Origin: Micavibrio aeruginosavorus EPB
GTDB taxonomy: Bacteria > Pseudomonadota > Alphaproteobacteria > Micavibrionales > Micavibrionaceae
Direction: 5' to 3'
Length of the DNA stretch: 64,000 nucleotides
Assembly: GCF_000348745.1 (NCBI RefSeq)
Contig: NC_020812.1
Location: 591,378-655,377, forward strand
Part shown: positions 1 to 64,000 of the stretch, in pieces
Layout of the letters: each line of letters begins with the position of its first letter
Position numbering within the stretch: the stretch's first letter is position 1
Notes under the pieces: generated by a model
The model's input: only the letters and a program-made list of their open reading frames with translations
What the model was told of the DNA's origin: nothing
Databases searched by the model: none
Program-made: the position numbers and the translations under genes

Positions 1-1108
1 CGCCGCGGCGAAACAACTGCCCGGTCCGCTGTATGTTGTGAAATCGCAAATCCATGCGGGCGGCCGTGGCGCCGGTAAATTCAAAAACAATCCGGAAGGC
101 AAGGGCGGTGTCCGTCTGTGCAAAACGGTTGATGATGTGAAGGACGCTGCCGAGGCGATGCTGCACCAAACTCTGGTGACCAAGCAAACCGGTCCGGATG
201 GTCAGAAGGTTCAACGCCTGTACGTCACAGACGGCGTGGACATTCAAAAAGAATATTACTGCTCGGTCGTTCTGGACCGTGCAACGTCCCGCGTGACGTT
301 CATGGTGTCCACCGAAGGCGGTATGGATATCGAAGAAGTGGCCGAAACGCACCCGGAAAAAATCATTCGCTGTGCGATTGATCCGGTGACGGGCATGCAG
401 GGCTTCCACGCTCGCAAGCTGGGCTTTGGCCTGGGCCTGTCCGGTGATGCGCTGAAGAGCGCGCAAAAATTCTTCATGTCCCTGTACAAAGCGTTCGTGG
501 ACATGGATTGCTCGATCGTTGAAATCAACCCGATGATCGTGACCGATAAAAACGAAGTGATGGCGCTGGATGCGAAACTGAACTTCGATGACAATGCGTT
601 GTTCCGTCACCCGGACATTGCCGATCTGCGCGATGAAGCCGAAGAAGATGAGAACGAGCGTCTGGCCAAGGATTGGGAATTGTCCTATGTCCGTCTGGAC
701 GGGAACATTGGCTGCATGGTCAATGGTGCCGGTCTGGCCATGGCCACGATGGACATCATCAAGCTGTATGGTGGCGAACCGGCCAACTTCCTGGACGTTG
801 GCGGTGGTGCCACGACGGAACGTGTGACCGCGGCCTTTAAGATCATTCTGTCCGATCCGAACGTGAAGGGCGTGTTGGTCAACATCTTTGGCGGCATCAT
901 GAAATGCGACATCATCGCCAACGGCATTATTGCCGCGGCGAAGGAAGTGTCGCTGTCGGTTCCGCTGGTTGTCCGTCTGGAAGGCACCAATGTCGAGCAG
1001 GGCAAGAAAATCCTGCGCGAAAGCGGTTTGCCGATCACGTCCGCCGACAATCTGGCCGATGCGGCCCAGAAGGTCGTGGATGCAACCCATAAAGCGCTGG
1101 CCGCTTAA
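1..1108 (+). CDS. sucC: Succinyl-CoA synthetase beta subunit, 5' end outside the window
   Basis: ADP/GDP-forming succinyl-CoA synthetase beta chain, which with SucD converts succinyl-CoA to succinate with substrate-level phosphorylation in the TCA cycle. The reading frame is open from base 2 ([13 protein letters not shown]...), so the true start lies about 30 codons upstream, outside the window; the GTG at 38 is internal. The ATP-grasp core is visible, including [20 protein letters not shown]. It is followed by the ligase domain with [18 protein letters not shown] and the C-terminal [17 protein letters not shown]. The length fits a family of about 390-400 residues. It heads the sucC-DUF2059-sucD series on the same strand. 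Confidence 0.97.
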
Positions 1109-1126
1109 TTATCAAGGGATCTGATC

Positions 1127-1552
1127 ATGAAAAAAATCCTGTCTTTATCCGTTCTGGCGATCATGCTGGCCACCACGCCTGCTATGGCCCAAACTGCGGA
1201 AACCACAGCGGCGGCCAAGCGTTACGTTGATGCCGTCCCGTCCCAGAAAATGGTTGATGAAATGTTGGATCAATTCAAATCCAACGATCAAATCAATCTG
1301 ACCGAATCGGATATTGCCGCCATTCGCGGTGCCGTGAATGCCGCCAATCTGGATGCGGTGATGATCGACGCCATGGCCAAGCATTTCACGGTCGACGAAA
1401 TCAATGCTTTGGCTGATTTCTATACGTCGGCCACAGGCAAATCGATCATGAAGAAAATGCCGGCTTATATGAATGAAGTCATGCCGACGATTCAAAAAGC
1501 CGTGATGGATGCCGTGATTGCCGAGATGCAGAAGAAAGCGCCCGCTCAATAA
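1127..1552 (+). CDS. Secreted DUF2059-like protein
   Basis: Protein of 141 residues with a clear Sec signal peptide: MKK, a hydrophobic stretch, then cleavage probably after AMA at residue 21. The remainder is helical. Its central part (HFTVDEINALADFYTSATGK, then MKKMPAY) has the pattern of the DUF2059 family of periplasmic or secreted helical proteins, whose function is unknown. It starts 18 bases after the sucC stop and ends 52 bases before sucD, so it is probably co-transcribed with both. A secreted protein between the two subunits of a cytoplasmic enzyme is unusual. The family call rests on pattern memory; the signal peptide is directly visible. Confidence 0.8.
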   Translation: MKKILSLSVLAIMLATTPAMAQTAETTAAAKRYVDAVPSQKMVDEMLDQFKSNDQINLTESDIAAIRGAVNAANLDAVMIDAMAKHFTVDEINALADFYTSATGKSIMKKMPAYMNEVMPTIQKAVMDAVIAEMQKKAPAQ

Positions 1553-1604
1553 TTGGGGCGCAATAATCGAAACGAACCTGTAAACAATTTTGGAGTGTAG
1601 GCTT

Positions 1605-2486
1605 ATGGCCGTTCTTGTCGATAAAAATACAAAAGTGATCTGCCAGGGTTTCACCGGGGCACAGGGCACGTTCCACTCGGAACAGGCCATTGCATACGGC
1701 ACGAAAATGGTGGGTGGTGTGACGCCGGGTAAAGGTGGCACGAAACACTTGAACCTGCCCGTGTTTGACACGGTGGCTCAGGCCAAAGCGGAAACGGGAT
1801 GCAATGCATCCGTGATCTATGTGCCGCCACCGTTCGCGGCGGATGCCATTCTGGAGGCGATTGATGCCGGGATTGATCTGGCCATCTGCATTACCGAAGG
1901 TATTCCGGTTTTGGACATGGTGCGCGTGCGCCGTGCGCTGGATGGGTCGAACACCCGCCTGATCGGGCCGAACTGCCCGGGCATTATCACGCCGGATGAA
2001 TGCAAAATCGGCATTATGCCGGGCCACATTCACAAACGCGGTAAAATTGGCGTCGTATCCCGTTCCGGCACGCTGACCTACGAAGCTGTGGCGCAAACCA
2101 CGGCGGCGGGTCTGGGGCAATCCACCTGTATCGGTATTGGTGGTGATCCGGTCAACGGCACCAACTTTATCGACTGCCTGAAAATGTTCCACGACGATCC
2201 GGAAACCGAGGCCATCATTATGATCGGCGAAATCGGTGGCAGTGCCGAAGTTGACGCGACGGAATATTACAAATCCCTGCCGAACAAAAAGCCGATCGCT
2301 GGTTTCATCGCTGGTGTGACCGCGCCGAAGGGCAAGCGTATGGGCCATGCCGGGGCGATTATCTCCGGTGGTGCCGACACGGCGGAGGCCAAAATCGCCG
2401 CCATGAAGGCCGCCGGTTTCGTTGTCGCCGACAGCCCGGCCAGCCTGGGGCAGGCCGTGCAGGAAGCCATGAAAAAGGCCGCGTAA
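1605..2486 (+). CDS. sucD: Succinyl-CoA synthetase alpha subunit
   Basis: CoA-binding, histidine-phosphorylated subunit of succinyl-CoA synthetase, the partner of SucC. The Rossmann CoA-binding region begins at [15 protein letters not shown]. The CoA-ligase domain carries the phosphorylated histidine in [19 protein letters not shown] (His248, counted from the ATG at 1605). At 293 residues it has normal family length. I chose the ATG at 1605 ([11 protein letters not shown]) over an in-frame TTG at 1590 because it matches the usual SucD N-terminus and has GGAG at 1592-1595 as ribosome binding site. A strong terminator follows directly. Confidence 0.97.
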
Positions 2487-2509
2487 GCGCGATAATTCGT
2501 ATTTTAATA

Positions 2510-2543
2510 AAAAGCGGCGGAGCCCACGGGTTTCGCCGCTTTT
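2510..2543 (+). terminator. Rho-independent terminator after sucD
   Basis: A ten-base stem, AAAAGCGGCG with CGCCGCTTTT, separated by a short GC-rich loop and ending in a T-run. It ends the sucC-sucD transcript. Confidence 0.85.
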
Positions 2544-2613
2544 TGTATGCGGTTTTATTCCCAGCATTTTATGGTAGAATCGAAGAGCTACACTGAATGG
2601 GGGATGGCCACCA

Positions 2614-3195
2614 ATGCTCGACCAATTTTCTGAAGACCAACAAGCTTTGCTGATTGCGTTGCCCTATCGTACAGGATTGTGGCTCAGCCAATGTGATTCC
2701 ACGGGCGGTGGCGATGCCGATGAGGCCGAGATGCAAGCCCTGCATGAGATTGTCACCGGCTTTGCCGAAGATTTTTTGAAATCCGAATTTGTTCAAGCTT
2801 TGATGGAGCAAACGGTCGCGCATAGAAATTTGTGGGGCACATGGAACCGCGACATTGATCTGGTGCCCGAGGAATGCCGCAAGGCGGTGCAATTGCTGGC
2901 CGATCATCTGGATCGCAAGGAATTTTTATCCTTCAAACAGAACCTGATGGAAATTGCGACCGATGTGGCGCTGGCCTATCGCGAAAACGGGGATGACAGT
3001 TTGTCTGGGCGCGTGAATGTTTATACGCGGCTGGTTTCTGAAAAGGTGCGCTCAATGATGACGGGGCGCCCTCCGCGCTCACTCGATGAAATCCTGAATA
3101 TTTCAGATGCTGAACAGGCCGCGCTTGATCGTTTGGCCGAGGCCTTGGATCTTGAAGGCCGTTTGTTCAAAGCGCGTGAACCCAACGCCGCCTAA
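2614..3195 (+). CDS. Hypothetical protein, first of a tandem paralogous pair
   Basis: Protein of 193 residues with no signal peptide, membrane segment or recognised domain; mostly helical and acidic. It is clearly paralogous to the next gene. Both share an ALPYR-GL motif near residue 16-21, a VPEECR/VPGECR motif in the middle, D-A-AYRE around residue 125-130, and a LNIS-----ALD/NLAEAL C-terminus. The start at 2614 is the only ATG in frame near the N-terminus. It lies downstream of the sucD terminator and 21 bases before its paralogue, so the two probably form one transcript. No function can be assigned. Confidence 0.75.
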   Translation: MLDQFSEDQQALLIALPYRTGLWLSQCDSTGGGDADEAEMQALHEIVTGFAEDFLKSEFVQALMEQTVAHRNLWGTWNRDIDLVPEECRKAVQLLADHLDRKEFLSFKQNLMEIATDVALAYRENGDDSLSGRVNVYTRLVSEKVRSMMTGRPPRSLDEILNISDAEQAALDRLAEALDLEGRLFKAREPNAA

Positions 3196-3216
3196 TCGGA
3201 AGGAAAGGGCAAAGCC

Positions 3217-3840
3217 ATGGCCTATCTGGAGCATTTTAACGGACATGACCTCGACCTTTTGGTCGCGTTGCCCTATCGCGCAGGCTTGTTTGTCAGCAGC
3301 AGCGATTCACAGGGTGAACAAAAATCGGATGCCGAAGAACTAAAAGTTCTGCACGATTTGATCGAGGCACAGGCCAAGGGCATGTATGAATCCGCTTTCG
3401 TGCATGAAGTGATGGTCGAAACCTTTGCCCGCCGTGCCGATTGGCGCAATTGGGGCGAACATCTGGATACTGTTCCGGGGGAATGCCGCAATACTGTTTT
3501 GATGTTGTCACACGTGGTGCCATCCGGAAAAATCCAGCAACGCGATATCGATGCGTTCAAGGGCATTCTGTTACAAATTGGCCTGGATGTGGCCAAGGCC
3601 TATCGTGAATATGATCGGAACGAAAGCTGGACCGCGCGTTTTTACCGTCGCATCGGTATCATGGTCGATGGTCTGCTGGGGATCGTGCGCGGGGAGCATT
3701 ATTCATCATCCGAATTGCTGAATATCAGCTATGAAGAAGACATCGCCCTGAACACCCTGGCCGAAGCCCTGCGGGCCGATCTGGTCGCGCAGGTGGAAAA
3801 AACCACCCTGCATACGGGCGAAACGATTCCTCACGCTTAA
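3217..3840 (+). CDS. Hypothetical protein, second of a tandem paralogous pair
   Basis: Protein of 207 residues aligning along its full length with the preceding gene. Shared features are LVALPYRAGLF near residue 15, VPGECRNTVL in the middle, GLDVAKAYREY, and ELLNISYEEDIALNTLAEAL at the C-terminus. It is soluble and helical, with no catalytic signature that I recognise. GGAAGGAAAGGGC upstream gives a good ribosome binding site for the ATG at 3217. Its position between sucD and sucA suggests co-residence with central metabolism genes but proves no role in it. Confidence 0.75.
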   Translation: MAYLEHFNGHDLDLLVALPYRAGLFVSSSDSQGEQKSDAEELKVLHDLIEAQAKGMYESAFVHEVMVETFARRADWRNWGEHLDTVPGECRNTVLMLSHVVPSGKIQQRDIDAFKGILLQIGLDVAKAYREYDRNESWTARFYRRIGIMVDGLLGIVRGEHYSSSELLNISYEEDIALNTLAEALRADLVAQVEKTTLHTGETIPHA

Positions 3841-4015
3841 ATTATTGTCATAACGTTTAATGGCGGCTGGGTTTTCCTATGGATTCCCGCGCCGTACCCT
3901 TTTTTTAACCATGGGCGGTGCTATAGTCCGTGGCAGAATACTACACCCTTTGTTGTGCCGGGGCCGTCGGGGGCACACACCAGTAATGACGACAACAAAC
4001 CGAGAGTGAAAAATC

Positions 4016-6919
4016 GTGACCTCTGAAACAGCAAAAATGAGTGTTTTGACCGGGATGAACGCGGAATATATCGCGCATCTGTACGCCCGTTACATGCAAA
4101 GCCCGGAGAAAACGGACCCGAGCTGGAAAGCCTTCTTTCAGGATTTGAACGATAACGAACTGGCTGTGTTGCAGGATTTGGCTGGCGCCAGCTGGACCCC
4201 CGATGAAAATAAACGCAGCCGCCGCTCCTTTGGCTCCAATACCGGGAATGTCGTGGGCATGACGGTGGCGTCATCCGCCGCGCGGGCATCCGCACCGATG
4301 CCGTCGGGCGAGATGAATGATGATGTGCGCCGTGCGACGCTGGATTCCATCCGGGCGTTGATGATGGTGCGGGCTTATCGCGCGCGTGGTCACCTGCTGT
4401 CCAACCTGGACCCGCTGGAACTGAAAGAAAAAACCTATCACCCGGAACTGGACCCGGCGCATTACGGTTTTTCCGATTCCGATTATGACCGCCCGATCTT
4501 TATTGATGGTGTTCTGGGGTTTGAAACGGCGACGTTGCGCGAAATCGTGACGGCTCTGCGCCAAACCTATTGCGGGGCTGTGGGTGTTGAATTTATGCAC
4601 CTGAGCGATCCGGCAGAAAAATCATGGATCCAGCAGCGTATCGAAGCACCGCGCAACCAAACCGATTTTACGGTTGAGGGCAAACGCGCCATTCTGCAAC
4701 GTTTGACGGCGGCGGAATCGTTCGAAAAGTTCCTGCATGTGAAATATGTCGGCACCAAACGGTTCGGTCTGGATGGTGGCGAATCCACCGTGCCGGCGAT
4801 TGAACAGGTTTTGAAACGCGGATCGCAATTGGGCGTGAAGGAAGTTGTGTTCGGCATGGCCCACCGTGGCCGTTTGAACGTGCTGACCAACGTTTTGGGC
4901 AAACCGTTCACGGCGGTGTTCTCGGAATTCCAGGGCAATTCGGCGAACCCGGATGATGTTCAGGGATCGGGCGACGTGAAATACCACCTTGGCACATCCA
5001 CGGACCGTGAATTTGATGGCAAGACTTTGCACTTGTCCCTGACCGCCAACCCGTCCCACTTGGAAGTGGTGGACCCGGTTGTGATTGGTAAGGTCCGCGC
5101 GAAACAGCAACAACGTGGTGACAAGGATCGCACGCAAGTCCTGCCGATCCTGTTGCACGGCGATGCCGCATTTGCGGGCCAGGGATTGGTGGCTGAAACA
5201 TTGATGATGTCCGAACTGGGCGGTTATCGCGTGGGTGGTACGGTCCATATCGTCATCAACAACCAGATTGGTTTTACGACCATGCCGCAATATAGCCGTT
5301 CGGGTCCGTACCCGACCGACGTTGCGAAAATGCTGGCCGCGCCGATCTTCCACGTCAATGGTGATGACCCGGAGGCCGTTGTTCACGCCGCCCGCATCGC
5401 CATCGAATTCCGTCAGGAGTTCAAGAAGGACGTGGTGATTGATCTGGTCTGCTATCGCCGCTATGGCCACAACGAAGGGGACGAGCCAGCCTTTACCCAA
5501 CCGTTGATGTACAAAAAAATCAAAACGCACATGTCGGTGCGCGACATGTATTCCAACAAGCTGGTGGCCGATGGCACGCTGAGCGAAGCTGAATCCAAAG
5601 CGATGGTGGATGAATTTAACACCTATCTGGAACAGGCGTTCGAAGCGACCAAATCCTACAAACCGAACAAGGCCGATTTCCTGGAAGGTGCATGGACGGG
5701 GTTGAAGGTTGCCAGCGGCGACGAACGTCGTGGCGTGACGGCAATTGACGATGCGATGATGCAGAAATTGGGCAAAGCACTGACGACCGTGCCGGCCAAT
5801 TTCAACATCAATTCAAAAATCGCCCGTCAATTGGAAGCCAAGGCCGATATGTTCAAAACCGGACAAGGGTTTGACTGGGCCACGGCGGAAGCGTTGGCAT
5901 TCGGCTCCCTGGCGGCGGAAGGATACAATGTCCGCCTGTCTGGTCAGGATTGCCAGCGCGGCACGTTCTCCCAACGCCACGCCGTTGTGACGGATCAGGA
6001 AGATGAAAGCAAATATTGCTTCCTGCAACATATTGGCGGGACGCAAGGCACGTTCGAAGTGCATGACAGCCCGCTGTCCGAAGCGGCCGTTCTCGGTTTT
6101 GAATATGGGTATTCCATGGCCGATCCGAAAACACTGGTCCTGTGGGAAGCACAGTTCGGTGACTTCGTGAACGGTGCGCAAGTGGTGATTGACCAGTTCA
6201 TTTCATCCGCAGAAACCAAATGGCTGCGTATGTCCGGTCTGGTCATGCTGTTGCCGCACGGGTTCGAAGGGCAGGGGCCGGAACATTCCTCCGGTCGCGT
6301 GGAACGCTTCCTGCAAAACTGTGCCGAAGATAACTGGCAGGTGGCGAACTGCACCACCCCGGCCAACTATTTCCACATTTTGCGCCGTCAGATGGTTCGC
6401 GATTTCCGCAAGCCGTTGATTATCATGACGCCGAAATCCTTGTTGCGTCACAAGCTGGCGGTGTCCCCGGCGTCCATGATGACGGGCCAGTCCACGTTCC
6501 ACCGCATCCTGTGGGACGATGCGATGGACCAGATGAACAAGCCGAAGGACATCAAACGCGTGATCCTCTGCTCGGGCAAAGTTTATTACGATCTGTTTGA
6601 AGAACGTGAAAAGCGCGGCCAGAAAGATGCGATCATCCTGCGTCTGGAACAATTCTATCCGTTCCCGGCGAAAGCCTTGGGCGAAGAATTGTCCAAATAT
6701 CCGAACGCCGAAGTGATCTGGTGCCAGGAAGAGCCGTATAACCAGGGTGGCTGGCACTTCGTTGATCGCCGGATCGAAGACGTACTGAAATCCATCAAAC
6801 ACAAATCCAGCCGTCCGCGGTATGCGGGTCGCCCGGAAGCCGCCGCACCGGCCACGGGCCTGATGAAGCGCCACAACGCAGAACTGGCCAAGTTTTTGGA
6901 TGAGGCTCTCAAAGGATAA
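4016..6919 (+). CDS. sucA: 2-oxoglutarate dehydrogenase E1 component
   Basis: Thiamine-diphosphate-dependent E1 of the 2-oxoglutarate dehydrogenase complex, which decarboxylates 2-oxoglutarate and passes the succinyl group to the lipoyl domain of SucB. At 967 residues it has normal length. The N-terminus carries the E2-binding-type segment (AEYIAHLYARYMQSPEKTDP). Other family motifs are VVFGMAHRGRLNVLTNV, the ThDP/Mg site around LLHGDAAFAGQGLV, and the transketolase-type C-terminal half with LLPHGFEGQGPEHSSGR. Translation starts with GTG at 4016, preceded by GAGAG. It is separated from sucB by two unrelated genes, and a terminator follows. Confidence 0.97.
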   Translation: MTSETAKMSVLTGMNAEYIAHLYARYMQSPEKTDPSWKAFFQDLNDNELAVLQDLAGASWTPDENKRSRRSFGSNTGNVVGMTVASSAARASAPMPSGEMNDDVRRATLDSIRALMMVRAYRARGHLLSNLDPLELKEKTYHPELDPAHYGFSDSDYDRPIFIDGVLGFETATLREIVTALRQTYCGAVGVEFMHLSDPAEKSWIQQRIEAPRNQTDFTVEGKRAILQRLTAAESFEKFLHVKYVGTKRFGLDGGESTVPAIEQVLKRGSQLGVKEVVFGMAHRGRLNVLTNVLGKPFTAVFSEFQGNSANPDDVQGSGDVKYHLGTSTDREFDGKTLHLSLTANPSHLEVVDPVVIGKVRAKQQQRGDKDRTQVLPILLHGDAAFAGQGLVAETLMMSELGGYRVGGTVHIVINNQIGFTTMPQYSRSGPYPTDVAKMLAAPIFHVNGDDPEAVVHAARIAIEFRQEFKKDVVIDLVCYRRYGHNEGDEPAFTQPLMYKKIKTHMSVRDMYSNKLVADGTLSEAESKAMVDEFNTYLEQAFEATKSYKPNKADFLEGAWTGLKVASGDERRGVTAIDDAMMQKLGKALTTVPANFNINSKIARQLEAKADMFKTGQGFDWATAEALAFGSLAAEGYNVRLSGQDCQRGTFSQRHAVVTDQEDESKYCFLQHIGGTQGTFEVHDSPLSEAAVLGFEYGYSMADPKTLVLWEAQFGDFVNGAQVVIDQFISSAETKWLRMSGLVMLLPHGFEGQGPEHSSGRVERFLQNCAEDNWQVANCTTPANYFHILRRQMVRDFRKPLIIMTPKSLLRHKLAVSPASMMTGQSTFHRILWDDAMDQMNKPKDIKRVILCSGKVYYDLFEEREKRGQKDAIILRLEQFYPFPAKALGEELSKYPNAEVIWCQEEPYNQGGWHFVDRRIEDVLKSIKHKSSRPRYAGRPEAAAPATGLMKRHNAELAKFLDEALKG

Positions 6920-6946
6920 ATTTGACAGAATCTGACCTTTTGGCGT

Positions 6947-6979
6947 AAAAACCCCTCTCGTGAAAACGGAGGGGTTTTT
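6947..6979 (+). terminator. Terminator after sucA whose right arm doubles as a ribosome binding site
   Basis: Perfect 11-base stem: AAAAACCCCTC at 6947-6957 pairs with GAGGGGTTTTT at 6969-6979, with an 11-base loop. The right arm contains GGAGG (6968-6972), five bases before the TTG at 6978 that probably starts the next gene. The hairpin could therefore both end sucA transcription and hide the downstream ribosome binding site. Confidence 0.85.
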
Positions 6980-7997
6980 GCTCGATTTCCTGAAAATTCC
7001 CAAGGCCCGTGCGGTTTTGGATGATGGCACGGTTGAAGACGTCGTTCTGCCCACGTCGCTGACGCGGGCGGATGCGGTGGCGTATGATGCTGACCGGCAT
7101 AAGGGGAAATTGCATTGCCCGTCTTGTGATGTGAAATTGCATTTCAACCGGGGCAGCGCCGTGATGTGCGGCGGCACGATGCAGGGGCAACGCCCGCATT
7201 TTAAAACCAACCCCGGCCACGCGCATGATCCGTCCTGTGCCTACATCGTCATGCATGATGATGTTGAGCATGAGGAGGTGGACCGCACGCGCGGTTATCG
7301 TATTCACCTGAACCTTGCGACGTTGTCGACATTGTTCAACGAACGCGCGCGTCACTATCAACGGGCCGAAGGCCGCCGCATTGTGACGGATGATCCGCGT
7401 TTGGTGGGACGGGAATCTCTGGCTGTGCAATCGGCCTCTGATTTGATCACACGGCTTTTAAAAAATGGCGACCCGGCCCGCATTCGGGATTCCGTTGTGG
7501 TGCAGGGAAAACATATCCTGCCGTGGAACCAGTTTTTTATCCGTCATTCATCCGATGGCAAAGACCATACGCGTTTCCATGCGTTGACCGAACGTTTATT
7601 GCGCATGAATAAGGGGGCGCGATTGCCGGTCCTGATGGAAATTCGGTCCGACCGTCCGGCGCAATGGAACCAACGCGGTGACGCCGGAACAATGGATTCG
7701 CAAAAATTTTTCTGGCGGCGCAGTGAGCGTGGCACGGAATTTATCGCGCCGCGCTTGTACCTTGATCCACCCGCGCATGGAAAATTGGCCACCGAAACGG
7801 CACATCTGTTGCAGGCCATCACAGGCGAGGCGGGGGCTTATCTGGTGATGGGCTTTGCGCGTTTGCATACTTATCAAACACGCAACGGTCTTTTGCATGC
7901 CTTGAACATCAGCGTGAGTGATGAAAGCCAGATCGCGCGTGTTGAATTGCGCAATCTGCGCAAGAAGCCGACGCCCTCGGTTCTCAAGCCGGACTAA
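6978..7997 (+). CDS. Hypothetical protein with an N-terminal CxxC zinc-finger-like module
   Basis: Protein of about 339 residues. The N-terminal third has [12 protein letters not shown], then a GQRPHF segment and HAHDPSC. This arrangement of CxxC, His and Cys recalls the zinc-ribbon module at the front of CoiA-type and related nucleases, but I see no nuclease motif further on. The rest is a mixed alpha/beta protein without a recognised family. A GTG at 6960 lies in the loop of the sucA terminator; I prefer TTG at 6978 because GGAGG stands five bases before it. The 3' end overlaps the convergent gdx gene by 14 bases. Confidence 0.65.
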
Positions 7998-8303
7998 AAA
8001 CCTTGAGCCCAACAATCCCCGCAACGATCATGGCGATGCAGGCCAGGCGCAGGGCCGTGGCCGGGTCGCCAAACAGGATAATGCCCAGAATGGCCGTGCC
8101 CACGGAACCAATGCCCGTCCATACGGCATAGGCGGTTTTTTCGGCAAATCCCGAACCGCCAGGCCGAGCAGCACGACGCTGACCGTCATCGCGATCAAGG
8201 TCAGAACGCTGGGGACCAGAACGGTGAAGCCTTGCGTATATTTCAGGCCGATGGCCCAACCAATTTCAAATAATCCCGCCAAGGTCAGTAAAATCCAAGC
8301 CAT
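7984..8303 (-). pseudogene. gdx: Gdx/SugE-type small multidrug resistance protein, frame broken at an A6 run
   Basis: Four-helix SMR-family exporter of the guanidinium exporter subgroup. From the ATG at 8303 the first part reads [20 protein letters not shown] and continues to VRDLP. The remainder, [19 protein letters not shown] to VGLKVFSPA, lies in another frame. The break is at six A on the minus strand (T6 at 8136-8141): a seventh A, or a -1 slip on AAA AAA, restores LPKKTAYAVW and a full protein of about 106 residues. GGAG six bases before the ATG supports the start. The cause could be a real mutation, a sequencing indel in a homopolymer, or frameshifting. Confidence 0.8.
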
Positions 8304-8494
8304 GTGATACTCCATCCATAAGGGCTGGAATCAGTATAGCCCGCCCACGGGGTGGGGCTAGTCCCCGCCAATCATGTTACGAAAAATAAAACGCTTGAAA
8401 CTGCATAAAAACCCCTGTGTTCACTGTTGACGCTGGGGGCCGTTCGGGCCAAATTAAGCCCGTCCAACATCTTCTTATAAAGGCGTTTTTAAAA

Positions 8495-9688
<1,194 letters not shown>

Positions 9689-9696
9689 GGATCAAC

Positions 9697-9724
9697 AAAA
9701 AACCCGCCGGATGGCGGGTTTTTT
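9697..9724. terminator. Bidirectional terminator between sucB and the deaminase-like gene
   Basis: Twelve-base stem AAAAAACCCGCC with GGCGGGTTTTTT around a four-base loop. A/T runs on both sides allow it to end sucB and the convergent gene at 9727. Confidence 0.85.
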
Positions 9725-9726
9725 TA

Positions 9727-10722
9727 TTATTTCCATTCGACCGCCGTAATGATGTCGTGGTCGCTCAGAAGTTTCAGGGCATCCAATCCATTTTGATCGC
9801 GCGCGTGGGTGATGTCCCCGATCAGCAATTGCGTCTGCCCGCCGCCAATCATGTTCACAAATTCACGCGGGCTGGGGACAATCGCGCTGTACACATAGCC
9901 GGGCATAATGCGCAGGCCGAGCCGGGACGCGTTCATCAACAAACGATTGATGGGTTCCAGAATGAAATTGTATTTCCCGCCCGGTGCCGCATGCGGATGA
10001 TCGCCATGGGCGTAACCGATTGTGATATGGTCGCGGGCGCTCAGGACGTAGACGCCTTTGCCGGTTGGGTCTTCGGCCACGGCGACGGCAAAGCGTTCAT
10101 TGGTATAATGCGGGCGTTCAGCGGCGATAATTTCTGTAAAAAATCCTGTATCGGCCTTGCGGCGGAATTTTGTCACACGGATCGGGTTATCGTTTTCGGG
10201 AACGAAATCATCCGGCATTTCTAAAATCGGCGTCAGGATCTTATCCTTGCGGCGGACTTCATACACGCTGATCCCGGCTTTTTTGCAAATCTCCAGCGAC
10301 ATGGCCTGAAATTCGTCACCGCGGCGTTCGGCGAAATCTTTTTCAAATCCCTTATGGTCGATAAAGATTTTTTTGATCCCGGCTTCGGCGATATTCTTGG
10401 CACAGTTGGGGCAAATGGGGTCGGTGACGTAAATGCTGCCCCCTTCGGTCCGCGGTGCGCGCAGAAGGCACGCGGTTTCCGCGTGAATGGTGCCGCTGCT
10501 GTTGCCGATACGTGTGCCCTCATCCAACCCGGCTTGAATGGGTTCGGGCCAGAAATTGGTCGCGGCGGTCGCAAACGGATTGCCGTTGTGATCAATGCCC
10601 GACACGGCGGCGGCGATCTTGTTGGTGGGGTGGGGGCTGGAATTTACAACCTCAACCGCCATCTGCATCATGGCAAATGGGTCGGGTTGGGTGGTCTGAG
10701 CCTTCGGACGCTTAAAAATCAT
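9727..10722 (-). CDS. Cytidine/deoxycytidylate deaminase-like protein with a degenerate second domain
   Basis: Protein of 331 residues. The N-terminal half is a zinc-dependent CDA-fold deaminase with GTIHAETACLL (His80, catalytic Glu82) and DPICPNCAKNIAEAGIKKIF (Cys104, Cys107). The C-terminal half (about 205-331) repeats the layout: ILEPINRLL stands where IHAETACLL would be, and VPSPREFVNMIGGG where the PCxxC helix would be. All zinc ligands are lost there. This resembles two-domain cytidine deaminases with one inactive domain. The substrate (free nucleoside, nucleotide or RNA base) cannot be told. I chose ATG 10722 (MIFKRPK) over an upstream TTG at 10803. It is divergent from the nucleotidyltransferase gene. 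Confidence 0.75.
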   Translation of the reverse strand: MIFKRPKAQTTQPDPFAMMQMAVEVVNSSPHPTNKIAAAVSGIDHNGNPFATAATNFWPEPIQAGLDEGTRIGNSSGTIHAETACLLRAPRTEGGSIYVTDPICPNCAKNIAEAGIKKIFIDHKGFEKDFAERRGDEFQAMSLEICKKAGISVYEVRRKDKILTPILEMPDDFVPENDNPIRVTKFRRKADTGFFTEIIAAERPHYTNERFAVAVAEDPTGKGVYVLSARDHITIGYAHGDHPHAAPGGKYNFILEPINRLLMNASRLGLRIMPGYVYSAIVPSPREFVNMIGGGQTQLLIGDITHARDQNGLDALKLLSDHDIITAVEWK

Positions 10723-10904
10723 GTTTTTTATCAGTCTACTAACTGTCTGGTCCGTCCCATCAGACGGGATAGAAGAATACAGAAACTCTGCAGAAAATGC
10801 CAATTTTTCGATTTTTGGTCGAATTTCCCTAATTTTCTTGACTCTTTTGGTCCTGATTCCTTATGAAGGGCAAAGGTTTAATCCAGCGTACTACGGAGAT
10901 GCGA

Positions 10905-12140
10905 ATGCCCGTTGATCAGGTGCTCGAAGACCACGTTAAACCCTATATTCTCGAGCGCTTTAAAGATGCTGACATGATCCTGCTCTGTGGTTCACAAGCC
11001 CGCGTGCTGAACCAGGGTGGTGCGCTTGATGCGTCCGTCGCGCCGAAGAAAAACTCCGATTACGATTTTATCCTTCTTTATCCTGAACTTCCCGAAAAAT
11101 ACCCTGCGGCCTTGTTCGCGTCCGGCTGGATTGATGTGCCGGGCCATGGCGAGCGGGTCAGTATTGATATGAAGATCATGGATTACGATTATCTGGCCGT
11201 TCACGCCCAACATACACGCGAGCTTCGGCGTTTCCCGTTTTTGTTTGATATGTTGAAAGATGCATACCCCATTCAGGACGTGAATGGGGTATTGCCAACT
11301 TTACGCCGGGAAGCGGTGCGTTTGCTGAATGCTGGCCCGTTGCCGCTGGGGCCGACGCAAATCAATGAAACACGGGCACAATTGAACACTTTGTCCGCTG
11401 CGCTGAACCAGCCGCATTCCAATGTCGGGCAGAAGATGGTGGCGCTGGAATCGCTGCATATTCTGGCCAACAGCTATCTGCGCTCTTCCATTATCTGGGA
11501 CTCGCCGCTGGATCGCCATTTGTCATCGTTGTGCCAAGCGATTCCGTCCGCCGGTATCCGCCTGGCCAAAGCGTTTAACGAGGCGAGCGTTGGTGATTTC
11601 GGCAGCTACCAAACCTTTATCCAGAAGGTGCAGGGCAAGCTGGACGAGCGAGCCAATGAAAACAACGCCGATTCCGTTTTGCTGCAACAGGATATCGGCA
11701 AGTTCGTCACGGTCGAAGAAAAACAAAAAAGCGACCAGCAGGGTGCCAAGATTATGGTCGGGCAATATCTGGCCCGAATGAAGGATGTTCAGGCCTATGA
11801 AACGGTGCGCCGTTATGGCTTGGAAAGCGTTCTGTGGCTGACCCTGAAAAAATATCAGTGCGAACAGATGAAGGTGCCGTTCTCCTATGGCGAGGCAGCC
11901 GTGCAAAAGGCGGATGATGCCGCCGGCCGCCCCATCCTGCGCACCTTGTTTGCCGCCATTCGCGATAACAATACGCACAAGATTGAAGGGCTGGCCAATA
12001 CCATCCTGGCCAACCAGGGTGGTTTGACCTTCGATTATCTGGAACGGATCTATGTCGAAGATCTGGCCCGCCGTCGTGAAACTGCTAATATGAACCGACC
12101 GAAATCTGATCTTCGTGCCGGGTTCTTTAAATATGGCTGA
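10905..12140 (+). CDS. Nucleotidyltransferase-domain protein
   Basis: Protein of 411 residues with a polymerase-beta-type nucleotidyltransferase domain at the front: LLCGSQAR (Gly29-Ser30), then NSDYDFILLY with the DxD pair Asp52/Asp54, and a likely third carboxylate in RVSIDMKIMD (Asp88). The remaining 300 residues are helical and unrecognised. GGAG at 10895-10898, six bases before the ATG at 10905, decides the start over in-frame ATGs at 10863 and 10899. Its last eight bases overlap the RNase D gene, which implies translational coupling. Possible roles are RNA 3'-end tailing or modification of a protein or small molecule; none is shown. Confidence 0.75.
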   Translation: MPVDQVLEDHVKPYILERFKDADMILLCGSQARVLNQGGALDASVAPKKNSDYDFILLYPELPEKYPAALFASGWIDVPGHGERVSIDMKIMDYDYLAVHAQHTRELRRFPFLFDMLKDAYPIQDVNGVLPTLRREAVRLLNAGPLPLGPTQINETRAQLNTLSAALNQPHSNVGQKMVALESLHILANSYLRSSIIWDSPLDRHLSSLCQAIPSAGIRLAKAFNEASVGDFGSYQTFIQKVQGKLDERANENNADSVLLQQDIGKFVTVEEKQKSDQQGAKIMVGQYLARMKDVQAYETVRRYGLESVLWLTLKKYQCEQMKVPFSYGEAAVQKADDAAGRPILRTLFAAIRDNNTHKIEGLANTILANQGGLTFDYLERIYVEDLARRRETANMNRPKSDLRAGFFKYG

Positions 12141-12756
12141 TTATACGATCCACCGTGGCGATCTGGCCGCTGGTATCGCCTTTGGCGATGTTGTGTCCAT
12201 CGATTGCGAAATGATGGGCTTAAACCTCAACCGTGACCGCCTGTGCGTGGTGCAGATGTACGATCTGCGCAGCAATCACGTCCATATCATTCAATTCCCC
12301 GATGCGGTGTATAACGCGCCCAATCTGTGCGCGGTTCTGTCCGATCCGAACCGGCTGTTTCTGGGGCATATGATCCGCCTCGATCTGGGGTGGATTTTGA
12401 AATATCTGGGTGTGGCCATCACCAATGTCTATTGTACGCGCACGGCGTCCCGTCTGGGGCAGACCTTTGGCGCGTCGCATGACTTCAAAGACCTGGTCAG
12501 CAATCTGCTGGGTGAGAAGATTGATAAGAGCGAAACGTCCAGCTATTGGGGGGCGGATACGCTGACCCCGGATCAGGTTCGCTATGTCATCAATGATGTG
12601 ATCTTCCTGCATCGTTTAAAGGACAAGCTGGACGCGTTGCTGGAGCGCGAGGGGCGGATGCCCTTGATGCGCGCCGCTATGCAAAGCCTGCCCGGTCGGG
12701 TGCAAATGGATGTCGCCGGATGGTGGGGCGATGATATTTTAAGCTTCCCGTTCTAA
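12133..12756 (+). CDS. rnd: RNase D-family 3'-5' exoribonuclease, single-domain form
   Basis: DEDDy exonuclease of 207 residues. All catalytic motifs are present: VVSIDCEMMGL (Asp24, Glu26), FLGHMIRLDLGW (Asp84), and YVINDVIFLH (Tyr151, Asp155). The C-terminal HRDC domains of enterobacterial RNase D are absent, as is usual for the short alphaproteobacterial form. The likely role is 3' trimming of tRNA precursors or other small RNAs. The ATG at 12133 (MADYTIHRGDLAAG) is the family start and overlaps the nucleotidyltransferase gene by eight bases. A terminator follows at 12774. Confidence 0.9.
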   Translation: MADYTIHRGDLAAGIAFGDVVSIDCEMMGLNLNRDRLCVVQMYDLRSNHVHIIQFPDAVYNAPNLCAVLSDPNRLFLGHMIRLDLGWILKYLGVAITNVYCTRTASRLGQTFGASHDFKDLVSNLLGEKIDKSETSSYWGADTLTPDQVRYVINDVIFLHRLKDKLDALLEREGRMPLMRAAMQSLPGRVQMDVAGWWGDDILSFPF

Positions 12757-12773
12757 GAAACGACAACCAATAA

Positions 12774-12801
12774 AAAACCCCGCAATCACTTGCGGGGTTT
12801 T
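12774..12801. terminator. Bidirectional terminator between rnd and the CYTH gene
   Basis: Eleven-base stem AAAACCCCGCA with TGCGGGGTTTT around a six-base loop. It sits between two convergent genes. Confidence 0.85.
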
Positions 12802-12820
12802 AATTTCTTGTCCTGGTGGA

Positions 12821-13903
12821 TTACATATCCAGCGTCATCGCGATCGGGCGGTTCTGACGGAACAGGTAACCGTAATCACCACTCAGCAGATCATGGATCT
12901 TGGCCGGGGCGGTGTTGTCGTTGCTGGCGTTCAGGCGGAAGGCGCTCTGGATCTTGGAGCCTTTTTTGTGCCCGGTGCGGGTTTGCAGAACGCTTTCCAG
13001 GTTCGGCAATTCACGATCCAGCGCCTTGAACCCACGTTCGGCCTTGCTGTCATTGTTGATGACAACGCGGTTGTTGGTGGCTTCCAGAATGGCTTTCTTC
13101 ACGGCGGCCATGGCGATATTGGTTTCGTGCTTGTTCAGCGGGGACGAAACGTAGTTTTTCGCTTCCGGGTTGTTGTCGTAGTCGCAGGCCTTGAACAGGG
13201 TTTCGCACTCGATCTCCAGATCGTGGTGGAACACCAGCGGCGGTCCCTTGCGGCCCGGAATGTCCAGAACGAAGGCAACGTCATCCAGCAACAGCTCGCC
13301 AACGAAGCGGCGGCCTTTCAGGCCTGTCACTTCTTCCGGGATCTCCACAACATAACGGGTGCGGATGCAATCAATGCGGAAATATTCGCGCAGATCACGA
13401 ACGCTGATCCCTTTCAGGGCGGCATGGATTTCGGGGAATTGGTCTTTGGGGTATTTTGCGCGGAGCGGCTTCAGGTCGGAATGTTCAAAATCGGCGATGC
13501 GGGCTTCAAATTCGCCACGGCGGACGGCGCCGCTTTCATCTTTGGTTTTACCGAGTTTGACGCAAATATCAGCTTCGGAAACGGTCTTCAGGTCGCGGTT
13601 CTCGCACTCGCCACGGACGCGGAGGGTGACCCCTTTGTCATACATGCGGCGGTCGGGGGTGTCGAGCTGACGGGTCAGAAGGCTCTTGCCGGGGCGTTCC
13701 AGCTTGATCCAGCCCTTGTCGCGGAAATATTGGTCAATCTGATTGAAGGCGGATCGGTCAACGCCCGAGCCCTTTTCAGCGGACGGCGGGACCAGGAACT
13801 TGATTTCGACCTCACACACTTTGCGTGCCAGATCATTGAACGTTTGCTTTACGTTCGGGGAAGTATCCACCCCGTCGGTAAGGTCTAAATGATGGTTTTT
13901 CAT
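12821..13903 (-). CDS. CYTH-domain protein (triphosphate tunnel enzyme family), long form
   Basis: Protein of 360 residues. CEVEIKFLV at 30-38 carries the ExExK signature (Glu31, Glu33, Lys35) of CYTH/triphosphate-tunnel enzymes. It is followed by strands rich in basic and acidic residues (LTRQL, VTLRVRGE, DICVKLGK, EIECETLF), as expected for the tunnel. CYTH enzymes hydrolyse inorganic or nucleoside triphosphates. The protein is longer than usual CYTH domains (about 180-200 residues); the region after about residue 285 is unrecognised, basic and polar. I chose the second of two adjacent ATGs (13903) because AGGAG lies five bases before it. A good sigma70-type promoter stands upstream. Confidence 0.75.
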   Translation of the reverse strand: MKNHHLDLTDGVDTSPNVKQTFNDLARKVCEVEIKFLVPPSAEKGSGVDRSAFNQIDQYFRDKGWIKLERPGKSLLTRQLDTPDRRMYDKGVTLRVRGECENRDLKTVSEADICVKLGKTKDESGAVRRGEFEARIADFEHSDLKPLRAKYPKDQFPEIHAALKGISVRDLREYFRIDCIRTRYVVEIPEEVTGLKGRRFVGELLLDDVAFVLDIPGRKGPPLVFHHDLEIECETLFKACDYDNNPEAKNYVSSPLNKHETNIAMAAVKKAILEATNNRVVINNDSKAERGFKALDRELPNLESVLQTRTGHKKGSKIQSAFRLNASNDNTAPAKIHDLLSGDYGYLFRQNRPIAMTLDM

Positions 13904-13939
13904 CATTGCTCCTAAAGAGAAAGGCCTCACAGTTGTCGT

Positions 13940-13969
13940 GTTATAAGGGCAGGGGGGCGTCCGAGTCAA
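13940..13969 (-). promoter_or_regulatory. Sigma70-type promoter of the CYTH gene
   Basis: On the minus strand TTGACT (-35) is followed after 17-18 bases by TTATAAC (-10), about 37 bases before the start codon at 13903. The match is inferred by eye. Confidence 0.5.
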
Positions 13970-14102
13970 TAAAATATTATGGGAACCTAATGTAATTTTT
14001 CCGCATTTTGCCCAAACCCCCTCGCCATCCCCTTGTTTTGCGCGTAAAAAGGGGGCAGACCACCCCGGAAACTTCTTTTAATTACATGTGGATAAAAGGA
14101 TC

Positions 14103-15500
14103 ATGACCGACGCACCCTCTTATGATGTCATTGTTATCGGCTCCGGCCCTGGCGGCTATGTTTGCGCCATCCGGTGTGCCCAGCTGGGCCTGAAAACGGC
14201 CTGTGTTGAGAAACGGGACACGCTGGGGGGCACCTGCCTGAATGTGGGCTGTATCCCGTCCAAGGCCCTGTTGCAGGCCTCGGAAAAGTTCCATGAAGCC
14301 GAACACGCTTTGGCCGCTTTCGGGGTCAAGGTGGGCAAGCCGGAACTGGACCTGCCGACCATGATGAAACACAAGGATGCCGTGGTCGAATCCAACACCA
14401 AGGGTGTGGAATTCCTGTTCAAGAAGAACAAGATCGACTGGCTGAAGGGCGAGGGCAAAGTGGCCGCGCCGGGCGTGGTCGAGGTGGCCGGTAAAACATA
14501 CAACGCAAAAAATATCGTGATTGCGACGGGATCCGATGTGGCGTCGCTGCCGGGTATTACGATTGATGAAAAACGCATCGTGTCCTCCACCGGGGCTATC
14601 GCACTGGAATCGGTTCCGAAACATCTGGTCGTGATTGGTGGCGGTGTGATTGGCCTGGAACTGGGCGCTGTCTGGGGCCGTCTGGGCGCGAAAGTGACCG
14701 TGGTTGAATATCTGGATCGTATTCTGCCGACCATGGATGCGGATTTGTCCAAGGAAGCCAAGAAAATTTTTGGCAAGCAGGGCATGGAATTCAAACTGGA
14801 ATCCAAAGTCACATCCGTAAAAGACAATGGCAAAGGCGTCACGTTGAGCGTTGAGCCAGCCAAAGGCGGTGCGGCGGAAACCATCGAAGCCGATATCGTT
14901 CTGGTCGCCGTTGGGCGCAAGGCCTACACCGATGGCCTCGGTCTGGATTCTGTTGGCGTTGAGCGTGATGAGCGTGGCCGCATCAAAACCGATGCGCATT
15001 TCCAATCCAATGTAAAAGGCATCTTTGCCATCGGCGACGTCATCGCCGGTCCGATGCTGGCGCACAAGGCGGAAGATGAGGGCGTGATTCTCGCCGAAAT
15101 GATCGCCGGGCAAACGGGCCACATTGATTACAACCTGGTCCCCAGTGTTGTGTACACATGGCCGGAAGTGGCCAGCGTGGGTCAGACCGAAGATCAGGTG
15201 AAGGCCGCCAACGCGCAATATAAAGTCGGTAAATTCCCGTTCAGTGCCAATGGCCGCGCCCGTGCGATGAACGCGACCGAAGGCTTCGTCAAAATTATTG
15301 CCGATGCCAAGTCCGATCGCGTTCTGGGCGTGCATATCATCGGACCGGAAGCGGGCACATTGATCGCCGAAGCGGTAATCGCCATGGAATTCGGTGCATC
15401 ATCCGAAGACATCGCCCGCACATGCCATGCCCACCCGACCTTGGAAGAGGCGGTGAAGGAAGCGGCATTGGCAGTGGATGGCCGCCCGCTGCATATGTAA
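14103..15500 (+). CDS. lpdA: Dihydrolipoyl dehydrogenase (E3)
   Basis: FAD-dependent E3 that reoxidises dihydrolipoyl groups of 2-oxo acid dehydrogenase complexes. It is a 465-residue protein with the FAD site VIGSGPGGYV, the redox-active disulfide in GGTCLNVGCIPSK (Cys45, Cys50), the NAD site VVIGGGVIGLELG, and the C-terminal TCHAHPTLEEAV with catalytic His444 and Glu449. I chose ATG 14103 (MTDAPSYDVIVIG), preceded by AAAGGA, over GTG 14088. It stands alone, about 4.4 kb after sucB, and may serve several complexes. A terminator follows. Confidence 0.97.
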   Translation: MTDAPSYDVIVIGSGPGGYVCAIRCAQLGLKTACVEKRDTLGGTCLNVGCIPSKALLQASEKFHEAEHALAAFGVKVGKPELDLPTMMKHKDAVVESNTKGVEFLFKKNKIDWLKGEGKVAAPGVVEVAGKTYNAKNIVIATGSDVASLPGITIDEKRIVSSTGAIALESVPKHLVVIGGGVIGLELGAVWGRLGAKVTVVEYLDRILPTMDADLSKEAKKIFGKQGMEFKLESKVTSVKDNGKGVTLSVEPAKGGAAETIEADIVLVAVGRKAYTDGLGLDSVGVERDERGRIKTDAHFQSNVKGIFAIGDVIAGPMLAHKAEDEGVILAEMIAGQTGHIDYNLVPSVVYTWPEVASVGQTEDQVKAANAQYKVGKFPFSANGRARAMNATEGFVKIIADAKSDRVLGVHIIGPEAGTLIAEAVIAMEFGASSEDIARTCHAHPTLEEAVKEAALAVDGRPLHM

Positions 15501-15524
15501 GCAGGTCAAATAGAATACAGAGAG

Positions 15525-15552
15525 CGGGGCGCATGATGCGCCCCGTTTTTTT
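15525..15552. terminator. Terminator between lpdA and xerC
   Basis: Nine-base stem CGGGGCGCA with TGCGCCCCG around TGA, then seven T on the plus strand. It ends lpdA; the xerC stop codon lies at its edge. Confidence 0.85.
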
Positions 15553-16522
15553 ATTCCGGTGTCCGGTTGCGCGGGTGCGCGGCGGAATGAATGCGGATCA
15601 ATTCTTCGGCATTCACTTCGGTATAACGCTGCGTGGTGGACAGGGATGCATGGCCCAGCAATTCCTGAATTTCCCGCAAATTGGCCCCGTTTTCCAGCAA
15701 ATGCGTGGCAAAGGAGTGACGCAGGGCGTGCGGCGTTGCCGTTTCAGGCAGGCCCAGGGCGAGGCGGATATCGCGCATGGCTTTCTGGGCGACGCCCTGA
15801 TGCAGGCGTTTGCCGCGTTCGCCAAGGAATAGGGGGCGGTCGTTGGTTTCGGCGAACGGGCAATCAGTCCGGTATTGCGCGATCATGCGTTCGACGATGG
15901 CGAGAACGGGAACCTGACGTTCCTTGTTTCCTTTACCGCGCACGCGAATAAATCCATCACGGGGCAGGCCACTGATGTTCAGGGACAAGGCTTCGTCAAT
16001 ACGAAGGCCGCACCCGTAGAGCAGGGTGAACAGGGCCCGGTTGCGCGACCCGATCCATCCGTCGTCCGTGGCGGCGGATAAGGTTTCGGCATTGTCCAAA
16101 ACACTTTGCGCCTGACGTTGGCTTAATGGGCGGGGCAGTTTGTGGGGCAGTTTGGGCGTGCGTACGGTTTTGATGGCCCCGTTGTGCATGATACCGCTGC
16201 GATCCAGCCATCCGATCAAATTTTTAACGCCGGATAATCCGCGAGCCCGCGTCGCGGCGGACGCACCATCCATGGCGCGACGCGACATCCATGCACGAAA
16301 TTCACGAATGGTGGCATCGGATAAATCATTCAATGATGGCGGGCGGCCCAGGTGACCGCACAAAAACGTGACAAACCCACCCACATCGCCGCAATAGGCC
16401 CGTATCGTGTGTTTGGACAGGTTTCTTTCCCGCAACCAATCCACCCAGTGCCCCAACGCATCGGCCAGGTCGGGGGCGCATTGTTCCCGTTGCAGATGCG
16501 TTAAAGTGGGAGACTCAGCCAT
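15551..16522 (-). CDS. xerC: Tyrosine recombinase XerC
   Basis: Site-specific recombinase that, with XerD, resolves chromosome dimers at dif. It has 323 residues: an N-terminal SAM-like core-binding domain (about 20-110) and a C-terminal catalytic domain. All catalytic residues are present: Arg174 (CGLRIDEAL), Lys197 (VRGKGNK), His265 and Arg268 (HALRHSF), His291 (LLGHASLS), and the nucleophile Tyr300 (TQRYTEV). The 5' end overlaps the stop of the DUF484 gene by 22 bases. DUF484-xerC is a common pairing, which argues for the chromosomal Xer protein rather than a mobile-element integrase. Confidence 0.93.
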   Translation of the reverse strand: MAESPTLTHLQREQCAPDLADALGHWVDWLRERNLSKHTIRAYCGDVGGFVTFLCGHLGRPPSLNDLSDATIREFRAWMSRRAMDGASAATRARGLSGVKNLIGWLDRSGIMHNGAIKTVRTPKLPHKLPRPLSQRQAQSVLDNAETLSAATDDGWIGSRNRALFTLLYGCGLRIDEALSLNISGLPRDGFIRVRGKGNKERQVPVLAIVERMIAQYRTDCPFAETNDRPLFLGERGKRLHQGVAQKAMRDIRLALGLPETATPHALRHSFATHLLENGANLREIQELLGHASLSTTQRYTEVNAEELIRIHSAAHPRNRTPE

Positions 16523-17214
16523 GTGCGGAAACAGCGTTCAATGACGCCACCCAAAAACCCGATCTGGTCCGTGCCCTGGCCGGGTTGGAAATGATTGGGA
16601 TCACGGCTGCCAAAGGCGACGATGGCCGGGGGGGCGTGGCGGGAAATATCCAACCGCATCAACAATTGCGATTTGACCAGGCCGGCCCCGCCGCCATAAA
16701 TTTCATCCAGCCCCGAAATATTGGATTCCAAAACGGCGTGTTGCCCCTTGGTCAGCAGGTGAATGGTCCCGCTGGGCACGACCCGCACCCCGGTCAGGTC
16801 GATATGCGGAATAACATCCGAATCAATTTCAACGACCAGTGAAACAATGTCCACGTCCAGAAGCGTCGCGCAATCCATTGTGATGGTGCGGACAAAATCG
16901 TCAAAGCTGGTGGATTCCAGCAGCATCAGGACGGCATTGTGAATGCGGGCCTGGTTGTTCATGTTGGCGCGGCTGTTTTCGACAATCTCGCGCGTGGCTT
17001 CGATCACTTCGTCTTTGTCTTCGCGCAGGCGTTTGATCATGAATGATTGAAAATCTGTAACCTTGCGGTCGTTATCCTTGCGCGTCGGCGGGAAGAGAAG
17101 GTCGCACGCATCCGGGTTTTTATCCAGAAAATCGGGATTTTTCCGCAACCATGCAATGATGTCGTCGGCGTCGAATGAAGGGGGGGCGGATTTTTCGGTC
17201 ATGGCGTTCGACAT
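16501..17214 (-). CDS. DUF484 family protein
   Basis: Protein of about 237 residues. DDIIAWLRKNPDFLDKNPD near the N-terminus is the typical DUF484 opening. It is followed by a helical segment and a GAF-like domain (VRTITMDCATLLDVDIVSLV onward). DUF484 proteins are often encoded next to xerC, and their role is not established. The gene overlaps xerC by 22 bases. I chose ATG 17214 (MSNAMTEK) because the longer frame starts with a GTG inside the terminator hairpin at 17258-17283. A second ATG at 17202 is also possible. Confidence 0.85.
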   Translation of the reverse strand: MSNAMTEKSAPPSFDADDIIAWLRKNPDFLDKNPDACDLLFPPTRKDNDRKVTDFQSFMIKRLREDKDEVIEATREIVENSRANMNNQARIHNAVLMLLESTSFDDFVRTITMDCATLLDVDIVSLVVEIDSDVIPHIDLTGVRVVPSGTIHLLTKGQHAVLESNISGLDEIYGGGAGLVKSQLLMRLDISRHAPPAIVAFGSRDPNHFQPGQGTDQIGFLGGVIERCFRTWLSLPL

Positions 17215-17257
17215 TGTTACGGGCGGCTTTCGGATCGGAAGGGTAGAAAAGGAAACA

Positions 17258-17283
17258 GGCACACTGTGATTTTTTCAGTGTGC
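17258..17283 (-). terminator. Hairpin terminator downstream of the gene at 17320
   Basis: Stem GCACACTG with CAGTGTGC, eight bases, loop of about ten. For minus-strand transcription the stem is followed by CTGTTTCCTTTTC, and on the other side by a T-run on the plus strand. Confidence 0.6.
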
Positions 17284-17319
17284 CCGTTTTTCAGAATTGT
17301 TTCAATCTTAATGCGCGTT

Positions 17320-17634
17320 TTACCAGCTCGGCCCATCCAGATCATTGTCCTTGTTCAGGCCCAATTTGTCGCGTGTGGCGCGAATGGTCGCAATGTACGT
17401 GTTTTTGATCGGCAGGCTGGCCGGCGTGTTGTCAATCAATGTCCCATCCGGGGTGATCACATGTTTGAACGCATCGGTGATGCCGATATCGGGAACGTGA
17501 ATGGGATCGGTTGTAAATTTCCATCCGTCTTTTTCCATCTCTTCTCGCACGGCCTTTTCCGGCCATGAAACGGCATAATCCTGTTTCGTGTTAAATACGG
17601 ATGCAAGTTTCTTAAAAAAATTACCGAGTCCCAA
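17320..17634 (-). CDS. Hypothetical small protein, paralogue of the next gene
   Basis: Protein of 104 residues starting at TTG 17634: GGGGAG stands six bases before it, whereas the longer reading to 17739 runs through the upstream terminator. It shares with the gene at 17781 the pattern WPE-----M-K-GWKF, a VITPDG or IVTPEG motif, and a Y-x-x-T-x-RATR-x-L helix at the end. No signal peptide or known domain is seen. It is probably a soluble single-domain protein of unknown function; the tandem copy suggests a lineage-specific duplication. Confidence 0.65.
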   Translation of the reverse strand: MGLGNFFKKLASVFNTKQDYAVSWPEKAVREEMEKDGWKFTTDPIHVPDIGITDAFKHVITPDGTLIDNTPASLPIKNTYIATIRATRDKLGLNKDNDLDGPSW

Positions 17635-17734
17635 TTTGATCTCCCCTGTTCTCAGGTGTTTTGGTTTTGTCCGTTCAATCGGACGCAGCAATTGTATGAA
17701 TAAAATCATGTTCTGGCCAGAGGCGAAAAAGAAA

Positions 17735-17752
17735 GCCACCGTTTCCGGTGGC
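17735..17752 (-). terminator. Terminator downstream of the gene at 17781
   Basis: Seven-base stem GCCACCG with CGGTGGC around a four-base loop. On the minus strand it is followed by TTTCTTTTTC. Confidence 0.75.
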
Positions 17753-17780
17753 CTTAGAATCCATAATCTTTATTGCTGTT

Positions 17781-18116
17781 TTACAGGTTTGGTGTTGGCT
17801 TGTTTTTCGCCAGCTCGTGCCGCGTTGCAGCAACCGTATCGTGATAACGCTTGCGATCCGATTCGCGCGCGTTCGGCCCAACCAAATCGCGGCCTTCTGG
17901 TGTCACTATGTATTTGTTGACGGATCCGCCGCCAACACTGGGCATACCTTGCATGGCAAAGCACTCAAATTTCCAGCCTTGTTTTTGCATGGCTTGCATG
18001 ACTTCAAGTTCCGGCCATTTGATGCCGCCTGCGTGATGGGTAAAACCCTCGGCCCAGCTATCCAATCCCTTGTCCAAGACTTGGACAAACCGATCCCATA
18101 TTGTCTTAAGTTTCAT
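17781..18116 (-). CDS. Hypothetical small protein, paralogue of the preceding gene
   Basis: Protein of 111 residues starting MKLKTIWDRFVQVLDKGL. It matches the gene at 17320 in KWPELEVMQAMQKQGWKF, YIVTPEGRDLVG and YHDTVAATRHEL, and has an extra Gly-rich bend (MPSVGGGSVNKY). It has no signal peptide or membrane segment. The two genes are separated by 146 bases holding a terminator, so they are transcribed separately. No function is recognised. Confidence 0.7.
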   Translation of the reverse strand: MKLKTIWDRFVQVLDKGLDSWAEGFTHHAGGIKWPELEVMQAMQKQGWKFECFAMQGMPSVGGGSVNKYIVTPEGRDLVGPNARESDRKRYHDTVAATRHELAKNKPTPNL

Positions 18117-18180
18117 GTGTCCCTCTAATCCCCTGAAATAAATAGATGAACGGTTTTAGGATGGAGCGGCCCGCAAAGTC

Positions 18181-18206
18181 AAAGGCCGCATGAAAATGCG
18201 GCCTTT
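18181..18206. terminator. Terminator downstream of tal
   Basis: Perfect 11-base stem AAAGGCCGCAT with ATGCGGCCTTT around GAAA, 31 bases past the tal stop codon. Confidence 0.75.
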
Positions 18207-18236
18207 ATCAATGGGTTATCGCTGTTGCGGTGGGGG

Positions 18237-18893
18237 TTAGAGAATGCTCTGACCCGTCTTTTTCCAGTCATCCACGAACGCGGCCAGCCCCTTGTCCGTC
18301 AGCGGGTGGTTATACAGTTTCTTGATCACATCCGCCGGGCATGTGGCCACATGCGCGCCGATTTTTGCGGCTTCAACGATGTGCATCGGATGACGCACAG
18401 ATGCGACCAGCACCTCAGTCTCAAATTGCGGATAGTTGTCATAGATGGACACGATGTCGGCAATCAACTGCATGCCATCATGCGCAATATCATCCAACCG
18501 CCCGACGAACGGTGAAATAAAGGTTGCGCCAGCCTTGGCCGCCAGCAACGCCTGCGCTGGAGAGAAGCAGAGCGTGACGTTCGTCATGACGCCTTTATCT
18601 GACAGTTCCTTGCACACTTTCAAACCGGCAGGGGTCAGCGGAACTTTTACGGCAATGTTCTTGGCAATTTTGGACAGCTTGTCCGCTTCCTTGCGCATCG
18701 TCTCGTAATCGGTCGCGGCCACTTCGGCGCTGACCGGGCCATCGACAACGCCGCAAATCTCTTCGATCAGCGGGATGAATTGTTTGCCCGATTTGGCAAC
18801 CAGCGTCGGGTTTGTGGTCACGCCATCCAGCAGGCCGGTCGAGGCCAGATCGCGGATTTCGTTGATATCGGCGGTATCGACAAAGAATTTCAT
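18237..18893 (-). CDS. tal: Transaldolase, short (fructose-6-phosphate aldolase-like) type
   Basis: Pentose-phosphate pathway enzyme that moves a dihydroxyacetone unit between sugar phosphates. The protein has 218 residues and starts [18 protein letters not shown], typical of the short transaldolase subfamily. It has [13 protein letters not shown] and the Schiff-base lysine in [12 protein letters not shown] (Lys83). A GGAG about ten bases before ATG 18893 fits this start; an upstream in-frame extension has no family support. It is divergent from priA across 54 bases. Short transaldolases and fructose-6-phosphate aldolases are hard to separate by sequence alone. Confidence 0.92.
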
Positions 18894-18947
18894 AATGCGG
18901 TGGCTCCGGCTTTGGCGGTTTATCAATCTTGTGCTAGGTCTTAGCAG

Positions 18948-21197
18948 ATGCAGACCCTGTTTGAAAGTATGGAAGAAAAGGCCCCCCCGGGCGAAAAACG
19001 GGGGGATAAGCCGGTGCCCGAAACGGCGCGCCGGGTTCTTGTGCTGGTCCCCTATCCGGTGGACCGGGCCTATACCTACGCCGTACCGGATGGGATGGAT
19101 GTATCACCGGGCGATTACGTCACCGTGCCGCTGGGCAAACGCGAAGTGCCGGGAGTTGTCTGGGGACTGTCGGACGAAGACGTGCCCGCCAAAAAACTGA
19201 AAATGATCGTTGATCGTTTTGACCTTCCCCCGATGCAGGCCGCGCACCGCGATTTTTTAAGCTGGGTCGCCCAATACACAATGAGCGCCCCGGGTGCCGT
19301 TTTGAAAATGTGCCTGAGCGCGCCCGCGGGGTTGGAACCGCCGAAGGCGACGACTGGGTATGTTCCCGGTATTGTGATTGATGAAAAAACACGCAAAGGG
19401 CTGTCGCCCCAACGTCGTCGCGTTCTGGACATCGCGTCGGACGGGTTGACGCGGCGGGCTTCTGAACTGGCGGAATTGGCCGGGTGTTCCGCAGCGGTGG
19501 TCAATGGCATGGCGGATATTGGTCTGTTGCGCGCTGTTGATCTGTTTTCATCCGCGCCGTGCCGCAATCCGGATATTGATCGGGTGGGGCCGGATTTGTC
19601 ACCCGACCAACGCGCCACCGCCGATCATTTGATCGCGCAGGTGAAAAGTGGCGAGCACCATACATCATTGTTGGACGGTGTGACGGGCGCGGGTAAAACC
19701 GAAGTTTATTTTGAAGCCATTGCCGAAGCGATCCGATCGGGGAAGCAGGGCTTGATCCTGTTGCCTGAAATCGCATTGTCGAATGCGTTTCTGGACCGGT
19801 TTAAAAAACGTTTCGGGTGTGCGCCTGCGCTGTGGCATTCGCATTTAACACCGGCGCAACGCCGCACAACGTGGCGCGGTGTGGCGGATGGCACGACGAA
19901 GGTGGTTGTGGGGGCGCGGTCGGCCCTGTTTCTTCCCTATCAGGATTTGGGCATCATCGTCGTCGATGAGGAACATGACCCGGCGTACAAACAGGAAGAC
20001 GGCGTTATTTATCACGCCCGCGATATGGCGGTGGTGCGGGGGCATCGTGGGAAAATTCCCGTTGTTCTGGTATCTGCGACGCCGTCGCTGGAAACAATCC
20101 TGAACGCATGGAACGGGAAATATGACCATCTGGTCCTGCCCGTGCGTCATGGCGGGGCCGGTATGCCGGATATTGATTTGATTGATATGCGCGCAGATAA
20201 ACCGGCGCGGCAGCATTTTATCGCGCCGACCTTGCACAATGAAATTCAATCGACATTGGACCGGGGGGAGCAGGTGTTGCTGTTCCTCAACCGTCGTGGG
20301 TATGCGCCGTTGACGCTGTGCCGTACGTGTGGACACAGATTTGAATGCCCGCGTTGCACGGCGTGGCTGGTCGAACACAAGAAAACATCACGCCTGCATT
20401 GCCACCATTGCGGATTTGCAACCCCGATCCCGAAAACATGCCCATCCTGTAACGACACGGACTCCCTCGCGGCCTGCGGCCCCGGGGTGGAGCGGATCAA
20501 GGAAGAGGTTGCGGCCCTGTGGCCAGACGCCCGCACCGTTATTCTGGCCAGCGATATCGTCGATACGAATGATAAGTTGAAGGCTGTTTTGGATGATATC
20601 CGCGAACGCCGCGTTGATATTGTGATCGGAACGCAGATTATCGCGAAGGGGCACCATTTCCCGCATCTGACGCTGGTGGGTGTGATTGATGCCGATCTGG
20701 GGCTGGGCGGTGGTGATCTGCGCGCGGCGGAACGCACATTCCAGCTTTTGCATCAGGTTGCGGGCCGGGCGGGGCGTGAGGAGTTGAAGGGACACGTTTT
20801 CCTGCAAACTTTTATGCCGGAAAACAAGGTGATGCGTGCCATGGCCGCGGATGATCGCGATGAGTTTCTGGCGGTCGAAGCCGAAGAACGCGAACGTGCG
20901 CTGATGCCGCCGTATAGTCGCCTGGCCGGGATTATTGTATCTGGGCGTGATGAAAAACAGGTGATGGAAACGGCGCGGGCGTTGGGGGCGTGCGCGCCCC
21001 AAGGGCCGGATGTTTTAACGCTGGGCCCGGCAGAGGCACCGTTCTACCGCCTGCGCGGAAATTTCCGCCGTCGTCTGCTGGTGCGGGCGGCCAAGACTAT
21101 CAATTTACAACGCGCCATTGAAACATGGGTCGCCAGCGTGAAAATTCCATCCACCGTGCGGGTGCAGGTGGATATTGACCCGCAAAGCTTCCTGTAA
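18948..21197 (+). CDS. priA: Primosomal replication-restart helicase PriA
   Basis: Superfamily 2 helicase that reloads the replicative helicase at collapsed forks. The protein has 749 residues: an N-terminal 3'-DNA-binding domain starting at [16 protein letters not shown], Walker [16 protein letters not shown] (244-251), and a DEEHD box ([16 protein letters not shown]). Zinc-binding cysteines lie in [13 protein letters not shown] and CHHCGF then CPSC. Motif VI is in [12 protein letters not shown]. The family length is usually about 730. A second ATG at 18969 is an alternative start. Convergent with the next gene, with only two bases between the stops. Confidence 0.95.
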
Positions 21198-21199
21198 GT

Positions 21200-22156
21200 T
21201 TACGGCGCCGGATGGTTTGAAGGTTTCTTCAAATCGTGCGGCATCGGACCGTAGCCCAGCCCGTCGACTTTGGGCAGGGTGGACAGGCAATCATAAAAAT
21301 CACCCGGGGCAGCACATAAGGGCGCATAGGTTTCATCCGGCGCGTTCTTGTAGCTGCGAATTTTTTTGGTCGTGTCCAGTTCGTCCAGATACATGTCGAT
21401 GGATTGCGCACGGTACATGGCATTCAGCCATGGGTTATTCCGCCAGGCGATTGCGGCGGCGGCCGTGGCGTCCCTTTGGGCTGTTTCATCAAGGGGGTCC
21501 TTGCCATCCATCGCAGCTTCAAAGGCGATGCCCGTATCACGGTAATTTTCAATGCTCATCAATCCGTCCCATACACGCGCATCACCGGCGGCGCGGGTCT
21601 GCCATGCCAGCAGGGTGGCCAGGGCCTGAGCATCGGCTTCCATGACATAGGTGAAACGGACATATTCGTCACGGCTGTATTTTAACGACCGTTCAAATCC
21701 CATCCGGTATTGAACGTGATGGCGTAATTCGTGGGCGGTGATCAGGGCCTGTTGCCCAAATTCCATGTCGTCATGGACCATCATCATGTTGAGCCCTGTA
21801 TCATAAAACCCGCGTTCCATCGGATTTTCATACGTACAAAAGATCGTTTTATGATCCGTCGCCATTTTGACCAGTAGGCGGCCAAATTCTGTTTTTTCAA
21901 ACAGGGTCAGAATTTTTTGCAAATTTTCTGTGGCGGGGGTCGGCGTGTCGACGGGATCGCCTGGAACAATACAGGCCCCGCGCGGGTTTTCGCGCGCGGC
22001 GGTGGGCCACCAATAGGTGGTTTGTTTGATCTCGCCCTCGGCCAATCGCGCGTCAAGGGCAGGGCCAGCCAGCGCCGTACCACCCGCCGCCATCACAAAG
22101 GGCAAGGTTATTCCCGCGATATGGCGCGCGGATATTTTTTGAAAGAATGCACGCAT
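21200..22156 (-). CDS. Exported HExxH putative metallopeptidase (DUF6782-like)
   Basis: Protein of 318 residues with an N-terminal hydrophobic signal or anchor (about 10-30). The motif ITAHELRHHVQY places HExxH at His142-Glu143-His146. MEADAQALATLL about 30 residues on offers Glu173 as third zinc ligand. That layout matches a gluzincin-like family of small bacterial putative metallopeptidases that I associate with DUF6782. The substrate is unknown; the location is probably periplasmic or membrane-facing. It follows the small secreted protein at 22162 by five bases, so the two form an operon. A related protein lies at 50240. Confidence 0.75.
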   Translation of the reverse strand: MRAFFQKISARHIAGITLPFVMAAGGTALAGPALDARLAEGEIKQTTYWWPTAARENPRGACIVPGDPVDTPTPATENLQKILTLFEKTEFGRLLVKMATDHKTIFCTYENPMERGFYDTGLNMMMVHDDMEFGQQALITAHELRHHVQYRMGFERSLKYSRDEYVRFTYVMEADAQALATLLAWQTRAAGDARVWDGLMSIENYRDTGIAFEAAMDGKDPLDETAQRDATAAAAIAWRNNPWLNAMYRAQSIDMYLDELDTTKKIRSYKNAPDETYAPLCAAPGDFYDCLSTLPKVDGLGYGPMPHDLKKPSNHPAP

Positions 22157-22161
22157 GATGA

Positions 22162-22650
22162 TCAGCGCTGCAATGTAATGCCAAAACCGCCCGCTTTGCG
22201 GATGGTGTCGACATGCTGACGGTCAAAATCCTGATAAGCGGGATAGACGATGCCGTCATTGCTGCCGTTAATGCCCATGTGTTGAAATTCAACGTCAGCG
22301 GCGAAAACGGGAATGTTTTCGTTTGTGGCGCACCCGTTGAAGTCAAAAACAATGGTGGTCACGCGCGGGTCGGCCAATGCGGCATTCACAAGGTTTTTGT
22401 CCACCATGCTGAAGAACACCCATTTATAATGGCTGTTCCATTCTTCGTTGGTCAGGATCTCGCTAGAGGGCAGAATGACCATTCCGTTCTTGTCGACGCT
22501 GGTGTGTGTGCGGTCGCATCCGTTGGTCAGGGTGACCGTATGGTCGATGCGGTCAACATGCGCGTCCGTTGCCGTAGCGGTGCCATAGCCCAACGCCGCG
22601 GCCAGTGCGAATGAAGCGGACAGAATCGTGCGAAATGATCGTGTAGTCAT
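22162..22650 (-). CDS. Secreted hypothetical protein upstream of a metallopeptidase
   Basis: Protein of 162 residues with a signal peptide (MTTRSFRTILSASFALAAAL, cleavage probably near ATATDA). The mature part has two cysteines (TNGCDRT, FNGCATN) that could form a disulfide, and no recognised domain. Its gene ends five bases before the HExxH protein, so the two are co-transcribed. A partner, substrate or propeptide-like role is possible but purely inferred from adjacency. Confidence 0.7.
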   Translation of the reverse strand: MTTRSFRTILSASFALAAALGYGTATATDAHVDRIDHTVTLTNGCDRTHTSVDKNGMVILPSSEILTNEEWNSHYKWVFFSMVDKNLVNAALADPRVTTIVFDFNGCATNENIPVFAADVEFQHMGINGSNDGIVYPAYQDFDRQHVDTIRKAGGFGITLQR

Positions 22651-22789
22651 TATCTGAAATATCCCTGTTTATGTTTTTTGATTACGGGCACCCTGCACCC
22701 GATGGGCGGGCCTGTCAATTTCCGATGTCAATTTTCGACTTGCCAGCAGAGATGGAAAGGCGGACCCTGATCAGGAGAGGGGACCCGCC

Positions 22790-23635
22790 ATGTTCAACCG
22801 CGCCGCATTGCCAAAAGACATCACGTCTTATGATCTGCTGAAGGCCTTTGCGGTCCTGACCATGCTGGTTGACCATATCGGTTTCTATTTTTTCCCCGAA
22901 GATATGTGGTGGCGGGCGATTGGGCGGCTGTGCGTGCCCATTTGGTTCTTCCTGATTGGCTATGCCCGGTCGCGGGATATCGGGCCGCGCTTGTGGATTG
23001 GCGGGACCATTTTGCTGGTGGCGGATTTGATTGCCGGTAAATATTTGATCCCATTTAATATTTTATTCACCATGCTGGCCATTCGCCTGATGATTGACCC
23101 GTTGATGCGCGGCGTGACCCGGGCTGGCGTACAGGTTCTGTGGGCGGTGGCTGTGATCTGCTTCTTCGCCTATCTGCCAACGGCCTTTGTGCTGGAATAT
23201 GGAACGCAAGGGGTGTTGCTGGCCATATTCGGCTGGTTTATGCGCCATCGGGCGGATGGGGGCTGGGGCCGGATTCCCGAGGCCATGGTGCAGAATTATG
23301 TCATTTTTGCCGCCGTGTCCTTCGTTTTGATCCAGACGGTGTCCTTTGGCTTTGCCCAGGGGCAAATGCTCCTGCTGGCCACCTGTGCTTTGCCTGTGTT
23401 TGGTGCATTATACATGTTCAAACCGCTGAATTTCCCCCGGTTGACGGCGTTGATCGGTCCGCTGGCGGGGGTGGTGCGGTTTATGGGGCGCTGGACTCTG
23501 GAAATTTATGTCGGGCATCTGGTGATTCTGAACATCGTCGGGGTTATTTGCTTCCCGGACCGGTTTGATTTGTTTTCTCCCCATTGGACCACGCTGGATT
23601 TCGGGGCGTCTGCGAGGCCAGCCCCCGCGCCGTAA
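22790..23635 (+). CDS. TraX-family integral membrane protein
   Basis: Protein of 281 residues with about seven or eight membrane segments. The start DITSYDLLKAFAVLTMLVDHIG, followed by a FFPED segment and RLCVPIWFFLIGYA, is the typical TraX opening. TraX itself N-acetylates F-pilin, but most family members are chromosomal and of unknown function. No other conjugation gene is seen here, so this is more likely a membrane acyltransferase-like protein with another role. AGGAGAGGGG before the ATG at 22790 is a strong ribosome binding site. Confidence 0.8.
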   Translation: MFNRAALPKDITSYDLLKAFAVLTMLVDHIGFYFFPEDMWWRAIGRLCVPIWFFLIGYARSRDIGPRLWIGGTILLVADLIAGKYLIPFNILFTMLAIRLMIDPLMRGVTRAGVQVLWAVAVICFFAYLPTAFVLEYGTQGVLLAIFGWFMRHRADGGWGRIPEAMVQNYVIFAAVSFVLIQTVSFGFAQGQMLLLATCALPVFGALYMFKPLNFPRLTALIGPLAGVVRFMGRWTLEIYVGHLVILNIVGVICFPDRFDLFSPHWTTLDFGASARPAPAP

Positions 23636-23708
23636 ATTACGGAATCCCTGTACTTTCCCCCGTCTTTCGGATGGGGTGAAAAAGGCTGGAAAACCGCCGG
23701 AAATATCC

Positions 23709-23738
23709 TTGCCCGGGCCCCTGTCCCCGTGCTACACC
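23709..23738 (+). promoter_or_regulatory. atpHp: Possible promoter of the atp operon
   Basis: TTGCCCG, 15 bases, then GCTACACC. This resembles the alphaproteobacterial biosynthetic-gene promoter pattern (TTGACG, then GCTANAWC), about 67 bases before the atpH start. It is a match by eye with mismatches. Confidence 0.3.
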
Positions 23739-23804
23739 GTGCCCGAGCTCAAAATAGGTCTCAAAAACAGGTTTAAACCCCTAACGCGATTTGGGTGACG
23801 GACA

Positions 23805-24362
23805 GTGGCCACACAAACAAGTCAGGTTGCATCCCGTTATGCCGTATCCCTGCTGGATATGGCGGGTGATGCAGGTTCTGTTGAACAGGTTGAAAAAGAC
23901 CTGAATGCACTGGCGGGCATGATTGCCGCGTCGGACGATTTGCAAAAACTGATCAAAAATCCGCTCTTCAACCGGACACAGCATCAGCGCGCCATCTTGG
24001 CTGTCGCGGACAAGGCTGGGTTCAGCGATCTGACGCGCCGTTTTCTGGGTGTGCTGGCGGGCAACCGCCGCCTGGGTATCATCTCTGGCGTTATTCAAGC
24101 TTTCGGAAATGAACTGGCCCGCCGCCGCGGCACTGTATCCGCGCGGGTTCAATCGGCCTTCGTTCTGTCTCCGGTCCAAACCGATGCCCTGCAAAAAGCA
24201 CTCAGCGACAAGATGGGTCAGAACGTGACCCTGAATGTTGAAATCGACAAATCCCTGCTGGGTGGCATGGTGGTAACGGTTGGTTCGGTGATGATCGACA
24301 ATTCCGTGAAACGCAAATTGGAACGCCTGAAACGCGCAATGGAAAGCCGGAGCGCGGCGTAA
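23805..24362 (+). CDS. atpH: ATP synthase F1 delta subunit
   Basis: Delta (OSCP-like) subunit that links F1 to the peripheral stalk. It has 185 residues, with the family pattern ASRYAVSLLDMAGD at the start, LIKNPLFNRTQHQRAI, and the C-terminal LLGGMVVTVGSVMIDNSVKRKLE. It starts with GTG at 23805. It is the first gene of the F1 operon here (H-A-G-D-C); the F0 genes are elsewhere, as usual in alphaproteobacteria. Confidence 0.95.
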   Translation: MATQTSQVASRYAVSLLDMAGDAGSVEQVEKDLNALAGMIAASDDLQKLIKNPLFNRTQHQRAILAVADKAGFSDLTRRFLGVLAGNRRLGIISGVIQAFGNELARRRGTVSARVQSAFVLSPVQTDALQKALSDKMGQNVTLNVEIDKSLLGGMVVTVGSVMIDNSVKRKLERLKRAMESRSAA

Positions 24363-24422
24363 CAACAAACGATTTAGTAACAGTTTAAGTAAGACACACG
24401 CATACAAAACGAGGTTCAATCA

Positions 24423-25973
24423 ATGGAAATCCGTGCGGCAGAAATCTCTGAAATCCTGAAAAAGCAAATCGCGGAATTTGACGCGCAAGCAGACGTGGCC
24501 GAAATCGGCCAGGTTCTGTCCGTCGGTGACGGCGTTGCGCGTGTTTACGGCCTGGACCAAGTCCGCGCCGGTGAAATGGTTGAATTCCCGGGCGGGATCA
24601 AGGGTATGGCCCTGAACCTGGAAGCCGACAACGTCGGTATCGTTATTTTCGGTGATGACCGTTCGATTAAAGAAGGCGACATCGTAAAACGTACGGGCGA
24701 AATCGTTCAGGTTCCGGTTGGCCGTGGCCTGCTGGGGCGCGTTGTTGACGGTCTGGGTAACCCGATCGACGGCAAGGGCCCGATTAAAAACGCTGAAATG
24801 CGCCGCGTTGAAGTCAAAGCCCCGGGCATTATCCCGCGTAAATCCGTGCACGAGCCGATGCAGTCCGGTTTGAAAGCCGTTGATGCGCTGGTTCCGGTTG
24901 GCCGTGGCCAGCGTGAGCTGATCATTGGTGACCGTCAGACGGGTAAAACCGCTGTGGCTCTGGACACCATCATCAACCAGAAAGTCATCAACAAATCCGC
25001 AAACGAAAAAGACCACCTGTATTGCATCTATGTTGCAATTGGTCAGAAACGTTCGACCGTTGCGCAATTGGTGCGCCAGTTGGAAGAAAGCGGCGCGATG
25101 GAATATTCCATCATTGTTGCCGCCACCGCATCCGACCCGGCCCCGATGCAGTTCATGGCACCGTACACCGGTTGCACCATGGGCGAATTCTTCCGCGACA
25201 ACGGCATGCATGCTCTGTGCGTTTATGACGACCTGTCCAAACAGGCTGTTGCGTATCGCCAGATGTCCCTGCTGCTGCGTCGTCCGCCGGGACGCGAAGC
25301 CTATCCGGGTGACGTGTTCTACATTCACTCCCGCCTGCTGGAACGCGCGGCGAAGATGAACGACGAACATGGTGCTGGTTCTCTGACCGCTCTGCCGATC
25401 ATTGAAACGCAGGCTGGTGACGTTTCCGCGTACATTCCGACCAACGTGATTTCCATCACCGACGGTCAGATCTTCCTGGAAACGGGTCTGTTCTTCAAAG
25501 GGATCCGTCCGGCCATTAACGTTGGTCTGTCCGTATCCCGCGTGGGTTCCGCCGCACAGATCAAAGCAATGAAACAGGTTGCCGGTACCATTAAACTGGA
25601 ACTGGCCCAGTACCGCGAAATGGAAGCCTTCGCACAGTTCGCATCCGATCTGGATGCGTCCACGCAGAAGCTGCTGGCCCGTGGTGCCCGCCTGACCCAA
25701 TTGCTGGTTCAGCCGCAATACCAGCCGATGCCGGTTGAAGAACAAGTTCTGGTGATCTTCGCCGGGACGAAGGGCTTCCTGGACTCCGTTCCGGTGACGG
25801 CCGTGCGTGAATATGAACGCCGCCTGCTGGAAGATGTGCGCGCCAATGGCAAACACATTCTGGATGCAATCCGCACAGAAAAAGCACTGAGCGACAAACT
25901 GCAAAAAGATCTGTCCGATTACCTGACCCAGTTTGGCAAAGGTTTTGAATCGGTCGAGAAAAAGGCAGCCTAA
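24423..25973 (+). CDS. atpA: ATP synthase F1 alpha subunit
   Basis: Non-catalytic nucleotide-binding subunit of F1. It has 516 residues of normal domain layout, with the N-terminal beta-barrel and Walker [13 protein letters not shown] at 169-176. It also has the conserved [10 protein letters not shown]-type region, here [20 protein letters not shown] with [15 protein letters not shown]. The start [12 protein letters not shown] is standard. It is followed by a hairpin (25986-26017) before atpG. Confidence 0.97.
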
Positions 25974-25985
25974 GTGAATATGGTG

Positions 25986-26017
25986 ATCACATGCGCTGAT
26001 GAAACGGCGCATGTGAT
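25986..26017 (+). terminator. Intercistronic hairpin between atpA and atpG
   Basis: Perfect 11-base stem ATCACATGCGC with GCGCATGTGAT around a ten-base loop, followed only by TTTC. It is more likely an RNA-processing, stability or attenuating hairpin than a full terminator, because the operon continues. Confidence 0.5.
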
Positions 26018-26047
26018 TTTCAATCAGATTTAAACGCGGTCAAAGCA

Positions 26048-26959
26048 ATGCCAAGTTTGAAGGAATATCGTAACCGTATCGCCTCCGTGAAATCCACGCG
26101 GAAGATTACGTCGGCCATGAAAATGGTGGCGGCATCCAAGCTGAAGAAGGCACAGGAACAAGCCGAAGCGAGCCAGCCTTACGCCCACGCCATGGCGGGG
26201 ATGATGAGCCGCGTGGCCAAGGGCGTGATCGTCGGCCCGAACAGCCCGAAACTGCTGATCGGGACCGGTTCGGATCAGGTGCACATGATTGTTGTTGTGT
26301 CGTCCGATCGCGGTCTGTGCGGTGGGTTTAACGGCAACCTGGTGCGTCGTGTTCGCAACGATGTCCGCGGTTTGATGAACGCTGGGAAAACGGTGAAGCT
26401 GGTGTGCGTCGGTCGTAAGGCCCGCGACATCCTGCGCCGCGAATTCCCGAAAAATATCGTACACAGCTTCACCGGTCTGGCCGGTAAAAACCGTATCGGT
26501 TTTGCCGAGGCTGACGAAGTATCGCAATACATCCTGTCCCAGTTTGATGCTGGCGAATTTGATGTTTGCACGCTGATGTACAACGAATTCAAATCGGTTC
26601 TGACGCAACGCCCGGTGGGCACGCAATTGATCCCGTTCCACTTGCCGGAAGCGCAAGTCGCGAACGAGAACGCCGCCAAGGTCAGCGCCGAGGCCGATGC
26701 AACATCGCCGTATAGCTTTGAGCCGGATGAATCCGAAATTCTGAGTGCCTTGCTGCCGAAAAATTTGAGCATTCAAATTTTTGGTGCCTTGCTGGACAGC
26801 GCCGCGGGTGAACAGGCCGCACGTATGACCGCAATGGACAACGCAACGCGCAACGCTGGCGATATGATCAAGAAGCTCAGCCTGCAATATAACCGCGCAC
26901 GTCAGGCGTATATTACGAAAGAGCTGATCGAAATTATTTCGGGTGCCGAGGCACTCTAA
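26048..26959 (+). CDS. atpG: ATP synthase F1 gamma subunit
   Basis: Central-stalk rotor subunit of F1, 303 residues. The N-terminal helix [20 protein letters not shown] and the C-terminal helix ending [18 protein letters not shown] are the paired coiled-coil of the rotor. [14 protein letters not shown] is the conserved Rossmann-like motif. It stands in its usual place after atpA, but an extra gene and not atpD comes next. Confidence 0.96.
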
Positions 26960-26973
26960 TAAAAAAGAAGACC

Positions 26974-27021
26974 CTTTCGCGGGGCATTCATACCGGGCGT
27001 AGATCCGGGGCATCGCGAAAG
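26974..27021 (+). other. Long hairpin between atpG and the inserted orf
   Basis: CTTTCGCG at 26974-26981 pairs with CGCGAAAG at 27014-27021, enclosing a GC-rich 32-base interior. There is no T-run, so it is not a terminator. It may affect mRNA processing or expression of the next gene. Confidence 0.35.
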
Positions 27022-27048
27022 AAAAAGAACATGGGAAGGGAGAACGTT

Positions 27049-27450
27049 ATGGTTCAGACAAATGGGCTTGGGGAGTCTTTTGGTCGCTGTGCAACCGCCA
27101 ATCCGGTGGAGGACAAGTTGACCGTCGTGATGCAGGCATTGGAACGGGCAGAGCGTCATATCGACGCTGTGCTGGACCCAAAGGCCAAAGCATCGCGCGA
27201 CGTAAAGGTGAAGGCGTTTGCCGAATTGGTTCGCGTTCTGGATGTTATGCAGGATGCAATCGCAACGGCACCGTTCCTCACCGCGCGCACCGCGCAGGAT
27301 GTTGCGGATGCCGCGTTCTATCGGGCCTTTGGCTTGATGAACAAAGAAGGAATTGACGAAGACGAAGTGCGGGCCCATGTGCACCACTTCACATCTTCAA
27401 CCGGTGGGCGGATGATTTCGCCCGATTTTTCCCGCCGGTTTGATGCCTGA
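27049..27450 (+). CDS. Hypothetical protein inserted between atpG and atpD
   Basis: Soluble, largely helical protein of 133 residues with no recognised domain, signal peptide or membrane segment. AAGGGAG six bases before ATG 27049 (MVQTNGLGESFG) decides the start over 27031. It lies on the same strand, 89 bases after atpG and 99 bases before atpD, and is therefore probably transcribed with the F1 genes. It could act on ATP synthase or be a passenger; nothing in its sequence decides this. Confidence 0.7.
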   Translation: MVQTNGLGESFGRCATANPVEDKLTVVMQALERAERHIDAVLDPKAKASRDVKVKAFAELVRVLDVMQDAIATAPFLTARTAQDVADAAFYRAFGLMNKEGIDEDEVRAHVHHFTSSTGGRMISPDFSRRFDA

Positions 27451-27501
27451 TTTTTTAGGCGCGTGAATAAAGGGCGAAGAGTTTTTAAAAACTGGTTTTA
27501 A

Positions 27502-28971
<1,470 letters not shown>

Positions 28972-28973
28972 TA

Positions 28974-29225
28974 ATGACAACGGCACCGGCGCATTCATCC
29001 CCTTTGCTGGCACAGGTTCAAACGATCCTGCGCGGTATGGGGTATGCGCCGGTTGCTGGTGACACGGGCATGTATATGCGCCCGCTCGGTTCCACGCCGT
29101 CGATTTCCGGCACGTTTTACATCGTTTCACAAAACGATGTTCAGGTGGTTGGTGAATTGCCGGTGGCCCGGGCCGTACCGCATGCACGCTTTGTCGCCGA
29201 CAATGTGCAGTATCTGTTTCGCTAA
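28974..29225 (+). CDS. Small hypothetical protein between atpD and atpC
   Basis: Protein of 83 residues. Its ATG comes two bases after the atpD stop, and its stop is 11 bases before atpC, so it is certainly inside the F1 transcript and probably translationally coupled to atpD. The sequence has a short helix (PLLAQVQTILRGMGY) and a beta-rich part (GTFYIVSQNDVQVVGELPV). No family is recognised. Genes between beta and epsilon are rare. Confidence 0.7.
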   Translation: MTTAPAHSSPLLAQVQTILRGMGYAPVAGDTGMYMRPLGSTPSISGTFYIVSQNDVQVVGELPVARAVPHARFVADNVQYLFR

Positions 29226-29236
29226 GGATTTTAAAA

Positions 29237-29662
29237 ATGGCTGATGCAACGACAAGCAACGATGTTCTGACCTTCGAACTGGTTTCGCCGGAACGCAAAT
29301 TGATGTCCGGTACCGCATACCGCGTTACTATTCCTGGTGTGGAAGGGGATTTCGGTGTTCTGGCTGGTCACGCGTCCGTATTGTCCACGGTGCGCATGGG
29401 CGTGGTTGAAATTCTGGAATCCGCCTCTGCTGCGCCAGTGCGTATTTTCATCACGGGCGGTTTTGCCGATGTGACGCCGGTCAATTGCACGTTGCTGGCT
29501 GAAGAGGCCGTAAACGTCAACGATCTGGACGCCGCTAAGCTGGAACAGGATATCCGCAATTTGGGCGAAGATTTGGCCGTTGCGAAAGACACGTTTGAAA
29601 AATTCAAAATTCAACGTCGCCTGGAAGTGGCGCGGGCCAAGCTGAAAGCTGTTGCGGCATAA
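29237..29662 (+). CDS. atpC: ATP synthase F1 epsilon subunit
   Basis: Rotor and regulatory subunit of F1, 141 residues. The N-terminal beta-sandwich is seen in LTFELVSPERKLMSG, VEGDFGVLAGHA and the ITGGFADVTP strand. The C-terminal helical hairpin runs from about residue 95. It is the last gene of the operon; a terminator follows at 29709. Confidence 0.95.
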   Translation: MADATTSNDVLTFELVSPERKLMSGTAYRVTIPGVEGDFGVLAGHASVLSTVRMGVVEILESASAAPVRIFITGGFADVTPVNCTLLAEEAVNVNDLDAAKLEQDIRNLGEDLAVAKDTFEKFKIQRRLEVARAKLKAVAA

Positions 29663-29708
29663 ACAAAAACCGCGCTTTCGCAATAATAGATAGAATACGA
29701 GATAAAAG

Positions 29709-29736
29709 CCGGGGTCTGATAAGACCCCGGTAATTT
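29709..29736 (+). terminator. Terminator of the atp operon
   Basis: Eight-base stem CCGGGGTC with GACCCCGG around TGATAA, then TAATTTTTTA. Confidence 0.85.
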
Positions 29737-29794
29737 TTTATTGACCAAAGCTTAAACGGAGCGTGCCACACTGAAAGTGAGAAGGGATAAGGCA

Positions 29795-30127
29795 ATGGCC
29801 ACTTCGATCATGTGCGTGGTGTTTCGTCCTGCGCACGATAAAAAAATTGGTGACGTATCGCGCATGATGCCGGTGATTGAGCAAGTGATCGCCGATTGCA
29901 ACGGATTGAACTTTAGCGAAGATGTTTACGATTCATCCGCGTTCCGGTTTTTTCTGCCATCGGGGGCCAGTGTCTATGATGCCGACCGTGTGGTTCAGTG
30001 TCTCAACCGTTTGAATGACCGCGATGGTGGCGCGTTGCTGGAGGCTGAACAAATCAGCATCCCGGAAAAATCCGTGACGTTGGCCCGCTATCCGGTCGCT
30101 GAGCGCAATATCCTGCGTTTAGGGTGA
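29795..30127 (+). CDS. Hypothetical protein downstream of the atp operon
   Basis: Soluble protein of 110 residues starting MATSIMCVVFRPAHDKKIGD. It has mixed alpha/beta character with an RFFLPSGASVYDADRVVQCL segment. No domain is recognised. ATG 29795 is preceded by AAGGGATAAGG. It is separated from atpC by a terminator, so it has its own transcript. Its 3' end overlaps the convergent gene at 30119 by nine bases. Confidence 0.65.
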   Translation: MATSIMCVVFRPAHDKKIGDVSRMMPVIEQVIADCNGLNFSEDVYDSSAFRFFLPSGASVYDADRVVQCLNRLNDRDGGALLEAEQISIPEKSVTLARYPVAERNILRLG

Positions 30128-30364
30128 TTGTGGTTTCAACCGTTCATACGTGTCCGATACGGCGATAATGTCCTGAATAACATCATCCCACTCATCCGGG
30201 CTCAACCGGGCCCCTTGTAGATCATCGCGGGCGTTCAGGACGGCCTGATGTGCGTCGTCCACCGCGTCCCACGGGACGGAGCGGGCGTTTTCCCATTCTC
30301 TGGCCAATTCAAAAAAGCGATTACAGGCCGCATTGAAGGCGGCCGTGAGAGATTTTTTTGGCAT
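30119..30364 (-). CDS. Small hypothetical helical protein
   Basis: Protein of 81 residues starting MPKKSLTAAFNAACNRFFEL. It is predicted almost fully helical and is acidic towards the C-terminus (SPDEWDDVIQDIIAVSDTYE). No family is recognised. Convergent with, and overlapping by nine bases, the gene at 29795. Confidence 0.55.
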   Translation of the reverse strand: MPKKSLTAAFNAACNRFFELAREWENARSVPWDAVDDAHQAVLNARDDLQGARLSPDEWDDVIQDIIAVSDTYERLKPQSP

Positions 30365-30430
30365 GTGATACGCAGTCCCTGTTCATTTTATTTTTTTAAG
30401 AGTCTATCCCAAGATTGAGGGGTGCTCAAT

Positions 30431-30491
30431 ATGAAAAGAGTTGCGATATGTTAAATGCGGGGCCGGAAATTGACTCTGGCCTCTTTTGTTT
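30431..30491 (+). promoter_or_regulatory. Possible leader: seven-codon orf and weak terminator-like hairpin
   Basis: GAGGGG precedes a seven-codon frame (MKRVAIC, stop) at 30431-30454. It is followed by GGCCGGA/TCTGGCC (30461-30481) and TCTTTTGTTTTT. The layout resembles an attenuator leader before the small gene at 30556, but the peptide has no regulatory codon run. Confidence 0.25.
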
Positions 30492-30555
30492 TTGTGTTAT
30501 TTCTGCAAAACAGAATTTCTGGGTTTTCGCGGGCCCCTTAAAAGGTTTTTTGAAA

Positions 30556-30735
30556 ATGGAATTTATTTACGACGAACAAAGCACGCCTATTGCTCTGCTG
30601 ACGCCGGAGTTGAAGGCGGAATTTGAACAAGCGGGCCTGTTTCGCATGCTCGACCCGTATTATCAGTATCCGGAGTCAACGCCGAAGGCCGCACCACGTC
30701 ATCTGGTGTTGGTGGTCAAGAGCCCGAATCCGTAG
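30556..30735 (+). CDS. Small hypothetical protein
   Basis: Protein of 59 residues starting MEFIYDEQSTPIALLTPELK, with a Tyr/Pro-rich part (LDPYYQYPES) and a hydrophobic end. The same frame is open upstream to ATG 30448, which would give 95 residues including a Cys/Phe-rich stretch. I prefer the short form, although its ribosome binding site is weak. The last 20 bases overlap the convergent helicase gene. No function is recognised. Confidence 0.4.
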   Translation: MEFIYDEQSTPIALLTPELKAEFEQAGLFRMLDPYYQYPESTPKAAPRHLVLVVKSPNP

Positions 30736-33520
30736 ACCAGAAGTCCTTAATCCCCTTGACCGCGTCGGCCAGCCCGACGCGTTCTATTTTTACGCCCTCG
30801 GGAAATGCACCGTGCAGCCGGGTGGGTAACATTGAATCCAGCATAACGAACACGCCGCGATCATCGGCGCGGCGCACCAGGCGGCCAAAGGCCTGCCGCA
30901 ATTTCAACCGTGTCAGCAATTCATCATAACGGCGTTTTCCAAAGGCCTCGCGCCGGGCCTTGTGCAAAATGGTTGGGCGGGTCCATGGCACACGATCATA
31001 AACCAGCATGCGCAATGAATCGCCTGGCACATCCACGCCATCACGCACGGCATCGGTGCCCAATAAACATGCATGTGTATCGGCGCGGAAAATATCAACC
31101 AACGTGCCCGTATCCATTTCATCGACATGCTGGGCATATAGGGCGATGCCGTTATCTTCCAGCTTCGGTGCAATCCGGTCACGCACGGCGCGCAGGCGTT
31201 GAATGGCGGTGAACAATCCCAATCCGCCACCACCGGCGGCTTCGAACAAGGCCTGATACGCGCCCGCAACCTGATCCAGATCATCCTTGCGCACATCGGT
31301 AATGATATAAACGCGCGTTTGATCGGCGTAATTATACGGTGATGAAACCGCGAAGCGATGCGGGGCAGGGGTCAGCGACAATGCGCCCGTGCGTTCAATG
31401 GCCACGCGCCAATCTTCTTCGTCATCGCCCGTGCCATCGCGCAATGTTGCGGATGTAATGGCAATGCCGTGTGCCTGTGTCTTCATCGCGGCGGCGAAGG
31501 GGATCATCGGGTCGATCCAATGACGATACAGGCCAACATCAATCGCCTGTCCCTCGATCCGTTCAATTTCCATCCAATCGACAAACTGATCGTCCGCGTT
31601 TCCACTCTCAAGCGTATCCAGCATGGCGATCCACGGGCCAATCGTCATTTCGCCACGACGTTGCAGGGACGCGGCGACGGATTCCAATCGACGGCGCGTA
31701 TCGGTATCCAGCGTGGCCGATTGTTCGCCCAAGCGGCGGCGCAACCGCCCGGCCAGCACCATCATCGGGGTGCGCAAATCATTCAAACGGGTTTTCAGCA
31801 AACGTGCCGCATCGCCCAGCCCATCAATCAATGGCAAGGTCGTGCATTCGAGCGAGTAGGGGCCATCCCGCCCATCCGCCCGGGCGTAAACCTGCTGGTA
31901 CACCAGCGCCAGAAATTGTTCCGTCGCGCCAAAGGCGGCACGCTCCTTAAACCGCTTCGACCATCCCGGCCCGGGCAGGCTGTGCGCGGCTTGGATGATT
32001 TTCTCCAAATCTTCTTCTGCCGCGGAATCACCCGCGATCAGGTCCTCCATCCGGCGTTTCAGGCCGCGGGCGCGGCTGCGTTTGCCGCCTTCCTGCCCGA
32101 AAATCCAGCGGCGCAAATCGGCGGTTTCACGCGCGCTCAGGTTTCCGGAAAATGCCCCGTCGGCGGCGTCGAACAGGTGGTGGCCTTCGTCAAAGACATA
32201 ACGATGGGGTTGGTCGTCTGGCGTGGCGGTTCCGGCCAAAGCCGTGTTGATCATGACCAGTGCATGGTTGGCGACCACAATATCCGCATGGCGGGCCTTG
32301 CGGATGGACCGTTCAACGAAGCAGCGATGATAATGGTCACAGGCGGAATGAATGCATTCCCCGCGTTTATCGGCCAACGACGTGGTGCCGCCATAGCCCA
32401 GCAAAGCGGGCAGCCAGCCGGGGAAGTCTCCGCCGCTGAGATCGCCGTCCTTGGTCGCGGAAATCCACCGCGCCATCAACCCGGCGGAGATAATCTGGGT
32501 CACATGGCGTGCGAGTGCCGCCGCATTGGCCAAATCTTCGTAATTCAGCAGGCACAGGTAATTTTCCCGCCCCTTGCGAATGGAAACGGCCCGGTCGCGC
32601 ACCATCGGATCGGGGTAGAGCCGTTCCAGTTCCTGTCCGATCTGGCGTTGCAGGTTGCGTGTATAGGTGGACACCCAGACCGGCCCGCCATTCTTTTCCG
32701 CCCAGACGCTGGCCGGGGCCAGATACCCCAGCGTTTTGCCAACGCCCGTACCGGCTTCGGCCAATAAAACATGCGGTTGGTCGGCATTTTGTGCGGGCGC
32801 GAAAATGGACGCAATCTGGCCTGTGTAATCCATCTGTTGCGGGCGTGGTTCGGCGTTGCGCCCCTGTGTCAGCATACTGCGCAAACGCTCGCGCGCTTCT
32901 TCGCCGCTGACGCTGTCGTGTCCGGCGGGTGGGGGCGGCGCGCCCTCCGACCATTCCGGCAGGTTTTTCCAGATATTCAGGGCGGTGCGCGTCAAAATCT
33001 GACGGTCGGGGTCATATTCGGCATTCAGGGCGGAAAAAATATACGGCGTCCAGACCCAACCCTTGCCCTGTGCCCCCATCGCGTCGGCAATCCCGAGGAG
33101 ATTCGCGCGAATCTCTTCATCTGATTCGCTGGCCCTCAGGTCGGATAAAAGCACCCGGACGGACTCGTGCAACGCCAGCGGCGCGTCCTCGGAATTCTCC
33201 CCGACATGAATGCCCAGCGCGTTCGCAATTCCAAACGGCGTGGGCACACAAAATTTTGCGGGATGAACAAATGCAAAAAGTTCGAGCACGTCATACGTGA
33301 TCAGATCATCCGTCCCCAGACGATGACGCGTGTACGGTGCATGACAAACGATGACGGGACGTTTGTGAAAAATCATCCGCGCCTGGTCATGCGGGTATGA
33401 TTTTATTTCGCCGTCCGGTGACAACGCAGTCGTGTTCCGCGCCGTGACCGTGATGACGGCGACGGCGGGCATGGAAACGCGTGTGCGTTTTTGTGTTTGT
33501 TCTGCGACATGTCCGGACAT
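30716..33520 (-). CDS. DinG/YoaA-type ATP-dependent DNA helicase
   Basis: XPD-like superfamily 2 iron-sulfur helicase of 934 residues. Walker A is LLAEAGTGVGKTLGYLAP. The iron-sulfur cysteines are suggested by YLCLLNYEDL, GECIHSACDHYHRC and the spacing between them. The DEAH-type box reads YVFDEGHHLFDAADG. Motif VI is in RQAFGRLVRRADDRG. About 220 residues precede the helicase core (PAVAVITVTARNTTALS onward), longer than in E. coli DinG. The role is probably DNA repair, unwinding structured or R-loop DNA. A second ATG at 33472 is an alternative start. Confidence 0.88.
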   Translation of the reverse strand: MSGHVAEQTQKRTRVSMPAVAVITVTARNTTALSPDGEIKSYPHDQARMIFHKRPVIVCHAPYTRHRLGTDDLITYDVLELFAFVHPAKFCVPTPFGIANALGIHVGENSEDAPLALHESVRVLLSDLRASESDEEIRANLLGIADAMGAQGKGWVWTPYIFSALNAEYDPDRQILTRTALNIWKNLPEWSEGAPPPPAGHDSVSGEEARERLRSMLTQGRNAEPRPQQMDYTGQIASIFAPAQNADQPHVLLAEAGTGVGKTLGYLAPASVWAEKNGGPVWVSTYTRNLQRQIGQELERLYPDPMVRDRAVSIRKGRENYLCLLNYEDLANAAALARHVTQIISAGLMARWISATKDGDLSGGDFPGWLPALLGYGGTTSLADKRGECIHSACDHYHRCFVERSIRKARHADIVVANHALVMINTALAGTATPDDQPHRYVFDEGHHLFDAADGAFSGNLSARETADLRRWIFGQEGGKRSRARGLKRRMEDLIAGDSAAEEDLEKIIQAAHSLPGPGWSKRFKERAAFGATEQFLALVYQQVYARADGRDGPYSLECTTLPLIDGLGDAARLLKTRLNDLRTPMMVLAGRLRRRLGEQSATLDTDTRRRLESVAASLQRRGEMTIGPWIAMLDTLESGNADDQFVDWMEIERIEGQAIDVGLYRHWIDPMIPFAAAMKTQAHGIAITSATLRDGTGDDEEDWRVAIERTGALSLTPAPHRFAVSSPYNYADQTRVYIITDVRKDDLDQVAGAYQALFEAAGGGGLGLFTAIQRLRAVRDRIAPKLEDNGIALYAQHVDEMDTGTLVDIFRADTHACLLGTDAVRDGVDVPGDSLRMLVYDRVPWTRPTILHKARREAFGKRRYDELLTRLKLRQAFGRLVRRADDRGVFVMLDSMLPTRLHGAFPEGVKIERVGLADAVKGIKDFWSTDSGS

Positions 33521-33598
33521 GATTGGACGCTATCATCCATCATCGCGCTGTTCCAGATCAAACAGCATAAAACCCCCGATTTTACGGGCCTAAATGCA

Positions 33599-33631
33599 AA
33601 AATCCCCGTGGGGAAGACCCACGGGGATTTT
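33599..33631 (-). terminator. Terminator of the H1-like gene
   Basis: Fourteen-base stem AAAATCCCCGTGGG with CCCACGGGGATTTT around five bases, followed by a T-run on the minus strand. Confidence 0.85.
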
Positions 33632-33652
33632 GATCACAACACCAAGGAAGAA

Positions 33653-34006
33653 TTACTTCTTCTTGGCAGCGGTTTTGCGCTTCGTTGTGGTTTTCTTCGC
33701 AGCTACTTTTTTCGCCGGAGCTTTTTTAGCAACGGTTTTCTTAGCAGCAGCTTTTTTCGGAGCGGCTTTCTTAGCAGCGGCTTTTTTCGGAGCAGCTTTT
33801 TTCACTGTCTTCTTAGCGGCCGGCTTTTTAGCAGCAGCTTTTTTCGGAGCAGCTTTTTTCACCGTCTTTTTCACTGCCGGTTTCTTAGCAGCTACTTTTT
33901 TCTTGGCCGGAGCTTTTTTCTTCGCTGCCGGTTTCTTTGCTACGGTTTTCTTCACTGTCTTCTTTGCGGCAGGTTTCTTTGCTGCCGGCTTTTTCTTGGC
34001 TACCAT
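33653..34006 (-). CDS. Histone H1-like Lys/Ala/Pro-rich DNA-binding protein
   Basis: Protein of 117 residues made almost only of Lys, Ala, Pro, Thr and Val in repeats such as [12 protein letters not shown] and AAKKTVKK. This is the composition of eukaryotic H1 tails and bacterial H1-like proteins (Hc1/Hc2, AlgP/PAKKA-type). It is expected to be unstructured and to bind and compact DNA. GGGGAG stands eight bases before ATG 34006. A long near-perfect DNA repeat inside the gene (about 33770-33890) could expand or shrink. An inverted repeat (34069-34085) lies upstream. Confidence 0.85.
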
Positions 34007-34068
34007 TTTAGTTTCTCCCCAAGGAAGTGACATTGTCCGGTCACACGGATTGTACCAACCATTGATAC

Positions 34069-34085
34069 GTTACCCATATAGTAAC
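34069..34085. promoter_or_regulatory. Inverted repeat upstream of the H1-like gene
   Basis: GTTAC, seven bases, GTAAC, about 65 bases before the start codon. It is a possible operator; the stretch 34007-34279 otherwise holds only the terminator at 34197. Confidence 0.3.
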
Positions 34086-34196
34086 CCATTTTTTTAAAAA
34101 GAAATAAAGAAAATTACATTTTCGGAAATTGTCATCCGTGATGGTGTGACCGTGATGACACAGATGATGAGTCATTTTCATCGCGCGCATGATGCA

Positions 34197-34234
34197 AAAA
34201 CACCCCCGGATGAATCACATCGCGGGGGTGTTTT
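34197..34234 (-). terminator. Terminator of the pilin-like gene
   Basis: Eleven-base stem AAAACACCCCC with GGGGGTGTTTT. On the minus strand it ends in a T-run. Confidence 0.8.
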
Positions 34235-34279
34235 GAATGGTGATGATGGGATCGTGATGGGGTGATGATTGATGGATGA

Positions 34280-34984
34280 TCAGCGTGCGATCAGCACATG
34301 ATAGTAGTGATAAAAATCCTGATCCAACGCATCGGCGGCATTGCCGTTCCCCCCCACGCAACCCGCAGATTTCTGCAGAATTTGCGGTGCTGTCACGGTG
34401 TTGCCCGCGGCGTATGTGCCCGTGAACGGCGTGTATGAAACCACGGTTGAAATGGGGGGCGGATTGCCGCTGGCGTCATCAATTTTCATCATGCGATTGA
34501 TCCGCAAACAATCGGCTTTGCCCACCCCGGACAGGATGAAAACCAGGTCGGGTGCAGACGTGCCAACACCATCGATGGCCAGGGAGCCCGTATAAATAAT
34601 TTTTTGGGTTGCGGTTGTCTTCGGCATGCCCAAACCGGCCCCGGCGGGGTCGAAAACACGGTTTTCGGCGTCGGTGCAGGCCGCAAAATCATAATCGTTG
34701 GTGGCCCAGTCATCGCTGTCGAAACAGATGTCATTCTCGCTGCCGCCCCGCGCCAGCATTTGCTGAATCGCGGTTTCCATGGCCTTGCCATCGCGCATGA
34801 TCCGGGTGGCTTCGACGGTTGCGCGTTCGGTTTCCCCCGCCTGTTGGACGTTATCGCCCGTCTTGGTGATGGCGATGGTCAACGCGGTCAAAAGGGCGAT
34901 GGCCAGCAGGATAAACCACAGCGCATTGCCGGATTGGCCGGATTGGGGTGTAACGGGGCTTTTACGAGGCAAAAATGGCATCAT
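34280..34984 (-). CDS. Membrane-anchored protein with a pilin-like N-terminal segment
   Basis: Protein of 234 residues. A short basic/polar leader (MMPFLPRKSPVTPQSGQSG) precedes a hydrophobic helix NALWFILLAIALLTALTIAI and then a helical region rich in Glu/Arg. The arrangement of Gly, hydrophobic helix and long amphipathic helix resembles type IV pilins, pseudopilins or Tad-type minor pilins. The C-terminal part has several cysteines (DICFDSDD, AACTDAE, ADCLRIN, AGCVGG) that could form disulfides. No pilus assembly genes are nearby. Divergent from lysS. The family call is tentative. Confidence 0.6.
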   Translation of the reverse strand: MMPFLPRKSPVTPQSGQSGNALWFILLAIALLTALTIAITKTGDNVQQAGETERATVEATRIMRDGKAMETAIQQMLARGGSENDICFDSDDWATNDYDFAACTDAENRVFDPAGAGLGMPKTTATQKIIYTGSLAIDGVGTSAPDLVFILSGVGKADCLRINRMMKIDDASGNPPPISTVVSYTPFTGTYAAGNTVTAPQILQKSAGCVGGNGNAADALDQDFYHYYHVLIAR

Positions 34985-35089
34985 TTAAGGGGGTATCCGG
35001 GTGTTGAAAAGGGCGATAGGGCTTGCATTTTCGTATCGCATAAGCGACAAAATCAGGACCTGAAACAATTGTACCACGGTGATTTGAAA

Positions 35090-36595
35090 ATGGGACAAAA
35101 TCCAGCACAGAATTCTGAAACGACCGTAACCACAGCCGGGAACCCCCGTCTGGCGAAGCAGGTGAAGCTGGATGCCCTGAAGGCCGCCGGGATCGATCCG
35201 TATCCGCACGTTTTCCCGCGCACGCACCAAAATGGCACGCTGCAGGACATGTACAAGGACCTGCCCAACGGCACGGAAACCGATGATCATGTGGCGGTTG
35301 CGGGCCGGATCATGGCGATCCGGAACAATGGCATGTTCCTCGACCTGATGGACCCGAGCGGGAAAATGCAGGTCTTCTGCCACAAGGATTCCATGTCGGA
35401 AGAGGCCCTGTCGGTTCTCGATTATTTCGATATTGGCGACATTATCGGGGCCGAGGGCACCGTGCGCCGGACCCCGCGCGGCGAACTGTCCGTCCGCGCG
35501 AAAAAGGTCACTATGCTGACCAAATCGCTGATGCCGCTGCCGGAGAAATATCACGGCCTGACCGATGTTGAGCAGCGTTACCGCCAGCGTTACCTGGACC
35601 TGATTATGAATGATGAAAGCCGTCAGAAACTGCTGATGCGCTCGAAAATCATCTCCACCATCCGTAAATTCATGGAGGAGCATGGCGCGATCGAGGTTGA
35701 AACCCCGATGATGCACCCGATCCTGGGCGGCGCGTCGGCGAAGCCGTTCGTCACGCACCATAACGCGCTGGATGCGGACTTCTTCCTGCGTATCGCGCCG
35801 GAACTGTATTTGAAACGCTTGATCGTCGGTGGTCTGGCCGATGCGGTATTTGAAATCAACCGCAATTTCCGGAATGAAGGGATTTCCTATAAACATAATC
35901 CCGAATTCACGATGATTGAATCCTACCACGCGTATAAGGACTATTACGATGTGATGGATCTGATCGAAAAACTGGTGCAGGCCGTGGCCATGGCAGTGCA
36001 CGGTACTCTGGAAATCCAATTCCAGGGGAACACCATCAATCTGGGCAGCCCGTGGGCGCGCAAGGGTATGGTTGAACTGGTGCAGGAAGAAACCGGCATC
36101 GACTTCATGCCGATGGATGCGGCCCAGGCCCATGCAGAAGCCAAAAAACTGTGTATCCATGTCGATCCGAAGGCCAACTGGGGCCAAGTGGTCGAAGCCA
36201 TCTTTGGTGAGAAGGTGGAGCATAAACTGATCCAGCCGATCCACGTGATTGACCACCCGCTGGATATTTCCCCGTTGTCCAAGGTTCACCGCAACAACCC
36301 GCGTCTGGTTGAACGGTTTGAGAGCTATATCAACGGCTGGGAAATGGCCAACGCCTTTACCGAGCTGAACGACCCGAAAATTCAGCATGACCGCTTTATG
36401 GACCAGGTGGCCCAGCGCGAAGGCGGCAACGAAGAAGCCATGATGGTCGACCACGATTTCGTCACCGCACTGGAATACGGCCTGCCGCCGACGGGGGGCT
36501 GGGGAATGGGGATCGACCGTCTGACCATGATCATGACGGATTCCCACAATATCCGCGAAGTGATCGCGTTCCCGACGTTGAAACCGGAAAAATAA
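35090..36595 (+). CDS. lysS: Lysyl-tRNA synthetase, class II
   Basis: Charges tRNA-Lys. The protein has 501 residues: an N-terminal OB-fold anticodon-binding domain (VAVAGRIMAIRNNGMFLDL), then the class II catalytic core with motif 2 (FEINRNFRNEGISYKHNPEF) and motif 3 (GWGMGIDRLTMIMTDSHNIR). I chose ATG 35090 (MGQNPAQNSE). The frame stays open upstream to 34604, but that part runs antisense to the pilin-like gene and has no homology to synthetases. It is followed by a strong terminator. Confidence 0.96.
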   Translation: MGQNPAQNSETTVTTAGNPRLAKQVKLDALKAAGIDPYPHVFPRTHQNGTLQDMYKDLPNGTETDDHVAVAGRIMAIRNNGMFLDLMDPSGKMQVFCHKDSMSEEALSVLDYFDIGDIIGAEGTVRRTPRGELSVRAKKVTMLTKSLMPLPEKYHGLTDVEQRYRQRYLDLIMNDESRQKLLMRSKIISTIRKFMEEHGAIEVETPMMHPILGGASAKPFVTHHNALDADFFLRIAPELYLKRLIVGGLADAVFEINRNFRNEGISYKHNPEFTMIESYHAYKDYYDVMDLIEKLVQAVAMAVHGTLEIQFQGNTINLGSPWARKGMVELVQEETGIDFMPMDAAQAHAEAKKLCIHVDPKANWGQVVEAIFGEKVEHKLIQPIHVIDHPLDISPLSKVHRNNPRLVERFESYINGWEMANAFTELNDPKIQHDRFMDQVAQREGGNEEAMMVDHDFVTALEYGLPPTGGWGMGIDRLTMIMTDSHNIREVIAFPTLKPEK

Positions 36596-36617
36596 GGGCT
36601 TCAATGTCGATCTGTTT

Positions 36618-36646
36618 AAAGGCGACCAGCGATGGTCGCCTTTTTT
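36618..36646 (+). terminator. Terminator after lysS
   Basis: Eleven-base stem AAAGGCGACCA with TGGTCGCCTTT around GCGA, followed by T. Confidence 0.85.
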
Positions 36647-36711
36647 ACGTATTGTTAGGAAATTCCACGTAGGGTCGGGGGTAACTCTGCGTCAAAGATA
36701 GGGGGGCGGGC

Positions 36712-36999
36712 ATGTCACATATGCCGACATTAAAACATAACGATATGGTCGATATCCTGACCCATGATGGGTGGAAATGTGTTGGCCAAACGGGAAGTCA
36801 CGAACAATTCAAACATGACGCCAAACCGAATGTGGTGACGGTAACCAACCATGGTCCAAAAGACATTCCCTGCGGAACGGTACGCAGTATCCTGAAAACG
36901 GCTGGGCTGGACAATGTGCTGAAGCAACTGCAACACGGCGCATCCATCAAGCAACTGAGCAAGCAGATGGCCAAAGAGATGCGGGCGCATCTGGCCTAA
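36712..36999 (+). CDS. hicA: HicA-family mRNA interferase toxin
   Basis: Protein of 95 residues with the dsRBD-like HicA fold: ILTHDGWKCVGQTGSHEQF with the conserved catalytic histidine (His30), followed by the VTVTNHG strand and IPCGTVRSILKTAGL. HicA cleaves mRNA independently of ribosomes until bound by HicB. It is longer than most HicA proteins (about 60-80 residues) through a C-terminal helix KQLSKQMAKEMRAHLA. It stands 11 bases before hicB. A GC-rich purine stretch before ATG 36712 serves as ribosome binding site; ATG 36721 is the alternative. Confidence 0.88.
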   Translation: MSHMPTLKHNDMVDILTHDGWKCVGQTGSHEQFKHDAKPNVVTVTNHGPKDIPCGTVRSILKTAGLDNVLKQLQHGASIKQLSKQMAKEMRAHLA

Positions 37000-37010
37000 G
37001 GGAAACGATC

Positions 37011-37316
37011 ATGAGCAAATCTTATGTCGCGTTGATCCGCAAGGAAGAGAACACGGAATACTGGATTGATATTCCCGACGTGCCCGGGTGTGCGTCATGT
37101 GGCGACACGATTGATGCGGCCATCGCCAATTTTGAAGAGGCCTTGCAGTTCCATTTGCAAGGCATGAAAGAATCGGGTGTCTTCCTGCATGAACCACGTT
37201 CAGTTCAGGACGTCCTGCGCAGCGAAGAAGACCCGTTCATCGAATCTTATATGGTGGAGATCGATGATATGACCCCGCATCTCAAGCTTCGCTTTTCGCG
37301 CCTGTCCATTGCGTGA
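37011..37316 (+). CDS. hicB: HicB-family antitoxin
   Basis: Protein of 101 residues with the HicB partial RNase H fold: SYVALIRKEENTEYWIDIPD, PGCASCGDTIDAAIANFEEAL. It neutralises HicA, encoded 11 bases upstream. There is no obvious C-terminal helix-turn-helix or ribbon-helix-helix; the protein ends VEIDDMTPHLKLRFSRLSIA, so autorepression may be absent or use another surface. Its last 35 bases overlap the convergent nitroreductase gene. Confidence 0.87.
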   Translation: MSKSYVALIRKEENTEYWIDIPDVPGCASCGDTIDAAIANFEEALQFHLQGMKESGVFLHEPRSVQDVLRSEEDPFIESYMVEIDDMTPHLKLRFSRLSIA

Positions 37317-37899
37317 CAATCGCATCCATCTCCGGGCGCGGGCGTTCCTCTGGTGCTTCGGATGGTGTGCCCAGATAGATAAACCCGGCAACCTGATCCT
37401 GATCCGTTTTTAAACCCAGCGCGGCCCGCACGGGTTCGCTGGTCGCATACCATTCGGTGACCCATTGGGCGCCAAAGCCCATCATGGTCGCGGCCAGAAT
37501 CAAATTCTGGCACGCCGCACCAGCGGACAGGATTTGCTCCCACGCGGGGATTTTTCCCTCGCGCACATGGGACAGGACCGCGACAACCACGGGCGCGCGC
37601 AGGAAGCGTTCGGATTCCAGCTCCAGCTTGGCGGGTTCGGCATCCGGGTTGTCCTGTTTCCATGCCTGGGCCAGGATTTTTCCGAAATCGGCGCGGGCCT
37701 CCCCGGTAAAAGTCACAAAAGACCAGGGGGCCAGCTTGCCATGGTCGGGGACGCGGGCGGCAATTTGCAGAATGGTTGCCAATTGCTGGTCATTCGGTCC
37801 GGGCGCGGCCAGGGTCTTGATCTTGCAGGACCGGCGGCGCAGCAGGAATTCAATCGCGTCGGGCTGGACGGTGGCGGGCTGTGGCGTGATGGTGGTCAT
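37282..37899 (-). CDS. Nitroreductase family protein (YdjA-like)
   Basis: FMN-dependent oxidoreductase of 205 residues. LLRRRSCK near the N-terminus is the phosphate-binding FMN motif. ARVPDHGKLAPWSFVTF and SAGAACQNLILAATMMGFGAQWVT are typical of the small YdjA/TdsD branch. It acts in the cytoplasm, probably on quinones or nitro compounds; the substrate cannot be read from sequence. Its 3' end overlaps hicB by 35 bases. Confidence 0.9.
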   Translation of the reverse strand: MTTITPQPATVQPDAIEFLLRRRSCKIKTLAAPGPNDQQLATILQIAARVPDHGKLAPWSFVTFTGEARADFGKILAQAWKQDNPDAEPAKLELESERFLRAPVVVAVLSHVREGKIPAWEQILSAGAACQNLILAATMMGFGAQWVTEWYATSEPVRAALGLKTDQDQVAGFIYLGTPSEAPEERPRPEMDAIVTQWTGAKSEA

Positions 37900-37988
37900 T
37901 CAACGCTTTCCTCTGGTCGGATGGGATAAAATCGGCAAGAATGGGAAGACTTATTCCTCGTGCCGGGCAATCATATACGTTGGCTTTG

Positions 37989-38768
37989 ATGAAATACAAT
38001 CTCTTCGAAAATTCGTTTTTTCAGGATAAACGCCGCGTGGCCTTGCTGGTTGCGGCCGGTGTTGTCTTGGGCGGGATTGTCGCGGTCGCGACCATGCCGG
38101 ACCCGGTCACAAACAAAAGCCCGGTCACACATGTTTTACAACCCGTGCCCGCAGGGATGATGACGTTGCGGGGGGAGGGCACGTTGCCCGATTTACATGT
38201 CGCGCAACAAAGCGATCCTGTGCTGAAAGATATGACGACCGCTTTCGCTGCGGCTGGCGCGGTGGGGCTGTTATCCAGCGTGAATGATCTGGATAATCGC
38301 ATTATGGCGTTGCTGTTCCGCTGGGGTGGCGTGGATAACGTTAATCCGGACAGTTACGGTGGCGGTATGGACGGGCGCATTATTGCCCTGTTGCAAAAAG
38401 CCGGGCAGGTGTCCGCCGACGTTCGCCCGGATATGGTGATCAAGGCGGATGAAGTCGTGCGCCTGACCCAGCGCTGGAACAACGGCTTTAATCATTTTAA
38501 AATCCGTTTGCTGGCCCAGGCCGCCGGACCGGAAGTGTTCGATGGACAGATTCGTTACGATGTTCGCAGTGACCGGCTGGATGTGACGGGGGGGTTGTCG
38601 CCGGCTTTTATGACGCAATTCGCTGGTGCGGTGCGCGGTAATCCGCAATCGGCCGCCATCATGGCGCAGTTTTTGGATTTCATCGATTCAACGCGTGGAT
38701 TTGCAAATTTATCCGAAGCCGATCAGGACGCCATCATGGCCCTGTCCGCCGGAGATCAGGGAGAGTAA
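37989..38768 (+). CDS. Hypothetical single-pass membrane protein
   Basis: Protein of 259 residues from ATG 37989 (MKYNLFENSFFQDKRR). One membrane segment follows the basic residues (VALLVAAGVVLGGIVAVATM), and the rest is probably periplasmic. No domain is recognised; the C-terminal half is helical with NLSEADQDAIMALSAG at the end. The next gene starts two bases after the stop, so the two form an operon of envelope proteins. Confidence 0.65.
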   Translation: MKYNLFENSFFQDKRRVALLVAAGVVLGGIVAVATMPDPVTNKSPVTHVLQPVPAGMMTLRGEGTLPDLHVAQQSDPVLKDMTTAFAAAGAVGLLSSVNDLDNRIMALLFRWGGVDNVNPDSYGGGMDGRIIALLQKAGQVSADVRPDMVIKADEVVRLTQRWNNGFNHFKIRLLAQAAGPEVFDGQIRYDVRSDRLDVTGGLSPAFMTQFAGAVRGNPQSAAIMAQFLDFIDSTRGFANLSEADQDAIMALSAGDQGE

Positions 38769-38770
38769 CG

Positions 38771-39034
38771 ATGCAAATTATTAAGGTCTGGCTGAAAATT
38801 ACGGCGTTTTTGGCGGTGCTGGGCTGGGTCTTGCATTGGGCCAGTCCGGATTTTGCCGCGTGGCTGGATGGCGTATTCTCGAAAAAAGACGCGCCGATTG
38901 TGGTTGAGCAGGGCGCGCCGCAGACGGATTCCATCCCACCATCCGACGCTGGGGCGATTCGGGCCGATCAACGCGCCGATGAAAAGGATGATGCGAAACG
39001 CATTCCGCGCGCACCCTATCAATTCAATCAGTAA
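38771..39034 (+). CDS. Small membrane-anchored hypothetical protein
   Basis: Protein of 87 residues with one N-terminal membrane helix (VWLKITAFLAVLGWVLHWA) and a charged, proline-rich tail. It is co-transcribed with the preceding membrane protein, two bases apart. No function is recognised. Confidence 0.6.
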   Translation: MQIIKVWLKITAFLAVLGWVLHWASPDFAAWLDGVFSKKDAPIVVEQGAPQTDSIPPSDAGAIRADQRADEKDDAKRIPRAPYQFNQ

Positions 39035-39055
39035 TTGGGGCAATAAGTCTGGATT

Positions 39056-39736
39056 TTATTCTTCGGTCCGTTCGGCCAGGACGTAGCCCAGCCCGCGCAG
39101 TGTCGCAATTTGTACATCGGCACCTGCATCGTCCAGTTTTTTACGCAGGCGATGCACCAGAACCTCGATCGAATTTGATGACCCTTGTTCGCCGTAACTG
39201 TACAGACGGCTTTCAATCAGCTCTTTGCTGACAACCTTGCCGTTGTTCCGCATCAATTGTTCCAGCAAGTCAATTTCGCGGCGGGTCAGTTTCATAGGGG
39301 AATTGATCACGCTGGCCGTATGGGCGTTGGTGTCCAGCGCCAGATTGCCCACGGTGATCACCGCGTCCAAGGCTTGCGCCGGGCGGCGGAGCAGAGCCCG
39401 CACGCGGGCGGTCAATTCCGGCATTTCAAACGGTTTGGGCAAATAATCATCCGCGCCCAAATCCAACCCCTTAACCTTATCATCCACGCCTTGGCGCGCG
39501 GTCAGAATCAGCACGGGGATGTTTTTATTGTGTTCGCGAATTTTTTTGAGAAGGGTCAAACCATCCTGATCCGGGAGGCCCAGATCAGTGATGATCAGAT
39601 CATAGCTTTGCGTGCGGACAAGGGCGAGGGCTTCATCCGCCGTGAAGGCGCAATCGCTCTCATACCCCGCCTGGTGCAGGCCAGCGGCGATGAATTGGCT
39701 TAATAATTCGTCGTCTTCGATCAATAAAAGACGCAT
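39056..39736 (-). CDS. OmpR-family response regulator without adjacent kinase
   Basis: Two-domain transcription regulator of 226 residues. The receiver domain has the acidic pocket (IEDDE), phospho-acceptor Asp51 (LIITDLGLPD), Thr79 and Lys101 (YLPKPF). The C-terminal winged helix has VLVHRLRKKLDDAG as recognition region and ends ATLRGLGYVL. It most resembles the QseB/PmrA/TctD branch. No histidine kinase is encoded nearby. OmpR-type regulators bind direct repeats; one (40397-40414) lies upstream of the CBS-domain gene that precedes this one by 15 bases. Confidence 0.92.
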   Translation of the reverse strand: MRLLLIEDDELLSQFIAAGLHQAGYESDCAFTADEALALVRTQSYDLIITDLGLPDQDGLTLLKKIREHNKNIPVLILTARQGVDDKVKGLDLGADDYLPKPFEMPELTARVRALLRRPAQALDAVITVGNLALDTNAHTASVINSPMKLTRREIDLLEQLMRNNGKVVSKELIESRLYSYGEQGSSNSIEVLVHRLRKKLDDAGADVQIATLRGLGYVLAERTEE

Positions 39737-39751
39737 GGATCTTTCTTACTA

Positions 39752-40246
39752 TCATGGGCGCGCCCCACCCATCGCACTGCCATCGTCGGGGGAGAAGAAA
39801 GAAAATCCAATCTTCTTCCGCATGGCATTCAATTCGCGCGACAGTTCCAGACGCAAAATATCATCAGAAACCAATCCCAAAAACCGACCGTTTTGTTCGA
39901 CCGGTATATAGGGAAATCCATTCTGGCATACTGTTTGGAAAACGTCACGGCACGATTGTTCGGCATCCACAGGGGTGGGGGCGGTGTTCATGACCTCGTC
40001 CAACGGGGTTTTTTCCGCCTCTTTCCCACTGCGCAGGACATTGCCGAGATAGCTGGCATAGGTAAAAATACCCACCAGATCGCCACGGTCCATTACCGCT
40101 ACATATTGGGTTTTATAGCGGTACATCAAATCCAGCGCATCCGCGGCAGAGGCATTGTGCTCTATCCTTGGGGTTATGCTGCTCCGGACTAATTTGCCAA
40201 CGGCTTTGCCGGGGCGGGTATTGGAAGAAGGGGGCATCTTGGACAT
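39752..40246 (-). CDS. CBS-domain pair protein
   Basis: Protein of 164 residues with two CBS motifs. The first is around SSITPRIEHNASAADALDLM with YVAVMDRGDLVGIFTYASYL; the second around PVDAEQSCRDVFQTVCQNGF with YIPVEQNGRFLGLVSDDIL. CBS pairs bind adenosine derivatives and act as sensors. It lies 15 bases upstream of the response regulator in the same operon, so it may report energy state to it; that link is inference. Confidence 0.85.
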   Translation of the reverse strand: MSKMPPSSNTRPGKAVGKLVRSSITPRIEHNASAADALDLMYRYKTQYVAVMDRGDLVGIFTYASYLGNVLRSGKEAEKTPLDEVMNTAPTPVDAEQSCRDVFQTVCQNGFPYIPVEQNGRFLGLVSDDILRLELSRELNAMRKKIGFSFFSPDDGSAMGGARP

Positions 40247-40396
40247 TTAAAGTCTCCTGTTTTTCAATGAATTAAGGTTTTTTCCAACACCTTTTTCATA
40301 ATCTTTTATTTCCTTTATGATGCGGTGCCGAACTTACGGACGACTTACCGCCTTCGAAAAACAGGATTTTTTGAAAATATTTCCATAAAAATAATT

Positions 40397-40414
40397 CTGT
40401 CAGTTTTCTGTCAG
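40397..40414 (+). promoter_or_regulatory. Pho-box-like direct repeat
   Basis: CTGTCAG, four bases, CTGTCAG: two identical heptamers with an 11-base period. The PhoB box consensus is CTGTCAT repeated with the same 11-base period. It reads towards the small-RNA candidate, about 40 bases ahead of its first hairpin, and is about 150 bases from the divergent CBS-regulator operon. Confidence 0.5.
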
Positions 40415-40454
40415 CTTGATCGGCGAAACTGAACATACGGTCGGATTGCCAAAT

Positions 40455-40572
40455 ACCTGTAGCGCCGCCAACCGCCCCCTCTCTCCTCGGTGGCTTACAG
40501 GTTAAACTCCGACCCCCACACTACCTGCACACACGTCTAAGCCCGGATCAGCCCCCCTGATCCGGGCTTCCT
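40455..40572 (+). ncRNA. Candidate small RNA with a CU-rich loop
   Basis: The 345-base gap 40247-40591 has no gene but holds two strong plus-strand structures. First, ACCTGTA/TACAGGT plus GCCGCC/GGTGGC (40455-40502) encloses a pyrimidine loop with CCCCCTCTCTCCTC, which can pair with ribosome binding sites. Second, a perfect 13-base stem AAGCCCGGATCAG/CTGATCCGGGCTT (40539-40569) has a C5 loop and a trailing CCTTCTTTCC, like a terminator. This design matches alphaproteobacterial anti-Shine-Dalgarno small RNAs in general form. I cannot name a family. The second hairpin lies 23 bases past the aminopeptidase stop codon but has no T-run in that direction. Confidence 0.55.
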
Positions 40573-40591
40573 TCTTTCCGGTGTGGTTTGG

Positions 40592-42070
40592 TTACAATTT
40601 CGGATCGTAATTTTTCCAGTATGCCGGGCGATCTTTGCGCGGGATCGCGGCCCAGCCACGGTTGAGGACGTCATATTGCGGATCGATCCACAATCCGTTG
40701 TCCATCACCTTGCGCCCGTCGAGATAGATGATGCCATCTTTCCCATACAGCATCGTGGTGATGTCCCAGTGCAGTTTACTGCGCCCGCCATTATCGACCT
40801 TGACCGTCACGCCCTGGTATTCGGTGTAGGAATAGGGACGGCCAAGCGCCAGATGGAATGACCCGCCGATTTTTTCGACCAACAGGCCATTGGCCACATG
40901 CTGTTTCAAATGCGGGTTTGTGCCAATGCCCAATTCCCCGACAAATCGCGCGCCATCATCCATCTCAACCGCGCGTTTAAAGGCTTCAAGCCCGGCCTTT
41001 GCGTCATATTTGACCAATTCACCATTTTTAAATTCCATGGTCAGGTCTTCGATCAACGCGCCGCCATGGGAAAATTTCCCCTTGGCCACCACGATGCCGT
41101 TGACACTGTCCTTGCGCGGAGCGCTGAAAATTTCCGACCCCGGTACGTTCTTGGCGATCAGGCTGTTGCAGAACGTGAAATGCGAACCGTCATTGTCCAC
41201 CAATTCCATCGACACATCGGTGCCATCATTGTTGGTGATGCGGACATGCGTGGCGGTGTTAAATTCCTGGATCAGTTTTAAATGCGCGTCACTGATCGCA
41301 TCCCACGGCTGGTCACACATTTCGAAGAACAATTTGATGTAATCATTGTATGCGATGCCATCAATTTTTGAATCGTTTTCGGTGGGAATACAGGTCAACG
41401 TATAAAACACTTCGCCCGTTCCGGCCTTTTGGAAGAAGGGGGCGGTATCATGATCATAGATCTTGGCCTTGTCCGGGTTGGCGTGAACGATTTTTCGGTT
41501 CGGGGTGTTGGCGCGCACAATCATGCTTTTATTCACGCCGCCCACCATGCGCATATAATCGGCGGCCAAGGCCTTTACGCCATCGGGCGTGGCATGATTC
41601 AGCACCAGGGAATGAAAATCGCTGTCCTGGAAATAAACGCTGAACGGCACCTTGTCGCGCAGGCACCATTGCACCAGATAGGGACCAATGGCGCGCGACG
41701 TATCGCCCAAGCGCATGGTCACCACATCATGGTTTCCGGGCTTGCCGTTATACAGTTTTTTGGCCAGGGACAGGTTCAGCTTGTCTTCCACCGGCGGCGC
41801 GGTAAAGGCGGACCATCCACCTTGTGCCATGTCCTTCAAATCCGCGCGGAAGGATGATTCATGTTCCAGCCCAGCCACAACGATATAGGCCAGCCGTTGC
41901 ATGTCGCTGAGCGTGGCCAGCAGGGCGTCGGTATCGGCGCGTTTGTAACTCTGGTCGATCCTGGGCAACAGGGCCTCGGCTTCGGCTTTCCACAATGACG
42001 ATCCCTTGGCCAGACCTTTGATGGTTTTGACCTGGTCTTTGTAATACGGGCCCAGCGACTGGATTTTCAT
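40592..42070 (-). CDS. M29-family (AmpS/PepS-type) aminopeptidase
   Basis: Metal-dependent cytoplasmic aminopeptidase of 492 residues. Signs of peptidase family M29 are NVPGSEIFSAPRKDSVNGIV, GELGIGTNPHLKQHV and GGSFHLALGRPYSY, with a C-terminal KVMDNGLW segment. They supply the acidic and histidine ligands for two metal ions. At 492 residues it is longer than the roughly 410 typical of AmpS, through N-terminal and C-terminal extensions. Divergent from uvrB. Confidence 0.85.
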   Translation of the reverse strand: MKIQSLGPYYKDQVKTIKGLAKGSSLWKAEAEALLPRIDQSYKRADTDALLATLSDMQRLAYIVVAGLEHESSFRADLKDMAQGGWSAFTAPPVEDKLNLSLAKKLYNGKPGNHDVVTMRLGDTSRAIGPYLVQWCLRDKVPFSVYFQDSDFHSLVLNHATPDGVKALAADYMRMVGGVNKSMIVRANTPNRKIVHANPDKAKIYDHDTAPFFQKAGTGEVFYTLTCIPTENDSKIDGIAYNDYIKLFFEMCDQPWDAISDAHLKLIQEFNTATHVRITNNDGTDVSMELVDNDGSHFTFCNSLIAKNVPGSEIFSAPRKDSVNGIVVAKGKFSHGGALIEDLTMEFKNGELVKYDAKAGLEAFKRAVEMDDGARFVGELGIGTNPHLKQHVANGLLVEKIGGSFHLALGRPYSYTEYQGVTVKVDNGGRSKLHWDITTMLYGKDGIIYLDGRKVMDNGLWIDPQYDVLNRGWAAIPRKDRPAYWKNYDPKL

Positions 42071-42186
42071 GGTGAATAAACTCCCTTACATATCTGGGGG
42101 GATTTTAGGCGGTTTTTGACCGTCCGTGCAAATGGCGAAAAAACAGATCTGTTTCATTTGAGTTTCTGCTTTGTTCCCCCTATATA

Positions 42187-44244
42187 ATGCGTATGACCAA
42201 ATCAGCCCCAACCACCCCCGATTCGCCCCCCGGCCCGGATTTTGTCCGGCCCTTCAAAATCGTGTCCGATTACAAACCGGCGGGGGACCAGCCGACGGCG
42301 ATTGCCGAACTGGTCGCCGGAATCAATAATGGTGTGACGGATCAGGTGTTGTTGGGCGTGACCGGTTCGGGCAAGACCTTTACCATGGCCCATGTGATCG
42401 AGGCGACGCAGCGCCCGGCGCTGATCCTGGCACCCAACAAAACGCTAGCGGCGCAATTGTATGGGGAAATGCGGTCCTTCTTTCCCGAAAACGCGGTGGA
42501 ATATTTCGTATCCTATTACGATTATTACCAACCCGAAGCCTATGTGCCGCGGACCGATACATTCATTGAAAAAGATTCGTCAATCAACGAACAGATTGAC
42601 CGCATGCGCCACGCCGCCACCCGCGCGATTTTTGAACGGCGCGACTGCATCATCGTGGCGTCGGTATCCTGTATCTACGGTATCGGGTCCAAGGAAGATT
42701 ATCAGGCGATGATCGTCGACCTGAAAAAAGGCGACCAGATCAATCGTCAGGAATTGATCCAGCAATTGATCGCCCTGCAATATAAGCGCAATGATCTGGC
42801 CTTTGAACGCGGCACGTTCCGTGTGCGCGGCGATACGGTGGAATTGTTCCCGGCGCACTATGAGGATAAAGCGTGGCGGTTCTCCCTGTTCGGGGATGAA
42901 TTGGAAAACGTCACGGAATTTGATCCGTTGACGGGGGAAAAATTCCTGACGCTGAACGCCGTGCGCGTTTACGCCAACAGCCACTACATCACCCCCGGCC
43001 CGACGATGGAACAGGCCATTCGTAACATCAAAGCGGACCTGAAAATCCGTCTGGCCGAATTCCGGGAACAGGGCAAGTTGTTGGAAGCCCAACGTCTGGA
43101 GCAACGCACGCAATTCGACCTGGAAATGCTGGCCGCCACGGGCATGTGCGCGGGCATTGAAAACTATTCCCGGTATTTAACGGGCCGCGCCCCGGGCGAA
43201 GCCCCGCCGACCTTGTTCGAATATTTGCCCAAAGATGCGTTGATCTTCCTGGATGAAAGCCACGTCATGGTGCCACAAATCGGCGGCATGTATAACGGCG
43301 ACCGCGCGCGGAAAACGACCTTGTCCGAATACGGGTTCCGCCTGCCATCCGCCATGGATAACCGCCCGTTGAAATTCGATGAATGGAACGCCATGCGCGG
43401 GCAAACCATTTTCGTCTCCGCCACCCCCGGTCCATGGGAATTGGAACAGACCCAGGGTGTGTTCTCCGAACAGGTGGTCCGCCCCACGGGCTTGACCGAT
43501 CCGCCAGTTGAAATCCGCCCCACCACGCATCAGGTTGATGATCTGATGGGCGAATGCAAGCGCGTCGTGGCCAAGGGTGGGCGCGCGCTGGTGACGACGC
43601 TGACCAAGAAAATGGCCGAGGACCTGACCGAGTATCTGGCCGAAAACGGATTGAAGGTGCGTTACCTGCACAGCGATGTTGACACGCTGGAACGCATCGA
43701 AATTATCCGCGATTTACGTTTGGGCGCGTTTGATATTCTGGTGGGCATCAACCTGCTGCGTGAGGGATTGGATATTCCTGAATGCCATCTGGTCGCCATT
43801 CTGGATGCGGATAAAGAAGGCTTCCTGCGCTCCCGTACATCGCTGATCCAGACCATTGGCCGCGCCGCCCGAAACGTGGATGGCAAGGCGGTTTTGTACG
43901 CTGACCGCATGACCAAATCGATGCAGGCCGCGATCGACGAAACCGACCGCCGCCGCGAAAAACAAAAACTGTACAACGCCGAACACGGCATCACCCCGGA
44001 ATCGGTGCGCAAGGCGATTGGCGATATTCTGGACAGCGTTTATGAACGCGGCGACCATGTCACGGTCAAACGCACCGATGTCGATGGCGAAGAACTCTCA
44101 TCTCCCGCCGCCATCGCCAAGAAAATCAAAATGCTCGAAGAAAAAATGCGCACGGCCGCCTCCAACCTCGAATTCGAAGAAGCCGCCAAACTCCGCGACC
44201 ATATCCGTAAGCTGGAAGCGATGGATCTGGCGGTGCGGGGGTAA
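42187..44244 (+). CDS. uvrB: Excinuclease ABC subunit B
   Basis: Damage-verifying helicase-like subunit of nucleotide excision repair. It has 685 residues with Walker [12 protein letters not shown], the beta-hairpin region [20 protein letters not shown], the DESH box [12 protein letters not shown], helicase motif VI region [12 protein letters not shown], and a C-terminal UVR motif ([17 protein letters not shown]) for UvrC contact. Two close ATGs (42187, 42193) are possible starts. Confidence 0.97.
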
Positions 44245-44256
44245 GGCCAAAAATCA

Positions 44257-44286
44257 AAAGACCCCCCGCGTTTGCGGGAGGTCTTT
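44257..44286. terminator. Bidirectional terminator between uvrB and the SIMPL gene
   Basis: Interrupted stem AAAGACC-CCCGC with GCGGG-GGTCTTT around GTTT, with A/T runs on both sides, between convergent genes. Confidence 0.75.
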
Positions 44287-44314
44287 AAAAAGACGATTTA
44301 TGTCAATGGCGCCC

Positions 44315-45058
44315 TTATTTCAGCAAAGCCCGCGCCGTAACGGTCAGGGTGATTTCGCTCATCCCTGGTTCGGCGGTGGGGGCGGCGCCTTTTTCCATCA
44401 TGCCGTCCGATGCCATGGCCCGCATCATCATCGGCTGCGGATAGGATGGCATGGCGGAATCGACGCTGACTTCGACCAATTCAACTTTGGTTTTGCCCAG
44501 GGCTTTGCCCGCGCGGTCGGCTTTGGTCTGCACCTTGGCCAACGCGGCTTCCATCAATGAATCGCGGGCGGTTTCGGTGGCCTCGGGGGACAGGGTGTAA
44601 TTCAACCCACCCATGACCAAACCTATCGCTTGCAATTCACCGGCCAGTTCCAGCAGGGCTTGCGGGTTTTTGCCGCTGATCGTGATGCCCTGGCTGCCGC
44701 GCCATTTTTGTTCTTTCTTCGGCGTGACGCCTTTTTCAACCGGCTGCGGGTTCGGGTCGTACGGGTACACGTAATAACCGTCGGTGGATGTTTTGACATC
44801 GGTGACGGCCTTGGATTTTTCAACCGCGTTTTTCATGATCGTGTTGATTTCGTTTTGCAGGATGGCGGGATCGGTGCCCTCCATCTCCACGCGCAAATTG
44901 GCGATCAACAAATCCTGTTGCACTTCGACACGTTCGGTGGCGGCGACATTCAACAATGTTTCCCCGGCGGCGGGCAAGCGCGTGGCATCCTGTGCGAAGG
45001 CGGCGGGCGTGAAGGTGAATGTGGCCAGGGCCAGAGCGGGAAGAATGAAAGCGCGCAT
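44315..45058 (-). CDS. Secreted SIMPL-domain (DUF541) protein
   Basis: Protein of 247 residues with a signal peptide (MRAFILPALALATFTFTPAAFAQ). The mature part starts with LLNVAATERVEVQQDLLIANLRVE and has the GITISGKNPQALLELAGELQA and AALAKVQTKADRAGKALG pattern of the SIMPL/DUF541 family of periplasmic proteins (YggE-like), linked to oxidative stress responses in some species. A convergent terminator follows the stop. Confidence 0.85.
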   Translation of the reverse strand: MRAFILPALALATFTFTPAAFAQDATRLPAAGETLLNVAATERVEVQQDLLIANLRVEMEGTDPAILQNEINTIMKNAVEKSKAVTDVKTSTDGYYVYPYDPNPQPVEKGVTPKKEQKWRGSQGITISGKNPQALLELAGELQAIGLVMGGLNYTLSPEATETARDSLMEAALAKVQTKADRAGKALGKTKVELVEVSVDSAMPSYPQPMMMRAMASDGMMEKGAAPTAEPGMSEITLTVTARALLK

Positions 45059-45211
45059 ACGGGGTATCCTTGGTTGGTGTTGAAAGGCATAGAAATGATA
45101 GAAGCATTTCAGCCGGAGAAAAGGGCTTTTTTAAGACTTTCAATACGATAGCACCTATCCTCTTGAATATAGAGGGAAAGAGCGCATTCTTATTGGGGTC
45201 AGGAGCCCCAC

Positions 45212-45841
45212 ATGACCCGATCATTCTTCGCCCTTATTGTCACCGCGTTGATCCTTGTATCCTGTGCGCCCACCACGCGCACAGTGGGGTCCAGCTTTAC
45301 CGACCCGGGATTTAAACCGGGCAGTGTCCACAGCATGGTGGTGCAGGTGAAAACTGATGATCTGGGTGAGCGTCAGGCGTTGGAGGGATCGGCGGTCGCG
45401 GCGTTGACGTCATCGGGCATATCGGCGGGACGGTCGATTGATTTATTGCCACCCACGCGTGATATCGGCGACGCCGCCAGCAAACGCAAAATCATGAACA
45501 GCGGCACCGATGCGGTTTTGGTGATTACACCCAAGCAGAAGAAGGTGGTGGAGGAGTATATCCCGCCCAGCTATTATCCCGGCCATCGTCGGTATTCCCG
45601 GTATCACAGCGGGTATGGCGATTTTTACAATGTCCCCGGCGTGATCGATGGGGGGTATTTTATCCGCGAACCTGTCGCCGCGTATGATGCAACCCTGTAC
45701 GCCCTGCCGCATTACCGCACGCTTTGGACCGGGCAATTCACCATTCGCGGGTCCACCGGGGCCGATTTTAATGCGCTGGCGGGGCGGTTTGGGCCGGAAC
45801 TGGTCAAACGCATGGGGGGCGACGGTATTCTGGTGCCCTAG
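45212..45841 (+). CDS. Putative lipoprotein
   Basis: Protein of 209 residues with a lipoprotein signal peptide, hydrophobic core then LVSCAPTT (lipobox Cys at about residue 18). The mature part has a Tyr/Pro/Arg-rich stretch (PPSYYPGHRRYSRYHSGYGD) and ends RGSTGADFNALAGRFGPEL. Residues around MVVQVKTDDLGERQALEGSA resemble envelope lipoproteins of the DUF4136 sort, without certainty. It lies 76 bases before murQ on the same strand. Confidence 0.7.
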   Translation: MTRSFFALIVTALILVSCAPTTRTVGSSFTDPGFKPGSVHSMVVQVKTDDLGERQALEGSAVAALTSSGISAGRSIDLLPPTRDIGDAASKRKIMNSGTDAVLVITPKQKKVVEEYIPPSYYPGHRRYSRYHSGYGDFYNVPGVIDGGYFIREPVAAYDATLYALPHYRTLWTGQFTIRGSTGADFNALAGRFGPELVKRMGGDGILVP

Positions 45842-45917
45842 GTGCCTTGCACCATCCGGTTTGAATTGTTTATGATGACGGGGTCATCTGAACCCGTTGC
45901 CAAAGCGATTCCCTGCC

Positions 45918-46859
45918 ATGACGTCGAAAAAAACCGAAGACAGCCCATCCTTGCCCGCAACCGAGGCCTTTGACCCGCGTTTTGCGGGGATTGATCACCT
46001 TCCGGTCACGGACGCGTTGCAGATGCAGCTCCAGGCGCAGGCCGAAGCGATCAAAGCGGTGGACGCCGCCATCCCCGATATTGATAAGGCCGTAAAGGCC
46101 GCGACCGAAGCGCTGCGGACCAATCCGCGCGGGCGGTTGGTGTATGTCGGGGCGGGCACATCGGGCCGCATCGGCATTCAGGATGGCAGTGAACTGACCC
46201 CCACATTCAACTGGCCGACCGATCGTGTGGCCTATGTCATGGCGGGCGGGTTGAAGGCGGTATTGAAAGCGGTCGAACGCGCGGAGGATAATACACGCCG
46301 CGCCGAAGTGGCGATTATCCGTCTGAAGGTCAAACCCGGTGATGTCGTCATCGGCATGGCAGCCAGCGGCACGACGCCATTCACCATCGCGGCGTTGAAA
46401 CGCGCGCGCATGTTGGGTGCCACAACGATCGGCATCGCCAACAGCGAAAATGCCCCGTTGCTGGACGCGGCGGAATTTTCCATCTGCCTGAACACGGGGG
46501 CCGAGGCGATTGCCGGGTCCACTCGGATGAAGGCCGGCACCGCGCAGAAAATCACCCTGAATATGATTTCCACGCAAATCATGATCGGCCTGAACCACGT
46601 TTATGACGGGTTGATGGTGGATATGCGCGCGACCAACGACAAATTGATGAAACGCGCCGCCCGCATGGTGCGCCATGTGACGGGATGCAACGCGAAAGAA
46701 GCCGAAATGGCCTTGAACGCGGTGCAGGGGCGGGTGAAGCCCGCGATCCTCGTCGCGCTGGGGGCTGGTGTCACATCGGCCCATGCGGCGTTGGAGCATA
46801 ATGACGATAATTTGCGTGCGGCCATTCGCGCGCTGAATTTATCACCGCCGAAACCGTGA
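45918..46859 (+). CDS. murQ: N-acetylmuramic acid 6-phosphate etherase
   Basis: SIS-fold enzyme that removes the lactyl ether from MurNAc-6-phosphate, giving GlcNAc-6-phosphate in cell-wall recycling. It has 313 residues with LVYVGAGTSGRIGIQDGSEL, VVIGMAASGTTPFT and the signature IAGSTRMKAGTAQKI. I chose ATG 45918 (MTSKKTEDSP); the longer frame from a TTG at 45897 is unlikely. A terminator follows. No phosphotransferase transporter for MurNAc is nearby, so anhydro-MurNAc recycling is the likely route. Confidence 0.93.
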   Translation: MTSKKTEDSPSLPATEAFDPRFAGIDHLPVTDALQMQLQAQAEAIKAVDAAIPDIDKAVKAATEALRTNPRGRLVYVGAGTSGRIGIQDGSELTPTFNWPTDRVAYVMAGGLKAVLKAVERAEDNTRRAEVAIIRLKVKPGDVVIGMAASGTTPFTIAALKRARMLGATTIGIANSENAPLLDAAEFSICLNTGAEAIAGSTRMKAGTAQKITLNMISTQIMIGLNHVYDGLMVDMRATNDKLMKRAARMVRHVTGCNAKEAEMALNAVQGRVKPAILVALGAGVTSAHAALEHNDDNLRAAIRALNLSPPKP

Positions 46860-46865
46860 GTGTTT

Positions 46866-46885
46866 ATTCGTGTCCATTCGTGGTT
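46866..46885 (+). repeat. CACGAAT-type repeat, left copy
   Basis: ATTCGTGTCCATTCGTGGTT. An exact reverse complement of these 20 bases lies at 47443-47462, so the two copies flank the ohr gene and its terminator as inverted repeats. Confidence 0.8.
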
Positions 46886-46894
46886 CATGAATAA

Positions 46895-46922
46895 AAAAGC
46901 CCCGGTTTAAACCGGGGCTTTG
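46895..46922. terminator. Bidirectional terminator between murQ and ohr
   Basis: Palindromic stem AAAGCCCCGGTTT with AAACCGGGGCTTT and A/T runs on both sides, serving convergent genes. Confidence 0.85.
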
Positions 46923-46944
46923 TGTTTGTTCGATCTTGTGTTGT

Positions 46945-47367
46945 TTATACGACCGTCAGCGTCACATCAATATTTCCGCGTGTCGCGTTGGAATATGGGC
47001 AAACAGTATGCGCCTTGGCGACCAGAGCCTCGGCCACCGCGCGGTCCATGCCGGGCAGGGAGATTTTCAATTCAACCTGCAACCCAAATCCACCCGGAAT
47101 GGTGCCAATGCCAACATGGCCGGTGATGGATGTATCGGCGGGGACGTCAATTTTGTCTTGGCCTGCAACAAATTTCATTGCACCCAGGAAGCATGCGGAA
47201 TACCCGGCGGCGAACATTTGTTCCGGGTTTACACCCGCGCCATTGCCGCCCATTTCGACGGGCTTGGCCAGCGTGACATTCAACACACCATCCGGCGTGG
47301 ACGCCTTGCCATCCCGGCCACCGGTTGCGGTTGCGACAGCGGTATAAAGCAGTTTTTCGATAGCCAT
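46945..47367 (-). CDS. ohr: Organic hydroperoxide resistance protein (Ohr/OsmC family)
   Basis: Thiol peroxidase of 140 residues that reduces organic hydroperoxides with lipoyl-bound dihydrolipoamide as reductant. The catalytic pair is Cys59 (FAAGYSACFLGAM) and Cys123 (AHTVCPYSNATRG). The start MAIEKLLYTAVATATGGRDG is typical. The usual OhrR regulator is not adjacent. The gene is framed by 20-base inverted repeats (46866-46885 and 47443-47462). Confidence 0.93.
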   Translation of the reverse strand: MAIEKLLYTAVATATGGRDGKASTPDGVLNVTLAKPVEMGGNGAGVNPEQMFAAGYSACFLGAMKFVAGQDKIDVPADTSITGHVGIGTIPGGFGLQVELKISLPGMDRAVAEALVAKAHTVCPYSNATRGNIDVTLTVV

Positions 47368-47442
47368 GGTGTTCTCCTCTATGGTTGTAAATTCCGGGAT
47401 TGATGATGGGCCGATGGGGTGGGGGCGTCAAGAGGGGGTGTA

Positions 47443-47475
47443 AACCACGAATGGACACGAATTCACACGAATGAG
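47443..47475 (-). repeat. CACGAAT-type repeat, right copy
   Basis: AACCACGAATGGACACGAAT is the reverse complement of 46866-46885, followed by one more CACACGAATG unit. The CACGAAT heptamer thus occurs three times in a row with small changes. Confidence 0.8.
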
Positions 47476-47495
47476 ATTCGTTGGAGCCATAATGC

Positions 47496-47565
47496 CCGTC
47501 ATACCGGCGCAGGCCGGTATCCAGTGGATGGACCGTATGGACCCCGGCCTTCGCCGGGGTGACGG
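47496..47565. repeat. Palindromic repeat element, two hairpins
   Basis: A 70-base element bounded by CCGTCA and TGACGG. It holds ATACCGGC/GCCGGTAT (loop GCAG) and ACCCCGGC/GCCGGGGT (loop CTTC), joined by ATCCAGTGGATGGAC. This is the form of dispersed palindromic repeats common in alphaproteobacterial genomes. Confidence 0.75.
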
Positions 47566-47572
47566 ACAAGGA

Positions 47573-48166
47573 CTATGATGGGTTTAGTGTGTCCCAGTGA
47601 TTTTTGTACAGGGTACGGCGTGTCTTTGGCAATTTCGCAATCAAATTTTGCCATTCGTCAAATGTACCTTGATCTTTTAAAATATCGAACAGGTTCGCTG
47701 TGTCGCTATTTTTAGTGAGTGGGGTGATGTGCCGCAATTCGTTTTGATCGGTTAATGTGCCATTCAAGTAAGAAAAAACGCGCTGTATTTTCTTTAAGAA
47801 AACATGCTGCCCCAAGAGAATGTCGGCTTGAAAAAGGTCTTGTGCGGCATTGTTGAACTCGTCCGCGTTGACTGTGCTGAAGAGGGTTCGCAGGAGGTCT
47901 TTACCCTTTGCGTCTTCTTCATCGATGCGTTTTTGCAATGCATCGAGGGCCGATTGATAATCTTGTTCCGTTTTGAACCCTAAGGCCATGGTGAGCGCCG
48001 TGGTGTAATCGCGCCGCCAATCAAGCGCCTTGCTGACAATGCATTCAATTTTATCGTCACACGATTCTGCGCGTGGCGGTTCGGCGATTTCCAGTATTTT
48101 TTTGTGAATCCATGTTTTCATGGAATCAAGGGCAATGGTTTGCAGGCGGGTGGTTTTTCTTGCCAT
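47573..48166 (-). CDS. Hypothetical protein between palindromic repeats
   Basis: Charged, mostly helical, soluble protein of 197 residues with no recognised domain. It has coiled-coil-like stretches (YQSALDALQKRIDEEDAKGK) and basic ends. The gene looks more AT-rich than its neighbours, and palindromic elements of one family in opposite orientation lie on both sides, which suggests an acquired segment. It is separated from ohr by 205 bases and from lepA by 105 bases; both gaps are filled by repeat elements. Confidence 0.6.
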   Translation of the reverse strand: MARKTTRLQTIALDSMKTWIHKKILEIAEPPRAESCDDKIECIVSKALDWRRDYTTALTMALGFKTEQDYQSALDALQKRIDEEDAKGKDLLRTLFSTVNADEFNNAAQDLFQADILLGQHVFLKKIQRVFSYLNGTLTDQNELRHITPLTKNSDTANLFDILKDQGTFDEWQNLIAKLPKTRRTLYKNHWDTLNPS

Positions 48167-48214
48167 GGCTTTTCCCTGTTTTTTGTTTTTGTGTACGCAG
48201 GAAACATCCTATGG

Positions 48215-48271
48215 ATCCCCGCTTTCGCGGGGATGACAGAAACCTAAGCGACTACGTCGCTAAGTTTTCTG

Positions 48272-48273
<2 letters not shown>
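48215..48273. repeat. Palindromic repeat element downstream of lepA
   Basis: Hairpin ATCCCCGC/GCGGGGAT (48215-48234, loop TTTC), directly followed by a second stem of about 18 bases with two mismatches (48235-48252 with 48256-48273, loop TAC). Read on the minus strand it shares TGTCAT-hairpin-ATCCA-GGATG with the element at 47496, in opposite orientation. It reaches the lepA stop codon. Confidence 0.7.
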
Positions 48274-50080
<1,807 letters not shown>

Positions 50081-50239
50081 GGCCGGGACAATAGGGATCT
50101 GGCCCCGAAAAAGCAACGATTTCCCGCGTTTATCCCCGGTCAGAATGACGGGAAAGCGGGGTTTTGAGGGGCTGGTGGCATCGGTCTGTTTATGGTAATG
50201 GTGGGGCAAAATAAAAAACCTAAGGACAGGGACCATCCA

Positions 50240-51268
50240 ATGAAACCTTTGCCGCCGCCCCATCGGCCCGGCCAGTCATGGCAGAATCAGGCCTTTTTTG
50301 CCGCCGCGGGCTTTGCGCTCGGGCTTTGGTTGTTGCGCGGCATGGTTGGGGCGTATGACCCCGCAAATGCGGGCGGGGTGGGAATGCCGCTGGCGGAACC
50401 ACTTGATTTGACTTGTATTGCTTTGGGCTCGGCGCACTACCCCGCCGTGGACCCGAAAACAATGTCATTGCTGCGCATCGAAAAACGGGCGCAGGAAACG
50501 GATATTGGGCGGGCCACAATGGCCACCGCCTTGGCGGAGGGGCTGCGTGCCTGTTTCAACCCGGCCATGGCCGTGCCGAAACCCAACGGCAACCGGACTG
50601 TCGGGGCCTATATTCTGGGCCGCCGCCGGGTGGATTTGAACCCCAGCGTGGATCCCGACATGCTGACCACAACCATGGTGCATGAAGCCCGCCACAGGGT
50701 ACAGGAAGTTCTGGGCGTGAACTTTCTGGCTGAGGGCAATATCCCGGAAGCCGAGCGCATGATCGTGGCGTGGTTGACCGAAGCCGATGCGCGATTGGTG
50801 ACCATTTTATCGGCGCGCGAAGCACATCGGAATGGTGACCTGAGCCAGATGGAGCGGTTGATGGCGGATTCGGCCTATCGCCCGATGATTTATGCGATGA
50901 TTGCGGCTCAAGTTCAAAACCCTGATGATCGTGCCGCAGAAATGGCCGCCGCGATCAAGGCGTTTCGCCAAAGCCGCGAACTGATCGACCTGTATGATCC
51001 TGATTTCATCAAAGCCATTGTAACGTTCAGTGCGCCGTATGATCCCGCGAAACCCCGCCAGATTTTGGTGCATGACCAGATGTTGTCGAAGTTGGGCGAT
51101 ATGGGATCGTACGGCAATTACATGACCAGTGACCTGAAAAAATTTATCCGGGCCAGTTTCACGGATCAGGATTGGCGGGATATGAAGGCGGCGCAGGATT
51201 GTTTGCAAGACCGCAAATTGGGCAAGACAAAAGACGCATGCCCGTCATGGCCGCGCCCATCGGCGTAA
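50240..51268 (+). CDS. Membrane-anchored HExxH putative metallopeptidase (DUF6782-like)
   Basis: Protein of 342 residues with a proline-rich N-terminus, one membrane segment ([19 protein letters not shown], about 18-36) and an extracytoplasmic domain. [16 protein letters not shown] holds HExxH (His148, Glu149, His152), and [13 protein letters not shown] gives a possible third ligand (Glu181). Spacing and context match the protein at 21200, so the two are paralogues. AGGGA seven bases before ATG 50240 decides the start over 50192. The next gene encodes an I78-type inhibitor domain. Confidence 0.72.
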
Positions 51269-51364
51269 GCTTTTTCCATATTTATAATGGAATTGCAAAG
51301 TTGTTGCCCCGGTGGTACATGGGGGCGGTATTTTTCTGACGAACCCAACCCAATGAGGCCCCTT

Positions 51365-51718
51365 ATGGACCGTAAGATTCGTAATTTTGCCCTGACCTTC
51401 CCGGTGGTGATCGCCATTCTGGTTGTTGCCGTGGTGATTTATTCCGTTGTGAAACCTTCTGGCTCGGTCGCGGGGCAGGGGAGGATGGCCCATGAAGAAG
51501 TGGCCGCCAACCCGGATGTGGCTGTTGAGGAAATGGTGTGCGAATTTGACCAGTGGATCGGCAAAGAAGTGGCCGCCGCTGAAGAAGAGTTGCGCAAGCT
51601 GGGCCGCGTTGTCCGCATTTTGGGCAAGGATAGCCCGGCGACGATGGATTACCGCCATGACCGCGTCAATGTTATCCATGATGATAACGGCCAGATCATC
51701 AGCGTGACCTGTGGTTAA
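51365..51718 (+). CDS. Membrane-anchored protein with a peptidase inhibitor I78-like domain
   Basis: Protein of 117 residues. One N-terminal membrane helix (FALTFPVVIAILVVAVVIYSV) is followed by a domain with VCEFDQWIGKEV, RVVRILGKDSPATMDYRHDR and ISVTCG. That matches the I78 inhibitor pattern: Cys near the start, T-x-DYR-x-DR, terminal xCG, so one disulfide. I78 proteins inhibit serine peptidases. GAGG six bases before ATG 51365 decides the start. It lies 96 bases after a putative metallopeptidase gene, and a terminator follows. Confidence 0.75.
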   Translation: MDRKIRNFALTFPVVIAILVVAVVIYSVVKPSGSVAGQGRMAHEEVAANPDVAVEEMVCEFDQWIGKEVAAAEEELRKLGRVVRILGKDSPATMDYRHDRVNVIHDDNGQIISVTCG

Positions 51719-51736
51719 TGCGGGGATGAGATAAAG

Positions 51737-51767
51737 AAAAAGCCGCTGATCATGTCAGCGGCTTTTT
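51737..51767. terminator. Bidirectional terminator between the I78-like gene and the small gene at 51788
   Basis: Thirteen-base stem AAAAAGCCGCTGA with TCAGCGGCTTTTT around five bases; serves both convergent transcripts. Confidence 0.85.
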
Positions 51768-51787
51768 TTATGCGTGTGCGCGATGTG

Positions 51788-51967
51788 TTACATCGACGGC
51801 GTATCGTTTTTCGGTGCCGACGGGGCGGGCGTATTGGTGGCCTGCGCCGATGCGTTCAAATCCTGTCCGCCCAGATGGGTGCTGATGGCGGCCTCGGCGA
51901 TCAAAGGGTGCAGGCTTTGGGCCTGTACGATATTGCCGATGACGTTGTCTTTCAGACGGTTGCTCAT
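51788..51967 (-). CDS. Small hypothetical protein, cluster member 6
   Basis: Protein of 59 residues starting MSNRLKDNVIGNIVQAQSLH, with an Ala/Pro/Thr/Ser-rich tail. GAGGGG seven bases before ATG 51967 supports this start over a TTG two codons upstream. It follows the gene at 51997 by 29 bases and closes the cluster before the terminator. No function is recognised. Confidence 0.55.
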   Translation of the reverse strand: MSNRLKDNVIGNIVQAQSLHPLIAEAAISTHLGGQDLNASAQATNTPAPSAPKNDTPSM

Positions 51968-51996
51968 GATCAATCCCCTCTATTCTTTTTTATATC

Positions 51997-52347
51997 TTAG
52001 TGGCTGTTTTTTTTTTTTTTTTTTTTGACCGCCTCTTCCGGCTCCATCGTATCTTCGTCCACTTGCACCACCATAATCTGGTAGGTGTTTTGCATCAGCT
52101 TGGCCAGGTCACCGTGAACGGGGACGCCAAATTGGCGTACGTCGCCATCATTCATGATGAAATCCAGCTTGCTGTTCGTCATATCAAATTCCAGCCATGA
52201 CAGGCGTTTGGTGAAGGGGCGGGAATGAAACACGATCAAGCGGCCCGCGTCATTCACGGCCAGTTCCAGATGAAATTTGGAATCGGTAATCTCGCTATAG
52301 GCGGGCGGCGTGATGGTATCGGTGGCCGGATTGTTAAAAAATGTCAT
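51997..52347 (-). CDS. Hypothetical protein ending in poly-lysine from an A20 tract, cluster member 5
   Basis: Protein of 116 residues. The core (LAVNDAGRLIVFHSRPFTKR, LSWLEFD, FIMNDGDVRQFG) is paralogous to the gene at 53259 (IVVNKNSEVWILHNKPFEES, IAWIEFD). It ends EAVKKKKKKNSH, encoded by 20 consecutive A (T20 at 52007-52026). Loss of one A would end in TATKI and gain of one in QPLRYKKE, so slippage would give alternative tails. The tract may also be a sequencing artefact in length. No domain is recognised. Confidence 0.65.
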   Translation of the reverse strand: MTFFNNPATDTITPPAYSEITDSKFHLELAVNDAGRLIVFHSRPFTKRLSWLEFDMTNSKLDFIMNDGDVRQFGVPVHGDLAKLMQNTYQIMVVQVDEDTMEPEEAVKKKKKKNSH

Positions 52348-52463
52348 GGGTTTTGTCTCTTTTCAAAAAGCCCGTTATCTGCGCCCATTTCACCTGAAAA
52401 TAGTTAAATCATGGTGAATATGCCGATGGGTTACCCCCTTATTTTCAAGATATTGGCAAAGAA

Positions 52464-52489
52464 AAACGGGACCCACCGGGCCCCGTTTT
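52464..52489 (-). terminator. Terminator of the gene at 52513
   Basis: Stem AAAACGGG with CCCGTTTT plus inner GC pairs; on the minus strand it ends in TTTTTCTTT. Confidence 0.7.
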
Positions 52490-52512
52490 GGATTCGGCGT
52501 GCAATGGTATGA

Positions 52513-53196
52513 TTAGAGCGTCACATCATCCATGCTCAGGCCGCGATTGCCCAGGGCTGTGTCCGGGGCTTTGGCCTGCTGTTGTTGCTGGAAGGCGGCT
52601 TCGCGTTCGGCGCGGGCCGGGCTGGTCATTTCGCCCACCGGCGTTTTGACAATGTCGGTTGATCCGTCATGCGGAACGCGGAAGACCTCGTCGCGGTTCA
52701 TGGCGTTGCGGCCTTCGGCCGTTGTCGGGTCCAACCCCGCGGTACTGGCGGCCAGATCGGCGGCCAGACGGCCTGTACCTTGAATGATGGCCTGCGGGCC
52801 TTCGGCCTTTGCGCCGGTTGGTGCATAAGCCGCGTGGGCATTCGGCACCAGCGTATCGACCAGACCGCCCAGAGCCTCCACCAAGAAGGAGACGAGAACT
52901 TTCAACAGGGATTCAATCTGTTCGCCCAGACCACCCCACATGCCCTTCAGTTTGTCCTGCAGCCCATCCATGCCACCGGTCAGGGCGGCGAGCGCGTCGG
53001 TCGGGATGCCCATGCGTTCCATGATCGGGCCCGCCAGCTGGTCGCCAGCGATTTCCATGCCCTTGTCCATGACGGGCTTGGCCGCGTCCATGGCCATTTG
53101 AGTAGATTTACCATCGGTGGCCACGTGCGCCACGGTCCCGGTCAGGAACGGGTGACGCAGTGCAAATTTTCCAGCGCCTAAAAGAAGTCCCAGCAT
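52513..53196 (-). CDS. Hypothetical protein with amphipathic helices, cluster member 4
   Basis: Protein of 227 residues. The N-terminus MLGLLLGAGKFALRHPFLTG is hydrophobic and Gly-rich but is not a normal signal peptide. The middle has helices rich in Gly, Met and Leu (LQDKLKGMWGGLGEQIESLL, VLVSFLVEALGGLVDTLVP). The tail is hydrophilic with a QQQQQ run. The composition suggests reversible membrane contact. It follows the gene at 53259 by 62 bases. No family is recognised. Confidence 0.6.
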   Translation of the reverse strand: MLGLLLGAGKFALRHPFLTGTVAHVATDGKSTQMAMDAAKPVMDKGMEIAGDQLAGPIMERMGIPTDALAALTGGMDGLQDKLKGMWGGLGEQIESLLKVLVSFLVEALGGLVDTLVPNAHAAYAPTGAKAEGPQAIIQGTGRLAADLAASTAGLDPTTAEGRNAMNRDEVFRVPHDGSTDIVKTPVGEMTSPARAEREAAFQQQQQAKAPDTALGNRGLSMDDVTL

Positions 53197-53258
53197 TTTT
53201 TATTCCTTTCACATCCTCAAACTTTGTACCGTTTTTGTTTTTTGCGTGATCCGGATTT

Positions 53259-53687
53259 TTACGCGCTCCGCTTTTTATTCTTTGGGTCTTTGTCCTTGGT
53301 GCTGGCGTCACGCACGACCAGTGCCACATTGAAAAAATCGTAAATCTTTCCGCCTTCGGTCTGGATCAAAAACACGCGCTTGGCATTGTATAAATATTTG
53401 CGCACCGGGGCCTGAATCTTCGCGCCCAATCCCTTCACCGTTCCGCGATAGGACACAAAGGTCAGCGTGTCGTCATCAGCATCAAATTCGATCCAGGCGA
53501 TGCTTTCTTCAAACGGTTTGTTGTGCAGAATCCAAACCTCTGAATTCTTGTTCACGACAATATCGACTTCCATATTGGCCAGCGCCGGTGGATAGACGGG
53601 GGCGGATTTGACGATGTCATCGTCACCAAGGCTAAAGCCGAATTCTTCGTCCTGTGCGCCCATATTAAAACCCGTACTTCCATTCAT
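53259..53687 (-). CDS. Hypothetical protein, paralogue of the gene at 51997, cluster member 3
   Basis: Protein of 142 residues with a beta-rich core (MEVDIVVNKNSEVWILHNKP, FEESIAWIEFDADDDTLTFV, VKGLGAKIQAPVRKYLYNA) and a basic tail (TKDKDPKNKKRSA). The core aligns with the gene at 51997, including the basic tail. The pair flanks the gene at 52513. No function is recognised; each copy starts a two-gene unit. Confidence 0.65.
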   Translation of the reverse strand: MNGSTGFNMGAQDEEFGFSLGDDDIVKSAPVYPPALANMEVDIVVNKNSEVWILHNKPFEESIAWIEFDADDDTLTFVSYRGTVKGLGAKIQAPVRKYLYNAKRVFLIQTEGGKIYDFFNVALVVRDASTKDKDPKNKKRSA

Positions 53688-53714
53688 TGTCGTGATGTCC
53701 GTATCTTAACGAAA

Positions 53715-53748
53715 AAACGGCGGAATTACAACTTTTCCGCCGTTTCTA
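53715..53748 (-). terminator. Terminator of the gene at 53769
   Basis: Stem AAACGGCGGAA with TTCCGCCGTTT; on the minus strand it is followed by TTTTTTCG. Confidence 0.75.
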
Positions 53749-53768
53749 ATCCTTTGAAATGGCACATA

Positions 53769-55085
53769 TTAACCCGGCGTCGGTGCAGCATAGGCCAAAT
53801 TGACGCCTGTGCGGCGGGCCACGTCCTGTTCCGTATCCGGCATTTGCGCGACCGCTGCGGGTTGTGGCGGGGTTGCGCTCTGGCCACTGGCGCTCAGGCC
53901 GAAGGTTTCACGCAGGCTGCCCGTATTGATGCCCGGTGCGGACAGGCCCATTTTTTCCGCGCCCCAGATCAGTGCGCCAACGATCAACGTGGTCATCGCG
54001 ACCTGGATCATGCCGCCCATGCCGCGGCCTTGGGAAAAATTGCTCATCGTGCCCAACGCCAGAACCGCCGGGATCAACCCCCATGCGCCATTGCGTTCCA
54101 GCATGTCCATAAACCCGTTGGCCATGGTGGCACCTGCATTCGGTGTTGCCGCCTGTTGTCCGGCCTGCGGAGCCGGAGCTGTGGATGTTGGTGCCGTTGG
54201 CGCTTGTGCGGCCTGGGCAAAGGATGCCTGCGGCGTTGTTTGTTGTGGCTGCTGCGCATCCCGTTGTGCACGTTCGGCGGCCAGAATTTGTGCGGCTTCG
54301 GCTTCGCGCGCGGCTTCTGTCGTCGCGGCGGCGGACAATTGTGCGCCATCCGGATCTTGTTCCGGGCGGAACGTGGTCAGCCAGTGCTGGGCCGTGGCTT
54401 CGGCGCTGGCGGCCATGCGCATGGCTTCCAAACCGCGCAGGGCCTTTTCATTGTCAGCGTCATCATAATAATCTTCGATTTTTTCGAAAATTTCGTCATT
54501 GCGGATGGCGTCAGCCATGCTGATCACGCGGCCTTGGCCCAGATTAACGCTCGCGGGCAATTCAAAGCGCGTTTGAATATCGGCATAGGTTTTGGCCATG
54601 TTGTCCGGTGTATATTTTTGTTCAACACGGGCCCATTCTTCAGCATTCAGGCTGGGGTCCATGGCCATGTCGCTAACAAATTCCGGGCGGATCATACGGC
54701 TCATGACCGGATCCACATCAAGTTCAGAGAGCAGGGCATCAAATGCAACTGCACCGCCGGTTTCGGTTGCGGCCATGGCAAATACACCGCCAAATCCGGT
54801 TGCTGTGTATCCTGCCAATGCTGCACGAATTGGATTGATCGCGTCTTGTGAAATCAAGCCTGTGTCCGCGGCCAGTTCGGCGCGTTCGTTGGCGAAGTAG
54901 GAAGCCCCCCCGTTAAAGGCTGCGCCCAGCAGAGGCACACCTTTTCCGCCAATTGTCGCCACACGTCCGATTTTGGACAGAACACCGGCGCCACCCTTTG
55001 CGGCGACGGCGACGTTGTCGATCAGGCGTTCACCAGCGAAAAGAGCATCATCAGCGATGTGCGGCAAAGCGAGAATGTCAGCCAT
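53769..55085 (-). CDS. Large hypothetical protein with Gly-rich and Ala/Gln/Pro-rich parts, cluster member 2
   Basis: Protein of 438 residues. The N-terminal third is rich in Gly and Ala with short hydrophobic helices (GGKGVPLLGAAFNGGASYFA, GYTATGFGGVFAMAATETGG). The middle is charged and helical. About 270-330 is an Ala/Gln/Pro/Thr linker. Two hydrophobic segments follow (GLIPAVLALGTMS and IQVAMTTLIVGALIWGAE). No signal peptide or known domain is seen. It lies 24 bases after the glycine-zipper gene at 55110, as one operon. Confidence 0.65.
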   Translation of the reverse strand: MADILALPHIADDALFAGERLIDNVAVAAKGGAGVLSKIGRVATIGGKGVPLLGAAFNGGASYFANERAELAADTGLISQDAINPIRAALAGYTATGFGGVFAMAATETGGAVAFDALLSELDVDPVMSRMIRPEFVSDMAMDPSLNAEEWARVEQKYTPDNMAKTYADIQTRFELPASVNLGQGRVISMADAIRNDEIFEKIEDYYDDADNEKALRGLEAMRMAASAEATAQHWLTTFRPEQDPDGAQLSAAATTEAAREAEAAQILAAERAQRDAQQPQQTTPQASFAQAAQAPTAPTSTAPAPQAGQQAATPNAGATMANGFMDMLERNGAWGLIPAVLALGTMSNFSQGRGMGGMIQVAMTTLIVGALIWGAEKMGLSAPGINTGSLRETFGLSASGQSATPPQPAAVAQMPDTEQDVARRTGVNLAYAAPTPG

Positions 55086-55109
55086 AATGGTGTACTCCTC
55101 GTTTGAACC

Positions 55110-55739
55110 TTAACCAGCAGGGGTGAAGGCCAGCGGGGCCGGTTTCGGTTGTTGTTCAATATCCGCTTGCAACGCTGCCGGGGCAGGACCGCTCGGTAGG
55201 CCAAAAGCTGCCGGATTGAATTGGGCGGCGGTGCCACTTTGCGGGCCGTCGTTGTTCATCAGGCCGTTCAGAGCCGGGCCGGCGAATTTACCAATCACAC
55301 CACCCAGAACGGCACCGATGATCATGCCGACGATACGGCCCATGATGCCATCACCGCTGAGTGCGCCAATCGCCGCGCCAATGGCGGCGCCTGGGTTATT
55401 GCCAAACGCAGCGCCCATGCTTTGCATCAGGCCTGCAATCGGGTTTGCATTTTGATTGAACGTGTTTCCGAGGTTCATCGTGCTTCCATCGCTGGACACG
55501 GTCGGGTCTTGCGCGGCTTCTGGGCTTGCTGTCCCTGTTGCGCCGGCAATGAAATTCGTTGCGGCTTCTTGGCCCAGATCAAGGGCGTCGGGGATCAGGC
55601 CGCCAGCGGTTGTGCCAATGCCTTGGCCAGTGACGACGTCGGTAGCGAGTGTCGCGCCGATACCCGTTTTAATCGGGTTGGAAATGCCTAATCCCAGCCC
55701 TTTGCCGGCCAGTTTGAATGTTGTTGATAATGCACCCAT
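55110..55739 (-). CDS. Glycine-zipper hypothetical protein, cluster member 1
   Basis: Protein of 209 residues. The N-terminus GKGLGLGISNPIKTGIGATL is Gly-rich. A central glycine-zipper membrane hairpin reads AAIGAAIGALSG then IVGMIIGAVLGGVIGKFAG, as seen in pore-forming and membrane-inserting proteins. The tail is Pro/Ala/Gln-rich. No signal peptide is seen. It is the first gene of the operon with the gene at 53769. A toxin, secreted-effector or membrane-scaffold role would each fit; none is shown. Confidence 0.65.
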   Translation of the reverse strand: MGALSTTFKLAGKGLGLGISNPIKTGIGATLATDVVTGQGIGTTAGGLIPDALDLGQEAATNFIAGATGTASPEAAQDPTVSSDGSTMNLGNTFNQNANPIAGLMQSMGAAFGNNPGAAIGAAIGALSGDGIMGRIVGMIIGAVLGGVIGKFAGPALNGLMNNDGPQSGTAAQFNPAAFGLPSGPAPAALQADIEQQPKPAPLAFTPAG

Positions 55740-55920
55740 CGCTACGCTCCCTCAAATTGCCGTCACACAAACATGTTTTTTGCTTTTTGTTATTGTGTCC
55801 TCACCATACGGAAAATAGGTAAACAAGGTCTTAATATCTCACAATTTACATAATTTTATTTTGAGATTGGGGCTAACGTGCTGTTTTGCAATGATTTTAA
55901 AGTGCAGGGTTGGGGCGGGC

Positions 55921-56781
55921 TTAGCTGGTCTTCTTTAATTTTTCCAGCCGGTCCATGCGATGTGTGCCATCGGCCGGACCGTAGAAGCCGGGCAGTTCGG
56001 GCAGCGGGCGCAGAGAGACACATGCGGTGGGTAGGGTTTCCTCATCCCCCAGAACCAGGAAGCCATCCGGCTCCAGCGTGCGGGCGAGGTTGTCGAGGAT
56101 GCGGGTTTTGGCCGCGTCATCCATCGCGCATAAAACATTACGGCAGAAAATCACATCAAACGGCCCCAGATCGCGCACTGGATCAAGCAGGTTGGAATGC
56201 AGGAAATCAACCATGCTCATGATTGATGAATCCAGCTGCCATCCGCCACCATCGGCCTGATGAAAATATTTGATCAGCATCGGGCTGGGCAAGCCGCGTT
56301 GCACATCAAATTGCGAATAATGGCCTTCACGGGCTTTTGACAAAACGCTGTGCGATATATCGGTGCCGATAATATCAATGTCCCAGTTCTTTAATGGCGT
56401 GCCGCATTCCTTCACCGCCATGGCGATGGAGTAGGGTTCTTCCCCGGTTGAGCATCCCGCGGACCAGAAGCGTAGAGATTTATATTTCGCCCGTTCCTTG
56501 GCCAGATAGGGGATGATTGTGTTTTTTAAATCTTCAAATGGGCGGGCGTCGCGGAAGAACATGGTTTCGTTCATCATCATCGCTTCGACAACGTCGATGA
56601 TTAAAGCGTTTTCCGGCACACCGCGCAGGGCGATCGTCATGGATTCAAATGTCGGGTAACCCCATTTTTTTGCAATCGGGGTCAATCGGGCATCCAGCAA
56701 CGAGGATTTATCCGGCGTTAAATCGACGCCGGTGTGCCGGTGTAACAATTCGCGGTACATTTCAAAATCAGCCAGCCGCAT
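55921..56781 (-). CDS. cheR: CheR-type chemoreceptor methyltransferase
   Basis: SAM-dependent glutamate methyltransferase of 286 residues: N-terminal helical CheR domain (FEMYRELLHRHTGVDLTPDK) and a SAM-binding domain with LRFWSAGCSTGEEPYSIAM and FDVIFCRNVL. The NETMFFRD motif is typical. It lies six bases after cheY in one operon. The other chemotaxis genes (cheA, cheW, cheB) are not in the window. Confidence 0.93.
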   Translation of the reverse strand: MRLADFEMYRELLHRHTGVDLTPDKSSLLDARLTPIAKKWGYPTFESMTIALRGVPENALIIDVVEAMMMNETMFFRDARPFEDLKNTIIPYLAKERAKYKSLRFWSAGCSTGEEPYSIAMAVKECGTPLKNWDIDIIGTDISHSVLSKAREGHYSQFDVQRGLPSPMLIKYFHQADGGGWQLDSSIMSMVDFLHSNLLDPVRDLGPFDVIFCRNVLCAMDDAAKTRILDNLARTLEPDGFLVLGDEETLPTACVSLRPLPELPGFYGPADGTHRMDRLEKLKKTS

Positions 56782-56787
56782 TCTGAC

Positions 56788-57153
56788 CTACCCCAAACCG
56801 ATTTGCAGGAATTTCGACATCAAGATTTCACTGTCGAATGGTTTCATCACATATTCATCGGCCCCGGCCTTGATCGCACGTTCAACATGAAAGGAATCGT
56901 TTTCGGCGGAGCAGAGGATGACCTTTGGGTGCGTACCGTTTTTCATGCCGCGCAGGCGTTCCAGAAATTCGATGCCACTCATCGATGGCATGTTCCAGTC
57001 CAGAACGATGGCATCGGGCATGGCGCTTTCACAGATTTCAAAGGCTTCGACACCGTTATCGGCTTCAATACATTTGAACCCGGCCTGTTCGGCAATACGG
57101 CGCGCCACTTTGCGCACCACCTGGCTGTCGTCGATCACAAGACATGATTTCAT
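56788..57153 (-). CDS. CheY-like single-domain response regulator
   Basis: Receiver domain of 121 residues: acidic pair Asp8-Asp9 (VIDDS), phospho-acceptor Asp52 (AIVLDWNMPSMSG), Ser82 (ILCSAEND) and Lys104 (EYVMKPFDSE). There is no output domain. It is paired with cheR, so a chemotaxis or motility output is likely. A perfect TTAA-N7-TTAA box (57227-57241) lies 74 bases before the start. Confidence 0.92.
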   Translation of the reverse strand: MKSCLVIDDSQVVRKVARRIAEQAGFKCIEADNGVEAFEICESAMPDAIVLDWNMPSMSGIEFLERLRGMKNGTHPKVILCSAENDSFHVERAIKAGADEYVMKPFDSEILMSKFLQIGLG

Positions 57154-57226
57154 CGGGGCCCGTCTGCATCATTATGAATCAAAAGAAACGGGGAACACCC
57201 GTCCGGCCATTCTAGGCATCTGTTTC

Positions 57227-57241
57227 TTAAAGGGGATTTAA
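57227..57241. promoter_or_regulatory. Perfect CtrA-type box upstream of cheY-cheR
   Basis: TTAAAGGGGATTTAA is an exact TTAA-N7-TTAA, the binding pattern of the alphaproteobacterial cell-cycle and motility regulator CtrA. It lies in the 153-base gap between chpT and cheY. Confidence 0.55.
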
Positions 57242-57252
57242 TGCCCAAACAA

Positions 57253-57288
57253 AAACCCCGGCCGATCCAGTGGATGTGTCCGGGGTTT
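57253..57288 (-). terminator. Terminator of the chpT transcript
   Basis: Stem AAACCCCGG with CCGGGGTTT around a loop of about 18 bases; on the minus strand it is followed by a T-run. It separates chpT from cheY. Confidence 0.7.
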
Positions 57289-57306
57289 CGGAAAATGGGG
57301 GTGTAA

Positions 57307-57945
57307 TTAGGCGCGTTTGATCAAAAACGTTACCATGCTGTCGCCAGCTTTCTCAATGGTGATGTCCAATCCGTACTGACGGCCCAGAATGCCGGTGGCA
57401 AACGGGTGAACCAAGCGGGGGTCCAGATCGGCGGGGTCCAGTTCAACGGCCAGGGCTTCCTTCACCTGGGCGCGGGGGGCGGCGTCGGGGCCGCCGGCAA
57501 TCACGCGGGTTTCGCCGTTTTCGTGGGTGACGCCAATGGCACCGCCCTTGGGCATGCATTCCGCGGCCAGCATCAGGGTCGCGGTCAGGATCTTGCAAAA
57601 CCCTTCCGGCAACTCAACATCGGCGAACACCGCGCGGGCGTCCCAGTTTTGTTTGATCTTGCCATCGGCGGTGATCAAATTGTCGAACGTCTTGTGAATG
57701 TCCCACGGTTTGATATTGGGGTCACGGCCACCCGCGCCATAGGCGAGGCGGAACACCTGCAACCGCGCGGCGGCGGCCTGGGCGCTCATGGAAATCAGGG
57801 CGATGGCTTCGTCCCCGGCATCGGCACCCATGTCTTCCAGAAATTCGACGCCGTTATTCACGGCCCCGACCGGAGAGATCAAATCGTGGCAAATGCGGGA
57901 TGCCAGCAATTCCAGAACCGTGGCGTCGATCATTGTGTTGTGCAT
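57307..57945 (-). CDS. chpT: ChpT-like histidine phosphotransferase
   Basis: Protein of 212 residues. LELLASRICHDLISPVGAV contains the phospho-accepting histidine (His20) of the ChpT DHp-like dimer helix, followed by NNGVEFLEDMG and a degenerate ATPase-like domain (TLMLAAECMPKGGAIGVT). ChpT passes phosphate from CckA to CtrA and CpdR in alphaproteobacteria. I chose ATG 57945 (MHNTMIDATVLELL). It is the last gene of galU-phosphohexomutase-chpT, 16 bases after the mutase. Confidence 0.85.
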   Translation of the reverse strand: MHNTMIDATVLELLASRICHDLISPVGAVNNGVEFLEDMGADAGDEAIALISMSAQAAAARLQVFRLAYGAGGRDPNIKPWDIHKTFDNLITADGKIKQNWDARAVFADVELPEGFCKILTATLMLAAECMPKGGAIGVTHENGETRVIAGGPDAAPRAQVKEALAVELDPADLDPRLVHPFATGILGRQYGLDITIEKAGDSMVTFLIKRA

Positions 57946-57961
57946 GGGAGATTCTTTTTCC

Positions 57962-59398
57962 TTAAGCGAAGCTGACGTCATAACCAATTTTCCCGACTTC
58001 TGTGCGAACCATATCTTTCAGACGTTCCAGTGCATCGGCGCTCTGGGCCTCTGCCCGGGTGACCAGCACGTTTTGCGTGTTGGAGGCGCGCAGCAGCCAC
58101 CAGCCATCTTTCGTGTTTACGCGGGCGCCGTCAATATCATTCACGGCAATAGACGGATCTTTTTGCGCCTGTGCCTTGACCGAGGCCACGACAGCAGCGA
58201 CCAGATCAAATTTCTTCACTTCGTCCACTTCGAACCGGATTTCCGGCGTGTTGAAGATTTGCGGCAAATGCGCGGTCAGGGTGGAGGCCGGGGCGTTTGC
58301 GTCAATCACGGCATTCATCAAACGAATGCCGCAATACAGCCCATCATCAAACCCGTACCAGCCATCACCGAAGAAGATGTGGCCGGAGAGTTCACCGGAC
58401 AACGGTGATTTTTCTTCCGCCATTTTCGCCTTGATCAGTGAGTGGCCGGTTTTCCACATCACTGGCTTGCCGCCCAGGCGGGCGATTTCGTCGTACATGA
58501 CCTGGGAACATTTCACATCACCCACAATGGTCGCGCCCGGGTGGCGTTTCAGCACGTCACGGGCGTAAATGGTGATGAGGGAGTCGCAACGCAAAATCCC
58601 GCCTTTTTCATCCACGGCACCAATGCGGTCGGCGTCGCCGTCAAAGGCAATGCCCAGATCGAAGCCGTTGTCTTTGACGCACTTGATCAAATCTTCCAGA
58701 TTGTGGTCGACCGTCGGGTCCGGGTGATGGTTGGGGAAGGTGCCATCAATTTCATCGAACAGCAGGATATGCTTGCCCGGCAATTTCTTGGTCAGGCGGC
58801 GGGTGATTTCCCCGGCGGCGCCGTTGCCGCAATCCCAGACGACGTTCAACGGCTTGTTCGTCTGTTTCAAATCGGCCATCAGGCGGTCGACATAGATATC
58901 CTGAATATCAAATGTTTTGATCGAGCCTTCGCCGGTTTCGTAATCGCCTTCACGCGCGATGCGGCCAATCTCCTGCACCGCCGGGCCGTACACCGGGCCG
59001 GTTTGCAGGGTCATTTTAAAGCCGTTGTAATCGGACGGGTTGTGCGACCCGGTAATCATAATCCCGGCATCGGTTTTCAAATGTTTGACAGCGTAATACA
59101 GCATCGGTGTGGGGCCGAGGCCGATATCGGTGACATCCAATCCCACGGCCATCAAACCGCGCACAACAGCCGCCGACAAAATCGGGCTGGATGCGCGGCC
59201 ATCGAAACCAAGCGCCACCGTTTTTCCACCCTTGCGGCGGACATAGGTGCCATAGGACAGGCCAACAGCATAGGCCACATCTTCGGACAGGTTTTTTCCG
59301 ACCTGACCGCGAATGTCGTATTCGCGCAAGATTTCCTGATCGAATTTAAAAGCTGCTGGTGCCATCTCTGTTTTCTTCGCTGTGTTTGCGGTTGTCAT
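57962..59398 (-). CDS. Phosphomannomutase/phosphoglucomutase
   Basis: Alpha-D-phosphohexomutase of 478 residues. The start EILREYDIRGQVGKNLSED is typical of the AlgC/ManB branch. The catalytic phosphoserine loop is MITGSHNPSDYNGFKM (Ser118); metal binding is in AFDGDADRIGAVDE; the sugar-binding and phosphate-binding loops are SGELSGHIFFGD and ARVNTKDGWWLLRASNT. It makes glucose-1-phosphate or mannose-1-phosphate for envelope polysaccharides. It lies 12 bases after galU, which uses glucose-1-phosphate. Confidence 0.93.
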   Translation of the reverse strand: MTTANTAKKTEMAPAAFKFDQEILREYDIRGQVGKNLSEDVAYAVGLSYGTYVRRKGGKTVALGFDGRASSPILSAAVVRGLMAVGLDVTDIGLGPTPMLYYAVKHLKTDAGIMITGSHNPSDYNGFKMTLQTGPVYGPAVQEIGRIAREGDYETGEGSIKTFDIQDIYVDRLMADLKQTNKPLNVVWDCGNGAAGEITRRLTKKLPGKHILLFDEIDGTFPNHHPDPTVDHNLEDLIKCVKDNGFDLGIAFDGDADRIGAVDEKGGILRCDSLITIYARDVLKRHPGATIVGDVKCSQVMYDEIARLGGKPVMWKTGHSLIKAKMAEEKSPLSGELSGHIFFGDGWYGFDDGLYCGIRLMNAVIDANAPASTLTAHLPQIFNTPEIRFEVDEVKKFDLVAAVVASVKAQAQKDPSIAVNDIDGARVNTKDGWWLLRASNTQNVLVTRAEAQSADALERLKDMVRTEVGKIGYDVSFA

Positions 59399-59410
59399 TG
59401 GTAATCCCCC

Positions 59411-60310
59411 TTACAAATGTTGGGCATGTTTTTTTATGATGGATTTGACAGTGTCACCGATTTCCGGGTCGTGCATGGCAAAGGCGATGTTGGCCTCGAT
59501 AAAGCCAACACGGCTGCCGCAATCGTAACGCTGCCCGTCATAACGCAGGCCGTGGAACGGTTGCTGGCCGATCAGATTGGCCATGGCGTCGGTCAATTGA
59601 ATTTCTCCGCCGACACCCGTTTCGAATTTGTCGAGGTACGCGAACAATTCTGGCTGCAGGATATAGCGGCCAATGATGGACAGGGTGGAGGGCGCGTCTT
59701 CCGGCTTTGGTTTTTCAACCAGCCCCTTGATATCCACGCGCTTACCGTCATCGGATTTGATATCAAGGATGCCGTAGCTGGCCGTTTTTTCGCGCGGCAC
59801 ATCCATGACGGCGACCAGATTGCCGCCGGTTTCATTATAAGTCTGGATCATCTGGCTCAGGCAGCCAGGACCACCGGGGTTCAGCACCACATCATCGGGT
59901 AGCAAAATCGCAAACGGATCATCGCCGATCAGTTTCTTTGCGCACCAGATGGCGTGGCCCAACCCCAACGGTTTGGGTTGACGCGTCAGGAACAATTGCC
60001 CGGCGGGAATTTCGGATGTTTTGACTTTTTCGGCCAGATCGGGTTTGCCGCGTTTTTCCAACAGGGCGGCCAGTTCGGGCTGGTAATCAAAATGCTCTTC
60101 CAGCATTTCCTTGAACCGGCCCGTGATGAAGACGAATTCATCAATGCCTGCATCGCGCGCTTCTTCAATCGCGTGCTGGACCAGCGGACGGTCGACGAGG
60201 GGGAGCATTTCCTTCGGCATGACTTTTGTCGCGGGCAGGAAGCGCGTGCCCAGCCCGGCAACGGGCAGGACGGCTTTACGAATGGGCTTCCACTGTTTCG
60301 ATGTGCTCAT
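59411..60310 (-). CDS. galU: UTP-glucose-1-phosphate uridylyltransferase
   Basis: Makes UDP-glucose from UTP and glucose-1-phosphate. The protein has 299 residues with the nucleotide-binding VLPVAGLGTRFLPATKVMPK, KEMLPLVDRPLVQHAIEEA, AILLPDDVVL and LVEKPKPEDAPS. It has normal length. It is the first gene of the galU-mutase-chpT series on the minus strand. Confidence 0.95.
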   Translation of the reverse strand: MSTSKQWKPIRKAVLPVAGLGTRFLPATKVMPKEMLPLVDRPLVQHAIEEARDAGIDEFVFITGRFKEMLEEHFDYQPELAALLEKRGKPDLAEKVKTSEIPAGQLFLTRQPKPLGLGHAIWCAKKLIGDDPFAILLPDDVVLNPGGPGCLSQMIQTYNETGGNLVAVMDVPREKTASYGILDIKSDDGKRVDIKGLVEKPKPEDAPSTLSIIGRYILQPELFAYLDKFETGVGGEIQLTDAMANLIGQQPFHGLRYDGQRYDCGSRVGFIEANIAFAMHDPEIGDTVKSIIKKHAQHL

Positions 60311-60400
60311 CGGTTGCCATAATCCAAAGGTTATTATGAAGTGGGTGGATTAAGGCATAGGGCTGGGGGGTTTTCAAGGGTGGGGTCTTTCTTTTCCGTA

Positions 60401-60429
60401 TTAACGTTTCGGTAATGCCCCTTATATAA
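60401..60429 (+). promoter_or_regulatory. Possible promoter region with a near-CtrA box
   Basis: TTAA-CGTTTCG-GTAA at 60401-60415 (seven of eight positions) is followed by TTATATAAG at 60422-60430, just before the gene at 60440. Weak evidence. Confidence 0.25.
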
Positions 60430-60439
60430 GATTTCGCTC

Positions 60440-61057
60440 ATGGGACCTGAAGATGTAACACGACGCGATGTTGAGAATTTTCTGGCCGGGCGGGACATGG
60501 TGGATGCCCGCGTGGTGGACCAGATTTGCGACCGGGTTCGACAGGATCCAAAGGCGCAGAGCGAAGTGGCGCAAATGTTCAACAATGCGGCGGGCAATAT
60601 GATGAGCGGCATGCGCTCTAATAAATACCTTCTGGCAATGACCCAGACATTACAGGACCCGGAATTTTCCGACGTTCGCGACCATATGATCCGGGCCACG
60701 CAGGCCATTCAAAAAGCCATGGAAGGGTTTTTAGAAAATGATGCCCTGGCCGAAGCGATGGAGGATAACCCGCGTACGGACCAATGGGGGCAACCGACAT
60801 TGTTCGTGCAGATGAAACCCGAGAATGCCGAGCTTTTGGTGTGTGATCCGAATTTCATGGACCCGCTGGCGCGGATCAGCAACATGAAACCCCTGTCCGA
60901 AGAGCGCGTTGAGCAGTTTAATGACGCGGTGTCCCAACGGGCGCGGGCATTGTACCCGATGGATGAAGAGGCGTTCCGTCAGGAAGCGGTCAAAGCCGAG
61001 CCGCAGGGGCAGGATTTGCTGCGCCGCTTTGGGCTTGTGGACGGGCCGGGGGTTTAG
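60440..61057 (+). CDS. Hypothetical protein
   Basis: Soluble, helical and acidic protein of 205 residues with no recognised domain. The start is MGPEDVTRRDVENFLAGRDM. MMSGMRSNKYLLAMTQTLQD and the C-terminal ALYPMDEEAFRQEAVKAEPQ are the most distinctive parts. It is divergent from galU, and its end overlaps the convergent DnaJ-like gene by four bases. Confidence 0.65.
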   Translation: MGPEDVTRRDVENFLAGRDMVDARVVDQICDRVRQDPKAQSEVAQMFNNAAGNMMSGMRSNKYLLAMTQTLQDPEFSDVRDHMIRATQAIQKAMEGFLENDALAEAMEDNPRTDQWGQPTLFVQMKPENAELLVCDPNFMDPLARISNMKPLSEERVEQFNDAVSQRARALYPMDEEAFRQEAVKAEPQGQDLLRRFGLVDGPGV

Positions 61058-61506
61058 GTCTTTTTCTTTTTCAACAACCGATCACGTGCGGCGTTCAACC
61101 GTTCCGCCACCCACGGGCTGCCCTGCTGGTCGGGGTGCATGGCTTTCATCAGGCGGCGATAGGCGTCCTGAATTTCGTTTTCTTCTGGCTCCCCTGACAG
61201 GCCCAAAATCTCCAATGCTTCGGCGCGGGTGAGATCCTGACTGCGCGGGGGGCGGGATTCTGTTTGTGTGTGGCGCGGGCTGCGAGCACGCAATATTCCC
61301 ATAATAATCGGGGCGAGGGCCGCAATCACGCCCATAGCCGCCGGCAACCGCCCGGTCAGTGCCAGCAACACGACCGCAATCGCCACGCCTAGAACGCCAG
61401 CCGACAGAAACAGACTTTTGACCTGGTGCGTATTGGCGTTCAGCATGAATTGATACAGGCCATACAGCGCCAGCAAAAGGGCGATAATCCCCAAAATGTA
61501 AGGCAT
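61054..61506 (-). CDS. Membrane-anchored J-domain protein
   Basis: Protein of 150 residues with about three N-terminal membrane helices (YILGIIALLLALYGLYQFML, LFLSAGVLGVAIAVVLLAL, AAMGVIAALAPIIMGIL) and a short C-terminal J-domain. The latter has EALEILGLSGEPEENEIQ and the HPD motif in KAMHPDQQGS (124-126). This topology, membrane then J-domain, matches TIM14/Pam18-like bacterial J-proteins that stimulate DnaK. GGGGA six bases before ATG 61506 favours this start over 61545. Confidence 0.85.
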   Translation of the reverse strand: MPYILGIIALLLALYGLYQFMLNANTHQVKSLFLSAGVLGVAIAVVLLALTGRLPAAMGVIAALAPIIMGILRARSPRHTQTESRPPRSQDLTRAEALEILGLSGEPEENEIQDAYRRLMKAMHPDQQGSPWVAERLNAARDRLLKKKKT

Positions 61507-61604
61507 CGGTTTTCCCCGTGTGGGTGCGTTAAAAAGCATGGACACCGCGCGCGGTGCCGTTACTATTCTATCCTATGACACACAATCAAAAAAAGGCCAA
61601 CGTC

Positions 61605-63452
61605 ATGTCCGCACCATCCAGTCGCCTGTCCGATGTTCGCACGCATATGATGCAGGAGGGGATCGATCTGTTTCTGGTCCCGCGCGCGGATGAATTTCAG
61701 GGCGAATATGTACCCGCAGGTGCTGAACGTCTGGCGTGGGTCAGCGGATTTACCGGATCGGCGGGCATGGCGGCGATTGCCATGGACAAGGCCGTGGTGG
61801 TCACGGATTCCCGTTATGAATTGCAGGTCGTGGACCAGACGGATGCGGCGTTGTTCGATACAGCCATTATGGAGAAGAAAAGCCTGGGCGGCACCGTGGC
61901 CGAATGGATTGCGGGCAATGTGAAATCGGGCGCCGTTATCGGGTATGATCCGAAATTGCACACCCCGGCTCAGATCAAAGCATTCAAGGATGATCTGGCC
62001 GATCATGGTGTGGTGTTCAAGGCCGTGTCGCGCAACCCGTTGGATGCGGCATGGCGCGATCGCCCGGGATTGCCGATGAACAATGTCGAGGAATTTCCGG
62101 AGGCGATCGCCGGCAAATCCGCCTCGCAAAAACGCGATGATATCGCCGCCGTGGTGAAGAAAGAAAAACTGCACGCGATGGTGATTACCAAGCCGGATTC
62201 GATTGCATGGCTGTTGAATATTCGCGGCACCGATGTGCCGCATACGCCACTGGCACTGTCTTATGCCACGATTTATGACGATGGGCGCGTGGATTGGTAT
62301 ATCCATCCGGCGAAATTGACGCCACCCGTATTGCGCCCGCATCTGGGGAACAAGGTGCAGATCATTGACCCTATCGGCCTTGAACATGAAATGGAAAAAC
62401 TGGCCCGCGCGGCCAAGGCGGGCAAGAAAGCCATCGGGCTGGATTTTGCCCGGGCCTCCATCTGGTTCCAACAGGTGTTGGAAGGCGCTGGGGCCACGGT
62501 GAAGGATGTCACCGATCCGATCATTATGCCCAAGGCGCAAAAAACACCCGCTGAACAACAAGCCATTATCAATGCCCACATCCGTGATGGCGTGGCGGTG
62601 ACGCGGTTCCTCGCCTGGGCCGATCGTGAATTGCACAAGGGCACATATTCCGAATTGGATGTGGCCGACCGTTTGGAACAATTCCGCCGCATGGCCCCGG
62701 AATATCGTGATTCATCGTTTGATACGATTGCGGGATGGGCGGAAAACGGGGCGATTGTGCATTACCGCGCTACGCCAGAAAAATTCAAAAAAATTGATAC
62801 GCCGGGGATTTTGTTGCTGGATAGCGGGGCGCAATATATTGACGGCACGACCGATATCACCCGCACGATCACAGTCGGAAATTCGGACCCGGAAGTGTGC
62901 GAAAATTATACCCGCGTGTTGCGCGGTCATATCGCCGTATCCATGGCGCGTCCGACCAAAAAAACATTGTCCGCCGATGTGGATGCGCTGGCGCGCCAGC
63001 CGTTGAAGGATGCAGGGTTGAATTACGGCCATGGCACCGGGCATGGTGTGGGATGTTATTTGTCCGTGCATGAAGACGGGGCGGGGATTTCATCGGCCCG
63101 CAAAACCCCGTTTATGCCGGGCACATTGATTTCCAACGAACCGGGATATTACAAAGCCGGGGCCTATGGCATTCGCATTGAAAACCTGGTCCTGACGCAG
63201 AAGGATTCACGGGGGCGCATGTTCTTTGAAACCGTGACCTTGGCCCCGTATGACCGCCGCCTGATCCGTGCGGATATGATGAGCAAGGACGAGCTGAAAT
63301 GGCTCAACGATTATCATGCGCGTGTGGAGCAGGTGATCGGCCCGCATCTGGATGCAACGGATCGTGCGTGGCTGAAAGAGGCGTGCGCCCCTGTAAAAAA
63401 GCCTGATGCACCGCGCGCGCAACCCGCCCGCGGTGCGGCGCCCCAGCCGTAA
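61605..63452 (+). CDS. Aminopeptidase P family (Xaa-Pro aminopeptidase)
   Basis: Dimetal M24B peptidase of about 615 residues that removes N-terminal residues before proline. It has two creatinase-like N-terminal domains and a pita-bread catalytic domain. The metal ligands lie in LLDSGAQYIDGTTDITRTI, YGHGTGHGVGCYLSVHE and SNEPGYYKAGAYGIRIENLV. The length fits the long three-domain form found in eukaryotes and many proteobacteria. ATG 61605 (MSAPSSRLSDV) and ATG 61575 are both possible starts. The end has a basic, Ala/Pro-rich tail. Confidence 0.92.
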   Translation: MSAPSSRLSDVRTHMMQEGIDLFLVPRADEFQGEYVPAGAERLAWVSGFTGSAGMAAIAMDKAVVVTDSRYELQVVDQTDAALFDTAIMEKKSLGGTVAEWIAGNVKSGAVIGYDPKLHTPAQIKAFKDDLADHGVVFKAVSRNPLDAAWRDRPGLPMNNVEEFPEAIAGKSASQKRDDIAAVVKKEKLHAMVITKPDSIAWLLNIRGTDVPHTPLALSYATIYDDGRVDWYIHPAKLTPPVLRPHLGNKVQIIDPIGLEHEMEKLARAAKAGKKAIGLDFARASIWFQQVLEGAGATVKDVTDPIIMPKAQKTPAEQQAIINAHIRDGVAVTRFLAWADRELHKGTYSELDVADRLEQFRRMAPEYRDSSFDTIAGWAENGAIVHYRATPEKFKKIDTPGILLLDSGAQYIDGTTDITRTITVGNSDPEVCENYTRVLRGHIAVSMARPTKKTLSADVDALARQPLKDAGLNYGHGTGHGVGCYLSVHEDGAGISSARKTPFMPGTLISNEPGYYKAGAYGIRIENLVLTQKDSRGRMFFETVTLAPYDRRLIRADMMSKDELKWLNDYHARVEQVIGPHLDATDRAWLKEACAPVKKPDAPRAQPARGAAPQP

Positions 63453-63463
63453 TCAGGAGGCCG

Positions 63464-63817
63464 TTATTGCGGCTTCGGGGTGGCGGGCATCGCGCCCTTG
63501 TAAAAACGCTCTGATGCGATTTCGGCTTCCGGGTGATATTGGATGTCGCATTTGTCCTTGGCGTACGTGGCCACATCACGCCCATCGCTGACGATCGTGA
63601 TGTATCCGCCCAGGCTCAGTTTGACACTGTCATTCATGCCGCTTCGTTCGCTGCGGTACCCTTCATAATGACTGAGCGTGCCGTTTTGGTTTGTGCAGGT
63701 AATATCCATTTTTTCCGCATCAACCGTGAGCGAGTCGTAATAAGCGAACGCAAAGGCGGCGCAGAGCGACCCGCCCAGGATGGCAAAAGTGAAACCGGTT
63801 TTGTGGCTTTTTTTCAT
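63464..63817 (-). CDS. Exported hypothetical protein
   Basis: Protein of 117 residues with an N-terminal signal or anchor (KKSHKTGFTFAILGGSLCAA). Two cysteines in the mature part (DITCTNQN, KDKCDIQYH) probably form a disulfide. GGGGA seven bases before ATG 63817 decides the start. Convergent with the aminopeptidase gene, 11 bases apart. No family is recognised. Confidence 0.6.
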   Translation of the reverse strand: MKKSHKTGFTFAILGGSLCAAFAFAYYDSLTVDAEKMDITCTNQNGTLSHYEGYRSERSGMNDSVKLSLGGYITIVSDGRDVATYAKDKCDIQYHPEAEIASERFYKGAMPATPKPQ

Positions 63818-63897
63818 TGTAAAATCCCCGTTATCTATAATTTTTTGATTATGGGGGACAGGGTACAAAAATATGGGGTCAGGGAAAAGAAATAAAA

Positions 63898-63928
63898 AAA
63901 ACGGGCCGTAATTGCGGCCCGTTTTTTT
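63898..63928 (-). terminator. Terminator downstream of the partial gene at the window end
   Basis: Eleven-base stem AAAACGGGCCG with CGGCCCGTTTT around six bases, with A/T runs on both sides. Confidence 0.8.
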
Positions 63929-63934
63929 GAAGGA

Positions 63935-64000
63935 TTAGAAAGTGCGTGGTTTGAACAGCGGTTCCCGCGCTGGTTTTGTCTCAACCGGAACCGGGCCAGC
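63935..64000 (-). CDS. C-terminal end of a gene running off the window
   Basis: The last 21 codons and stop of a minus-strand gene: AGPVPVETKPAREPLFKPRT, then Phe and TAA at 63935-63937. A terminator follows at the expected distance, which supports a real 3' end. Too little is present to identify it. Confidence 0.45.
   Translation of the reverse strand, partial: AGPVPVETKPAREPLFKPRTF

Follow-up and report, generated by a model that had tools for sequence, protein, structure and literature searches.

A predicted small RNA gene ending in a conserved terminator, divergent from a CBS-domain protein gene and an orphan response regulator gene in Micavibrio aeruginosavorus

The genome of Micavibrio aeruginosavorus EPB, which we take to be an obligate bacterial predator, has an intergenic gap at 40247-40591, between a divergent gene for a CBS-domain protein and a gene for an M29 peptidase. 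The question raised by this locus is whether the two hairpins in the gap belong to a regulatory RNA or serve the neighboring genes. Positions refer to the window, the whole stretch of 64 kb that was analyzed, and the genome it comes from (G000) is a single contig of 2,458,610 bases. A sequence-only reading had proposed a small RNA here, in what it described as the only gap above 300 bases. That description was not borne out by the automated gene list, which was built from codon-position substitutions and has five such gaps (30365-30715, 33521-34340, 40247-40591, 47368-48271, and 50264-50607), and this list may miss small genes. It supersedes an earlier longest-ORF list that picked shadow ORFs, examples of which sat opposite what we presume to be ATP synthase genes. 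The statement that the gap holds no gene needs qualification, as four ORFs of 23 to 46 amino acids overlap 40436-40578, but none of them covers both hairpins. A search of the open-access literature, judged by title and abstract start, found no description of a Micavibrio small RNA. In the ARL-13 RNA-seq paper, the words "sRNA" and "antisense" have 0 occurrences, and its available passages describe ORF expression only (PMC3189940). The features of the locus are listed below, where G002 (contig of 2,481,983 bases) is the only other genome found with the element.

40436-40576, plus strand: candidate sRNA gene, probably starting at about 40437-40439 and probably ending at about 40576-40580
40439-40514, plus strand: hairpin 1, with a 7-bp outer stem, an internal loop, and a 14-bp inner stem with one bulge
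40470-40488, plus strand: apical loop of 19 nt, C/U-rich and unpaired, AACCGCCCCCTCTCTCCTC; the G002 copy is identical
40515-40538, plus strand: CA-rich single-stranded linker, unpaired in the centroid structure; 24 of 24 bases identical in G002
40539-40578, plus strand: intrinsic terminator, with a 13-bp perfect stem, a C5 loop, and the tail CCTTCTTTC
40397-40414, plus strand: direct repeat CTGTCAG-TTTT-CTGTCAG of period 11, candidate OmpR/PhoB-type operator; identical in G002
40425-40430, plus strand: GAAACT, a possible -10 element with three of six consensus letters; conserved in G002
39752-40246, minus strand: CBS-domain protein of 164 amino acids, the divergent neighbor (Pfam CBS, 2.7e-11)
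39056-39736, minus strand: OmpR-family response regulator, candidate operator-binding regulator; PmrA/TctD/QseB-like, under the cut-off of each family shown

Both of the strong plus-strand hairpins that had been claimed are present. In hairpin 1, the outer stem GGTCGGA/TCCGACC pairs 40439-40445 with 40508-40514, and the inner stem of 14 bp, with one bulged base, spans 40455-40502. The loop AACCGCCCCCUCUCUCCUC has an unpaired probability of at least 0.9 at every position. Hairpin 2 reads AAGCCCGGATCAG-CCCCC-CTGATCCGGGCTT (40539-40569) and is followed by the pyrimidine tail CCTTCTTTCC, confirming at 40539-40578 the perfect 13-base stem with a C5 loop and pyrimidine tail that had been described. 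It is the sole terminator-like site found within 40200-40700, and it gives the candidate the plus-strand intrinsic terminator expected of an intergenic sRNA, which is kept in G002. A plus-strand segment of 150 nt folded at -59.4 kcal/mol compared with -35.9 ± 3.4 kcal/mol for 200 dinucleotide shuffles (z -6.97), none of which folded as well, and the plus strand of the G002 copy gave a z of -6.73 versus its shuffles. The absolute plus-strand energy is ordinary in this G+C-rich window, where 300 of 3193 plus-strand windows of 141 nt are as low (G+C-corrected z -1.1). Only against its own composition does the plus-strand fold stand out: at 41% C and 19% G, this strand is C-rich and G-poor yet folds well, which is what the shuffle result reflects.

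Comparison with G002 showed that 140 of the 141 bases at 40436-40576 are identical, with one additional base inserted in an unpaired stretch. Identity between the two genomes averages 89.8% over 141-base windows across the whole stretch (about 10% of bases differ), and in the coding sequences on either side it is 91.3% (CBS), 88.5% (regulator), 86.2% (M29), and 90.9% (UvrB). By aligned-base identity, none of the other non-coding gaps of 80 bases or longer, 26 in all with this one, is as well conserved as the RNA-bearing gap (98.5% over 331 aligned bases). Windows of 330 bases as conserved as 40247-40576 number 54 of 12,305 and fall at six places including this one; the other five places are coding wholly or partly by the gene lists. 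Among 141-base windows, 224 of 12,493 match the identity of the RNA. From the CBS gene to the repeat, 148 of 150 bases (98.7%) are likewise identical, plus one inserted base. Since that stretch is equally conserved, the conserved unit appears to be the divergent promoter region together with the RNA, and since those 150 bases and other 141-base windows are as conserved as the RNA, conservation alone is no proof of one. The similarity stops abruptly just after the terminator tail, where G002 carries 57 extra bases on the M29 side, and this boundary indicates that hairpin 2 belongs with the RNA and not with M29. The tail itself is T-richer in G002 (CCTTCTTATTTT). The sole stem substitution, A40455 to G in G002, turns A-U into G-U on the plus strand and U-A into C-A on the minus strand, so that pairing survives on the plus strand and breaks on the minus strand, and the change is tolerated on the plus strand only. 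Structure conservation comprises two sequences only and one pair-keeping change. The 57 extra bases of G002 (L045, about 1427-1490) hold a palindrome, CCGGAAAAGGCGTAAGCCTTTGTCCGG, and are either a REP-like insertion or a segment lost from the window's genome.

The composition-controlled folding, the conservation that ends at the tail, and the structure-keeping changes support a candidate, unannotated small RNA on the plus strand. On these sequence grounds, we consider it likely that 40436-40576 is a real sRNA gene, specifying a putative transcript.

The distribution of the element is narrow. In a DNA search of 58 genomes, the window's own included, it turned up in just one of the 57 other relatives, G002, and the best match outside the two genomes had an E value of 0.025 and consisted of chance pieces. 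The suggestion that the stems should be conserved in relatives is weakly borne out: they are kept in G002, but were not found in the other 56 relatives searched. Absence is less firm within the genus because three of its four other members are incomplete (81 to 88%). A covariance model with strict filters matched two of 104 family genomes, again counting the window's own. A third match, in genome G090 (20.2 bits, E 0.055), was judged to be due to chance, as only the terminator part fits well. Scanning contigs for a pattern of the repeat plus CCCCCTC gave 64 stretches; the covariance model, run on 66 sources including L089 and the window, found nothing credible among them (best E 0.81). Phages and plasmids gave no match, nor did viral contigs when scanned with an exact 21-base pattern; near records of the window's genome were possibly excluded from these collections. 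Within its own genome, the RNA is single copy, the next best match being a terminator-like piece of 31 bp (E 0.0027).

If the RNA is made, its exposed loop invites a comparison with ribosome-binding sites, and the sequence-only reading had called the loop anti-Shine-Dalgarno in type. The letters agree, since the loop contains UCUCUCCUC, complementary to GAGGAGA, and the CBS mRNA has AGGAGA before its ATG, forming six pairs with the loop at -8.5 kcal/mol. However, neither three tests on window genes nor a pattern search of two genomes revealed any excess of pairing. The pairing tests cover ribosome-binding sites of window genes only, about 3% of the genome, and short seeds may exist in the remainder. 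With 56 window leaders, 76 of 100 shuffled loops paired on average as well as the real one, and segments inside genes paired slightly better than the leaders did. With 67 genes and pairing required in both genomes, 295 of 300 shuffles did at least as well on the mean and 36 of the 300 on the best target; with the 68 genes of the corrected list, the corresponding counts were 366 and 164 of 400. The 56- and 67-gene tests used the longest-ORF list and the 68-gene test used the codon-position-substitution list, with the same conclusion. The best window target, a TraX-like gene at 22790-23635 on the plus strand (Pfam TraX, 4.7e-18), was not significant against shuffles; its leader has diverged between the genomes, yet pairs with the loop at -20.6 and -20.8 kcal/mol. 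The 14-base loop complement, allowing at most two mismatches, occurs at eight sites in G000 and eight in G002 versus six and seven for the reversed pattern. One of the eight in each genome is the RNA gene itself; 14 sites remain, and none of these is a ribosome-binding site in G000 and G002 alike. A site in a repeat-like stretch precedes an ATG in G000 alone, and a conserved site sits 15 bases inside a short ORF whose status is doubtful. A genuine sRNA acting as a broad blocker of Shine-Dalgarno sequences, like the alphaproteobacterial RNAs with such loops, would be consistent with the complementarity and with the pairing of the CBS and TraX-like leaders. We regard that as unlikely, given that most shuffled loops pair on average more strongly with window leaders than the real loop does and that the complement sites are in no excess over the reversed pattern. 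An hfq gene is present in both genomes, and the RNA may work without Hfq because no clear A/U-rich Hfq site is visible by eye.

That the RNA belongs to no named family was upheld by Rfam (release 15), which gave 0 matches at the gathering score in the window; the best sub-threshold scores in the region were 13.3 and 11.5 bits. The only sRNA family at E values up to 5 was RgsA (RF00628), whose match takes in the C-loop terminator stem and, at 11.5 bits versus a gathering score of 88.4 and with an E value of 1.3, is at chance level. The proposed kinship with C/U-loop RNAs of alphaproteobacteria is not supported as membership, there being no Rfam match, one loop only, and no CCUCCUCCC. The alpha-r14 or cuckoo RNAs (NfeR1, SmelA075/SmelA099) are described in the available parts of two papers as carrying CCUCCUCCC-type loops on three or four hairpins (PMC10746234, PMC3927594). 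On that description, the candidate shares with them a C/U-rich unpaired loop complementary to ribosome-binding sites, but it has one such hairpin, with CCCCCUCUCUCCUC, and CCUCCUCCC does not occur in 40436-40578, which places it outside the group. The alpha-R8 siblings SisA-D of Caulobacter, in the passages available, carry the motif UUUCCUCCCU in an internal single strand and number four per genome (PMC12559287). Judged by those passages, an anti-Shine-Dalgarno type pyrimidine motif and a Rho-independent terminator are common to both, whereas the candidate has its motif in a hairpin loop and its gene is single copy.

The hairpins may also be read from the minus strand, with hairpin 2 terminating transcription of the M29 gene and hairpin 1 serving the CBS-regulator operon as a leader or spacer. 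Both genes flanking the gap are on the minus strand, and the hairpin 2 stem lies near the M29 stop. The minus strand of the same 150 nt also has the lower absolute energy (-64.4 kcal/mol), and it is more extreme among window segments, only 45 of 3193 being as low (z -1.9). Versus shuffles, however, its z is weaker, at -3.86, and hairpin 1 by itself gave -4.59 on the plus strand compared with -2.05 on the minus strand; the sole stem substitution, moreover, breaks a minus-strand pair. A minus-strand promoter-like pair, CTGACA/AATATT at 40403-40376, fits transcription toward the CBS gene, but it would start transcription past hairpin 1, which leaves hairpin 1 outside the CBS leader. On the minus strand, hairpin 2 is followed by AGACGTGTG and not by a T run, and in G002 the 57 extra bases set the M29 side apart, with almost no change in the rest. 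We therefore consider transcription of the hairpins from the minus strand to be quite unlikely and continue with the plus-strand sRNA gene.

Upstream of that gene lies the direct repeat, which is extended by preceding T's so that the exact repeat is nine bases long in G000, with a period of 11. Exact 7-mer repeats of that period occur at only four places in the 64-kb window. Two further ones lie at 34244-34290, where there is no called gene, and have the appearance of a simple GATGATGG-type repeat. The perfect pattern CTGTCA-N5-CTGTCA is unique in the genome. Allowing one mismatch adds five sites, compared with four for the reversed control, so that no regulon emerges; three of the five are inside long ORFs, one is in a 91-amino-acid ORF, and one is largely between ORFs. 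From the end of the repeat it is 10 bp to GAAACT and 24 nt to the first stem, and this spacing relative to GAAACT and to the start of the RNA resembles PhoB/OmpR-class activation; a promoter scan called nothing at GAAACT.

The repeat matches what we take to be the Pho box, CTGTCAT-N4-CTGTCAT, except for the seventh base in both halves. No PhoB regulator (TIGR02154) exceeded the cut-off in any of seven genomes, the best reaching 185 bits versus 296.2, a strict cut-off that two of 14 controls pass. PhoU domains were found only within a frame of about 600 amino acids. With no regulator over the PhoB cut-off and PhoU confined to that frame, the Pho regulon was dropped, and we retain the wider term OmpR/PhoB-type operator. 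An open-access literature search found no PhoB-controlled sRNAs in alphaproteobacteria. A regulator at G000:C1:145912, with an adjacent kinase-like gene recalling ChvG, is what we take to be the ChvI candidate. ChvI was rejected as the repeat-binding regulator because its motifs, TTGC-N3-GCAA and N-GCC-N8-GCC in the available part of PMC9731502, differ from the repeat. The nearest candidate regulator is encoded on the opposite strand, two genes away; it is the OmpR-family response regulator, an orphan in that no kinase gene is seen beside it.

With such an operator between two divergent starts, and with the 150 bases beside the CBS gene 98.7% conserved, the gap could be mainly Pho-box-like promoter and operator DNA for the CBS-regulator operon, with the hairpins incidental. 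This we judge very unlikely: hairpin 1, linker, and hairpin 2 are 130/131 identical, plus one inserted base; the hairpins lie on the side of the operator away from the CBS gene, out to 155 bases beyond the operator; and a canonical Pho regulon is not apparent in the seven genomes at the strict PhoB cut-off, with PhoU only in the frame of about 600 amino acids. A small protein gene or a selfish repeat is highly implausible, since none of the four short ORFs spans the stretch, the next genome match is only the 31-bp terminator-like piece, and there was no match in phages, in plasmids, or, with the exact 21-base pattern, in viral contigs.

For the sRNA gene itself, we lean slightly toward a combined model, drawn from the sequence, of a lineage-specific, stand-alone plus-strand sRNA of about 140 nt that would be controlled by the adjacent regulator and would act by base pairing. 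A regulator of the OmpR/PhoB family, most likely the neighboring orphan, would bind the repeat, which would overlap the -35 region, and would turn expression of the RNA on (or off). Bound there, it could also act on the divergent CBS-regulator promoter. More tentatively, the RNA might base-pair in trans, its 19-nt C/U-rich loop perhaps serving as an exposed seed against G/A-rich mRNA stretches. The closest parallel is ChvR of Caulobacter crescentus, whose regulator, ChvI, is of the OmpR family. Like the candidate, ChvR is a stand-alone intergenic alphaproteobacterial sRNA under a response regulator, a control that is presumed for the candidate, and of the known systems it is ChvR that the candidate would most resemble in its working, both being structured sRNAs of narrow purpose that answer to a two-component response regulator. 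The available passages on ChvR give 84 nt, two stem-loops that pair with an mRNA leader, independence of Hfq, and one mRNA reported as the sole target (PMC6237742). The two differ in that no sequence kinship is seen and in that the regulator of the candidate would be the adjacent one.

The genes beside the RNA share its narrow distribution. The CBS protein has a clear orthologue (95%) in G002 only among the 57 other relatives; nine further relatives have weak matches, of 23 to 31% identity or of 54% over a 39-residue piece, and matches of 23 to 35% occur in nine of 384 other genomes drawn from the class. The response regulator has a 98% orthologue in G002, and outside it only four genomes, from another family of the order, reach an E value of 1e-65, at 51 to 53% identity. 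Each of these four loci continues with a gene of 454 to 465 amino acids that has, by eye, a kinase-like start, and the direct repeat is absent at all four. The RNA, the CBS gene, and the close regulator orthologue are thus common to the same two genomes of 58. Together with two plus-strand ORFs without a Pfam match, the regulator, the CBS gene, and the RNA make up a block at 37941-40590 between the M29 and nitroreductase genes, which are here separated by 2.7 kb. M29 is directly followed by nitroreductase in three (L046, L048, and L049) of 15 further relatives with an M29 match, and in the remaining ones nitroreductase was not seen within the 1.5 kb or less fetched on each side. The interval fits a block insertion in this lineage, or loss elsewhere. 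It is tempting, though distinctly doubtful, to see in the block a predator module unique to this lineage, in which orphan regulator, CBS protein, and divergent sRNA would share one operator, would have been inserted as a block between the peptidase and nitroreductase genes, and in which the sRNA would rewire translation at the switch between search and feeding.

The candidate would represent a new, lineage-restricted example of a well-known kind, the regulatory sRNA. If expressed, it would be a concrete candidate regulator, present in one copy and open to deletion, with a transcription factor that can be named beside it; it would also be an sRNA of a very narrow lineage that is yet more conserved than the surrounding genes.

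Two of the other long gaps also drew attention. Gap 33521-34340 contains, at 33653-34033 on the minus strand, an ORF for a Lys/Ala-rich protein of 126 amino acids with an AAKKPAAKK repeat, which we take to resemble a histone H1-like protein, and a strong, conserved terminator-like hairpin follows this ORF at about 33600-33632. The 904-base gap at 47368-48271 appears to be a strain-variable stretch, as only 263 of its bases align to G002.
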